Positions 1 to 43,984 of a stretch of DNA of 43,984 nucleotides are shown here, in pieces. The stretch covers positions 1 to 43,984 of the forward strand of contig JAURDE010000004.1 in NCBI GenBank assembly GCA_030828105.1, read 5' to 3'. Below the pieces are notes generated by a model. The model was not told the origin of the DNA. It saw only the letters and a program-made list of their open reading frames with translations, and ran no database searches. The DNA is from Bdellovibrionota bacterium (lineage in GTDB: Bacteria; Bdellovibrionota; Bacteriovoracia; Bacteriovoracales; Bacteriovoracaceae). The position numbers and the translations under genes are program-made. Positions within the stretch are counted from its first letter, which is position 1; every line of letters begins with the position of its first letter.

Positions 1-236
1 AAAGATAAGAGCAATTTCTTTTTTCGAAAAAATAAATAAGTTTGTTTTGTCTTCCATATAATCATAATAATAGGCAATACAATTTCGTGCAATCCATCAT
101 AACAAATTTTAAACCATAGTCCCTTTTCTGGACCTTTTTAGTCAACCGAATTCAATAAGTCATGATAATGAGACTACATTTATTTGGCCTCTATATTGCT
201 TTTACCGCCCAAAAACATAAATGGGAGGTTCTTATT

Positions 237-413
237 ATGAGAAAGTATTCAAAGTTCTTAACAAATCAAGATGGCCAGGGTGTTATGGAATATATTTTAC
301 TTTCTAGCCTGATAGGAATTTTTTGCCTACTAGCACTGAGAAATTATGGTAATGGCCTGAGAAAGCAGATTAACTATTTCAAAAAAGAAATAAATTCACT
401 TCCTCGGCGATAA
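237..413 (+). CDS. Flp-type (type IVb) pilin
   Basis: A 58-residue prepilin, the major subunit candidate of a Tad/Flp pilus. After a short charged leader ending in Asp-Gly (residues 14-15) comes QGVMEYILL, so cleavage after that Gly puts Glu at +5 followed by Tyr, the Flp hallmark. A single hydrophobic helix and a short basic tail follow. The ATG at 237 is preferred over the in-frame ATG at 162 because a strong GGGAGG lies just upstream and because the longer form would add about 25 residues before the prepilin leader. It opens the Tad locus, with the next gene starting two bases after its stop. Family identity is from motif and context, not from a search. Confidence 0.8.
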   Translation: MRKYSKFLTNQDGQGVMEYILLSSLIGIFCLLALRNYGNGLRKQINYFKKEINSLPRR

Positions 414-414
414 A

Positions 415-1221
415 ATGATTTTTAAGATTATTTCGATAACAATAGTCATTGTTTTCGTTTTTCAATTCTGGAATCTATCAATTAATCGCCTCTGTCTAAA
501 AAAGGGAATACTAAATGTCTTTGAGCAAGGAACGAGAACAACTCATAATCATTCCTCATTTATAGGTAATTCCTATAAATGCAAAAATGTTAAAGTGCTT
601 CAAAATGATAGAGGGGCCTTATTAAAAAAAAATGGCCGCTCTTTCATATTAAATTTAAAAAATATTCATGATAAAGGATTTTCAATTTTTGGAATTTTGA
701 TTGTTAATACCTTAATTTCAATACTTATGCTCCAATATTATCAATTTCGCTCTACAGAGTTAAAAATTAATGACCGCTCTATTCACTACCTTTGTTTTGG
801 CAAAGCAGTAAAAACGACCAATAAATACATCGAAAAAACTCTTCATTTGAATAGATTAATTAAAGCAACCAATAAGGTTTCCTTATTACCCCCTTTAAAA
901 GTTAAGGCACAAATAATGAAACAATCACTCCAACGTCTTCAAGATATGTTTCATATTTTATTTTTAAAAAATATAGGAACACAAAAATATTGTTCTTTAA
1001 TAAGCAAACTTAAAATTATAAATAAACCTCCTTTTCTAAGCTCAGCTTTAGGACTGAAAAGAGACTCTCAAGGGGCGGCTCGTATCTCTAGTCTCAAGTG
1101 GGGTTTTGATTTTAAAAGTAAAAGGGGAATAATTTTAAAGGTCATATTCAATCTAAAAAGGTTAGGCGATTTCAAGACAGAGGAAATTCAGAATGGGAAT
1201 TCATATTTATCCTATCATTAG
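415..1221 (+). CDS. Pseudopilin-like Tad locus membrane protein
   Basis: A 268-residue protein that I cannot assign to a named family. Residues 1-23 form one hydrophobic helix. Residues 88-110 (KGFSIFGILIV onward) form a second that resembles a minor prepilin start, with a charged stretch, then Gly, then a hydrophobic run, though without Glu at +5. The rest is basic and soluble-looking. Position directly after the Flp pilin suggests a TadE/TadF-type minor pilin role, possibly two pseudopilin units fused. The last part of its frame overlaps a different open frame (1122-1322) that encodes a much better prepilin segment, so its C-terminus may be affected by a frameshift or by gene overlap. Function is inferred only from context. 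Confidence 0.55.
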   Translation: MIFKIISITIVIVFVFQFWNLSINRLCLKKGILNVFEQGTRTTHNHSSFIGNSYKCKNVKVLQNDRGALLKKNGRSFILNLKNIHDKGFSIFGILIVNTLISILMLQYYQFRSTELKINDRSIHYLCFGKAVKTTNKYIEKTLHLNRLIKATNKVSLLPPLKVKAQIMKQSLQRLQDMFHILFLKNIGTQKYCSLISKLKIINKPPFLSSALGLKRDSQGAARISSLKWGFDFKSKRGIILKVIFNLKRLGDFKTEEIQNGNSYLSYH

Positions 1222-1322
1222 TGGCCTTTATTATTTTATCGGCCTTAAAACTTGAAAAATATTATGAAAAAAGATTATTACAAATTATTCAACATCACCA
1301 AAAAGAGTGGAATCAAATTTAA
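1122..1322 (+). other. Out-of-frame prepilin-like segment without a normal start codon
   Basis: This open frame lies in the -1 frame relative to the preceding gene and has no ATG, GTG or TTG before its hydrophobic core. From about 1161 it reads VRRFQDRG and then NSEWEFIFILSLV (1185 on), a basic leader, a Gly, Glu at +5 and one transmembrane helix: a textbook type IV prepilin signature. It ends with TAA at 1320-1322, running 59 bases into the next gene. It may be joined to the upstream frame by a -1 shift near A-AAA-AGG (1155-1161), be started from a non-standard codon, or reflect a real or sequencing indel. Confidence 0.5.
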
Positions 1323-1719
1323 ACTATTTTTTGCTATTATTACAAGTAATCTGGCCTTACTTCTAACTTTAGAAATTAGTCGTGCCAAACCTGAAGAAAC
1401 GACTTCTTCTCCCCCACCTACACCTTCAGGACATACTCGGTACCAACTACCTATTAAAAGCTTTTTTCCACAAAACGATTTTGAAAAGAAAGTATTGATT
1501 ACCCTTGTAAATCAAAATGGCCAAATCATCTCAAAAAAGGCGATTTTACATCTATTACCTACATGGGATGAAACAGAGAGCTCTCAAATTTATCCCGTCG
1601 ATATACCTCTGGGTGATTCATCTCAAATCATTAAAACATCACAACAACTTTTTTTAGCTTATCCCTTTCAAGAGACGAAAGATTATAAGGAAGAAAATAA
1701 TTATGAAATTGTTTTTTAG
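1264..1719 (+). CDS. Tad locus inner-membrane/periplasmic protein, function unknown
   Basis: About 151 residues: a basic N-terminus, one hydrophobic helix (about residues 20-38 from this start), a Pro/Thr/Ser-rich linker, then a periplasmic domain of about 100 residues. The position between the pilin-like genes and the secretin is where many Tad loci carry CpaB/RcpC, and the topology of one helix plus a periplasmic domain fits, but I see no clear SAF-domain motif. The start could be TTG at 1252 or ATG at 1264. Neither has a strong ribosome site, and both lie inside the out-of-frame prepilin segment, so expression may be coupled. Its 3' end overlaps the next gene by 17 bases. Confidence 0.55.
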   Translation: MKKDYYKLFNITKKSGIKFKLFFAIITSNLALLLTLEISRAKPEETTSSPPPTPSGHTRYQLPIKSFFPQNDFEKKVLITLVNQNGQIISKKAILHLLPTWDETESSQIYPVDIPLGDSSQIIKTSQQLFLAYPFQETKDYKEENNYEIVF

Positions 1720-1990
1720 TCTATTGCTGATTACCCTCAATATTGATGCCAGAGATTATTTCTTAATTACTCATTATAAAGACTACGAAAGAGCGAATAT
1801 AGTATCTCGACTCTTACAAAGAGATTATAAGATACCGTCAGATATGATTCGTATAAAGGAAAAGAAAGTTCCTTGTGATAAGGAGGTCAATACATTTTTT
1901 CAGACTTGCTTAATAGACGGAGAGCCATTGAAATTCCCCGTCCTACGTATGGATTTAATTAAAAAAATGAGTTTTTTATGGAAAAGATAA
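1703..1990 (+). CDS. Small exported Tad locus protein, function unknown
   Basis: A 95-residue protein with a signal peptide-like N-terminus (MKLFFSLLLITLNIDA), then a compact mature part with two Cys residues that could form one disulfide. It is not a family I recognise by name. It overlaps both neighbours (17 bases upstream, 13 bases downstream), which argues for tight co-translation with the secretin gene that follows, and a role in secretin or pilus assembly is the simplest guess. In Bdellovibrio bacteriovorus small exported proteins of the hit locus sit next to Flp genes; whether this is related needs an alignment. Confidence 0.6.
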   Translation: MKLFFSLLLITLNIDARDYFLITHYKDYERANIVSRLLQRDYKIPSDMIRIKEKKVPCDKEVNTFFQTCLIDGEPLKFPVLRMDLIKKMSFLWKR

Positions 1991-3441
1991 GGTCTTATTT
2001 ATCTTCGTGGATTGGAAATTTAGGAGTTGTTCCCTTATTTCTGTCCTTGGCCTTTCTTTTTTGTCCGGCCTTAACTCTTTTATTTTTTCTTCTATTTTCT
2101 GTAACGGCTGTTCTAGAAACCATTTTTCAACTCCTGCAAACAAGATTAATACAGAAGCGTTTTCTACCTTTGGTGAAACCATATGTCAAAGCCACCCCAG
2201 CTATCCTAGTGATTTTTTTCAGTTTTCCTCTATATGGATCCGATAACCTATTGATATCTAAAGGCGAACATTTAGAAATTAAGGCCAATGGTCTCACTAA
2301 ATTTACGCTAAGCAACAAAGATATCCTCTCCGCAAAATTCCTTCCTAAGACCCAATCTCTTTTGATCAAGGGAAAAGGGCTTGGCTATAGCGAGCTTTGG
2401 TATTGGCCCCAAAGCGGTAAAAAGAAGACTTTTGGGGTTTATGTTCTTTCAAAGAGAAGACAGTTAAAACTCACCCATCTGGCAGACACTCTAAAAAACT
2501 TAGGTCTTCGGGTTAGTTTTAAGGGGGCCTTGATATATGTTAAAGGAGATATAAGTGACTTTTCTCATTATCAAGTTATAAAAGAACTTAAAAAGAAATA
2601 TTCCAAAGATCTATATTTACAAGTTCGTCTCTCGAACTCTCTTTCAAAAAAGCTTACTCTCGAAATCTACCGCTCATTTTGGGATGAGTATATAGAGGAT
2701 GTTAAATGTCGTTTAGAATATATAAAGTATGAATGTATTTATGATCAAGGACAAAAACTTTCTCAAGGAATGCTCTCTCATTTAAAAAATAAATACATCA
2801 TTGATATCATTAGTATTAAAAACTTCAACCAACATCAAAACTTTGAACTTCACTTTAAGCTCATTCAACTGGAAAACCTTCGTGGAGAAAATGTTGACTT
2901 AGGTCTTTCTCAGATTGAAAGTGAACTTGATTCTTTTTTTATCATGGATCTGAAATCAATAGTGAAGAAAAATAGCGTTATTTTACAAAAAAGAAATATT
3001 GATATCTCCGTTCTCGTAGATCATAAAATGATTCTTCAACTTAATAAAAAAAGCAGTATAGAGTTTGGTAATGAGTCTTCATTTCCTATTCAAGCAAATC
3101 AATCTATTGCCCTTGCTTGGAAATTTAATGGTCTAAAGCTCGATACTGTCCTCAAAAAATCTGGTGAGTTCTATCACCTTAAGTACTCGACAATGCTAAC
3201 AAATCCTTCCCAACAAGGTAGCTCTATTAAAGGTAGTAAAAGTTCATCGACGATCAGCTTAAGACCAAACAAAACACAACAATTATTTGAACTAGGTATA
3301 AAAACTCTTAATGAACAAAAGTCTCAATTTCCAACTTTAGGTCAAATACCTTTACTGGGATATCTTTTCCAAGCAAATGCTCAAATGGAAAATACTCGTA
3401 AAGTAGTCGCATTAGTCAAACTTAAAAGAGCTTACCAATGA
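1978..3441 (+). CDS. cpaC: CpaC/RcpA-type secretin of the Tad pilus
   Basis: The outer-membrane channel candidate of the Tad machine, 487 residues. Residues about 90-145 match the N-terminal domain of pilus secretins (LLISKGEHLEIKANG, a short beta-rich domain ending GLGYSELWYW). The C-terminus has the secretin signature FPTLGQIPLLGYLFQ (about 452-466) followed by a strand-forming VVALVKLK. An odd feature is the N-terminus: a hydrophobic segment of about 35 residues (16-50) precedes a second one (74-86) that ends at a plausible signal peptidase site (LYG-SD). A GTG at codon 67 would give a normal signal peptide, but no good ribosome site precedes it. It overlaps cpaF by four bases. Confidence 0.8.
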   Translation: MEKIRSYLSSWIGNLGVVPLFLSLAFLFCPALTLLFFLLFSVTAVLETIFQLLQTRLIQKRFLPLVKPYVKATPAILVIFFSFPLYGSDNLLISKGEHLEIKANGLTKFTLSNKDILSAKFLPKTQSLLIKGKGLGYSELWYWPQSGKKKTFGVYVLSKRRQLKLTHLADTLKNLGLRVSFKGALIYVKGDISDFSHYQVIKELKKKYSKDLYLQVRLSNSLSKKLTLEIYRSFWDEYIEDVKCRLEYIKYECIYDQGQKLSQGMLSHLKNKYIIDIISIKNFNQHQNFELHFKLIQLENLRGENVDLGLSQIESELDSFFIMDLKSIVKKNSVILQKRNIDISVLVDHKMILQLNKKSSIEFGNESSFPIQANQSIALAWKFNGLKLDTVLKKSGEFYHLKYSTMLTNPSQQGSSIKGSKSSSTISLRPNKTQQLFELGIKTLNEQKSQFPTLGQIPLLGYLFQANAQMENTRKVVALVKLKRAYQ

Positions 3442-4481
3442 TTCCGGACAATATTTATTCAATGATAAATAATTTAATAGCACAATCAGAAATATCTTAT
3501 CCAGAGGAGCTTATAAAGAAACAACCTCATTTAGAAAAATATTGTCAAAATATATTTAATCTCATGTTTTTGGATAATATTTATTACAACTATCCATCTT
3601 GGAATGAAATTTTATTATTTGATCATCAAAATATTCATATAGAGCAAGACCTCGAGGTATTTAACCAAAAACTTATTGACTTAACTCAAGAAGAATTACA
3701 GTTAGCGTTTGAAGTATTGGCCATAAAAAACAATATTTTCTGGAATGATCAAAGTCCTTTTGTCAGTTTCACTTTCACATGGAAGAAAACCGAAATAAGA
3801 TGCACTCTACTCCATCACACTTTAACTACTCATAAAAGATCACGTGCTTTTTTTAGAAAGATAAGCACAGAGGCCTTTGACCTTAATAAGTTTTCTGAAG
3901 ATGGGCAGCAAGATCTTTTATTTGAAAAACTCATGGCCGAAAAACGAAATATCTTAGTATGTGGTGAAACAGGTTCTGGAAAAACATCTTTTTTAAGATC
4001 GTTACTTACGCTCATAAAAGAGCATGAGCATATTATTACAATAGAAGATACAAAAGAGCTGCTGGCCCAAAAGAGTCACCAAACTTCCCTCATCGCTGAC
4101 GAGCAAAAGAAAAACCAGACGATGAACCAGCTCCTTACTTTTGGCCTTCGTTTAAGACCCTCTCGAATTATTGTGGGCGAAATCAGATCCCATGAGGCCA
4201 TTACTTATCTCATGGCCATGAACACTGGTCATAAAGGAATTGTTTCAACGATCCATGCCAATTCGGCCGTTGATGGTGTCAGCAGGCTGGCCCTACTTAT
4301 TTGCCTCTATTCTGGCCTTAAAAATGTTTCGTACGAAATCATACATCAACTCATTTGTCGAAATATTGACGTCATCATTTATCTTGAAAAAAGAAAAATA
4401 AAAGAAATTATTGAAGTACGAGGAAGTGATGGAAAAAATGCCTTTTACGAATATTTATGGCCCAAAGAAAAGCTTCTCTAG
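3438..4481 (+). CDS. cpaF: CpaF/TadA pilus assembly ATPase
   Basis: A 347-residue secretion ATPase that powers Tad pilus assembly from the cytoplasm. Visible in order: Walker A GETGSGKT (176-183), Asp box TIEDT (201-205), Walker B-like RIIVGEIR (243-250) and His box GHKGIVSTIHAN (264-275). The VGEIR and STIHAN forms are typical of CpaF/TadA rather than of PilB or GspE. At 347 residues it is shorter than most CpaF proteins, with a reduced N-terminal part. Translation is coupled to the secretin through an ATGA overlap. Its last 27 bases overlap the convergent aspartokinase gene, so there is no room for a normal terminator. Confidence 0.92.
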   Translation: MIPDNIYSMINNLIAQSEISYPEELIKKQPHLEKYCQNIFNLMFLDNIYYNYPSWNEILLFDHQNIHIEQDLEVFNQKLIDLTQEELQLAFEVLAIKNNIFWNDQSPFVSFTFTWKKTEIRCTLLHHTLTTHKRSRAFFRKISTEAFDLNKFSEDGQQDLLFEKLMAEKRNILVCGETGSGKTSFLRSLLTLIKEHEHIITIEDTKELLAQKSHQTSLIADEQKKNQTMNQLLTFGLRLRPSRIIVGEIRSHEAITYLMAMNTGHKGIVSTIHANSAVDGVSRLALLICLYSGLKNVSYEIIHQLICRNIDVIIYLEKRKIKEIIEVRGSDGKNAFYEYLWPKEKLL

Positions 4482-5753
4482 TCGTGAACAATCGAAATGA
4501 TCTTTTGCCGATGAAGTTATAAGCCCAATAAAGTTTTTACGGTACTCTACAACTTCAAATGTTTTTCCTTCTTTTTCATACTCCTCAAGGACATTATCAA
4601 GAGGTTGTTTTAGACAAAGAAGTTCATCTCCAACCAAATTAATCATAATTTGGTTAGTAAATATGACCGGACAGCAAAATTCCTTAAGCTTGCTCACAAA
4701 ACTACTAATTTTTTCATTATTTTCTAAAATAACGGATTTATAAGAAAGAAACAAAGGATGTATTTTGCACTGATCTAATAAAGCTTTAATGTTTTCTAAT
4801 CCATGCTCATTACTTGATACATCAGAGTTAAAGGCAATATTTATCTGAGTAATATTTTCTTTGATGGCCATTCCTAGACGCTTTAACTCTTTGTTACCTT
4901 CAGAAGAAATAATTGTACCACCTTTTTGGGGATCACTGGTTTGGCCTACAAAAACTCTCGTTCTATTTTTATTAATAGGCTCTATTGTTCTTTTAAAAAG
5001 AACTTTCATACCAGATTTAGCAAGAGTGTCGGCCTGTTCATAAGAGAGATGATCTAGTCTCTTGGCATTTTCAAAACGATGAGGGTCTCTATCATAAATC
5101 CCATCAACATCTGTCCATATCTCTAAAATCTCTGAATCCAAGGCAGAAGCAAAAAGAGAAGCAGAGAAATCAGAACCTTCGCGTCCCAACGTAGTGATAT
5201 TTTTTTCTTCATTTTGGCCCAAAAATCCTTGGGTAATAACAAGAGCTTCTGGTGCAAGCTTTTCGAATCTCTTTTTTATATTTCTGTGCGTTTCATCTTG
5301 TAATGGATCAGCTTCACCGTAAAAAGAGTTTGTTTGTATCAGCTCATAGGCATGATCAAAAATAACTTCTCTTGGGGCCAAAACCTCTTGAGCTTTTCTA
5401 TAAAAGATAAAGGATGAAAGCCTTTCTCCAAAAGAAAGAAGTTGATCCCTAAGGTGATTCTGAGTTCTATGATTAAGACATTCTTTGGCCTGAGTCTCCA
5501 AATCATCCATATAGATCTGACAGAGATGATATATCCCTAGTTCTCTGGCCAAGTCTCTGTGTTTATTAAAAACATCTTTTATAAGAGAATGTGGTTCTTT
5601 CGAATTCCAAATTATTTCTAATTCATTGGTTGTCTTTCCGCTAGCAGAAACAATAACGACGCTTCTTTGTCGGTTTTCTTTTAATATAGCAAGACAATTT
5701 AATATAGAGGAAGCATCCTTAACGCTACTTCCTCCAAACTTAGAAACAATCAT
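4455..5753 (-). CDS. lysC: Aspartate kinase (aspartokinase)
   Basis: Catalyses phosphorylation of L-aspartate, the first step towards lysine, threonine, methionine and diaminopimelate. The kinase domain starts with KFGGSSV (5-11) and carries GREGSDFSAS (190-199) and WTDVDGIYDRDP (213-224), all typical. Residues from about 290 to the end form the regulatory ACT region, suggesting feedback control by an amino acid. At 432 residues it is a monofunctional enzyme with no homoserine dehydrogenase domain. It lies seven bases after ettA and is probably on the same transcript. The 3' end overlaps cpaF on the other strand by 27 bases. Confidence 0.93.
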   Translation of the reverse strand: MIVSKFGGSSVKDASSILNCLAILKENRQRSVVIVSASGKTTNELEIIWNSKEPHSLIKDVFNKHRDLARELGIYHLCQIYMDDLETQAKECLNHRTQNHLRDQLLSFGERLSSFIFYRKAQEVLAPREVIFDHAYELIQTNSFYGEADPLQDETHRNIKKRFEKLAPEALVITQGFLGQNEEKNITTLGREGSDFSASLFASALDSEILEIWTDVDGIYDRDPHRFENAKRLDHLSYEQADTLAKSGMKVLFKRTIEPINKNRTRVFVGQTSDPQKGGTIISSEGNKELKRLGMAIKENITQINIAFNSDVSSNEHGLENIKALLDQCKIHPLFLSYKSVILENNEKISSFVSKLKEFCCPVIFTNQIMINLVGDELLCLKQPLDNVLEEYEKEGKTFEVVEYRKNFIGLITSSAKDHFDCSRLEKLFFGP

Positions 5754-5760
5754 AGTGAGA

Positions 5761-7437
5761 TTAATCCCTTTTTAATTTCTTATATCCAATTCTAGATGGC
5801 GTTAAGGCCTTATCTCCTAGCCTCTTTCTTTTATCTTCTTCGTACTCAGAAAAGTTTCCATCAAACCATACGACCTCTGAATCTCCTTCAAAGGCAAGAA
5901 TATGTGTTGCTATTCTATCTAAGAAAAAACGATCGTGGGAAATAACAACGGCACAACCAGCATAATCAATGAGTGCGCCTTCTAAGGCCCTTAGGGTATT
6001 AACATCCAAATCATTGGTTGGTTCGTCCAGTAGAAGAACATTTCCTTCTTCCCTTAGCATTTTAGCAAGAAAGACACGGTTTCTTTCACCACCGGATAAT
6101 TCTGTGGTTCTTTTTTGCTGTTCATCACCTGTAAAATTAAATTTAGCAATATAGGCCCTGGTATTGATATCTCTATCACCAATCTTGATAAACTCAGTGC
6201 CCCCACTTATGGCCTGGTAAACAGTTTCATTGGGGTCTAGATCCCTACTTTGATCAACATAGGAAAGTTTAACAGTTTCTCCCACAACAAAGTTTCCGGC
6301 ATCTGGTTTTTCCTGATCTGTAATCATTCGAAAAAGTGTGGTCTTACCAGCACCATTAGGCCCAATAATCCCGACGATTCCACCTGGAGGTAATTTAAAG
6401 CTAAGGTTCTCATAGAGAAGTTTATCTCCAAATGCTTTTTGAATATTCTGGGCCTCGATAACGACATCCCCTAGCCTAGGTCCTGGAGGTATAAAGAGCT
6501 CATTTGTCTCTTTATATTTTTCTTTTTGATTTTTAAGCCTATCTTCGTACTCTCTAATTCTTGCTTTTGATTTTGCTCTTCTCGCTTTAGGTGGCGATTT
6601 AATCCATTCAAGCTCTTCTTTCATTGCCTTTTGTTTTTTAGACTCAGACTTCTCTTCTTGGGCCAGACGTTGTGACTTTTGCTCAAGCCAAGAGGTGTAA
6701 TTTCCTTCAAATGGAATACCTTCGCCTCTATCAAGCTCTAAAATCCATCCAGCAACGTTATCTAAAAAGTAACGGTCGTGAGTAACAGCGATGACCGTCC
6801 CTTTATAGTTTTGAAGATGGCGCTCTAGCCACCATACTGTTTCAGCATCAAGATGGTTGGTTGGCTCATCTAAAAGTAAGACATCTGGCTCCTGAAGTAA
6901 CAGTCTACATAAAGCGACTCGTCGTTTTTCACCACCAGAGAGAACGCCAATTTTCTGATCCTGCGGTGGACAACGTAAAGCTTCCATAGCAAGTTCTAAC
7001 CTGCTATCTAGATCCCAGGCATTAGCAGCATCAAGCTTATCTTGTAACTTTGCCTGCCTGGCCAAAAGTGTATCAAAGTCTGCATTAGGGTCTTCAAAGC
7101 CTGCATTAACCTCATCCCATTCTTTAAGTAGGGCAACAACTTCTTTAGCTCCTTCTTCAACAATTTCTCTAACTGTTTTTTCAGGGTCAAGCTTCGGTTC
7201 TTGCTCAAGGATACCGATCGTATATCCTTTAGAAAGCACGGCCTCACCAAGGTGATCATCATCTAGGCCTGCAAGAATTCTTAGGAGGGTTGATTTACCT
7301 GCGCCGTTTAAACCAAGAACACCGATTTTGGCCCCATAGTAGTATCCAAGAGTAATATTCTTTAGAACATACTTTTGCCCATAGACTTTAGAAACTCGGT
7401 TCATTGAATAGATTATTTGCTTATCGTTTAATGCCAT
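5761..7437 (-). CDS. ettA: Energy-dependent translational throttle protein EttA (ABC-F)
   Basis: A cytoplasmic ABC-F ATPase of 558 residues that binds the ribosomal E site and gates the first elongation step according to the ATP/ADP ratio. It has two nucleotide-binding domains and no membrane segment. Domain 1 has Walker A GLNGAGKST (42-50), LSGGEKRR and LLLDEPTNHLD; domain 2 has GPNGAGKTT, LSGGERNR and LLLDEPTNDLD. The charged linker between them, rich in Lys and Arg, and the overall length match EttA more closely than Uup or YheS. AAGGA lies eight bases before the ATG. It sits ten bases behind the TadB-like gene and seven ahead of lysC. Confidence 0.93.
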   Translation of the reverse strand: MALNDKQIIYSMNRVSKVYGQKYVLKNITLGYYYGAKIGVLGLNGAGKSTLLRILAGLDDDHLGEAVLSKGYTIGILEQEPKLDPEKTVREIVEEGAKEVVALLKEWDEVNAGFEDPNADFDTLLARQAKLQDKLDAANAWDLDSRLELAMEALRCPPQDQKIGVLSGGEKRRVALCRLLLQEPDVLLLDEPTNHLDAETVWWLERHLQNYKGTVIAVTHDRYFLDNVAGWILELDRGEGIPFEGNYTSWLEQKSQRLAQEEKSESKKQKAMKEELEWIKSPPKARRAKSKARIREYEDRLKNQKEKYKETNELFIPPGPRLGDVVIEAQNIQKAFGDKLLYENLSFKLPPGGIVGIIGPNGAGKTTLFRMITDQEKPDAGNFVVGETVKLSYVDQSRDLDPNETVYQAISGGTEFIKIGDRDINTRAYIAKFNFTGDEQQKRTTELSGGERNRVFLAKMLREEGNVLLLDEPTNDLDVNTLRALEGALIDYAGCAVVISHDRFFLDRIATHILAFEGDSEVVWFDGNFSEYEEDKRKRLGDKALTPSRIGYKKLKRD

Positions 7438-7447
7438 TTTTATTCCT

Positions 7448-8299
7448 TTATATAAGTGTATTCATTAAATACGCTAAGAAGCAAAAATACGAAGAAAGGA
7501 AGAAGAAAACAAGAGTAAATAGCCTTAGAGCGCTCAATAATTGTAAGAATTTCTCAAAACTATGGGAAAGGTTTATCCATGTTTGGCAGATGAGCTCTAA
7601 AATATCCTCCTCTATAGCTTGTCCAAGCTTATGCCACCTCTTAAGCATATGAGTTATCTCTTTTTGTTCTTGTTTTGTGAGATTTTCAACTGTTTTGATT
7701 CCACTTTTACGCAAGACTTCTTGATAGGCGAGGCCACTTTTGTAGAGGCAGAGAAAAGTGTAGAAAGCATAGTGCTTCGCATCAAAACCTTTAAAGATTT
7801 TATTTTCTAGAAAAAGAGCGCCTAATCTATAAAATATGAGACCTATTGCCTGGAGTAGAATCAAAAAGACCATTAAATGACCTGAAGGCGTCCATGACAA
7901 AGTTTTAATACTCATGCCTACCATGAACCATACAATAATACTTGTAAGAATAAATTGAAGGACTCCACTATGATTGATCCGTCGAAGTTTGGTATCAAAA
8001 TCTTTGTGTTTAAATAGTCCTTCACGTATATGGCCAAAACAAAGCTTAGGGCAATAGCCATAGGTACGTTGAAAATTTAACAGAATCGAAACCAGGTCAG
8101 TGTAAAATTTGTACTTTTTAAGTTTCGCCCATTTAGAAAGTGACGACTCGAAAGGATACTGGGGTCTCCACCATCGTAAGAATTCTAAATGATTATCAAT
8201 GAGTTTTGAGTGGTTGCTGGGTAAAAAGATTAAAAAAATCTCTCTGCCCCAATATATGAGGATCAGAAATAGAAAGTAAGTGGCAGAAGTTTTCATCAT
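7448..8299 (-). CDS. Putative TadB/TadC-like (T2SSF-type) inner-membrane protein
   Basis: About 283 residues from the ATG-ATG pair at 8299/8296; a longer TTG start at 8362 would run through the divergent gene. Topology is one N-terminal helix, a soluble part, two central helices, a cytoplasmic domain and a final helix, the order seen in TadB/TadC. The domain before the last helix has the T2SSF look: KSGLAYQEVLRKSGI, then a spaced KLGQAIEEDILEL, then a hydrophobic end. This would fill the platform role absent from the Tad locus 3 kb away, but the assignment rests on topology and weak motif likeness only. It is followed at ten bases by ettA, so it probably heads that operon. Confidence 0.5.
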   Translation of the reverse strand: MMKTSATYFLFLILIYWGREIFLIFLPSNHSKLIDNHLEFLRWWRPQYPFESSLSKWAKLKKYKFYTDLVSILLNFQRTYGYCPKLCFGHIREGLFKHKDFDTKLRRINHSGVLQFILTSIIVWFMVGMSIKTLSWTPSGHLMVFLILLQAIGLIFYRLGALFLENKIFKGFDAKHYAFYTFLCLYKSGLAYQEVLRKSGIKTVENLTKQEQKEITHMLKRWHKLGQAIEEDILELICQTWINLSHSFEKFLQLLSALRLFTLVFFFLSSYFCFLAYLMNTLI

Positions 8300-8330
8300 G
8301 TGGCAATATATATGCAACTCAAGGACCAAT

Positions 8331-8537
8331 ATGGACAATGTAGATCTAGAGAGTAAGGCCAAAAAGCTGTCAAAACTTTGTCAGATGATTAACCCTTATG
8401 AAAAGTTAGCAAAAGAGACAAGAGATGAATTATTTAGGCTTGGTATCGTCAATTTTGAGGATCCCTTTGCTATTACTAACGAGTTGCTCATTCTTCTGGA
8501 AGAAGTTGATGAAGAACTAAAAAAGCTAAAACATTGA
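8331..8537 (+). CDS. Small acidic helical protein, unknown function
   Basis: A 68-residue acidic, Leu/Glu/Lys-rich protein with no membrane segment, probably all helical. I do not recognise it. The start is taken as the ATG at 8331 because AAGGA lies about eight bases upstream and because an upstream in-frame start at 8280 would run into the divergent TadB-like gene. Its TGA stop overlaps the TTG start of the rRNA methyltransferase, so the two are translationally coupled and the small protein may assist or regulate the methyltransferase. Confidence 0.65.
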   Translation: MDNVDLESKAKKLSKLCQMINPYEKLAKETRDELFRLGIVNFEDPFAITNELLILLEEVDEELKKLKH

Positions 8538-9703
8538 CCCCTCGAGTAAAACTTCACCCCCTATCTATTAAGCACCTTAAAAAATCTCACCCTTGGGTTG
8601 TTAAAGATTCCTTTACTAAAAATTTCCCTACTAAGGAGATTTTTTTAGAAGGACTTAATGAAAAGGGGAAACCCTTTTGCGTTCTTCTTCATGATCCTGA
8701 GCACTCTCAGGTTAAAGCACGCTTATGGAGTTATGAACTGAATCAAAAGGCGAATGATTTATCTCGACGGATAGAGAAGGCCATAAAAAAGCGTCAGGAA
8801 TTAGAGATCATAAAAGAGAGAGAGTCTTTTTTTCTCTTTTTTGGTGAGGCCGACGAGCTCCCAGGTCTTTTTGGAATTCTTTTTAATCAAACATTAGTGC
8901 TACAATATTATGCTTCAGTATGGTCTGAGCTTGAGAATAAGTTAATTTCAGAAATAACAAAGGCCTGCATAAAGGTCTTTAAGTTTTCTCCTTCAATTTA
9001 CGTACAAGACCGTAATAAAGGCCAACGCGTCTGCTTTCGTCATTTAAAGGGAAAAGAGTGCTCTGAGATTATCGTCAGAGAGTTTGGGGTGAACTACAAG
9101 GTTAAATTGGCCCAAAGCTATGACTTAGGCCTTTACCCTGATATGTCAGCTATCAGAAAAAAGGTTTTTGACCATTCATCTTTTAAAAAAGTTCTTAATT
9201 TATTTTCTTATACTGGCGCTTATTCTTTATTGGCCTTATGTAAAGGCGCCCAAGAGGTTATCTCGGTTGATTCGGCCAAAATGGCCCATGACTGGTTAAA
9301 TGAAAACTTAGATTTAAATCCGCACCTTCAAGGAACTCATAAGAGCGTAAAGAAAAATGTACAAAAAGCTTTAGAGGGTTTTATAAAAGAGCAAAAGAGC
9401 TTTGATCTCATTATATGTGATCCGCCTTCATTTTCTTCTGATGGTAAGAAGTCAACTCCGGCCCTTAAGAGCTATGAAACTCTTTTACCATTAATGAAAG
9501 AGTTAATAACTAAAGACGGGCAAATCATTATCTTTCTCAATACACATAAAGTTACTTGGAAGAAATTTGAGGAAAAAATTAAACCCCTCATTCGTGGTTT
9601 TAAAATAAAGGCCAAACTTAATCTTTCTGAAGACTGCCCTAGGCTCAAAGGTTTTCCAGAGGGGGATTATTTAAAAGGTATTATTCTTTCAAGATCTTCT
9701 TAA
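8534..9703 (+). CDS. rlmI: RlmI-like 23S rRNA (cytosine-C5) methyltransferase
   Basis: A SAM-dependent RNA methyltransferase of 389 residues. It has an N-terminal PUA-like part (HPWVV, 19-23), the family motif GEADELPGL (104-112), SAM-binding motif I LNLFSYTGAYSL (221-232), acidic residues after EVISVD (241-246), and motif IV DPPSF (296-300). This is the layout of RlmI, which methylates C1962 of 23S rRNA. The start is a TTG at 8534 that overlaps the stop of the preceding small gene. The last 23 bases overlap a small gene on the opposite strand. The subfamily could be a close relative of RlmI rather than RlmI itself. Confidence 0.85.
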   Translation: MTPRVKLHPLSIKHLKKSHPWVVKDSFTKNFPTKEIFLEGLNEKGKPFCVLLHDPEHSQVKARLWSYELNQKANDLSRRIEKAIKKRQELEIIKERESFFLFFGEADELPGLFGILFNQTLVLQYYASVWSELENKLISEITKACIKVFKFSPSIYVQDRNKGQRVCFRHLKGKECSEIIVREFGVNYKVKLAQSYDLGLYPDMSAIRKKVFDHSSFKKVLNLFSYTGAYSLLALCKGAQEVISVDSAKMAHDWLNENLDLNPHLQGTHKSVKKNVQKALEGFIKEQKSFDLIICDPPSFSSDGKKSTPALKSYETLLPLMKELITKDGQIIIFLNTHKVTWKKFEEKIKPLIRGFKIKAKLNLSEDCPRLKGFPEGDYLKGIILSRSS

Positions 9704-9908
9704 GTCTTTCTCTTACCTCTTGAAATTTTTTTTGATTTTCAAGGACCTTAGCTTCAGGGTCACGTCCCATTTTTTGTAAAATACTAAGACCTTTTTCAAG
9801 ACCTGCTAAAATGCGTTCCACATCGTCTAAGTACGACTGAGCGCTATCTTCATCTAAACTACTCTCAAGTAATTTTAAGAAATATTCAGGTTCTTTATCA
9901 GTAGACAC
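9681..9908 (-). CDS. Small coiled-coil protein downstream of nuoI
   Basis: 75 residues, highly charged and predicted entirely helical, without a signal peptide or membrane segment. I do not recognise a family. It uses a GTG start whose first base is the last base of the nuoI stop codon (TAGTG), a strong sign of translational coupling to the complex I genes. It could be a small factor for complex I assembly or iron-sulfur insertion, but this is only position-based. Its 3' end overlaps the rlmI-like gene by 23 bases. Confidence 0.6.
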   Translation of the reverse strand: MSTDKEPEYFLKLLESSLDEDSAQSYLDDVERILAGLEKGLSILQKMGRDPEAKVLENQKKFQEVRERLKKILKE

Positions 9909-10435
9909 TACTTAACTATTCGGTCTCTCCACCTTCTAATTTCCGGGTCTAGATAATCAATTTTCATCTGACCTAGAGTATAGGTGGCATATTCGTAATC
10001 GGTGGTATGAGTCAAACATTGTGTAGGACAAACCGTTGTACAAAGACCGCAGTAGCAGCAAAGGGCCGTATCAATTGTATATTGAGTTAGATCAAGCCTA
10101 ATGGGAGTTCCATCTTTAGTTTTAATTTTTGGTGCTTCTTTATCTCTTCTATTTGCTGAGATATAGATACAATCAACAGGGCAAGAAGTAGCACATTGTA
10201 AGCAGGAGATGCAGTTTTCCGCATCATTAAAAAGCCTTGATCTAGAGTTTTCAGGAAGTACTTCTCTTACCTCAGGGTATTCAATAGAAACCACAGGCTC
10301 CGAATAAATATATTTTGAGGTAATTTTCAGTCCTTTAATAAGGGATCTTACCGCCACCCAAATATTAGAAAAATACTTTTTAAAAGTTAGCTCTTCATGA
10401 TGGTCTTGGGTTTTTATGTCTTGATCTGCATGCAT
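9908..10435 (-). CDS. nuoI: NADH-quinone oxidoreductase subunit I
   Basis: The peripheral-arm ferredoxin-like subunit that carries clusters N6a and N6b and passes electrons towards NuoB and quinone. Both [4Fe-4S] motifs are present: CISCLQCATSCP and CCYCGLCTTVCP, in a 175-residue protein of normal size. The N-terminal amphipathic region before them is also typical. It directly follows nuoD, an unusual neighbour order because nuoE-F-G-H normally come between or nearby. It is co-transcribed with nuoB-C-D and coupled to a small downstream gene. Confidence 0.95.
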   Translation of the reverse strand: MHADQDIKTQDHHEELTFKKYFSNIWVAVRSLIKGLKITSKYIYSEPVVSIEYPEVREVLPENSRSRLFNDAENCISCLQCATSCPVDCIYISANRRDKEAPKIKTKDGTPIRLDLTQYTIDTALCCYCGLCTTVCPTQCLTHTTDYEYATYTLGQMKIDYLDPEIRRWRDRIVK

Positions 10436-10453
10436 GATTATTTCTCCAAAATA

Positions 10454-11626
10454 TTATCGATCAACTTCACCTAAAACAATGTCAATACTTCCAATGGTAG
10501 CAACAAAGTCAGCAATCATCTGCCCTGGTGCCAAATCAGGTAACATACTTACGTGGGTAAAACATGAGGACTTAACTTTAAGTCTATAAGGTGTCTTACC
10601 ACCGTCAGAAATAATATGGTACCCTAACTCTCCTCTAGGACATTCGGTTCTCAAATATATTTCACCTTTAGGCAGCTTGATAATCTTAGGAACTTTACCC
10701 ATTACAGGACCTTCTTCAATACCTTCAAGGGCCTGTCTAATAATTTTGATGGATTCTTTCATTTCCATCATCCTTACATAATATCTATCCCAACAATCGC
10801 CTAATTTACCTTGTGTTCCTTCTCCGACAATCACATCAAAGTCAAACTTATCGTAAATTGAGTAAGGTCTTTTCTTTCTTAAATCCCAATCGATTCCAGA
10901 TCCTCTAAGGACAGGACCTGTTGCACCATAGCTATAAGCTGTTTCTTCATCAATAACACCTACATTAGCGGTTCTTTCGATAAAGATTTTATTTAATCCA
11001 ACGAGGTTGTGATATTTATCAAGCTCTCCTTCCATTCGATCAACAAAACCAGAGATTCTTTTGAGCTGATCACTTGTCATATCATTCCATACGCCCCCAA
11101 TCCAAAAATAGTTATAGAGGAGTCTGGCCCCGGAGATTTCTTCAAAGATTCTCAGGATAAATTCTCTTTCTTGAAACGCATAAAGGAAAGGGGTGAAGGC
11201 ACCGAGGTCAATAGCATAGGTACCAAAATACATTAAGTGTGATGCGATTCTTTGTAGCTCACTACAAATGATTCTAATATATTCTGCTCTTATAGGAACT
11301 TCTGTTCCCAACATTTTTTCAACAGCGATTGAATAACCCAACTCCATATTCATGGCAGCGAGATAATCCATACGATCAACAAATGGAATAACTCCACGGT
11401 AATCAACACTTTCAGCATGTTTTTCAAAACATCTGTGAAGATAACCAAGGTGTGGTGTTGCTTTAACCACAATTTCTGAGTCTGTTTGAATCTCTACTCT
11501 TAGAACACCGTGTGTAGCTGGGTGTTGAGGCCCCATATTAATGGTAAGCAACTCAGTTTTTAATCTTTCAAACTCTGGATCAGTTGGACTTTCAATATCT
11601 TCATTAATAATAATTTGATTATCCAC
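10454..11626 (-). CDS. nuoD: NADH-quinone oxidoreductase subunit D
   Basis: The 49-kDa-type subunit of complex I, which forms the quinone-binding site together with NuoB. The protein has 390 residues. MGPQHPATHGVLR near residue 31 supplies the conserved His residues facing quinone, and the C-terminus ends with the family's IDIVLGEVDR. NuoC is encoded separately just upstream, so this is not a NuoCD fusion. Spacing of 17 bases to nuoC and 18 bases to nuoI supports one operon. Confidence 0.96.
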   Translation of the reverse strand: MDNQIIINEDIESPTDPEFERLKTELLTINMGPQHPATHGVLRVEIQTDSEIVVKATPHLGYLHRCFEKHAESVDYRGVIPFVDRMDYLAAMNMELGYSIAVEKMLGTEVPIRAEYIRIICSELQRIASHLMYFGTYAIDLGAFTPFLYAFQEREFILRIFEEISGARLLYNYFWIGGVWNDMTSDQLKRISGFVDRMEGELDKYHNLVGLNKIFIERTANVGVIDEETAYSYGATGPVLRGSGIDWDLRKKRPYSIYDKFDFDVIVGEGTQGKLGDCWDRYYVRMMEMKESIKIIRQALEGIEEGPVMGKVPKIIKLPKGEIYLRTECPRGELGYHIISDGGKTPYRLKVKSSCFTHVSMLPDLAPGQMIADFVATIGSIDIVLGEVDR

Positions 11627-11643
11627 TCAAAATTCCTTTTGGC

Positions 11644-12213
11644 TTATGAGTAACGACCGTTATTCATTGGTGATTTGTTAGAAATAGAATTAGCTGAAGT
11701 TTTGACGCCGAAGCCTTGATCTTCAAGATTGAGTTTATCTTCGGGATAAACTTCCATGCCGTTATACTCTTTAGCTGCGACATAATCTTTTCTTAAAGGA
11801 AATCCTTCCCAATCTTGGGGGCAAAGAATTCTTCTATGATCGGGGTGATCTTTAAAAACCACTCCTAACATATCAAAACATTCTCTTTCCAAAAAGTTAG
11901 CTGACTTCCATAGCTCCACAACAGAATCAAGTTCAGGGTTTTCTCTTGGTAAATTCGCCTTAAGAATAACTTCGTGATTATTAATAAAATCAGCTAAGAT
12001 ATAGCTTACTTCAATATGAGGATTTTCATCTACGTAATCAGTTCCAGTGATAACTTGAAGAACGTTAAAACTATTATCTTTAAGTGCTTGGCACACCTCT
12101 TTTATCTTAGAGGCTTCAACGCTGATACTTGAGTCTCCAACCTCAGCACTATTTACTGTTGCATTGGCACCGTTTACTTTAGAATTAATTAAGCTCGCCC
12201 ATTGATCATGCAT
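11644..12213 (-). CDS. nuoC: NADH-quinone oxidoreductase subunit C
   Basis: The 30-kDa-type structural subunit of the complex I peripheral arm, 189 residues. The signature is clear: [20 protein letters not shown], then [18 protein letters not shown]. The C-terminal extension after LRKDY is about 40 residues and has low complexity near its end. It overlaps the end of nuoB by eight bases, so the two are likely coupled. Confidence 0.95.
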
Positions 12214-12688
12214 GCTTCACCCACTTATCTCTAAGAAGTCTTTCGTTCGCTATTTTCTTTTGAAGAGTCATTAAACCTTCAATTAAAGCTTCAGGTCTTG
12301 GTGGACAACCAGGAACATAGACATCTACAGGAATGATTTCATCAACACCCTTAAGAACATGATATCCATGTTGCCAATAAGGTCCTCCCTTATTCGCACA
12401 AGAACCCATTGAGATAACGTATTTAGGTTCAGGCATTTGATCGTAAAGAGTTTTAATTCTTGAGGCCATTTTTAGGGTAACAGTACCGGCAACAATCATA
12501 AGATCTGCTCTTCTTGGTGTGGCCATAAAAGCTCCACAACCAAATCGTTCAAGATCGTATTTTGAAGCACCTGTTGCCATCATTTCAATAGCACAACAAG
12601 CTAGTCCAAAGGTCATAGGCCAAAGTGAATTTTTTCGGCCCCAATTAAGGAAGTCATCCGCTTTTGTAAGGAGGACGCCGTCTTGCAT
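12206..12688 (-). CDS. nuoB: NADH-quinone oxidoreductase subunit B
   Basis: Carries cluster N2, the last iron-sulfur centre before quinone. Ligands are visible as the tandem Cys in [10 protein letters not shown], Cys in MGSCANKGG and Cys in [10 protein letters not shown]. The protein is 160 residues, the normal size. AGGAG lies six bases before the ATG. No nuoA is found upstream, where it usually precedes nuoB: the next 100 bases are non-coding and then an unrelated gene ends. Confidence 0.96.
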
Positions 12689-12734
12689 AACAAGCTCCTA
12701 AAGGTATAAAATAACACATGTTTCTACTAATCTA

Positions 12735-12763
12735 TTTTTACCTGTCCCTGACGTCTAAGTCAA
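12735..12763 (-). promoter_or_regulatory. Predicted sigma-70-type promoter for nuoBCDI
   Basis: On the minus strand TTGACT (12758-12763) is followed after 17 bases by TAAAAA (12735-12740). The -35 box is five of six to consensus and the -10 is weaker. It lies about 47 bases before the nuoB start codon and is the only good candidate in the 100-base gap, consistent with nuoB being the first gene of its operon. Confidence 0.5.
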
Positions 12764-12788
12764 CGAAGGTAATTGGAAAAAGCACTAT

Positions 12789-13703
12789 CTATGGACATCT
12801 CTGCGATAGGCTCTGTGTTAAACTTTGAAGAGTGCGATAGTTTGTATCCCTTCGCGTAGAAGAAAGTTGCTCTTTTAAAAGTTGAATTCTTTTTCGATCA
12901 TTGCGGCAAACTTTAGACATAATTGTTTGATATTCTTTGATAGCGGCAATGGGGTAAGGAAGGCCATAGGCGGAGCTAATAAAAACGGGTTCATTATCAC
13001 TTAAAAATGCGAATTCTCTAGTGGAAATATGTTTATGCATATCATCGATATACTCACCCACCCGATAGAACTTCCTTATACCTTCTGCTTTGGAGAATCG
13101 AGAAGCTCTTTCGTTATAAACTTTAAAGCAATTAGATTCTCTATTGAAGCGGCTTGGGAAGAGCTCTCTTAGCACGGCGCACTCAACTAGATAGGCATCG
13201 ACCTCTCCTCCTTTACCCTCAATTGTCGATTTAACAAAATCCCCTACTCTAAAGTTTAATGTGTAGGGATTAAAAGGCTCTCTTTCTGTGAAGTGCGTTA
13301 ATTCATGGGCCATATCCAATATAGCATCATAAAGCTTTAAATCTTTATCGATGTAGACGAAAGAGCGGCTCTCATAGATAACATCGGTTGGATTACTTGG
13401 ACTAAACTTTCTGATCAAAGTTGTGTCTGTTATGGAACTCTCTCCTGGTCTAATAACTTCTAATAAACTCATCCCCATTTCATTGGCCTTCTCTTTGGCA
13501 TTAGAAATGATCTTTCGTCCAGTTGGTGAACGAAAAAGAATTTTTATCATATGTTTAATATTGTCTTGATCGTTATTAAAGAATCTAACCCACTTCTTAT
13601 TGAAATCCATCGGTTTAGATTCAATATGTAAAACTCTTTCTTTCATAAAGGCTTGAGTTGTAAGAGAATAAAACAGAAATAGAAAAAAGACCGATACTTT
13701 CAT
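12789..13703 (-). CDS. Exported HExxH-type metallopeptidase candidate
   Basis: About 304 residues from the ATG at 13703; an in-frame ATG at 13727 would add eight residues before a clean signal peptide (MKVSVFFLFLFYSLTTQA). A zinc-binding motif AHELTH (HExxH at about residues 133-137) is followed about 30 residues later by GGEVDAYLVEC, which could provide the third ligand (Glu) as in gluzincin proteases. Cys residues in the mature part may form disulfides. I do not recognise the precise family. It stands alone between the nuo operon and the lipoprotein cluster. Secretion and the motif suggest an envelope or prey-directed protease, but catalysis is not proven. Confidence 0.65.
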   Translation of the reverse strand: MKVSVFFLFLFYSLTTQAFMKERVLHIESKPMDFNKKWVRFFNNDQDNIKHMIKILFRSPTGRKIISNAKEKANEMGMSLLEVIRPGESSITDTTLIRKFSPSNPTDVIYESRSFVYIDKDLKLYDAILDMAHELTHFTEREPFNPYTLNFRVGDFVKSTIEGKGGEVDAYLVECAVLRELFPSRFNRESNCFKVYNERASRFSKAEGIRKFYRVGEYIDDMHKHISTREFAFLSDNEPVFISSAYGLPYPIAAIKEYQTIMSKVCRNDRKRIQLLKEQLSSTRRDTNYRTLQSLTQSLSQRCP

Positions 13704-13776
13704 TAGATAAAGATCGGCAAAAATCATTGGTGGCCCAAAAAGGGTCTAATATTATCTGTTTGGTGGTGGATTTTTC

Positions 13777-15345
13777 CTAGAGAACTCTAAAGTTAAGTAA
13801 TTGTTTTTGTTTATGTATTGCTTTATTACCCAGTGGAATTTTGCGAATAATCTGACTATTTTCATCCTCTATGAACAACTCAGTCTCATAATCTCCTTCA
13901 GGAAGATTGAGCTGTGATAAAAAGACCTGTGCTGGTATCAAAGACCACTGCCTGGTATCAGCTCTTTCAGAACTTCTAATCAACTCCAAAGTGGCCGTAT
14001 ACTGAGCAAGAGCGGCCACTTTCGCCATTCCATCGCCTAAGCTTGCTCTTGAAGACTGGTAAGTGGTAAAGGCACCTAGAATTGCGGCAAGATGTTTTGT
14101 TGCAAGCCTCACACCTAGTCTGAAATAACGTGAGAGTGAGTTCTCAAAAATAGCTTCTTCAGCAATATCACCATAGGAATTAATTAAAGTAAGTTTTACT
14201 TTTTTTTCAAGGTTACCCTTTTTAAAAACCATATAAATAGATTCTGTAACCGGTTTAGAGCTTATATGCGGAAGTTCAAATCTAACGGCCAATCCTTCAG
14301 CGCTTACGGCCGCAAGTTGAATTCCCAGATGAGTTCCTATGGGATTATAAGCAGAAGGAGGAGGAATAAGTCCTAATTTATCGGCCGCAAAGATCATCAG
14401 TACTTGTGATCCAAGTCGAGAAAAGGCCTTGGCCGTAGGAGAATCACTATTGGCCCGTAACGCTTTTTCTAAATTATAATATTCCTGCTTAGGTTGTTTT
14501 TCAGGAATAATTCCTTTTTGAACGCTAATAATAACATTATTACTTTTGCCTTTTTTAATCCTTTTAAGCTGCTTCTCAACAAACTCTTTAATATCTTTTT
14601 GAATAGGAGTTTCTTTTATATAGTTGAGTTGAACTTTCGAAGTGGGAAGTTTTGCTAGTTTGTTATAGTCTTTTTTAAAGTCTTTATATTTTTCATTATA
14701 AGTAGGGTAAGCATTATAATAGCGAAATAAAGTCTTATTAGAGTCCCTATAAAGAATTTTAGCTATTTGAATTTCTTGTTTTGTTCCTATTTCTTCATGA
14801 ATTATTGATCCGAAAATTTTTGAAAGAAGATCTGATTTAAATACACTATTTCCTTTTTCGGCCTCAAGTCTTATATTCTGAAAACTATCCCAGTCTAGAA
14901 TTTCGGCCCTAGATTTAAATAAATACTTTCTGTCACCGCTTTGTTGGTAAAGAAGGTAGTAATTAAGAGAATTATAAAAGTTAATCAGAGACCTCTCGTA
15001 AGCGCTTCCATAATAATGATCATAATTATCATTAGCTATGAGTTTCTTTACTTTATTAGATAAACTCTCGGTATAGAGTTCACGGTAATAGGATTTTGCT
15101 TTTTCAAATTCATCAATAGAGTTTTGGTACTGTCCTTGTCTATGAAAAATTAGGCCCTTTTCAAGATAAGATAGTAGTAAAGACTCTTTATCCTTATAAA
15201 AATTTGAATTTATTATAAACTGGATGGCTTGATTGTATTGTCCCGTTAAAAAAAGCTTCTTTAACTGGGCCCTATCCTTTCGTCCTCCTGAAGAGCACGA
15301 AAGGACATTAAAAATAATAAATAAAAAAAGAAGACTTCTTACCAA
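13777..15345 (-). CDS. COG3014-like lipoprotein with TPR-like N-terminus
   Basis: A 522-residue lipoprotein: the leader ends in a lipobox LSCSS (Cys 17). Residues about 25-130 look like TPR-type helices (LTGQYNQAIQF, RQGQYQNSIDEFEKA). The C-terminal half contains small, helix-rich and Ala/Gly-rich stretches and a final beta-rich part. This resembles the COG3014 family, which is often encoded with LpoB-like and LPP20-like lipoproteins, as here. The start is a TTG at 15345, overlapping the end of the LpoB-like gene by seven bases. A role in envelope or peptidoglycan assembly is inferred from neighbours only. Confidence 0.7.
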   Translation of the reverse strand: MVRSLLFLFIIFNVLSCSSGGRKDRAQLKKLFLTGQYNQAIQFIINSNFYKDKESLLLSYLEKGLIFHRQGQYQNSIDEFEKAKSYYRELYTESLSNKVKKLIANDNYDHYYGSAYERSLINFYNSLNYYLLYQQSGDRKYLFKSRAEILDWDSFQNIRLEAEKGNSVFKSDLLSKIFGSIIHEEIGTKQEIQIAKILYRDSNKTLFRYYNAYPTYNEKYKDFKKDYNKLAKLPTSKVQLNYIKETPIQKDIKEFVEKQLKRIKKGKSNNVIISVQKGIIPEKQPKQEYYNLEKALRANSDSPTAKAFSRLGSQVLMIFAADKLGLIPPPSAYNPIGTHLGIQLAAVSAEGLAVRFELPHISSKPVTESIYMVFKKGNLEKKVKLTLINSYGDIAEEAIFENSLSRYFRLGVRLATKHLAAILGAFTTYQSSRASLGDGMAKVAALAQYTATLELIRSSERADTRQWSLIPAQVFLSQLNLPEGDYETELFIEDENSQIIRKIPLGNKAIHKQKQLLNFRVL

Positions 15346-15944
15346 CCTGATCCCGATTGTTCAGAATATTTAGATAATTTCATTCTAGCTCTCATTACCT
15401 CAACACCCTTTTCAATATCCGTCATTCTTATATTAACTGAATACTGTTTTATTGTTTTACCTTCTCTTGTTTCAGGCTTCATATAGACATTACCAAAAAT
15501 CATTAAATCGGCCCCAGTCTGTTTACCAATTCTCTTTGCCGTAGAAGGGTCCACCATTCCATCATGTTGATAGGTAATTTCTTTAAGAATACTATCTCTA
15601 GCAGCGGCATCGACAAGGATAAAGTCTCCCGTCATTGAGATTTCATTGAGAAACTCATCATTTACATCATTAATGGGAAAATAGGCCTCTGATGTAAGAT
15701 TTTGCACTTCTCCAATAAATACACGTGGAGGTCTACCTAGTTGGGTGAGATAACGTCTAAGTCCTCTGTGTTTATCCATTATACTTAGAATTTTTTTAAC
15801 GGCTTGCTCTGTATCTCCCTGAAGCCATTTATCAGTTATTTCAAGTGCCTTTTCATCAGACTCTTTTGAATCGACTCTTTCAGCTTGAAAAGAAGAGCAA
15901 CCGGCCATAAAAAAAATAAGGGATAAATATATTAGTTTATTCAT
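15339..15944 (-). CDS. LpoB-like lipoprotein (penicillin-binding protein activator family)
   Basis: 201 residues with a lipobox (MAGCSS, Cys 16). The mature domain fits the LpoB/COG3417 family: VFIGEVQNLTSEAY, then GDFILVDAAARDSI, then KQTGADLMIFGNVY. In E. coli LpoB is an outer-membrane lipoprotein that activates the synthase PBP1b, and whether this protein has that partner is unknown. AAGGAG stands nine bases before the ATG, and the ATG directly follows the stop of the preceding gene. It is the middle gene of a four-gene envelope set. Confidence 0.78.
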   Translation of the reverse strand: MNKLIYLSLIFFMAGCSSFQAERVDSKESDEKALEITDKWLQGDTEQAVKKILSIMDKHRGLRRYLTQLGRPPRVFIGEVQNLTSEAYFPINDVNDEFLNEISMTGDFILVDAAARDSILKEITYQHDGMVDPSTAKRIGKQTGADLMIFGNVYMKPETREGKTIKQYSVNIRMTDIEKGVEVMRARMKLSKYSEQSGSGW

Positions 15945-16634
15945 TTAAATTTCTCCTTTTCTGGCCTTTTGAAAACTTTCATTAGCATTCTTCAAAGCTT
16001 TTTCAACTTTTTCTTTGATCTCTTTATCTTTAACTCTATTTGATACCATTTCAACCGCCTGATCGATGGCCCTGCTAAGACGTGATGCTGGAATACGAAC
16101 CAAAGCACCACAAGTGTAGCCAATATAATCTTTTTTAGCACCTAAATCTGTAGAGAAACTTCTTTTTTCCCAATAGGTTTTAATGACTGAGGCACCATAT
16201 AGGAGAGATTGTATTTTGGACGTTAGGTTATTTGAAACATATTGCCTTAAAGAATTAATCACAGGGTTATTAGGATCAATACCTGCCTCACCTTCAGTTG
16301 ATTCGGAAATTGTTTTATCAATAAAAGTTGTAATTTCACCTGCTATATCGGCCTTGGCGTTGGCCTTGGCCAAATTACAGGCCATAGTTCGACTAACTTT
16401 TGGTTCTGATTCAAAACTAAAAAAACGAAATTTTTGAAGGTCATAAGAGTAGTTTTTGGCCCATACTTCTGCATCTTCGATCCAGCCTGGCCTAAACTTG
16501 GAGCTCGCATCCCTAACAGTATAATCTCTTTTTAGGTTTTCATGCTCTCTTTCTTCAAGTTTTCTATCATCTTTATCTGTTGATGAGCAACTTGAGAGGA
16601 TTATAATTGTCATTAACAACCATATTGATTTCAT
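15945..16634 (-). CDS. LPP20-related lipoprotein of the LpoB cluster
   Basis: 229 residues; the leader ends in a lipobox (LSSCSS, Cys 16). The mature part has RPGWIED, a helical ANAKADIAGEI stretch and a strand-rich end with TCGALVRI, a layout like the LPP20/COG3018-type lipoproteins that accompany LpoB and COG3014 genes. The C-terminal 45 residues are charged and helical. Its stop abuts the LpoB-like start codon, so they should be translated together. Confidence 0.65.
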   Translation of the reverse strand: MKSIWLLMTIIILSSCSSTDKDDRKLEEREHENLKRDYTVRDASSKFRPGWIEDAEVWAKNYSYDLQKFRFFSFESEPKVSRTMACNLAKANAKADIAGEITTFIDKTISESTEGEAGIDPNNPVINSLRQYVSNNLTSKIQSLLYGASVIKTYWEKRSFSTDLGAKKDYIGYTCGALVRIPASRLSRAIDQAVEMVSNRVKDKEIKEKVEKALKNANESFQKARKGEI

Positions 16635-16647
16635 TTTGGTCCCCTTT

Positions 16648-17604
16648 TTAATCTAATGTTAATTCACCTAATTTATCATCTATTTTTTCTTTAAATTGTT
16701 CAAAGGCCCCATTCAAACACTGCTCTAAGCTTCTACCTGTTTGAAAAATTTCTAAGTTTATTTGTCCAATTTTTCCATTTTCTTTTGTTGAGCTGACAAG
16801 GTTGATGCTAAACTTCCATTTTTCAAAACCTTTAACTTTAAGGTGTTGTTTGGATTTATCAAATTGAATCTTTATTTTAAATTGATATTTATTAGTTTGC
16901 TCTGTCCTTACTCGATAGCCTAGGTTGAGTAGCCCCTCTAATACAAGATATCCCCAATCTTTAGGAACATTATCTTGAGAAAGATAGACCAAAATGTTTT
17001 TTTCTTTTTTTTCCTCTAATTTTGATAAAATGGACCGTTTACTATACCTTCCACTATAATAATTTTGATTCAGTATATGATAGCGCTGATTAACTGCTTC
17101 TCTTTTTAACAAAATTTTATATGCTTTAAAAAAACTGCTTCTCTTATTTTGATCCATTAAGACTTTTATTTCATCATCTAAAGAATTCATTTGCCTTTTA
17201 AATCGATCACTAGCACTTCTTTTATTAAGTCTTGCCAGCGCAAAAAAACTATCATCTGATTTATAGACTTCAGTTATTTCAATTCCCTCTAGCACCTCAT
17301 CTACACTTTCTTTTAAAAATGTATTTTGAGCACTATTAACTTGTCCTTGTAAACCACCATTTGTACTTGTCACTGACGTTTCACTTTGTTCAAATTGTGA
17401 ACGTCCCGAAATTTCTACTTTAAAAATTTTTGCTAATTCATTTCTTGCACTGGCCTCTGCCACAAGCTTACCTGTACCCTCACCAACGGCACACAAATAT
17501 TTGGAAGAACAATACTGAAAAGGAGAATCAACCCACTTAGGCAAATCCTCTGCCATGAGTGAGATACTCCAAAAAGAGCTAATTAATAGTAAAATACGTA
17601 ACAT
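16648..17604 (-). CDS. Exported LPP20-domain protein
   Basis: 318 residues with a signal peptide (cleavage near LMA-ED, residue 18) and no lipobox. Residues 22-125 match the LPP20 fold seen in several envelope lipoproteins: PKWVDSP, then CAVGEGTG, a helix with AEASARNELAKIF, and strands ending FFALARL. The C-terminal 190 residues contain helical and beta-rich parts that I do not recognise. It is the first gene of the four-gene set, 13 bases before the next gene. Confidence 0.7.
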   Translation of the reverse strand: MLRILLLISSFWSISLMAEDLPKWVDSPFQYCSSKYLCAVGEGTGKLVAEASARNELAKIFKVEISGRSQFEQSETSVTSTNGGLQGQVNSAQNTFLKESVDEVLEGIEITEVYKSDDSFFALARLNKRSASDRFKRQMNSLDDEIKVLMDQNKRSSFFKAYKILLKREAVNQRYHILNQNYYSGRYSKRSILSKLEEKKEKNILVYLSQDNVPKDWGYLVLEGLLNLGYRVRTEQTNKYQFKIKIQFDKSKQHLKVKGFEKWKFSINLVSSTKENGKIGQINLEIFQTGRSLEQCLNGAFEQFKEKIDDKLGELTLD

Positions 17605-17647
17605 ACCTCAAATATTTTACCCCATTTTAACCAACATAAAAGACTAT

Positions 17648-17977
17648 TTAGAGGTTTTGGAGGTAAATACTTATGGCATCGGTATCTGATTTATTTAGTT
17701 CGCCCTTAAAGACCTTCATTAACCTACCTGGCATTTTGGGTTTATATCCATCCGGATAAGTGCCAAATAAAACTTTTTTATAAACAAGCTCCGTTGAGGC
17801 GTTTTTCAATGGTGGCCCACTTGCACCTGGGCGTGAAGGGTTAGGATTATGGCATGTAATACAATGCTTTATATAAAGGGACTTTCCTTTATCATAATAA
17901 GCTTGTTTTTCTGGAGGCAATTTTTTCGCACAAGCTAAGAACAAAAAAACAAGGACAATATACCTTATTTTAATCAT
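17648..17977 (-). CDS. Small c-type cytochrome lipoprotein
   Basis: 109 residues. The leader ends in a lipobox-like LFLAC (Cys 16), so the protein is probably membrane-anchored. One haem-binding motif CITCH is at about residues 39-43, and a Met in KMPGRLM can act as the distal ligand. This is a class I mono-haem cytochrome c acting in periplasmic electron transfer. Its start overlaps the end of the YceI gene by eight bases, so the two are coupled. Confidence 0.85.
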   Translation of the reverse strand: MIKIRYIVLVFLFLACAKKLPPEKQAYYDKGKSLYIKHCITCHNPNPSRPGASGPPLKNASTELVYKKVLFGTYPDGYKPKMPGRLMKVFKGELNKSDTDAISIYLQNL

Positions 17978-18542
17978 TATCAGAGAGTACGACTTTCACT
18001 TCAAGGGTAAAGTCATCGTAAATAAAATTGTCTGTCAGGTTTTTAAATACACTTTTAGATTTATATTTAATTCCCCAAAGCGTTCTGTCTACCTTTAGAG
18101 TAGAAGTTAAAAGGGTGTTCTTTCCTTTATTTAATTCCACTTTAAAGTCTATGGGTTTAGTAATTCCATTTATCGTAAGCTCGGCCATAACATCATAATG
18201 ACCTCCCTTACCTAATGAACTGTTTTTGATAACAAGCTTTGCAGTACTAAATTTTTCTACATCGAAAAAGTCCGCTGACTTAAGATGATCGACAAGTTTT
18301 TTATTGTATTTTTCATTAGTGAGATCATCACATTTGATTGTATCCATATCAATAATGAACTCCCCACCTTTGAGATCATCCCCTTCTATATTCACTTTTC
18401 CAGAGCTTAGAGAAATTGTTCCAAAGTGTTCTCCGCTGACTTTTTTTCCCGTCCATTTAAGGATACTTTTTTTCGTATCTACTTTAAAATCAGCTGCCTG
18501 TAGGGAAAAACTTAATAAAAAAAGAGCTATTAGAGTCTTCAT
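17970..18542 (-). CDS. YceI-family periplasmic lipid-binding protein
   Basis: 190 residues: a signal peptide (cut after LQA-AD) then a lipocalin-like YceI domain. Typical elements are KSILKWTGKKVSGEHFGTI, an FDVEKF stretch, LTINGITKPIDF near residue 127 and WGIKYKSK near the end. Family members bind polyisoprenoids or fatty acid derivatives in the periplasm. Coupling to a cytochrome c gene hints at quinone or isoprenoid handling linked to electron transfer, which is inference. Confidence 0.88.
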   Translation of the reverse strand: MKTLIALFLLSFSLQAADFKVDTKKSILKWTGKKVSGEHFGTISLSSGKVNIEGDDLKGGEFIIDMDTIKCDDLTNEKYNKKLVDHLKSADFFDVEKFSTAKLVIKNSSLGKGGHYDVMAELTINGITKPIDFKVELNKGKNTLLTSTLKVDRTLWGIKYKSKSVFKNLTDNFIYDDFTLEVKVVLSDND

Positions 18543-18621
18543 AAAAATCCTATGTTGTTAAACTTTTTAAGTATAAGGAGTTTATAATAATTAAAGAAAC
18601 TCGAAAAGACAGATAATAAGA

Positions 18622-19062
18622 TCAGCGAGTCAATTTCCAAAGAAGTTCCCAGTCCTCACCTTTTCTCTGATACGCAATAGTTGTTCCTGTTTGGAATTCA
18701 CAGTAATTTCGAGGGCCGGCCAAGTACATAGATAGTTTTGACATGAAAGGGTTATGACCAACAATCATAATATCCTCATTTTCACCTAAAAGCTTTTTTA
18801 CCCATACTGATGGGTTATCTTCGGGCCTAAGGCCTTGTTCCATTTGAGGCCCATTATCAGTTTGCAGTATTTGGGAAACTAATTCGGCGCTCTGTCTGGC
18901 ACGAACAAAACCGCTATGGATTATACGCTTTGGTTTGATAGACTTATCTTTCAATTGATTCGCAACAGAGCTGATTTGCTTAATACCATTTTCCGTTAAT
19001 TCTCTTTCGGAGTCAGGTATCTTGCTGTCGGCCTCTCCATGCCTCATTAAATATACAATCAT
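18622..19062 (-). CDS. sixA: SixA-type phosphohistidine phosphatase
   Basis: 146 residues, no signal peptide. The histidine phosphatase motif RHGE (7-10) carries the nucleophilic His, and VGHNPF holds the second catalytic His. The short length and lack of an inserted cap match SixA, which in E. coli removes phosphate from histidine residues of phosphorelay or phosphotransfer proteins. It is monocistronic as far as visible, between YceI and the peptide ABC ATPase. Confidence 0.85.
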   Translation of the reverse strand: MIVYLMRHGEADSKIPDSERELTENGIKQISSVANQLKDKSIKPKRIIHSGFVRARQSAELVSQILQTDNGPQMEQGLRPEDNPSVWVKKLLGENEDIMIVGHNPFMSKLSMYLAGPRNYCEFQTGTTIAYQRKGEDWELLWKLTR

Positions 19063-19112
19063 ACTTAAGATTATAAGATGATTAACTATTCATGTTAAGA
19101 CAATTTTTCAAA

Positions 19113-20846
19113 CTAGTGAAAAACGCTCCCCTCAACTAGTTCTTTGGGGATTCCACGTGGAATGGCCTCTAAAAGCGCCTTGGTGTAGTCTTGTTGAGGA
19201 TTCTTATAGATCTCACTAGCTTTAGCGAACTCTACAATCTTTCCATTATTCATCACACCTACTTCATCAGAGAAATATTTCACGACAGAGAGGTCATGAC
19301 TAATAAAAATATAAGTCAGATTAAACTCTTCTTGTAGATCAAGTAATAGGTTTAAGACTTGGGCCTGTACAGAAACATCTAAAGCAGAAACAGACTCATC
19401 ACATATGATAAATTCTGGATTTAGAGCAAGGGCACGAGCAATACAGATTCTTTGCCTCTGTCCCCCAGAAAATTCATGAGGATACCTAGATAAATGGTTA
19501 CCTGCTAATCCCACTCTATGAAGTAGTTCAGAGGCCCTTTGATAACGCTCTTTTTTATTTTTACCAACATTGTGAATAACCATTGGCTCAGTAACGATAT
19601 CTCCAATTGTCATTCTTGGGTTAAGAGAAGAATAAGGGTCTTGAAAAATAATTTGAATCTTCTTTCTCATTTCTCTCATCTCTTTAGGAGAAAGAGACAT
19701 AATATCCGTTCCATTATAAGTAACACTTCCAGAGGTCGCTTCAACAAGCCTTAAAATAGTACGTCCTAGAGTAGTCTTTCCACAACCAGACTCACCCACT
19801 AACCCTAAAGTTCTTCCTTTACGAACCTGAAAACTAACATCATCAACGGCCTTTACATGTCCCTGAATTCTGCCAAAAACTCCACCTTTTATAGGAAAGT
19901 GAGTCTTTAAATTATTTACTTCTAAAAGAACAGGGTATTTCGATTCATCCATGACCTTTTCTTCTTTATCGGGACCGGCATGAACTTCGGCCTTAACTTC
20001 ATTACCGTCTTCATCCATAAAATCAGAGACGGTTAAAAGTCTTCTCGGGTTGTACTCAACTCTTGGTCTACAGGCCAAGAGCCCTTTGGTATATGGATTT
20101 TGAGGATTAACAAATATTTCTTTGGTAGAATTTGTCTCAACCAAATCACCTCTGTACATGACAGCAACTGTATCAGCTATATCTGCAATAACTCCGAGGT
20201 CATGAGTAATAAATAAAATACTCATTCCGTGCTTTCTTTGCAGATCAAACATCAACTCAAGGACTTGTTTTTGGATTGTAACATCAAGGGCCGTAGTGGG
20301 TTCGTCACAAATAAGAAGCTCTGGTTCACAGGCCATGGCCATGGCAATCATAACCCTTTGCTTTTGCCCACCTGACATCTGGTGAGGATAACTATTAACT
20401 CTTTCGGTAGGGTTTGGAATACCTACTTCATCTAAAAGCTCAATTGTTCTTTTTCTCGCTTCAGATTTAGACATATTTTGATGAAGTATTAAGGCTTCAT
20501 CAATCTGATTTCCTACTGTAAAAACGGGATTTAAGCTCGTCATGGGCTCTTGAAAAATCATTGAGATTTTATTTCCTCTAATTTTACGCATATCATCATT
20601 ACTAAGGTCAACTAGGTTTTGGCCTTTAAAAAGGATTTCTCCAGAAGAGATTTTTCCTGGAGGATTTGGAATTAATCCCATGATGGCCAATGAAGTAACA
20701 CTTTTACCTGAGCCAGACTCACCAACAAGGCCTACTGTTTTACCTTTAGGGATATCCAAGTTTAAGTTTTTAACAGCTCGGACTGTGCCTTCCTCTGTTT
20801 CAAAATCTACACTTAAATTTCTAATACTCAACAAATTTTCCGACAT
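19113..20846 (-). CDS. Double-domain ABC ATPase for peptide import (DppDF/GsiA type)
   Basis: 577 residues with two complete ABC domains in one chain, as when DppD and DppF are fused (GsiA/YejF type). Domain 1: [29 protein letters not shown]. Domain 2: [30 protein letters not shown]. Each has the peptide-ATPase C-terminal pattern ([22 protein letters not shown]). Start at 20846 rather than 20885 because AAAGGGA lies just upstream and the domain begins soon after. No permease or binding protein is adjacent, so those must be encoded elsewhere. It would energise oligopeptide uptake, useful to a predator digesting protein. Confidence 0.9.
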
Positions 20847-20958
20847 GCACAATCCCTTTTGATCATTAAGATCAATGTCATACAATTATTAACGAACTAT
20901 TTCAATTTAAAGGATTAATTGCTATGCATTAAATCAACATAAACAAGCTAATAAATAA

Positions 20959-20984
20959 AAATGGCCGAGATTACTCGGCCATTT
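20959..20984 (-). terminator. Rho-independent terminator after the 21011 gene
   Basis: A perfect 11-base stem (AAATGGCCGAG paired with CTCGGCCATTT) with a four-base loop, followed on the minus strand by a T-rich run. It lies about 27 bases after the stop of the minus-strand gene at 21011. Confidence 0.85.
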
Positions 20985-21010
20985 GATATTAAAGAAAGGT
21001 CATACTTCTT

Positions 21011-21730
21011 TTAGAAACCATAAAGCTGATCTTTTGTAGGAGCTCTCAATCTCGCCTGCTCTCTACTATGAATACTTTGCAGAGCTGCTAAATAAAGAGC
21101 CTGTGCCATCTCCATATTTTCCAGTGCCTTATTAAACTCAAAGTGAAATGCGCTAAAAAATTCTTTATCATTACCGTACTGACCTCGACCTTCACCTACA
21201 AAACAGGTTTCTACTAAAGGCCTAGTACCACTTCGTTTTCCCTGTAGAAACTCCTGCACCTCATCATAAGGGATGATAAATGATAGAGGGCTTATACGAG
21301 CAGCCATTGGACCATGACCATCAATAGGAGCGAAGCTTTTAGTTCTCCACTCAAGCGGGGCTAATTTAAGCTCGGTTTTCTGACCGAATAAATAGTACAT
21401 AACATCAACCTCAACATCATGCTTAAGTCTTTTTTTGAAAGCAGGATTTTGGGTAGTTTCTTTTGTATCCTTTGCATTAATTACAACAGCAAAGCTACAT
21501 TCACTCTTTTTTGGGCAAACATCAATTTCCTTCTTATAGGTATTAGGTGTGATTTTATAATTGGTAAAAACCACATCACCAGGACATAGCATTATACCGT
21601 TATTGAGATCACCTTCTGTGTAACCAAGATTCACGCAATGACCATTAATTCGTCTATCTTTGGATCTTAATCTTTCACAGACATCATTAGCAAAAGAACT
21701 AAAAGCAAAGCAGCACCCAACGAGTATCAG
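21011..21730 (-). CDS. Exported protein of unknown function with no standard start codon
   Basis: The nearest normal start is a GTG at 21634 (207 residues), but the same frame stays open upstream to 21730 and encodes a signal peptide-like run (LVGCCFAFSSFAND) plus two more Cys (VCERL, GHCV). A strong AAGGAG at 21733-21738 lies right before this extension, yet the codons after it are CTG and ATA, with an in-frame stop just beyond. So either initiation is non-standard or a few bases including the ATG were lost. The mature part has several Cys and a conserved-looking FAPIDGHGPMAAR. I recognise no family. Confidence 0.5.
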   Translation of the reverse strand: MILVGCCFAFSSFANDVCERLRSKDRRINGHCVNLGYTEGDLNNGIMLCPGDVVFTNYKITPNTYKKEIDVCPKKSECSFAVVINAKDTKETTQNPAFKKRLKHDVEVDVMYYLFGQKTELKLAPLEWRTKSFAPIDGHGPMAARISPLSFIIPYDEVQEFLQGKRSGTRPLVETCFVGEGRGQYGNDKEFFSAFHFEFNKALENMEMAQALYLAALQSIHSREQARLRAPTKDQLYGF

Positions 21731-21818
21731 TACTCCTTATAGAAAACGTTAATCTACTTTACATGAGTCAACACAAAACACAAAACACAATTATATATTA
21801 AAATTAAACAAATTTTAT

Positions 21819-22049
21819 TCAATGGCTTTCTTCTATCCCAACCCAGTTGCATACATTGAGCTTTTCTAATCTTTTAGTCTTTGAAATAGCGTCAGTGCGT
21901 AGATACCATTTTTTGTTTATAGGTTCTCCATTTTGAAGAATTTGCCAGACACTATCTTCAATATGCTTACGGATAGTGCATTTATCTGTAGTGGGTACAA
22001 AGCCAGAAGAGCAACTTACTAGTAGCACTAATAGGAATAAATACTTCAT
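21819..22049 (-). CDS. Small lipoprotein, unknown function
   Basis: 76 residues: a short leader ending in lipobox LVSCSS (Cys 13), then about 60 residues with two more Cys that may form a disulfide. No family recognised. It lies 21 bases after the FecR-domain gene on the same strand and is probably co-transcribed with it. Confidence 0.65.
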   Translation of the reverse strand: MKYLFLLVLLVSCSSGFVPTTDKCTIRKHIEDSVWQILQNGEPINKKWYLRTDAISKTKRLEKLNVCNWVGIEESH

Positions 22050-22070
22050 TTTAATCGTCCTCCAAAACCT

Positions 22071-23087
22071 CTATTCATAATCTTCGTCATCATCATCACA
22101 AGCCTCTTCCCTTCTAAAACGCTCTAAACCACCACGACCTGGGATGGGCTTATAAAACCAATAGAAACACTCGTTCTCTTTGGCCAATTTAGCTTGGTTT
22201 AATATGGCGTCTCTAATATCCCACGGCTCATCTTTTAATAGCTTATCTGTATTGGGGTTACCTGATTTTTGTTTTCTTTTGGGCGCCACAACCTTACTGG
22301 CTGCAGCAACGCTACCGGCTCCGGCCAATACTGGTATCGCCGAAATAGGTACGGCCACTGCAGCTGTAGGCAACGATACAGAGGCACTTGAAGTTAATGG
22401 TTTATCAAAATTACGAAACTCTCCCGATGGCAGTTGAAGTTCTGGAAGAAAGCTTTCTGGATTCTTTTTTAGATATTCTAAATCCTCAGCAGATAGGGTT
22501 TGAATACTATCTAAACTTTTTGTTTGAGAAAGTTTATTTGAGTTAAAGGCCTGCCCTGGGTCTAAATCAATATTGTTTTGAGGGAAATCAATTTTTTCTA
22601 AATTGGCATTAACTTTTCCTTCAAGAAGCGCCACATCGTCAGAAGGAAGACCTTTTACATCATATGAGTTAATTAAAAATTCTGTCCCCCTTACTCCGAT
22701 TGAAACCACCCTTGAGTTAAAAAGGATCTCATCCTTACCTTCTTTTACAGTGTTAATTTTGGCGCGGATTTTTCCCTTTAAAATATCAAATTTGTTTTGT
22801 CTTTTGTCCTGATCTACGTTGAGTTCTTTAATATGAAATAGTGAGTTAGGCCCTACAACAATATTACTGCCGTCTATCAAAGATATTTTGGTAAAGGATT
22901 TAATCAGGGTATTAATCTGATCTCCCTCTAGTATTTTGTCACCAACCTTAACTTCTATACGTTGTTCTTCACCTTGCACAATTTTATATACACTTCCCTT
23001 GGTCTTTATAATTTCACCTATGGGCTCGCTTGAAAGAGATGAAAAACTAAAAAATAAAAGTAGAATTGAAAAACTTTTCATAATCAC
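22071..23087 (-). CDS. Exported FecR-domain protein
   Basis: 338 residues. Signal peptide, then a FecR domain (about residues 22-175): GEIIKTKGSVYKI, GDKILEGDQI, TKISLIDGSNIVVGPNS and VSIGVRGTEFLI, the usual order. A Pro/Ala/Val-rich hydrophobic linker near residues 235-265 might span or sit on a membrane, and the tail is very acidic (DDDDEDYE). No sigma factor or TonB receptor gene is adjacent, so it is more likely a stand-alone sensor or structural FecR protein than a classic anti-sigma. AAGGA stands five bases before a GTG at 23087; an ATG two codons later is the alternative. Confidence 0.78.
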   Translation of the reverse strand: MIMKSFSILLLFFSFSSLSSEPIGEIIKTKGSVYKIVQGEEQRIEVKVGDKILEGDQINTLIKSFTKISLIDGSNIVVGPNSLFHIKELNVDQDKRQNKFDILKGKIRAKINTVKEGKDEILFNSRVVSIGVRGTEFLINSYDVKGLPSDDVALLEGKVNANLEKIDFPQNNIDLDPGQAFNSNKLSQTKSLDSIQTLSAEDLEYLKKNPESFLPELQLPSGEFRNFDKPLTSSASVSLPTAAVAVPISAIPVLAGAGSVAAASKVVAPKRKQKSGNPNTDKLLKDEPWDIRDAILNQAKLAKENECFYWFYKPIPGRGGLERFRREEACDDDDEDYE

Positions 23088-23165
23088 GACTATCCTTAAA
23101 AATTAACTTTAATTTATTTTAAGACAATTTATATATTTAAGGAAAATTTTTAGTAGCGGCACACC

Positions 23166-23194
23166 TTAACTAGCTCAGTCTTAAAATGTATAAA
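23166..23194 (+). promoter_or_regulatory. Predicted sigma-70-type promoter of the 23219 gene
   Basis: TTAACT (23166-23171), 17 bases, then TATAAA (23189-23194). The start codon at 23219 is about 25 bases beyond, with AAAGG as ribosome site. Boxes are four and five of six to consensus. Confidence 0.45.
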
Positions 23195-23218
23195 TAGAGC
23201 AAATTACAAAGGTACTTT

Positions 23219-24775
23219 ATGAAACTATATAAACTCCTCTCTATCATGCTATTGTGCTTCACTTCCATAACTTCTTTTGCAGACAATTGCCCTAAAAAAA
23301 GTAATAGAATTTTTAGGGAGGCCCTTAATAAATGTATTGATACAGGACTCTTTCAAGTCAAGTTTGACCAAAACTGCCCTACTAAATTAGGAGGATACTC
23401 TTGTTTCAGCACTTATGAGGAAGAGACGTCAATGTTGCCTCAAAGTATAAATATTCGATCAAAAACCCAAACCTTTAATCCCTATTGGTACTTCGTTCTT
23501 CAAAATAATAATATTTGGGTAAAAAGAAGAGATAAAAAGGCTTCTTCTTGGATTTATTTAAAACCCCATAAAAAAAATTATCGGCCAGTTGAGATATCAA
23601 GTGATGACCGAAATCTTATAAGCCTCGACCCTGATAAAAAAGTTTACACCATGTTTGGTGCACTCAGTGATGACCATAACAAGTTTTGGTGGAGGCAAAC
23701 CTGGGGGCTCCCCTTCTGGTTAGGTGGCACATGGAAAATACCAAGCTGGGTTAAGTCTTGGGATATTTCCTATTTCTCTCCGGTTTATGATAAATACCAT
23801 TCTGATTCCGAAGGAAACCTTCATGATGTCGGTGTTGGAGTGACTCATATTTGGATGCTCGACTCAACTGGACAAAGAGTTATTTTTAACGACCCTTGGC
23901 TACCACATGATACAAGTTACGAAACCTGTTCTCCTCTAAGAGGACGATTTAAATCTCATGCTCTAAGTGCAAATGGATCAAAGATTTTTGTCATTAATCA
24001 GTATGGAGATATGTTTACTAAATCATATGACTTTGACATGGCCGGATATAATGAAGTGGCCTTTGATTATACCTATCGGCCTGTAGGCGCCATCATTACA
24101 AACCCAAAAGATGTTAATAAAAGCAATCGAAAGTTTTTGCCTCGAAAACTTCCTATTCCTGATTGGAAACAACAACCTAAGATTGCTGGTGTTATTACAG
24201 ATAAAATAAGCGTTCACAAAGTAGGCCCTGGTGGAGAGAATCGAATTCTTAGAGTAGAAGGTGTCAATTCTTATAATCAAACGGGGTATTGGGAAAAGAA
24301 TGCCAATAGTAAAGAGAACTGGAAATTTACCCCGACCTATAAACCTTTAGAGGGAAAAATCTTAGATAATACCTTATTTAATACGGCCCACCTTACCATT
24401 GGAAAGGATGAATCTGTTGCGTATAAAGGAAATAAAAACGACATTAAGCTATCTATAATTAATTTTCATCCTTATTGCACTCCTTCAACTCTTAGGTTAA
24501 GTGATTCGCAAGGAAAAAGTATTGATTTGATTTTTCATCATAGAGCTCAAATTAGAATTGGAAAGTCCGAAAGAGGAATTACAAAAAAACCCAAAGGTTT
24601 TAAGGGCGCCATTGAAATCCCTCAAAATATGATTCTAACCCAAGAAATGATGAAGTTATTTCCCCAAGAAATTATAGATCAGGGAATTATTGATATCGAA
24701 GGATCTTTTAATTTGAAAAAGTTAAAAATAAAAAGCGACAAAAAACTTAAATGGACTTTATCACTGTCCAATTAG
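23219..24775 (+). CDS. Secreted protein of an unrecognised paralogous family (518 aa)
   Basis: 518 residues with a clean signal peptide (cut after SFA-DN, residue 21). The body is rich in Trp, Tyr and short beta-strand patterns. It shares ordered motifs with the 648-residue protein encoded at 27535-29481: GVTHIWML, a DPWLP block, a GRFKSHALSANGSKIFVI stretch, GDMFTKSYDFDMAGY and VEGVNSYNQTGYWEK. The repeated instrument-like blocks (label, value, strand) could form a beta-propeller, but I cannot prove this. No catalytic motif is evident. The protein is likely exported to the cell surface, medium or prey. Its 3' end overlaps the convergent YiiX-like gene by 15 bases. Confidence 0.75.
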   Translation: MKLYKLLSIMLLCFTSITSFADNCPKKSNRIFREALNKCIDTGLFQVKFDQNCPTKLGGYSCFSTYEEETSMLPQSINIRSKTQTFNPYWYFVLQNNNIWVKRRDKKASSWIYLKPHKKNYRPVEISSDDRNLISLDPDKKVYTMFGALSDDHNKFWWRQTWGLPFWLGGTWKIPSWVKSWDISYFSPVYDKYHSDSEGNLHDVGVGVTHIWMLDSTGQRVIFNDPWLPHDTSYETCSPLRGRFKSHALSANGSKIFVINQYGDMFTKSYDFDMAGYNEVAFDYTYRPVGAIITNPKDVNKSNRKFLPRKLPIPDWKQQPKIAGVITDKISVHKVGPGGENRILRVEGVNSYNQTGYWEKNANSKENWKFTPTYKPLEGKILDNTLFNTAHLTIGKDESVAYKGNKNDIKLSIINFHPYCTPSTLRLSDSQGKSIDLIFHHRAQIRIGKSERGITKKPKGFKGAIEIPQNMILTQEMMKLFPQEIIDQGIIDIEGSFNLKKLKIKSDKKLKWTLSLSN

Positions 24776-26500
24776 GTAATCTTTTGATCTTATTCGATGT
24801 TTGTTAAATATTTCATTAAGGAGATCTTTAAACTTAGGGCCTTCTATTTTCCACTTTTTCTTTGCTAGCTCTTGGTCCTTACTAATAAGTTTTTTTCCTT
24901 GTGAATCAACAGACCAAAAGTCAAAAAACATATCTCTTAATATACTTGTCATTTTGACTCTATCTTCTTGTCCCTTACCAATCATCTTCCCATCTAAATA
25001 AAGTGCAACAGGCTCGAGGATAGGTTTTGGTTCTACAAGTTTGTAAAAAGTAGAATCAGGCAAAGCTTGATGAGTATTTAATAGTTTATAAAGATAAAGA
25101 GGCACGTATTGTTTTTTTCCTCTTGTTCCATAGTAGTCTTCTTCACTAAGAAGTCTTTGGATTAATGAGGAGCAAACAATCCTTTCAATTCGCTGCGAAT
25201 CAATAGTGAAATCATACTGCAAACCTATGAGTCTAAATGTCTTTGTGAAAAACGAAAATCTTAATTTTTTAGCTTCTGGAGTTGTATCATAGAATCCTTT
25301 AATTCTTGCAGCGAGGAGATCGTCTATATTTAAAAAATGATCTAGGTTATTAAGAACAACACCATTATGGAGCGCTTCTGCAACACTTTTGCCCTCACGT
25401 ATGGCCTTTTGATATTTAGGTGCTAGATATTTAAAAACCCCCAATTCTTTTAACTCTTTCTCCGTACCCAACCAAACAGCATTATGATCCCAAAAACCTG
25501 GTGTAAGAGATGCACCGGAAAACTTTGAGCGCGTTTGATCCCATATGATATCACCTGCCTTGAGTTGAGATTTAAGACTTTTTATTACTACTTGATTGTT
25601 AAGAAGTTTTCCTGGCTCAGATTGAATTTGAGCAATGGTTGTACCGCCCCACTGAAAAATCTTATTTTGAAGCTCGTACCGAAATTCAGCAAATCCATCT
25701 GATAACCTACTAAGCCAGTGCTTCGTCTTTCCTAGTCTTCTTTTAATATCGATTCTAGCTCTTTCAAAAAAGCTACCATTTTTTGCTTTCAAAAAATTTG
25801 CCTTCTCTTTTTGATAATTGGTTAATTTTGCTATTTGATTTTTTATATACTTCATTTGTGGGTCATCTAAGTATAACCTCGTTATGTTATAGGCCTTCCC
25901 TTGTTTTCCCATTGGATAAAGATTATTTTTAGTTGGTGCAAAGGTTTCAAAAAGAACGGCCCCTTCTGCTAAGCGCTCATAGGTCTTGACCCCTTTTATA
26001 AAATAAGACCATTTGGTAAATGTATCCTTGGGTAAAGAAAATTCCTGATTCGATCTATTAAGATGCCTTCGTAATCGACGGTTCTTATCGAAGACCTCCT
26101 GAGTACTGTAAAAAAGCTCATAGATCAAGGCCAAAGTATAGAATTGAAAAATCTTATGTTTATACTCTTTAAAAGTACCTTTACCAATATCGAATTCAAT
26201 TTGTTCATACTTTCTATACTTACTGAGATATAGGTTTTTTAGTAAAACTGTATCTTTTTGGAATTGAACAAGTGTTTCGAGTGCATAAGCTGGTAGAGGA
26301 TAGATATTTTTTTGATCGGCCCTGAAAGCGATGCTTTGGGCCTTATCAAAATTTTTAATCACCCACTTCATTCTATGCTCTTGATTCATTACTGTAACAA
26401 AATCGTTATCAAAAGCTATATCACCTGAGTTCGTAAGGCTTAAAGACCAAGCACTCGTGGAAAGAAAAAGAATCAATGTTAAAATCAATAACTTAAACAC
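24761..26500 (-). CDS. Exported YiiX-like permuted papain-fold (NlpC/P60) protein
   Basis: 579 residues, signal peptide at 1-19. The N-terminal 300 residues are helical and unrecognised. From about 313 comes a permuted NlpC/P60 pattern as in YiiX/YaeF: KAGDIIW (314-320), His in FWDHNAVWLG (His 339) and Cys in ERIVCSSLI (Cys 443). In this permuted family the His precedes the Cys, as seen here. Family members act on lipid or amide bonds, so it could cut lipids, lipoproteins or peptides of the envelope or prey. It is sandwiched between two paralogous secreted genes and converges with the first. Confidence 0.7.
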   Translation of the reverse strand: MFKLLILTLILFLSTSAWSLSLTNSGDIAFDNDFVTVMNQEHRMKWVIKNFDKAQSIAFRADQKNIYPLPAYALETLVQFQKDTVLLKNLYLSKYRKYEQIEFDIGKGTFKEYKHKIFQFYTLALIYELFYSTQEVFDKNRRLRRHLNRSNQEFSLPKDTFTKWSYFIKGVKTYERLAEGAVLFETFAPTKNNLYPMGKQGKAYNITRLYLDDPQMKYIKNQIAKLTNYQKEKANFLKAKNGSFFERARIDIKRRLGKTKHWLSRLSDGFAEFRYELQNKIFQWGGTTIAQIQSEPGKLLNNQVVIKSLKSQLKAGDIIWDQTRSKFSGASLTPGFWDHNAVWLGTEKELKELGVFKYLAPKYQKAIREGKSVAEALHNGVVLNNLDHFLNIDDLLAARIKGFYDTTPEAKKLRFSFFTKTFRLIGLQYDFTIDSQRIERIVCSSLIQRLLSEEDYYGTRGKKQYVPLYLYKLLNTHQALPDSTFYKLVEPKPILEPVALYLDGKMIGKGQEDRVKMTSILRDMFFDFWSVDSQGKKLISKDQELAKKKWKIEGPKFKDLLNEIFNKHRIRSKDYLIGQ

Positions 26501-26599
26501 TATTTTATTATACCCTTATTTACGCGATTCGGCATATTTTCACCTTATTAAAGTTATTCTTTGCATCTAAAAAACCTATATGCTAAATGTCATTTGTTT

Positions 26600-27541
26600 A
26601 TGAAAAAAATAATTACCTCTCTCTTATTTATAATGACATCATCTTTTGCCGCAGAGGTAGACCATTTTATGGGTATAAATGTATCAATTCGTGACTCTGC
26701 CCATATCTTTAATCATCTTGTCAATAAACAAGCTTTAACTGCGCTTGAAAAAATGGGACAACAAAAGAAAAGTTGTTTAGAGGCCCAAAACTTGGTTATT
26801 AAAGAGTTTAAAAATGGAATAGGTTATAAAGTAAATAACTTTATGAGAAAAAAACTACCTTTATCTTACAAATACCCACATGATTTATCAAAATATCAAA
26901 TCATAAAAAACAGTGTCTTTCAGAACATTTTATTTTTAAGAACCGTTCCCGTTATTGAAGAGATTATAAACTTTAATGGAATCTATTTAGGAATAGATAA
27001 GCTCAGCCACTTCTTTGCGATGGGTAAAATATATTTCAAAAAATATAGCACTCTAAAAAAAAGAGGACTTAGCGAAGATGAGATCTCTGTAAAACTCTTT
27101 AAAACAGGACACTTATCAGAAAAGACTTACTTAGGCCTGTGGGGAACCCAAACTTATTCATATGCTGATCTCGAGTCTAACTATCAAGGGTTTCTCTTTT
27201 TTAGAAACTTTTGCTCTGGAAGCTCCCCCTATCTCATTCAAGATGGTGATCGCTGGAAGCTCAGTAGATATATTGATATCAGAGAATATGTAAGCCCGTA
27301 CTGGAATGAGTTATTTAACCCAAGTTATATTTCAAAATCTGCAAAGAAGAACTTTATAAAAAACGCCAAAAAATACTGTAATACTATTAGAGATAATCAC
27401 TCTTTTAAATTTCGATTTAAATATTACCAGTCACATTTATGGAAAAAAAGTAAGTCTCAAATATACTTTGAAAAAAAAATATCAAAGGGCGAGTCTCCTG
27501 ATAGCTCACCATTTGAACTCGAAAACTTATGTTCTTACTGA
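26600..27541 (+). CDS. Exported protein of unknown function with DKLSHFF motif
   Basis: 313 residues from the ATG at 26600 (an upstream TTG at 26561 would add 13 residues ahead of the signal peptide). Signal peptide ends near SFA-AE. Distinct motifs are LGIDKLSHFFAMG, then about 50 residues later YSYADLESNYQGFLFFRNFC. The Asp-Lys-x-x-His-Phe and the YADLESNYQG blocks look like conserved, possibly metal-binding or structural sites, but I cannot name the family. Six Cys in the mature part fit a secreted protein. It converges on and overlaps the 648-residue gene by seven bases. Confidence 0.65.
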   Translation: MKKIITSLLFIMTSSFAAEVDHFMGINVSIRDSAHIFNHLVNKQALTALEKMGQQKKSCLEAQNLVIKEFKNGIGYKVNNFMRKKLPLSYKYPHDLSKYQIIKNSVFQNILFLRTVPVIEEIINFNGIYLGIDKLSHFFAMGKIYFKKYSTLKKRGLSEDEISVKLFKTGHLSEKTYLGLWGTQTYSYADLESNYQGFLFFRNFCSGSSPYLIQDGDRWKLSRYIDIREYVSPYWNELFNPSYISKSAKKNFIKNAKKYCNTIRDNHSFKFRFKYYQSHLWKKSKSQIYFEKKISKGESPDSSPFELENLCSY

Positions 27542-29481
27542 CACATACTTTTTAGACATTTCCCTGATTCACAATGTGCATCTCTGGCACAATAATCTCC
27601 CTTATCTCCAAAACCATCAATAGGAATGCACTTAAAGGAACCTGCGTCTTTTTGAATTATATTATTATCACAGCGGTCACTATAACAATCATCATTACTT
27701 TTACAGCGTTCTCCAACCCTAGCAAGGTCATTACCCTCAATAAACCTGGTCGTATTATGAACTTCTTCTGAACCTAGCCTACACTTATTTTTTAAAAGCA
27801 TTCTAGAGTTATAAGCTCCACCTTTTGGGCAAAAGACCATTTTAAGTCTTCTTTTTATCTTTGATGATATTTCACTTTTTCTAACCTCCAGTGCTCTTAT
27901 TCCATAATTTTCAGACACCCTCTTCTTTATTTGTTCCACATGATACTTACTAAAGACTCTAACAAAAACGTCTAGTACCTCATCAATTCCAAGTAAATGA
28001 AGGTCCTCTTTTATCGAAAGCCTTCCATCTTTCAAGAGAGAAATGTCAAAATCCATTGCATATTCTCCATTAAATAGATTTCTAAAAACTCTTTGAACCC
28101 TTGGGTCTTGATTAAGACGAAAATCATCCGGAAAAACTATTGTTGCTTGAGTGTTATATCCCGACTTCACATAAGTCGTCATACGAGTATAAAGAGGCAG
28201 TTTAAATTTTTTATTAGCTATATTGATTTCAAGAAAAGAAGGGTTGATTTCTTGGTGGTAATCTTTAAGAGTTGCCTCCATCCTGATGCCTTTTAGATAG
28301 AGTGTTCCAATATAGTCTTTAACTATTATTGGGCCTCTTCTACTTTCTCCATCTGTTAAAAAGCGCCTTGTGATTTTGTGTCCGTCTTCTTTAAAAACCC
28401 AATCACTTGAATTTGGAGCATAAATAGCTTTTTCAAAATAGCCTGTCTTATTTCCTTTCTTACCTTCAACTCTGAGAGTGAAACCACGACTTCCCTTTAT
28501 TCCATTTTGAAAAATGGTAATAAGGTTTGTAATCATTCCCTTTATTGGAGGTTGCCTTCTCCAGTCTTCATTAGGCAGAGTTCGAATAATCCTTCTCTCC
28601 AACAATCGAGAGCCTCTATTTTTTTCTCTTTTAAAAGTATATTGGAGAAATGGATCATGCCCAGCAGAATCCCAGTCATATAGTCTTGTATACATCTCCC
28701 CTGTTTCCGAGATTATAAATACTGTCGAACCACTGGAGGTGAGGTTTGTAGCGATAAATCGCCCTTGATTTGGGGTATAAAACTTGTGCGCAGTCTTTCC
28801 CCATTTTGGTGGAAGCCAAGGATCAATATACTGAATTTCATTTCCACCTTTCATTAAAGCATACAGTGTTGTTACACCCGCAGAGATATAATGTGGGTTT
28901 CCATCTATATCGTCATAGAACTCCATATATGGCCCTCTATGAGAAATAGACCATCCTCTATTTCCTGGTGGAACGGGAAACTTTTTAGCAAGAAAAGCTA
29001 ATCCCCACTTATTTTTCCAAAAAAGTGGTCCTCCTGGATTTCTTCTTTTTTTACCCGTGAAATAATCCTTGAGTTCTGCTTTCCAGTTTACCGGCAATAC
29101 TTTTGTAGGCCTAGGAAAACCAATAATATGACTTATTTTTGTATAGTAGATAAAATTATTTTGATCAATGGCAATGAGGTTATCTCCATCAGCATGAATT
29201 TCTTTTACAAATTTAACCTCAGCAAAAGGTGTTTTTGTGTCTGCCGAAGAAGGTAAGCCTTGAAAAGGAACAATCTCCCAACCAGACTTGATACCCGTTA
29301 CAATTTCATTAGGTTTCATCCATATTCTACCATCTCTGAGAGCAAAGTATAAACGATGAGTGAAAGCTTCATTTCCTGTATTGAGATAAACGTGATCAGG
29401 TAAATTTTTAGGACGAACTATTTCATTTCCATAAATTACCTGAGTAAACAGGACGAGAACCGTAAAAAGTAACACCTTCAT
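27535..29481 (-). CDS. Secreted protein of the same paralogous family with Cys-rich C-terminus (648 aa)
   Basis: 648 residues, signal peptide at 1-18. It is a diverged paralogue of the 518-residue protein at 23219: the shared order is NKWGLAF, GVTTLYAL, DPWLPP, GRFIATNLTSSGSTVFII, GEMYTRLYDWDSAGH, NEDWRRQPPIKGMIT and LRVEGKKGNKTGYFEK. The C-terminal 80 residues are an addition not present in the 518-residue protein: two modules of the form GxxCxxxxDCxSxxC (GERCKSNDDCYSDRC and GDYCARDAHCESGKC), a disulfide-rich pattern known from secreted proteins of myxobacteria and animals. Function unknown; surface binding is a reasonable guess for the Cys-rich end. Confidence 0.75.
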   Translation of the reverse strand: MKVLLFTVLVLFTQVIYGNEIVRPKNLPDHVYLNTGNEAFTHRLYFALRDGRIWMKPNEIVTGIKSGWEIVPFQGLPSSADTKTPFAEVKFVKEIHADGDNLIAIDQNNFIYYTKISHIIGFPRPTKVLPVNWKAELKDYFTGKKRRNPGGPLFWKNKWGLAFLAKKFPVPPGNRGWSISHRGPYMEFYDDIDGNPHYISAGVTTLYALMKGGNEIQYIDPWLPPKWGKTAHKFYTPNQGRFIATNLTSSGSTVFIISETGEMYTRLYDWDSAGHDPFLQYTFKREKNRGSRLLERRIIRTLPNEDWRRQPPIKGMITNLITIFQNGIKGSRGFTLRVEGKKGNKTGYFEKAIYAPNSSDWVFKEDGHKITRRFLTDGESRRGPIIVKDYIGTLYLKGIRMEATLKDYHQEINPSFLEINIANKKFKLPLYTRMTTYVKSGYNTQATIVFPDDFRLNQDPRVQRVFRNLFNGEYAMDFDISLLKDGRLSIKEDLHLLGIDEVLDVFVRVFSKYHVEQIKKRVSENYGIRALEVRKSEISSKIKRRLKMVFCPKGGAYNSRMLLKNKCRLGSEEVHNTTRFIEGNDLARVGERCKSNDDCYSDRCDNNIIQKDAGSFKCIPIDGFGDKGDYCARDAHCESGKCLKSMCQ

Positions 29482-29553
29482 TATTTATACCTTTTAGTAA
29501 TTTTATAATATTTTGATTGTACACCAAATACCTTTTCCTAATAAAATATTTTT

Positions 29554-30348
29554 ATGCTCAATACTTTATATTTACTAATTTTAATCTTTCCTCTACTTTC
29601 TTTTTCTCAAAATACCTTGGTTAAAAATTACCGAGAGGCCAAAAAAAAACTTCCCTCCGTTTTTGAAGGTTTAGAAAACACTTTTTATTGTGCATGCTCA
29701 TATCAAATAAGAAATATTGATATTAAAAGTTGTGGTTTAGAGACAAAGTCACATAGTAAACGTCTCAATAAGATGGAGTGGGAGCATGTTGTTCCAGCAT
29801 CAAGATTTGGAAGAAATTTCAAAGAATGGGTAGAAGGTGATGAGAAATGTATAAAAAAGAAAAAACTTCCTAATACTAGAGCAAGGGCCGCGGCCCTTGG
29901 CGATGGCAGTCGGTTCTACCTTCCCTGGATAAAGTCATACAAGGGACGAAAATGTGCTCGAAAAGTTTCAAAAGAGTTTAATAAAATGGAAGCGGATCTT
30001 CATAACCTTCGACCTAGCGTAGGTTCTATTAATGCATCTAGAGGTAATCTCAAGTTTTCAGAAGGACTTCATATCTTCGTGCCACAATTTGGTGAATGCG
30101 ACTTAAAAATTATTGATGGTAAAGTAGAGCCTTCAAACCTTATAAAAGGTGATGTTGCCCGAATCTACCTTTATATGGAAGATGCCTACCCAACCAAAGT
30201 TATTCTTAATGAATCAGAACGAAGCTTATTTAAAAAGTGGTCCGAATTAGATCCCGTAACTAAAAAAGAATGCCTCATTAATGAGCGTATTTTTAAAATA
30301 CAAAAGAATTATAATAATTTTGTAAAGAGTGCTTGCGATACTTTATAA
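29554..30348 (+). CDS. endA: Secreted endonuclease I
   Basis: 264 residues with a signal peptide (cut near SFS-QN, residue 19). The nuclease core is clear: MEWEHVVPASRFG (74-86), with the catalytic His-78 region of the beta-beta-alpha metal fold, and DLHNLRPSVGSINASRGN further on, which holds the metal-binding Asn. Six or more Cys suggest disulfides. Family members cut DNA (and some RNA) non-specifically in the periplasm or outside the cell, a good fit for prey DNA digestion or nutrient recovery. Divergent from the 648-residue gene by 72 bases. Confidence 0.93.
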   Translation: MLNTLYLLILIFPLLSFSQNTLVKNYREAKKKLPSVFEGLENTFYCACSYQIRNIDIKSCGLETKSHSKRLNKMEWEHVVPASRFGRNFKEWVEGDEKCIKKKKLPNTRARAAALGDGSRFYLPWIKSYKGRKCARKVSKEFNKMEADLHNLRPSVGSINASRGNLKFSEGLHIFVPQFGECDLKIIDGKVEPSNLIKGDVARIYLYMEDAYPTKVILNESERSLFKKWSELDPVTKKECLINERIFKIQKNYNNFVKSACDTL

Positions 30349-30357
30349 AATTAAGAG

Positions 30358-31068
30358 CTAATTGAAATCAGGATTACTTTCTTTGTATTTTCTAATAATT
30401 CTTCTTCTTTTAATAGATGCATTTTCAAAAGTCATCTTAGAGCAAGTGCCTAACATTTTTTTCTTAGAGTACTTATCTCCAGTTACATATTTATGACCAA
30501 GTATTGCCCCTGCATTTAAAGCACTTATGAGATTACCTCGCCCATAATCAATCATGTAGGTTCCTTCATCTAAGGAAAAATGTTTTCCTACCTTTCTATA
30601 AAGTAATGATGTTTGATACTCATTATCTAAAGGATTGTTTCTGTATACATCATACTTATGATCTCCTGGTTTATAAGACTTCATTAAGCCTGACAGCATT
30701 ATGTCCCAGACATCTAAAGCGGGGTACCTCCCTGAGAATCCTTCTGTAGCAAGAGGTGAACCCCAAAGTGATAAATACTCAGTTGTTGTACAAAATAATA
30801 TTTTAATTTCAGCAAGAGAGCCCCCCACACTATTAAAAATCCATTCTCCACTATCTGGAGGAACAACTAGTTCTGGATAGGCCTGGTATATTCTCTTATG
30901 AACTTCATCTAAAAAGGCCTTAGGATTATCCTTAAAGGCCATTTCTTTACCTACATCCTGAGCAATCTTAGTTAAGATATTTACACTAAAAACATATTTT
31001 TTTGAATGGAGTGGAAAGCTTAAAAATAATAGTAGCAATACAATCGAAATCTTTCTGATCATCATCAT
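30358..31068 (-). CDS. Exported ERG2 / sigma-1 receptor-like protein
   Basis: 236 residues from the ATG at 31068 (AAGGA five bases upstream), with an N-terminal signal or anchor helix. The rest follows the ERG2/sigma-1 receptor family along its length: KKYVF near the start, AYPELVVP, EWIFNSVGGSL (75-85), TEYLSLWGSPLATEGFSGRY (96-115), an Asp at 122 before xxxSG, and YMIDYGRGNL (171-180). In human sigma-1 receptor Asp126 and Glu172 line the ligand pocket; here the corresponding spots appear as Asp122 and Asp174. The motif GHSGRY reads GFSGRY. Eukaryotic members isomerise sterols (ERG2) or bind amines (sigma-1), and a sterol or other lipid ligand here is inference. Confidence 0.82.
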   Translation of the reverse strand: MMMIRKISIVLLLLFLSFPLHSKKYVFSVNILTKIAQDVGKEMAFKDNPKAFLDEVHKRIYQAYPELVVPPDSGEWIFNSVGGSLAEIKILFCTTTEYLSLWGSPLATEGFSGRYPALDVWDIMLSGLMKSYKPGDHKYDVYRNNPLDNEYQTSLLYRKVGKHFSLDEGTYMIDYGRGNLISALNAGAILGHKYVTGDKYSKKKMLGTCSKMTFENASIKRRRIIRKYKESNPDFN

Positions 31069-31124
31069 TGTCATCCTTAACAAAGAGTATTAAATCATTT
31101 TAACATACTATCTCTGATACTATA

Positions 31125-31586
31125 CTAGACTTCCCGCTCCAAAAGCCCCTTTTTAATGTCCCGACCAACAGAAAACCCAACAAGTTTACCTTTTTCACCT
31201 ATAACCCTATGACAAGGGGTAATTATTAAAAGTTTATTTTGCTTACAGGCCGCACCTACTGCCCTAGATTTATGTACGGAGCCTAATATCCTTGCAAGCT
31301 GTCCATAGCTTTTGGTCTCTCCATAAGCAATACCATCAATTAGGTCCCAGACTTTTTGTTGAAACTCGGTTCCTTGCCTCTCAACAGGCAAGTCAAATGT
31401 AGTTCGCTGGCCATCGAAATATTCAAGAAGTTGTTTTTTGGCCTCGTGTAAGTGGGGAAATGACAGAGTATTTTTGAAAGTTTTTTGATTTCTTATTAGT
31501 CTTATTTCAGTAATTTTTTTATCATGTCCTATAATAGCAATAGTCCCAATGGGGCTTTGAAAATATAATGTTCTAAGGTTTTGCAT
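31125..31586 (-). CDS. ogt: Methylated-DNA--protein-cysteine methyltransferase
   Basis: 153 residues from the ATG at 31586; longer starts would run into the divergent gene. It removes O6-alkyl groups from guanine by transfer to its own Cys. The active-site motif ITPCHRVIG is present, preceded by the helix-turn-helix with Arg in KSRAVGAACKQN. The N-terminal half is the short Ogt form without an Ada regulatory domain. The start codon shares the CATG at 31584-31587 with the start of the divergent amidotransferase gene. Confidence 0.93.
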   Translation of the reverse strand: MQNLRTLYFQSPIGTIAIIGHDKKITEIRLIRNQKTFKNTLSFPHLHEAKKQLLEYFDGQRTTFDLPVERQGTEFQQKVWDLIDGIAYGETKSYGQLARILGSVHKSRAVGAACKQNKLLIITPCHRVIGEKGKLVGFSVGRDIKKGLLEREV

Positions 31587-32280
31587 GAAACACCCAATTC
31601 CCATAATTGACTGTGCGATTAAGGATCCCGCATTTGATATCTTTAATAAGTCAGTCGAGCTCTTTCAACATCCTTTTACTTATCATAGACCTCCACTAAA
31701 CGGTATTGGAGATATTGAGGAAGTCCAAGACCCTCTGGCCTACATTATTCTTGGAAGCAACTCTTCGGCAAACGATGACTTGACGTGGCAAAGAGAATTA
31801 AGTGCCTTTTTAAAACAAAGATGTCAAAACGGCTACCCCGTTTTAGGGCTATGTTTTGGACATCAACTTATGGCAAAGGCCTTTGGGGCAACGATTGGAA
31901 GGTGCCATGAAAGTGAACAAAAAAAGAACCTGTATTTAGGGGTTCGAAAAATTACTATGACAAATGATTTTGAAGGACTTAGTAAAGGCCATGAATTGGA
32001 ATATGTTGTTGTACATGGAGAAGAAATAAAAGACTTACCAGATGAATTCGAGCAAATTGCTCGATCTCCTGAAATTAACTTTGAGGGTATTGCTCATAAA
32101 GAATATCCTTTTATTGGTTTTCAGGGACATCCAGAGGCCACAAACAAATTTATTCAACAAGAAATAAATGAGAAAGAAGATTTATCAAAGTATGAAAGGG
32201 CACTTGAAGATGGTCATTTTCTTATTTCTAACTTCATAGCTTTTGCTAAAAGAACAAGAAACTTAACTCCCCTAACTTAA
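31585..32280 (+). CDS. Class I glutamine amidotransferase-like protein
   Basis: 231 residues, cytoplasmic. GATase-1 motifs: LGLCFGHQ with the nucleophilic Cys (about residue 94), and GFQGHPEA with the catalytic His and Glu. It is a stand-alone amidotransferase similar to GMP-synthase-like amidotransferases such as gamma-glutamyl peptidases; the acceptor is unknown. The N-terminal IPIIDCAIKDPAF supports the start at 31585, with TAAGG upstream. The ATG overlaps the divergent ogt start in CATG, and the 3' end overlaps the TauE-like gene by nine bases. Confidence 0.82.
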   Translation: MKHPIPIIDCAIKDPAFDIFNKSVELFQHPFTYHRPPLNGIGDIEEVQDPLAYIILGSNSSANDDLTWQRELSAFLKQRCQNGYPVLGLCFGHQLMAKAFGATIGRCHESEQKKNLYLGVRKITMTNDFEGLSKGHELEYVVVHGEEIKDLPDEFEQIARSPEINFEGIAHKEYPFIGFQGHPEATNKFIQQEINEKEDLSKYERALEDGHFLISNFIAFAKRTRNLTPLT

Positions 32281-32985
32281 AGGTAAAAGAATACCATATA
32301 AGAAAATCAACAAAGTTATTAGATGAGTAAATAACTTCTCTGGAATTTTTTTAAAAATTTTATTCCCGACCAAATAAAAAATAACCCCTGAAGAAACTGG
32401 ATATAAAATCATCTTAAAATGAATTAAATCACTATGAAAGATTAAAAGAATAATAATCTGAACTATACCAAACACTAAATAACCAAAGGAAATAATCCCC
32501 CTCATTTGTATTTTTTCCTTTCCTTTTGAAGCAGCGTAAAGGGTAAGCAGTCCTCCTCCAAGATTAGTTAAACCGTGAACAAGGCCTAACACCATGAGAT
32601 AAAGGCCTTCGAATTTTTTAATTCTTCGATCAAATATTTTCGATAAAGAAGGTATCATTCTCAAAAGAGCAGAAAACGTTAATATGAAAGAAAGAATCCA
32701 TTTTAGCTCTAAACTATTTTCTAACCTAAGAATAATAACAAGCCCGATCACCAGAAAAGGTAAACTAAAAAATGAAATCATTTTTCTTTCTTTTTCTATA
32801 TGATGTTTCGATAGATTATATTGAAGTAAGCTTATAATAAGAGAAGATGGCAATAAAATACTAAGCGTATATTGAAAACTATGCCCTAAAAGTATCATCG
32901 TTGGAGTACCAAAAACTAAAAGCCCTACTCCTAGAACTGACTGAACTACGGAGAGGATTGAGATGAGTACAAGCTCAATTAACAA
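32272..32985 (-). CDS. TauE/SafE-type membrane permease
   Basis: 237 residues with about seven to eight hydrophobic helices. The TauE family pattern is visible as two related halves: the first with SVLGVGLLVFGTP, the second with HGLTNLGGGLLTLYA. Family members are proposed exporters of sulfite, sulfonates or related anions; the substrate here cannot be told. It ends two bases before the alpha/beta hydrolase stop-start junction on the same strand, so the two are likely one transcript. Confidence 0.82.
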   Translation of the reverse strand: MLIELVLISILSVVQSVLGVGLLVFGTPTMILLGHSFQYTLSILLPSSLIISLLQYNLSKHHIEKERKMISFFSLPFLVIGLVIILRLENSLELKWILSFILTFSALLRMIPSLSKIFDRRIKKFEGLYLMVLGLVHGLTNLGGGLLTLYAASKGKEKIQMRGIISFGYLVFGIVQIIILLIFHSDLIHFKMILYPVSSGVIFYLVGNKIFKKIPEKLFTHLITLLIFLYGILLPLS

Positions 32986-32987
32986 TA

Positions 32988-33836
32988 CTACTCCAATAGC
33001 TCCATAAAACAGTTTTTTAAATAATCGAGGTAAGGAGTTTTGAAGCGACTTATATCAAGGTGAAGCTCATGATATCCTCCCTCGATAAGTTTAAGGGTAT
33101 AATTAGTCTCTATTTTACTAAAATACTCTTTAATAGCGCCCACTGAAACGACTTTGTCTTCAGTTCCAACGGTACAAAAAGAAGGGCATTTGGGGTCAAT
33201 TGGTTTTGAAAAAACATTTTTAGAAGTTTGCATTAAACTAAGAAGTAGTTTTGAATGAGGAGAAAGAGAATTCAATTCATCTTTTAGATAGGCCTCTTTT
33301 ACCCTTGGGTCATGCGAGAGTGCATTAAGGTTAACTAAACCTTTTATAGGAATACTGGGGAAGGCCTTTATTGAACGAATAAGTTCAACGGGACTTAAAT
33401 CAACAATTTTTCCAAGAAGACCAGGAATACCTATCGGTGGTGCATTAATAAAAACCCTTTCAGGGTATAAATCTGGCTTTGCAAAATTTTGTTGATAAGC
33501 TGCGGTAATCAATCCTCCCATTGAGTGACCAAAAAGGACAAATCGCTTCATCTTATAATTCTCTTTAAGATGATTAATAATTTCATCTAAATCAATAATA
33601 TATTCGGAGAAATCATTAACAAAAACACGCTTACCGGAGCTTTTCCCGTGACCCCTAAGGTCATACCTTAAAACATTAAAGTAAGGACTAAATAACTTTG
33701 TGAGATAGTCGTGCCTTCCTAGATGCTCATTTATTCCATGAGTAGCAATAATCCATATCGGCTGCCCTTTTTCATACATTCTAGAAAAAATTTTTGTACC
33801 ATCTCTGAGATCAATATACTTATCTTCTTCAATCAT
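32988..33836 (-). CDS. Alpha/beta hydrolase, monoacylglycerol lipase-like
   Basis: 282 residues, no signal peptide. Serine hydrolase motif FGHSMGG holds the nucleophile, GTEDKVV the Asp and GGYHELHLD the His. The early HGINEHLGRHDYLTKLF and RYDLRGHGKSSG are typical of monoacylglycerol lipases and lysophospholipases (PldB group). It likely hydrolyses monoacyl lipids in the cytoplasm. It is upstream of the TauE-like gene on the same strand. Confidence 0.85.
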   Translation of the reverse strand: MIEEDKYIDLRDGTKIFSRMYEKGQPIWIIATHGINEHLGRHDYLTKLFSPYFNVLRYDLRGHGKSSGKRVFVNDFSEYIIDLDEIINHLKENYKMKRFVLFGHSMGGLITAAYQQNFAKPDLYPERVFINAPPIGIPGLLGKIVDLSPVELIRSIKAFPSIPIKGLVNLNALSHDPRVKEAYLKDELNSLSPHSKLLLSLMQTSKNVFSKPIDPKCPSFCTVGTEDKVVSVGAIKEYFSKIETNYTLKLIEGGYHELHLDISRFKTPYLDYLKNCFMELLE

Positions 33837-33940
33837 AGGATGATCATAACAAAACCAGGAAATGAATATCCAGATAATAATTTAAATAATTGACTATTGA
33901 CCTGACTAAATCTTAAGCTTTTATTACTAAAGGGGAAGAA

Positions 33941-35071
33941 ATGAAGCATTTATTTTTGTTACTAATTATTTTATCTAATACATCCTTGGCCTCTTTTAAT
34001 GTTGAGGAAACAATCAGTGGGGTTAAGTTTCCAAATCAAGATGATGTGGATGATGGCCCTGTTTATACCACAGCAAAAGTTTTAAAAGATTATTCAAGTG
34101 GTTTTTCAGACCTTCTTCCTTATGTTTTTCCTTCCCCAAACCAAGAAGATGCGGGTAGTTGTTTGTATATGGCCACGACAGGAAATATTGAATGGTGGTT
34201 AGCAAAATTAAACCCTGAAACAACTCGAATGATGAATGGGCCACTTGATATTTCTGAGCGATATCTAATGAATATTGCGGGACTTAAGGAATATACAGAA
34301 GAGATTAAGAATTGGCGAACCGACTCGGTGTATCTTGCTAATAATCCCGAAGGACTACTAAAAAATCAAATCTATCCTTACACTAAAGGATGGTTTAAGA
34401 GGGTTGATGGCAAAAAGGTTGCTGCAGAGGCATACGAAGATGGAGCAGAATACGGAACAATCTATAATTGGATAAATGAAATACCTAAGTTCAAAGGACC
34501 TTCTTTTATAAAAGTGCCAAATTTTCAACGTGATATTATTTATGCCGACCCAGAGAATAATCAATGGAATGTGGGAGTGGCACCTGACAATATAGTTGAA
34601 TCAGTTAAGAAGAGCCTTATAGAAAACAAGGCCCCTGTTCTTATAATGTATAATCACTATGGGTATTGGCATGTTCATATGATTGTAGGTTTTGATGATG
34701 AAGCAGATACAGACGACTGCAGATTTTCTAAGGGGACTATACCGTATATGGCCAAAAAGGCAGAAGAATACCGTGTGCTTGCTGATGAGGAAACTGATCC
34801 AGAAAAAAAGGAAAAACTTGAATCTAAGGCCAAAAGGTACACAAAGTTAAGTCATAAGCTTGAAGGAATATTTGAAAAAATCGGAGGTTGTAAAGGTAAA
34901 GGAGCATTCTATGTTAGAGATAGTCTTTACTCCTCAAGTAATGATGAAAGGTATGATTACGGAACAGATGATCCAAACGACGATAGAAGTTATTCAAAAA
35001 AGGTCATTTTAAGAGAATATGAATACTTAAATGTTCTAAGTAACCACATCATCCAAATTCTCCCTTTATGA
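33941..35071 (+). CDS. Secreted papain-like (C1-type) cysteine protease candidate
   Basis: 376 residues with a signal peptide (cut after SLA-SF). A papain active-site pattern is present: NQEDAGSCLYMA (67-78), where the Gln-68 and Cys-74 correspond to the oxyanion Gln and nucleophile, then ISERYLMNIAG, like the conserved LSEQ region, and HVHMIVGFDD with His-246 as the general base. The family usually has Cys-Trp after Gly-Ser, and here the Trp is replaced by Leu. There is no obvious propeptide of normal length. It has AAAGGGG seven bases upstream. It is coupled by an ATGA overlap to a lipase-like gene. Confidence 0.72.
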   Translation: MKHLFLLLIILSNTSLASFNVEETISGVKFPNQDDVDDGPVYTTAKVLKDYSSGFSDLLPYVFPSPNQEDAGSCLYMATTGNIEWWLAKLNPETTRMMNGPLDISERYLMNIAGLKEYTEEIKNWRTDSVYLANNPEGLLKNQIYPYTKGWFKRVDGKKVAAEAYEDGAEYGTIYNWINEIPKFKGPSFIKVPNFQRDIIYADPENNQWNVGVAPDNIVESVKKSLIENKAPVLIMYNHYGYWHVHMIVGFDDEADTDDCRFSKGTIPYMAKKAEEYRVLADEETDPEKKEKLESKAKRYTKLSHKLEGIFEKIGGCKGKGAFYVRDSLYSSSNDERYDYGTDDPNDDRSYSKKVILREYEYLNVLSNHIIQILPL

Positions 35072-35925
35072 TAAAAAAAGGTTATCTCAATACTTCAAAT
35101 CATAAAGTCTTTTATAAGTATTTTAGACTTTTACCGACAAGGAAGGCCACTGATGTGGCCTTTATTATTCAGGGAAGAAATGAAACGACAGAAATGTATG
35201 ACCATGTAGTCAACCAACTTCAACATTATTTAAAGGTTGATATTGTTCTTTTTGATCTTCCAGGACAAGGGCATTCTTCAGGTGAGAAATTTCATATTAA
35301 TTCATATCAAGAAGATTATATGGATGTATTCAGTAATATTTTTCACTATTTTAAAGGAGATTCCAATCATATCATAGGTCATAGTACAGGGGCACTCATC
35401 GCTATGACTTTTGCTCTTGAGAATAAAGTCAATGAGATGGTTTTAACCTCCCCTTTTATGGCCCTTTATAACTACCCATTCTTTTTACCAAAAATAGAAG
35501 CATTATCCAGCTTTATTTGCCAATTACCATTTTTAAAAAAGACATCAAGTCAAAGAAGTAGAATAGTTCCATTTGAACAAAATAATCTGACTAACTGTAG
35601 GGAACTCTATGATCGCTTCAATAAAGGAGGTCCTCCAACTTGGAACTGGCTTTACGAAATTACCAAAGCACAAGAGTTTCTTAGAAAAAATATTTCACGT
35701 CTTACTACGCCAACACTGGCCATTTTGGCCGGCGATGACAGTATTGTTGATAACTTTGCCTTTAAAGAATTAGCTGAACAAATGAACCCTAAACCAGATA
35801 TCATAGAATTTGAAAATGAAAAGCATGCGCTTTTTATATCACCTCTTCAAACACAAGAAAAAATCATAAAAGTAATTAGTGAGTTTATCGCTTCACAATC
35901 TCCATCAACTTCTCAGCTGTATTAG
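35068..35925 (+). CDS. Alpha/beta hydrolase, lysophospholipase-like
   Basis: 285 residues, no signal peptide. Motifs are FDLPGQGHSSG, then IIGHSTGA with the Ser nucleophile, AGDDSIVDN with the Asp and ENEKHALFI with the His. The layout matches PldB-type lysophospholipases. Coupled to the secreted protease gene just upstream by four bases. Its 3' end overlaps the convergent GDPD gene by 41 bases. Confidence 0.85.
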   Translation: MIKKGYLNTSNHKVFYKYFRLLPTRKATDVAFIIQGRNETTEMYDHVVNQLQHYLKVDIVLFDLPGQGHSSGEKFHINSYQEDYMDVFSNIFHYFKGDSNHIIGHSTGALIAMTFALENKVNEMVLTSPFMALYNYPFFLPKIEALSSFICQLPFLKKTSSQRSRIVPFEQNNLTNCRELYDRFNKGGPPTWNWLYEITKAQEFLRKNISRLTTPTLAILAGDDSIVDNFAFKELAEQMNPKPDIIEFENEKHALFISPLQTQEKIIKVISEFIASQSPSTSQLY

Positions 35926-36646
35926 TAAAAATAAAGTCAACACCTCTGCCAAATTCTCTATAAAGACAATTCCTTGATCCAATAAAGCCAGTTCCTACAA
36001 TTTTATTTTTACCCTTTAAAAGATTTAAATACTTTGAATTCATAAGAAAGTAATGACCTAAAAGCCCCGCCCACTGATTTTCTACAACTAGAGGTACCCA
36101 CTCATCAACATTAAGTTCGGCCACAGGTAAAAAACAAGACGGTTCTAAAGAATTAAGAACTCTAAAATTGTCTTTCTTTAAACTTAAGATATGATAGTCT
36201 TTTATCGGCGCTAAACTACAAAGAATTTCTTTTAAAGAATTACTCTTGGCCTCTTTTATTTCAATCATAAAGTGTAGTTTCCCTCTATATCTTAATATAA
36301 CCTCTTCTAAACTAGGTATCGCAGGAAAACTGTTTCGAAGTTCAGAAAATAAAGTTTGATTAATAACTACCTCTTGACCGTAAAGCCTTTTGAGACAAGG
36401 GTCGTGATAAATAATAGGAATATTATCTTTAGTCCACCTTACATCAAACTCAATCCCAAAAAGACCTAGCTCAGCTGCTTTATCAAAGGCCTCAATCGTA
36501 TTTTCCAAAATAACTTTATTGTCATGGGCCCCTCTATGAGCAATAATTTTACAATCCTTTAAATTGACCTTCGGCCTAGGAATAAAGGAATAAAGGGTAT
36601 CTAGACTTAGATGAAACAAATTTTCTATTGGTCGTGGAATTTTCAT
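35885..36646 (-). CDS. Glycerophosphodiester phosphodiesterase family protein
   Basis: 253 residues from the ATG at 36646, chosen because upstream in-frame codons belong to the divergent MFS gene and AAGG lies upstream. The GDPD catalytic set is clear: IAHRGAHDN, then ENTIEAFDKA, then GIEFDVRWTKD and IIYHDPCLKRLYG. The enzyme would split glycerophosphodiesters to glycerol-3-phosphate and alcohols. There is no signal peptide, so it probably acts in the cytoplasm on products of the neighbouring lipases. Confidence 0.9.
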   Translation of the reverse strand: MKIPRPIENLFHLSLDTLYSFIPRPKVNLKDCKIIAHRGAHDNKVILENTIEAFDKAAELGLFGIEFDVRWTKDNIPIIYHDPCLKRLYGQEVVINQTLFSELRNSFPAIPSLEEVILRYRGKLHFMIEIKEAKSNSLKEILCSLAPIKDYHILSLKKDNFRVLNSLEPSCFLPVAELNVDEWVPLVVENQWAGLLGHYFLMNSKYLNLLKGKNKIVGTGFIGSRNCLYREFGRGVDFIFTNTAEKLMEIVKR

Positions 36647-36674
36647 AGTTAACCTTAAAACAAAAGAGTAAGAC

Positions 36675-37925
36675 TTGAAAAATAGAAAAGAAATAAGCTG
36701 GGCATTATATGATTGGGCAAATAGCGCTTTTGCTACCACTATCATGGCAGGCTTCTTCCCAATATTTTTTAAAAAATATTGGTCTCTAGAGTCTGATGTG
36801 ACTGAGTCCACATTCCACTTAGGTCTTGCTAATGGATTTGCAGGACTTATCATTGCCATCATGGCACCTATTCTTGGAGCAATTGCAGATAAAGGTGGCC
36901 ATAAGATGAAATTTCTTATGTTTTTTACCTACCTGGGCATCTTAGCTTCACTTAGTTTATCGCTAGTGAGTCAAGGATTATGGCCTTTTGCTATCATCAT
37001 TTATATTTTGGGCAATATTGGATTTTCCGGAGCAAATATATTTTATGATTCCCTAATTGTATGGATTTGTGACAGTGATAAACGAGATCAGCTCTCTTCA
37101 TTAGGTTTTTCTCTTGGTTACCTAGGAGGAGGACTACTCTTTGCTTTGAATGTTGCCATGACCATGTTTCCAGAATTTTTCTTTTTAAAAGACAGTACCC
37201 AAGCAGTAAAACTTTCATTTGCTTTGGTTGCTATTTGGTGGGCCATATTTTCAATACCTCTATTTATCTCCATCAAAGAAGAAAAAAAGAAAATTGGTCC
37301 TTTGACCGCTATTAAAAAAGGTCTTAAAGAAATTCAAGACACTCTAAAACATCTTAAACAGCAAAAAAATATCTATTTATTCCTTATTGGTTATTGGTTT
37401 TATATTGATGGTGTAGATACGATCATTAGAATGGCCGTGGATTATGGACTGTCACTAGGATTCGAATCAAAAAATCTTATTATGGGCCTATTAATCACCC
37501 AATTTATTGGTTTTCCGGCCACTCTTGTTTATGCTCAGTTAGCAAAAAAAATTGGTACTAAAAATGGGATATACCTCGCTATTCTCATTTACTCTTTAGG
37601 CACAATTGCCGCATCTTTCATGACAAGCGTTAAAGAGTTTTATTTTCTTGCCGCCATCATTGGCCTTGTTCAAGGTGGGATTCAGGCTTTGAGTCGCTCT
37701 TATTATTCAAGGCTTATTCCTAAAGAAAAGTCAGCTGAATACTTCGGCTTTTATAACATGCTAGGTAAGTTTGCCGTTGTCATAGGTCCTATTCTAATGG
37801 GCACCGTAGCAAAATTTACAGGAAGCCCAAGAACATCTATTTTATCATTGCTTCTTTTATTCGGATTAGGTGCTTTATGTCTCGTAAATGTCAAAGAAGT
37901 TGATAATGCTAATCAACCTTCCTAA
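36675..37925 (+). CDS. UMF1/Atg22-like major facilitator transporter
   Basis: 416 residues with about 11-12 transmembrane segments. The N-terminal SWALYDWANSAFATT is the signature of the UMF1 (COG2270, Atg22-like) group, and the loop IADKGGHKMKF is the MFS loop 2-3 motif. Substrates are not well known; fungal Atg22 exports amino acids from the vacuole. The start is a TTG at 36675, 28 bases from the divergent GDPD start. A shared operator or promoter must be short or lie inside the neighbouring gene. Confidence 0.88.
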   Translation: MKNRKEISWALYDWANSAFATTIMAGFFPIFFKKYWSLESDVTESTFHLGLANGFAGLIIAIMAPILGAIADKGGHKMKFLMFFTYLGILASLSLSLVSQGLWPFAIIIYILGNIGFSGANIFYDSLIVWICDSDKRDQLSSLGFSLGYLGGGLLFALNVAMTMFPEFFFLKDSTQAVKLSFALVAIWWAIFSIPLFISIKEEKKKIGPLTAIKKGLKEIQDTLKHLKQQKNIYLFLIGYWFYIDGVDTIIRMAVDYGLSLGFESKNLIMGLLITQFIGFPATLVYAQLAKKIGTKNGIYLAILIYSLGTIAASFMTSVKEFYFLAAIIGLVQGGIQALSRSYYSRLIPKEKSAEYFGFYNMLGKFAVVIGPILMGTVAKFTGSPRTSILSLLLLFGLGALCLVNVKEVDNANQPS

Positions 37926-38027
37926 TCATTTTTAAAAGTATAATCATTATCTTTACAAGAGCTGTCCTAAATCATGTTTATTTATAGATATAACCATGAC
38001 AATCAACTCATAAATAGGAGGAAAATT

Positions 38028-38435
38028 ATGGATGTTAAAGTAAGTGATCTTATGAGATCAAATGTAATTTACACAACCCCAAAGCAGACTTTAGGTCATG
38101 TTAGAACGATGATAGAAAAAAATAATCTCAGTGTATTACCCGTCATTGATAAAGAAGAGTATGTCGTAGGCGTTATATCTATTAAGGACCTATTAAAAGA
38201 AGATTCCACATCGAAAACTGTCGATCAAATTATGACCACACCTGTATACTCCATTCCCCAATACGATAAAATTCAGACGGCCGCGAGAATGATGAGAAAC
38301 AAAAAGGTTCATCACCTTGTCGTCACTCATGAAAAAAAACTTGTCGGCATATTAAGTTCTTTTGATCTTTTAAAGTGTGTAGAAAATCATCGTTTCGTAA
38401 TGAAGAACAAAGGGTCAGAAAAAAGGGCCCAATAA
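38028..38435 (+). CDS. Two-CBS-domain protein
   Basis: 135 residues made of a tandem CBS pair: VSDLMRSNVIYT ... VLPVIDKEEYVVGVISIKDL and VDQIMTTPVYSI ... HHLVVTHEKKLVGILSSFDLL. Such stand-alone pairs bind adenine nucleotides and act as energy or redox sensors. The start at 38028 is set by AGGAGG eight bases upstream, better than the upstream codon at 37974. It ends inside a GGGCCC hairpin that terminates the convergent large gene. Confidence 0.88.
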   Translation: MDVKVSDLMRSNVIYTTPKQTLGHVRTMIEKNNLSVLPVIDKEEYVVGVISIKDLLKEDSTSKTVDQIMTTPVYSIPQYDKIQTAARMMRNKKVHHLVVTHEKKLVGILSSFDLLKCVENHRFVMKNKGSEKRAQ

Positions 38436-38442
38436 AGGGCCC
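38425..38442. terminator. Bidirectional terminator between CBS and large secreted protein genes
   Basis: GGGCCC (38425-38430) and GGGCCC (38437-38442), six bases apart, pair as a hairpin because each is its own complement. On the minus strand the stem is followed by six T residues, a good terminator for the 1,145-residue gene; on the plus strand it is followed by ATTATTT, weaker. The CBS gene stop codon lies in the loop. Confidence 0.75.
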
Positions 38443-38451
38443 ATTATTTAA

Positions 38452-41400
38452 TCAAATAGGATCCATAGCACTAGGTAAACATCTGGCATCTCCATCTGCT
38501 ATGACGCCACGTCTTCCACAGATTTGATTTCCTCTATAAATCACATGATTAGAAGGAATTAAAATGAAAGAACCTCTTGGGAATGATGGGCGTCCAAATT
38601 TTATTTTAGACTTTAGGCCTTTGGCCTGTTTTTTCCATTTATTGGCCATGCTAGGAATCATAAGGCCTGGAGTGGGTCTAAAAGCTTTGCTTGGTTCCGC
38701 GCTACCTTGCCATTGCATGACCATGTATTGATCAACACTTTTAAATTTCTTTTGAGTATTTTCAAGAAAATATTGAAGAGTATTGACTATAAACTGATTG
38801 TTAACAATACCTCTACCAAACTTGGCCATACCTTTGGAAAAATCTTTTGCGAGCTTTCTAAAGTCTTGATAGCTAAGTCCTTTATTTTTTTCGTCAAACG
38901 GATTATTCTTATTCATGATCTCAAGCCCTAGGCTCATTTGCTTTAAATCTTTTCCAACTTCTTCTATATAAGCATTCTCACACATATTCCTTGTTGGCTT
39001 GGTACCTACATCTGATAAAATACAAATCTCCTTATGGTCATTGTAGAAGCTTTTTGAAAGATATTTTTTGACCCCGTTGGCTCCGTTGGCCTTGAAAACA
39101 TTTATTGCCTCTATCTGCGTTTTTCCGCCAAATAATTTTGCAAATGATTTACTTTTAATATGATTTTCAATTTCTTTATCACTTAATTCATCTAGATTAC
39201 CCTCATCATAAGGGTTCTTCTCAAACCATATTTTTACAAAATCGATGGCAGTTTTAGCTAATCCGCTAAGATCTTTGTCTTGTCTCTGATAGGCCATAAG
39301 AGAAAGAATTGCCTCTTGGGAAAGTATCCAGTCCGCTGTAAGCTGAAGATAAGTGGCTTGAGATTCATACGGCCTAGGTCTAGTAACCACATATCTTCGG
39401 TAACCAATACGTTCCGAGAGGTTTTTAAGCTCATCTAGCCACTCATCTTTACCTGCGCCATCTCGGTCATAAGCATACTTTAAAGCAGCAAAAATTTTAA
39501 TACTCTTCCGTGGACCTTGATTCTTAGCAAGCTCTTCTTTGGTTGCAGGCTTGAGTAAAGTTATATCAGAAATACCACCATAAAAAGCAGTACTTCTTGT
39601 ATGATGGTGTGAAAGAAGTCCGGTAGTTCTATTTTCTGCTTTAAAAGCTCCTATATAATTTTTTAGAACGAGACCTTCCTCAATAACCTTAGCAGACTCA
39701 ACAGCAACTTCTTCATTTCCACTGTTATAATTAAAACTAAAAAGGACTGGGATCCCTGCCGAGGTTTTATTAGAGACTCCATAGGCGTGTCTTTTTCCAA
39801 CACTAATCATAAAAGCATCAAAAGTATCTTTCATTGTATTTATGACAAGAACTCTTTCCCTATCTAGGTAGATATTAAAAGCGTCTTTCTTCTTTTTGTT
39901 GTCCATGGCCTTTTTCTTCCACTTTAAACCAAGCGATAAAGCTCTAAGACGATTAAGTGCTTTTTCATCTATTTTCTTACCTATAATTATTTTTTTCTTT
40001 TCATATACAGCAATTCTTTCTTTCACGAGCTCCTTTGTGTAAACTTTTTTAAACTGATGACTCTTTTTATTTATAAAAAGTCTATTATATTTAAAGTGTG
40101 CCGCCATATAATGTTGCTTTGAATAAGCTACACGAGCTGCAGGTGATAATTTGAGATCTTTCTTTTTATGCAATATCAGCGCTGCTAAAGTAGTAGCTGA
40201 AACAGATGTAATCTGAGGAAGCCTCTCCACTTGATCCAAAGTAAGCTCAAGAAAGGGTTTAAGTTTTCCATTGTCTTGCAAAATCTCATCAGCTAAAAGT
40301 GTGTTTTTTACATATTTAACCTTTGGTTTTTCAATCATTTTCTCATGATAAAATTCTACCTCTCTTTGCTCAAGAGTCTTTTTACTATTCCAATACCATC
40401 CTTTAAGCATTCTATTAAGATCTTCGGCAGCGGCGAGTTTTTTCATATACTCATACTTTACCACGAGAATATTTCCTTTAAGCATTTCCTGAAAAAGATC
40501 TTCCCCCTTTTCAGTATCAAGGTTAAATTCATAGGCTATAGTTTCATCTAAAGTGTCATACCACTCTTTAGCTTTTTGTCCTGCGAGAAGTTTACCGTTT
40601 ATATTCGCAGAAGCGACTTCCCCTGAAACGAAAGCAACCTGAACTCTTACTTGCCCAGGCTTTCTTCCTTGAATTCTTCTGATTTGCTTTGTCCAAGACC
40701 CCGTCACACTAGCTCCAGCGCCCACACCAACTGTACCATAAGCAGCACTAACACCAGCACCTATCGCAATTGAACCACTAACCTTATAAGTCAGGGCATC
40801 TCCAATATTCATTCTTTCAAGAACTTGTTTTTTATCTGTGGGAACTCTTGTATAAAACTCATAACGCATTTTCTTAGCTTCTGCATAGGTTTTATAAAAC
40901 CTTTCAGCTATATAAGTACCTCCTGCACTCACGGTGAGATTAAAATTAATCCGTGGTAAAGCACCTGCTGCCGAATCAGCGACTAATCCGGTTATACCTC
41001 CACTAGTTCCCACCCCAAGAGTTAAAGAGCCTCTTCTCATTTGAACAACTTTAAATCCCTGTGGAGTTTGCGTGGCCTCAACCTTGTTTGTCTCTGGATT
41101 AAACTGAAAGTCAGGATTATCTGAGCTGTTAAGGTTTATTATGTGGGTATACATATCGACATCGGCCATTACTATTGGGTAAGGAACAAAATTAAAACCA
41201 ATGGTCTTTCTTTTTATTTCTGTTTCATGCTGATCATTCTTCTTCTCTTGTTCACCATTATTTTGGTCCTCATTTGACGAAGTATAGGAGTCTTCCCCCG
41301 TGCCATCTCCAGGTGCTGGATCATCTGTATTTTGTGAAGTTGTATTATCTCCTCCACCACCACCACCATTATTGTTATTACCTGGTCCAAGTCCTTGATT

Positions 41401-41889
41401 GTCTTTTCCGGAAGGGTTATCTACCCCTACATGATTATCAGGGTCTGCTCCTGCTCCTCCTCCTTGCCCTTGATCTGTTCCTGGGCCACCACCGTCTGCA
41501 TTATTATTGACCGGTAAATTAGGGTCGGATCCTTCCGCAGGATTACTAGATACACCAGGATCTGTGGGCGGTGCACCTCCATTATCAATAATCTCAGGTT
41601 CAGGAGAAAAATTAGATCCACCTCCTGGACTGGCCGTAGGCCCACTAGAGGTCGTTGTTCCACCACCGGGTCCACCAGCTGTATCAGGGGGACCTCCACC
41701 AGGAGGAGTAGTAACTCCTTGGTGTACATTTCCTGAAGGAGTCAATCCTCCATGATCTCCACTACCACCGGTTGTCCAAGTCTCACCTGATTCCGCCGTG
41801 TAGAGTTCTGGCTTACCAGCGTAAGACACAAAAGAATAGCCGGTAATAATAAAAGTAATAAAAAGTTTTAACATTAAAGATACTTTCAT
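38452..41889 (-). CDS. Large secreted protein with Gly/Pro/Asn-rich N-terminal region (1,145 aa)
   Basis: Signal peptide at 1-24. Residues about 30-225 are low-complexity, dominated by Gly, Pro, Asn, Asp, Thr and Ser, with runs such as NNNNGGGGGG; this looks like a flexible, secreted or surface linker. Residues 280-420 are beta- and Gly-rich with small side chains (GSIAIGAGVSAAYGTVGVG), suggesting a strand-rich, perhaps membrane-interacting domain. The remainder is mostly helical, Lys-rich, with few Cys until the end. I recognise no family or catalytic motif. It is monocistronic, with a clear -10 box upstream and a strong terminator downstream. Adhesin, toxin or matrix protein are all possible. 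Confidence 0.75.
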   Translation of the reverse strand: MKVSLMLKLFITFIITGYSFVSYAGKPELYTAESGETWTTGGSGDHGGLTPSGNVHQGVTTPPGGGPPDTAGGPGGGTTTSSGPTASPGGGSNFSPEPEIIDNGGAPPTDPGVSSNPAEGSDPNLPVNNNADGGGPGTDQGQGGGAGADPDNHVGVDNPSGKDNQGLGPGNNNNGGGGGGDNTTSQNTDDPAPGDGTGEDSYTSSNEDQNNGEQEKKNDQHETEIKRKTIGFNFVPYPIVMADVDMYTHIINLNSSDNPDFQFNPETNKVEATQTPQGFKVVQMRRGSLTLGVGTSGGITGLVADSAAGALPRINFNLTVSAGGTYIAERFYKTYAEAKKMRYEFYTRVPTDKKQVLERMNIGDALTYKVSGSIAIGAGVSAAYGTVGVGAGASVTGSWTKQIRRIQGRKPGQVRVQVAFVSGEVASANINGKLLAGQKAKEWYDTLDETIAYEFNLDTEKGEDLFQEMLKGNILVVKYEYMKKLAAAEDLNRMLKGWYWNSKKTLEQREVEFYHEKMIEKPKVKYVKNTLLADEILQDNGKLKPFLELTLDQVERLPQITSVSATTLAALILHKKKDLKLSPAARVAYSKQHYMAAHFKYNRLFINKKSHQFKKVYTKELVKERIAVYEKKKIIIGKKIDEKALNRLRALSLGLKWKKKAMDNKKKKDAFNIYLDRERVLVINTMKDTFDAFMISVGKRHAYGVSNKTSAGIPVLFSFNYNSGNEEVAVESAKVIEEGLVLKNYIGAFKAENRTTGLLSHHHTRSTAFYGGISDITLLKPATKEELAKNQGPRKSIKIFAALKYAYDRDGAGKDEWLDELKNLSERIGYRRYVVTRPRPYESQATYLQLTADWILSQEAILSLMAYQRQDKDLSGLAKTAIDFVKIWFEKNPYDEGNLDELSDKEIENHIKSKSFAKLFGGKTQIEAINVFKANGANGVKKYLSKSFYNDHKEICILSDVGTKPTRNMCENAYIEEVGKDLKQMSLGLEIMNKNNPFDEKNKGLSYQDFRKLAKDFSKGMAKFGRGIVNNQFIVNTLQYFLENTQKKFKSVDQYMVMQWQGSAEPSKAFRPTPGLMIPSMANKWKKQAKGLKSKIKFGRPSFPRGSFILIPSNHVIYRGNQICGRRGVIADGDARCLPSAMDPI

Positions 41890-41910
41890 AAAAATTCCTA
41901 TTTAAGTTTG

Positions 41911-41916
41911 ATTATA
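41911..41916 (-). promoter_or_regulatory. Predicted -10 box of the 1,145-residue gene
   Basis: A perfect TATAAT on the minus strand, 21 bases before the ATG at 41889, with TAGGA as ribosome site. No good -35 hexamer is seen at 15-19 bases, so an activator or another sigma factor may be involved. Confidence 0.4.
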
Positions 41917-42270
41917 TAATTTTTCTTTTCGTATCAGTATTTCGGAATTGTATCATGAAAGTTTATTTTTTTTTAAAAAAAACAGGGCCATAAATGATTA
42001 GGATTTAGATAGGATCGAAAGGGCGTGGGATATATTTAAAGTCTAGAGTAAGTTAGAGAACTTTTATCAAATATTCTTTATTTATTTTGTCCTAGTTCTC
42101 GATGTATGTTTGAAGATATTAAAACAAATTTTTATTTTTCGAATTAAAGCTAAATTACCCCTAAATAGTATTTGATTATGCCCGTAATAATTGCCAATCT
42201 AAGACCAATTCTTTATAGATAGATTTTTCAATCTCTCAAACCATTTAAGATTTTTAAAAAGCTCAGCACA

Positions 42271-42292
42271 CCTAAACCTTCTTCAGTTTAGG
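42271..42292. terminator. Possible hairpin downstream of tRNA-Val
   Basis: CCTAAAC (42271-42277), an eight-base loop and GTTTAGG (42286-42292). It lies about 70 bases beyond the 3' end of the minus-strand tRNA. No T-run follows closely, so its role as terminator is uncertain. Confidence 0.3.
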
Positions 42293-42361
42293 ACTTTCAT
42301 TATCTAAACAAATCTAAGGTAAGTTCTTTGGTTAATATAATTTTAGAGGGTATACGAAAAA

Positions 42362-42437
42362 TGGTGGGCGATGACGGGATCGAACCGCCGACATCTACCT
42401 TGTAAGGGTAGCGCTCTCCCAGCTGAGCTAATCGCCC
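42362..42437 (-). tRNA. tRNA-Val (anticodon TAC)
   Basis: Reading the minus strand: acceptor GGGCGAT pairs with ATCGCCC; the D-stem GCTC pairs with GAGC; the anticodon stem CTACC pairs with GGTAG around loop CTTACAA, giving anticodon TAC; the T-arm GGCGG with loop TTCGATC follows. The encoded CCA is at 42362-42364, so the full 76-base gene with 3' end is present. It reads GTA and probably other valine codons. Confidence 0.95.
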
Positions 42438-42454
42438 CATGAAATGGTAGAGCT

Positions 42455-42483
42455 AAACTAAAAAAGTTTTTAAATAAAGTCAA
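42455..42483 (-). promoter_or_regulatory. Predicted promoter of tRNA-Val
   Basis: TTGACT (42478-42483), 17 bases, then TAGTTT (42455-42460) on the minus strand. A start about seven bases on gives a leader of around ten bases before the mature tRNA. Spacing is optimal. Confidence 0.6.
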
Positions 42484-42577
42484 TTTAACTTTTGTTTTAT
42501 AAAAAGACAATGCGCATAAAACTTTAGGTTAAATGACCGATACATGATAAATTAATATGTGCGTCAATGAGGGTTTT

Positions 42578-43984
42578 ATGTATTTGAAGACTATTTTTAC
42601 CATAATCTCTTTTCTTTTTACCTATACTCTACAGGCAGGGCCATCTTATCTTAAGAAGCCTATGAATATATTAAGTACCTATAGGAGTAATATAGGTAAC
42701 TTGTGTTCTGTAGACTATTACCAAAAAAAGGACGGAGAGACTTCTCAATTAATGAATAAAGTAATCTCCGCCACAAACAATAAGAGCAAGTACAAGTATT
42801 CCCAGGGTGAAAACACTGACACTATGCTTAATCCTGATCTCAATTGGAAACGTGCTGAAACCGGGGCCCCGATTTTAAGAGGTGGTAAGGATATCTTTAG
42901 TGCAATGTCTAGCTTAATAGCCAGCGCTGAGAAAGAAGTTCTTATACAAACCTTTATTTTTGATTTCGCCTCATCAGTGGCCCAAGACTATGTTTTTAAG
43001 GGCATTATCGAACTATACAATAAACATAAAGCAAAAATGGATAAAGGCCTAGCTAAGGATCCCGTAGTAGTAAGGCTAGTTTTTGATGTTATTGGAGGTT
43101 TTAAAGGATTAAATTTTAATGAGATTTTTATAAATACTCGATTTGCGGGAGGTGCTATTAAGCACTGGAAAAACATCTCGTCCTCAAGAGCTTCTTTCGG
43201 TGAAGACCCTGACTATGAAATACAATTCCCAACAAAGCCAGTTTTGGATCCAAAGGTTTTACGTTTTGAAATCAAAGGACACCGTCATGATGTTTTTCCC
43301 AATATGGTCAACGTAAATCACAGTAAGTCTATTGCTGTCGACCGTACAGTTGCAATAGTAACTGGAGCCAATATTATTGATTATCACTTAACCAATGAGT
43401 ATAAAACACCGCAAAATAAAGAGCTTATGGTGGATCATGGTTTTTATGTCTTTGATAGTGCAGCATTAATGGTTGCAGATGATTTCTATAACTTATGGTA
43501 CAAGGACGAAAAGAGTCACAGAAAATGGTCTGGTTGGTCAAGCCAGTATAACGGTAATGTGGAAGTCGATCGTTATTTGAAATATGATGGTAGGCCTTTT
43601 GTAGGTTTATCCGGATCTGCAAAAAAAAATGGTAGGGTAAATCTCATCAAAAGAAAATTTATTAATAAAGACTGGGATAGTTCAATTTCTAAGAAGATTT
43701 TAATTGGTGTCGTTGGTAGAGATGCTGGTAAAGGTAATAAATACCCTAAAAGTCCTCAAAATGATGCTTTTTTAGCAATTCTTAAAAATGCAAAAAGTCA
43801 TGTCAATATCATTTCTCCTTCACTTAATTCACTTGAGTTAATGAATGCAATAATTGATGCTGTTGAAAGAGGAGTAAATATTAACTTCTTACTTTCACAG
43901 AATTATCAAGACTACAATTGGTATGTACAAGAAGGAGGAAGTAATCAAATGGCCATCGACAAAATTTTTAAAGAAATAAATAAA
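42578..43984 (+). CDS. Secreted phospholipase D-like protein (partial, 3' end outside window)
   Basis: An open frame of 469 codons that runs off the window edge with no stop. Signal peptide MYLKTIFTIISFLFTYTLQA, then GAPILRGGKDIFSAMSSLI and EVLIQTFIFDF, the usual start of a PLD domain. The first catalytic motif is VNHSKSIAVDRTVAIVTGAN (HxK then four residues then D, about residues 247-255 for its core). Later NDAFLAILKNAKSHVNIISP begins the second PLD repeat, whose own HxK motif should follow outside the window. It resembles the cardiolipin synthase/PLD superfamily. AGGG lies four bases before the ATG. Exported PLDs act on membrane lipids or as toxins. Confidence 0.85.
   Translation, partial: MYLKTIFTIISFLFTYTLQAGPSYLKKPMNILSTYRSNIGNLCSVDYYQKKDGETSQLMNKVISATNNKSKYKYSQGENTDTMLNPDLNWKRAETGAPILRGGKDIFSAMSSLIASAEKEVLIQTFIFDFASSVAQDYVFKGIIELYNKHKAKMDKGLAKDPVVVRLVFDVIGGFKGLNFNEIFINTRFAGGAIKHWKNISSSRASFGEDPDYEIQFPTKPVLDPKVLRFEIKGHRHDVFPNMVNVNHSKSIAVDRTVAIVTGANIIDYHLTNEYKTPQNKELMVDHGFYVFDSAALMVADDFYNLWYKDEKSHRKWSGWSSQYNGNVEVDRYLKYDGRPFVGLSGSAKKNGRVNLIKRKFINKDWDSSISKKILIGVVGRDAGKGNKYPKSPQNDAFLAILKNAKSHVNIISPSLNSLELMNAIIDAVERGVNINFLLSQNYQDYNWYVQEGGSNQMAIDKIFKEINK

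Follow-up and report, generated by a model that had tools for sequence, protein, structure and literature searches.

The window, a stretch of 43,984 nucleotides from a Bdellovibrionota bacterium (contig JAURDE010000004.1), encodes a protein that is confirmed as a member of the ERG2/sigma-1 receptor family. It belongs to a clade of exported bacterial proteins that share a pair of cysteines at the position of the ligand entrance. The reading favoured here, to which we give a probability of roughly 55%, is that the protein is an exported barrel, derived from the ERG2 family, that binds sterol-like lipids of outside origin.

Gene, family and predicted fold

The open reading frame lies on the minus strand, with an ATG at 31068 and a stop codon that ends at 30358, and it encodes 236 amino acids (Table 1). 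A TTG further upstream, at 31083, would give an alternative form of 241 amino acids. A sequence resembling a ribosome-binding site is located 5 nt ahead of the ATG at 31068, and the start and coordinates given by an earlier annotation made from the sequence alone (the first-pass annotation) are therefore correct. Residues are numbered here in the 241-aa form that begins at the TTG; subtracting 5 gives the 236-aa numbers used in that annotation.

The assignment to the ERG2/sigma-1 receptor family was originally made on a set of four motifs (WIFNSVGG, TEYLSLWGSPL, TEGFSGRY and YMIDYGRG), and all four are found in the protein. The assignment is borne out by the Pfam family PF04622 (ERG2_Sigma1R), which matches the protein with E = 2.6e-28 and a score of 99.3 bits (cut-off 21), over residues 15-190 and over positions 8-175 of the 210 in the profile, which is most of the domain. 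NCBIfam gave no model for the protein. In a phmmer search the only significant sequence matches in the PDB are sigma-1 receptors (7w2h at 1.4e-15 and the human 5hk1 at 4.6e-11). A model was also made with AlphaFold2, using as input an alignment of seven sequences, the window protein and the locus proteins. This has a mean pLDDT of 79.8 and a pTM of 0.77, with low confidence in the signal peptide and in residues 191-195 of the 236. When the model was compared with the PDB by Foldseek, the 42 top matches were all sigma-1 receptor chains, with E-values of about 1e-15 to 3e-14 and TM-scores (normalised by query length) of 0.60-0.72, and the steroid-bound structures 8wue and 8w4b are among them. 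The next matches, at 7e-6 and weaker, are small barrel proteins, cupins among them. The cupin-like barrel of the sigma-1 fold, which the first-pass annotation had anticipated, is thus predicted by the model; neither the lack of a significant family match nor a wrong fold was encountered.

Table 1. Features of the gene and of its product, with positions in the window
Feature	Position	Strand	Basis
ERG2/sigma-1 receptor-like exported protein gene	30358..31068	minus	ORF, 236 aa; Pfam PF04622; PDB sequence matches to sigma-1 receptors
AAGGA, ribosome-binding-like site	31074..31078	minus	5 nt before ATG; direct sequence reading
Signal peptide-like N-terminus MMMIRKISIVLLLLFLSFPLHS	31003..31068	minus	positive n-region, hydropathy
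PF04622 domain, predicted cupin-like beta-barrel and flanking helices	30514..31041	minus	Pfam, AlphaFold2 model, Foldseek
Cys98 (241-aa numbering), Ala98 of human sigma-1	30790..30792	minus	alignment
Phe116, replacing His of GHSGRY	30736..30738	minus	alignment; not diagnostic of exported form
Asp127 (Asp122 in first-pass annotation), putative counterpart of human sigma-1 Asp126	30703..30705	minus	alignment
Asp179 (Asp174 in first-pass annotation), putative counterpart of human sigma-1 Glu172	30547..30549	minus	alignment
Cys214, Tyr206 of human sigma-1, C-terminal helix	30442..30444	minus	alignment

Two bacterial forms of the family

Bacterial PF04622 proteins come in two architectures, cytosolic and exported. 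Most of them are of the cytosolic kind, which is about 185 aa long, begins at the domain and carries no export signal. Where the open frame continues upstream, as it does in many GC-rich loci, the start of this form was set by the conserved beginning of the domain. The window protein is of the exported kind. Its N-terminus has a positively charged n-region and an 11-residue hydropathy maximum of 3.0, which supports the export signal predicted by the first-pass annotation. The hydrophobic stretch is short and resembles a cleavable signal peptide, and the signal may be cleaved as opposed to serving as a membrane anchor. Signal-like N-termini are also found in L004 (whose protein is identical to that in genome G001), L005, L010 and L011. 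In the myxobacterial members L048 and L061 the hydrophobic stretch ends in a lipobox (LAIAGC/S and LVLTGC/S, respectively). In both of these the PF04622 domain is preceded by an additional Cys-rich N-terminal region. The exported-type bacterial proteins would have an extracytoplasmic location. Since the C-terminal domain of sigma-1 is in the ER lumen (PMC10094450), they would be found on the topologically equivalent side.

The tree of the family has 43 rows, of which 6 are exported and 35 cytosolic, with eukaryotic rows besides; the seventh exported member, L061, is not included and was scored by eye. The six exported proteins are on one side of a single branch with a support of 99/95. This support is 94/88 when the two Cys columns are masked and the long-branch rows removed, and 94/94 without L048. 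The exported bacterial members are one clade (support 94-99), and the window protein shares with it the export signal, both cysteines and monophyly. Long branches are seen for L048, L050 and the window protein, and because of such branches, and of a yeast ERG2 row whose sequence is provisional, the placement of the eukaryotic rows is unreliable.

The family had been described in the first-pass annotation as best known from eukaryotes, but it is not solely eukaryotic, as PF04622 is carried by 34 of the 379 genomes in the Myxococcota sample (the phylum of the L007 genome), mainly in the cytosolic form. It is found in 3/369 genomes of the window's phylum and 2/129 of its family, in 2/58 genomes of the phylum to which L005 belongs, and in a single genome of the Cyanobacteriota sample (1/292; the phylum of the Rivularia genome). 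So patchy a distribution points to either horizontal transfer or repeated loss. No PF04622 relatives were found among the viral contigs, plasmids and phages searched, and a mobile or phage origin is thus unsupported. A scan of the genome contigs for close relatives with a single sequence gave none, and a query with an alignment gave six relatives. One genome, G372, has a second and divergent PF04622 copy (L046, G372:C169, 152 bits) besides the copy at C33.

A cysteine pair at the ligand entrance

Neither the exported clade nor its cysteine pair had been noticed in the first-pass annotation. Cys98 and Cys214 are both present in 7/7 exported proteins and in 0/35 cytosolic tree rows. Cys214 taken alone gives the same counts (7/7 and 0/35), and Cys98 alone is seen in L013 and L034, the sole cases among the 35 cytosolic rows. 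For the 6 exported rows of the tree, the association of the pair with export has a Fisher p of 2e-7, uncorrected for shared ancestry. The Xenopus row also has a Cys in the Tyr206 column, but this one is engineered (PDB 7w2h, Cys179/Cys203 variant) and was therefore left out of the count of natural cysteines.

In sigma-1, docking places Ala98 and Tyr206 in the same hydrophobic sub-pocket (PMC6822515; PMC8232171). The ligand entrance of the Xenopus receptor opens between alpha4 and alpha5, with Tyr203 (human Tyr206) moving (PMC10094450), and an engineered Cys179-Cys203 disulfide in the same receptor lowered the number of binding sites per protomer from 0.92 to 0.18 (PMC8913746). The bacterial pair has the same alpha5 position as this engineered disulfide, with a partner in the barrel instead of in alpha4, and the analogy is therefore partial. 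A Cys98-Cys214 disulfide probably forms and would staple the C-terminal helix to the barrel.

Pocket residues

The two acids that the first-pass annotation proposed for the pocket do align with the acid pair of human sigma-1. The column of Glu172 is Glu in 35/35 cytosolic rows and also in the exported L010 and L048, and Asp is found there only in the window protein, L004, L005 and L011. As read from the alignment, the change from Glu172 to Asp is distinctive, being limited to four exported members. The first-pass annotation also drew attention to the replacement of the conserved His by Phe. The substitution is present but unremarkable: the cytosolic L019, L020, L039, L040, L042 and L047 have Phe too, and the exported L011 keeps His. 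The change therefore marks nothing, and it was rejected as a hallmark of the exported form. Tyr103, Ser117 and Tyr120 are retained in the window protein, with Tyr or Phe at position 120 across the exported clade. The window protein has Ser, Ser and Leu where sigma-1 has Trp89, Leu105 and Trp164, and the bacterial rows generally lack Trp89 and Trp164. These are residues of the hydrophobic zone of sigma-1, and the ligand may therefore not be a sterol.

These residues bear on two other explanations. In the first, the protein would bind cationic amphiphiles much as sigma-1 does and might, for instance, sense or scavenge amines or sphingoid bases in the periplasm. Its acid pair has the same placement as that of sigma-1, in which the amine of the ligand is held by Glu172 (PMC11224282), and it has the YGRG motif in common with sigma-1, yet the hydrophobic subsite is altered and the tree does not make the protein a sister of sigma-1, this last being a weak point given the long branches; we regard such a binder as unlikely. 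The other explanation is recruitment of the fold to an unrelated role outside the cytoplasm, structural or in the envelope, without a small ligand. The strong sequence divergence and the patchy distribution would agree with this, and so would the C-terminal lid, the helix region over the mouth of the barrel, which has a mean hydropathy of -0.09 in exported against 0.52 in cytosolic proteins (Mann-Whitney p = 2e-4, uncorrected for shared ancestry). A recruited fold is quite improbable, however, when the pocket acids, Tyr103, Ser117 and Tyr/Phe120 are conserved across the clade.

Sterol genes and genomic neighbourhood

As markers for sterol synthesis, matches over the cut-off to PF13243 (squalene/oxidosqualene cyclase) and PF01222 (ERG4/ERG24) were counted; for the cyclase, a 27-bit match in G692 and sub-cut-off matches in G568 were scored as absent. 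Neither marker was found over the cut-off in the window genome (G000) or in G001, G367, G370 and G402, and five of the six tested hosts of the exported form thus lack both. The remaining one, G793, which has an exported member of the lipoprotein type, carries both. Among the hosts of the cytosolic form the cyclase is present in 28/34, ERG24 in 29/34 and at least one of them in 31/34. The difference between exported and cytosolic hosts has a Fisher p of 0.004 for the cyclase and 5e-4 for either gene, uncorrected for relatedness. As the host genomes are draft assemblies (G000, G001 and G367 are 93, 75 and 72% complete), single gene absences are weak. The window genome has a lone weak PF01222 match of 23.6 bits, which is below the cut-off. 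A sterol biosynthesis pathway, as would go with an ERG2 isomerase, was not found in this genome (draft, 93% complete). The first-pass annotation had considered membrane lipids of the bacterium or its prey, and had named hopanoids among the ligands to try. A hopanoid or a self-made sterol is unlikely, because PF13243 and ERG24 are absent over the cut-off, and a self-made hopanoid was rejected in view of the lack of any PF13243 cyclase in the genome.

In the Rivularia locus L009, a gene of the cytosolic form stands after a 1114-aa squalene epoxidase-cyclase fusion and before a Rieske/KshA-type oxygenase. The same cluster also holds ERG24, a squalene/phytoene synthase, a P450 and a second Rieske protein, related to 4beta-methylsterol monooxygenase. 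The fusion (L009:4535-7876) has an epoxidase-like half with PF08491 (FAD-binding) and an oxidosqualene cyclase-like half with PF13249/PF13243. Cyclase matches in G371, G559, G608 and G786 are within open frames of 1144-1163 aa. On plasmid NZ_LR882940.1 of Planktothrix agardhii there is a cyclase half 67% identical to that fusion (tblastn), annotated as a prenyltransferase/squalene oxidase repeat-containing protein.

ERG2 moves a ring double bond from delta-8 to delta-7, and the window protein could be a working extracytoplasmic isomerase, in which the acid pair shifts the ring double bond of sterols from eukaryotes or from sterol-making bacteria. It is most closely related to cytosolic proteins of the ERG2 type, one of which is found in the sterol gene cluster of Rivularia with ERG24, the fusion and the P450, and both pocket acids are retained. 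We nevertheless find this doubtful: the residue in the Glu172 column is Asp instead of the Glu of all cytosolic rows, no other sterol-modifying gene was seen within the window, and sigma-1 keeps the acids and the fold without any known isomerase activity.

The gene was placed among secreted hydrolases by the first-pass annotation. An exported setting is a fair description, since 7/8 products between 21011 and 31068 (the window protein counted) have signal-like N-termini, but identifiable hydrolases in this interval are few (endonuclease I and a C92 amidase) and the products encoded immediately upstream are cytosolic. According to Pfam, a methylguanine-DNA methyltransferase gene is upstream on the same strand, and the convergent partner is the endonuclease I gene. 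No neighbourhood is conserved across the exported members examined, and none gives a clue to the ligand. Besides the protein itself, the neighbours in the window and at L005 have one weak match (26% identity, 1.3e-7), and a neighbourhood common to the window, L004 and L005 was rejected. Elsewhere in the window, on the minus strand, there is a 1145-aa protein with no Pfam match (38452-41889) and a run of NADH dehydrogenase-like genes (9908-12688; complex I 49 kDa, 30 kDa and 20 kDa subunits, and Fer4).

Proposed function and relation to known proteins

For the favoured reading, binding of external sterol-like lipids by an exported barrel, the following course is proposed. The N-terminal signal would send the protein across the inner membrane, where it would fold as a cupin-like barrel with the C-terminal helix stapled by the putative Cys98-Cys214 disulfide. 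The barrel would then take up a hydrophobic polycyclic, most likely sterol-like, external molecule, the rings of which would be held by the hydrophobic barrel while the Asp127/Asp179 pair would meet its polar or basic end. Steroids are known to bind inside the sigma-1 barrel (PMC11224282). The class of ligand is something that we infer, as is any double-bond isomerisation by the window protein, which is possible.

The closest known comparison is the sigma-1 receptor (SIGMAR1), with which the window protein shares the fold (as predicted, by Foldseek), the acid pair, the SGRY and YGRG motifs and a C-terminal domain that would be non-cytosolic. It differs from SIGMAR1 in its N-terminus, which is short and signal-like where the receptor has a longer transmembrane helix, in the two Cys that take the places of Ala98 and Tyr206, in having Asp for Glu172, and in a less hydrophobic C-terminal lid. 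Fungal ERG2, the sterol C-8 isomerase, and the cytosolic bacterial ERG2-like proteins (Myxococcota, Rivularia) have PF04622 and the same core motifs, but the cytosolic bacterial proteins are without the export signal or the Cys pair, and their genomes mostly have the cyclase and/or ERG24. As functional analogues we propose BstA/B/C (PMC10942540), bacterial extracytoplasmic sterol-binding proteins or domains. These differ in having other folds, by the description in that paper, and in coming from a sterol-making methanotroph, and no homology is claimed. In bacteria, a C-8 isomerase has already been mentioned in sterol-making methanotrophs (PMC13277303) and ERG2 in steroid clusters of sponge symbionts (PMC9531527). 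No description of the exported PF04622 branch was found in the literature searched, most of it outside subscription journals, and a search on the Pfam name found nothing; the exported branch has apparently been undescribed so far.

A wider interpretation, which we offer only tentatively, is that a branch of the sterol isomerase/sigma-1 family became an extracytoplasmic sterol-handling protein in bacteria that do not make sterols. A natural disulfide would hold the gate at the position of the Tyr206 helix, much as the engineered one blocks entry to sigma-1, and the protein may capture or isomerise sterols derived from eukaryotes.

There is still debate over the natural ligand of sigma-1, a drug target, and to our knowledge every structure reported for it shows a membrane-bound trimer. 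The ligand and the gate of this fold would be simpler to study in a bacterial relative that is exported, possibly soluble, and equipped with a conserved Cys pair at the entrance. The presence of such a protein in bacteria without detectable sterol genes points to a little-understood trait, the handling of foreign sterols.
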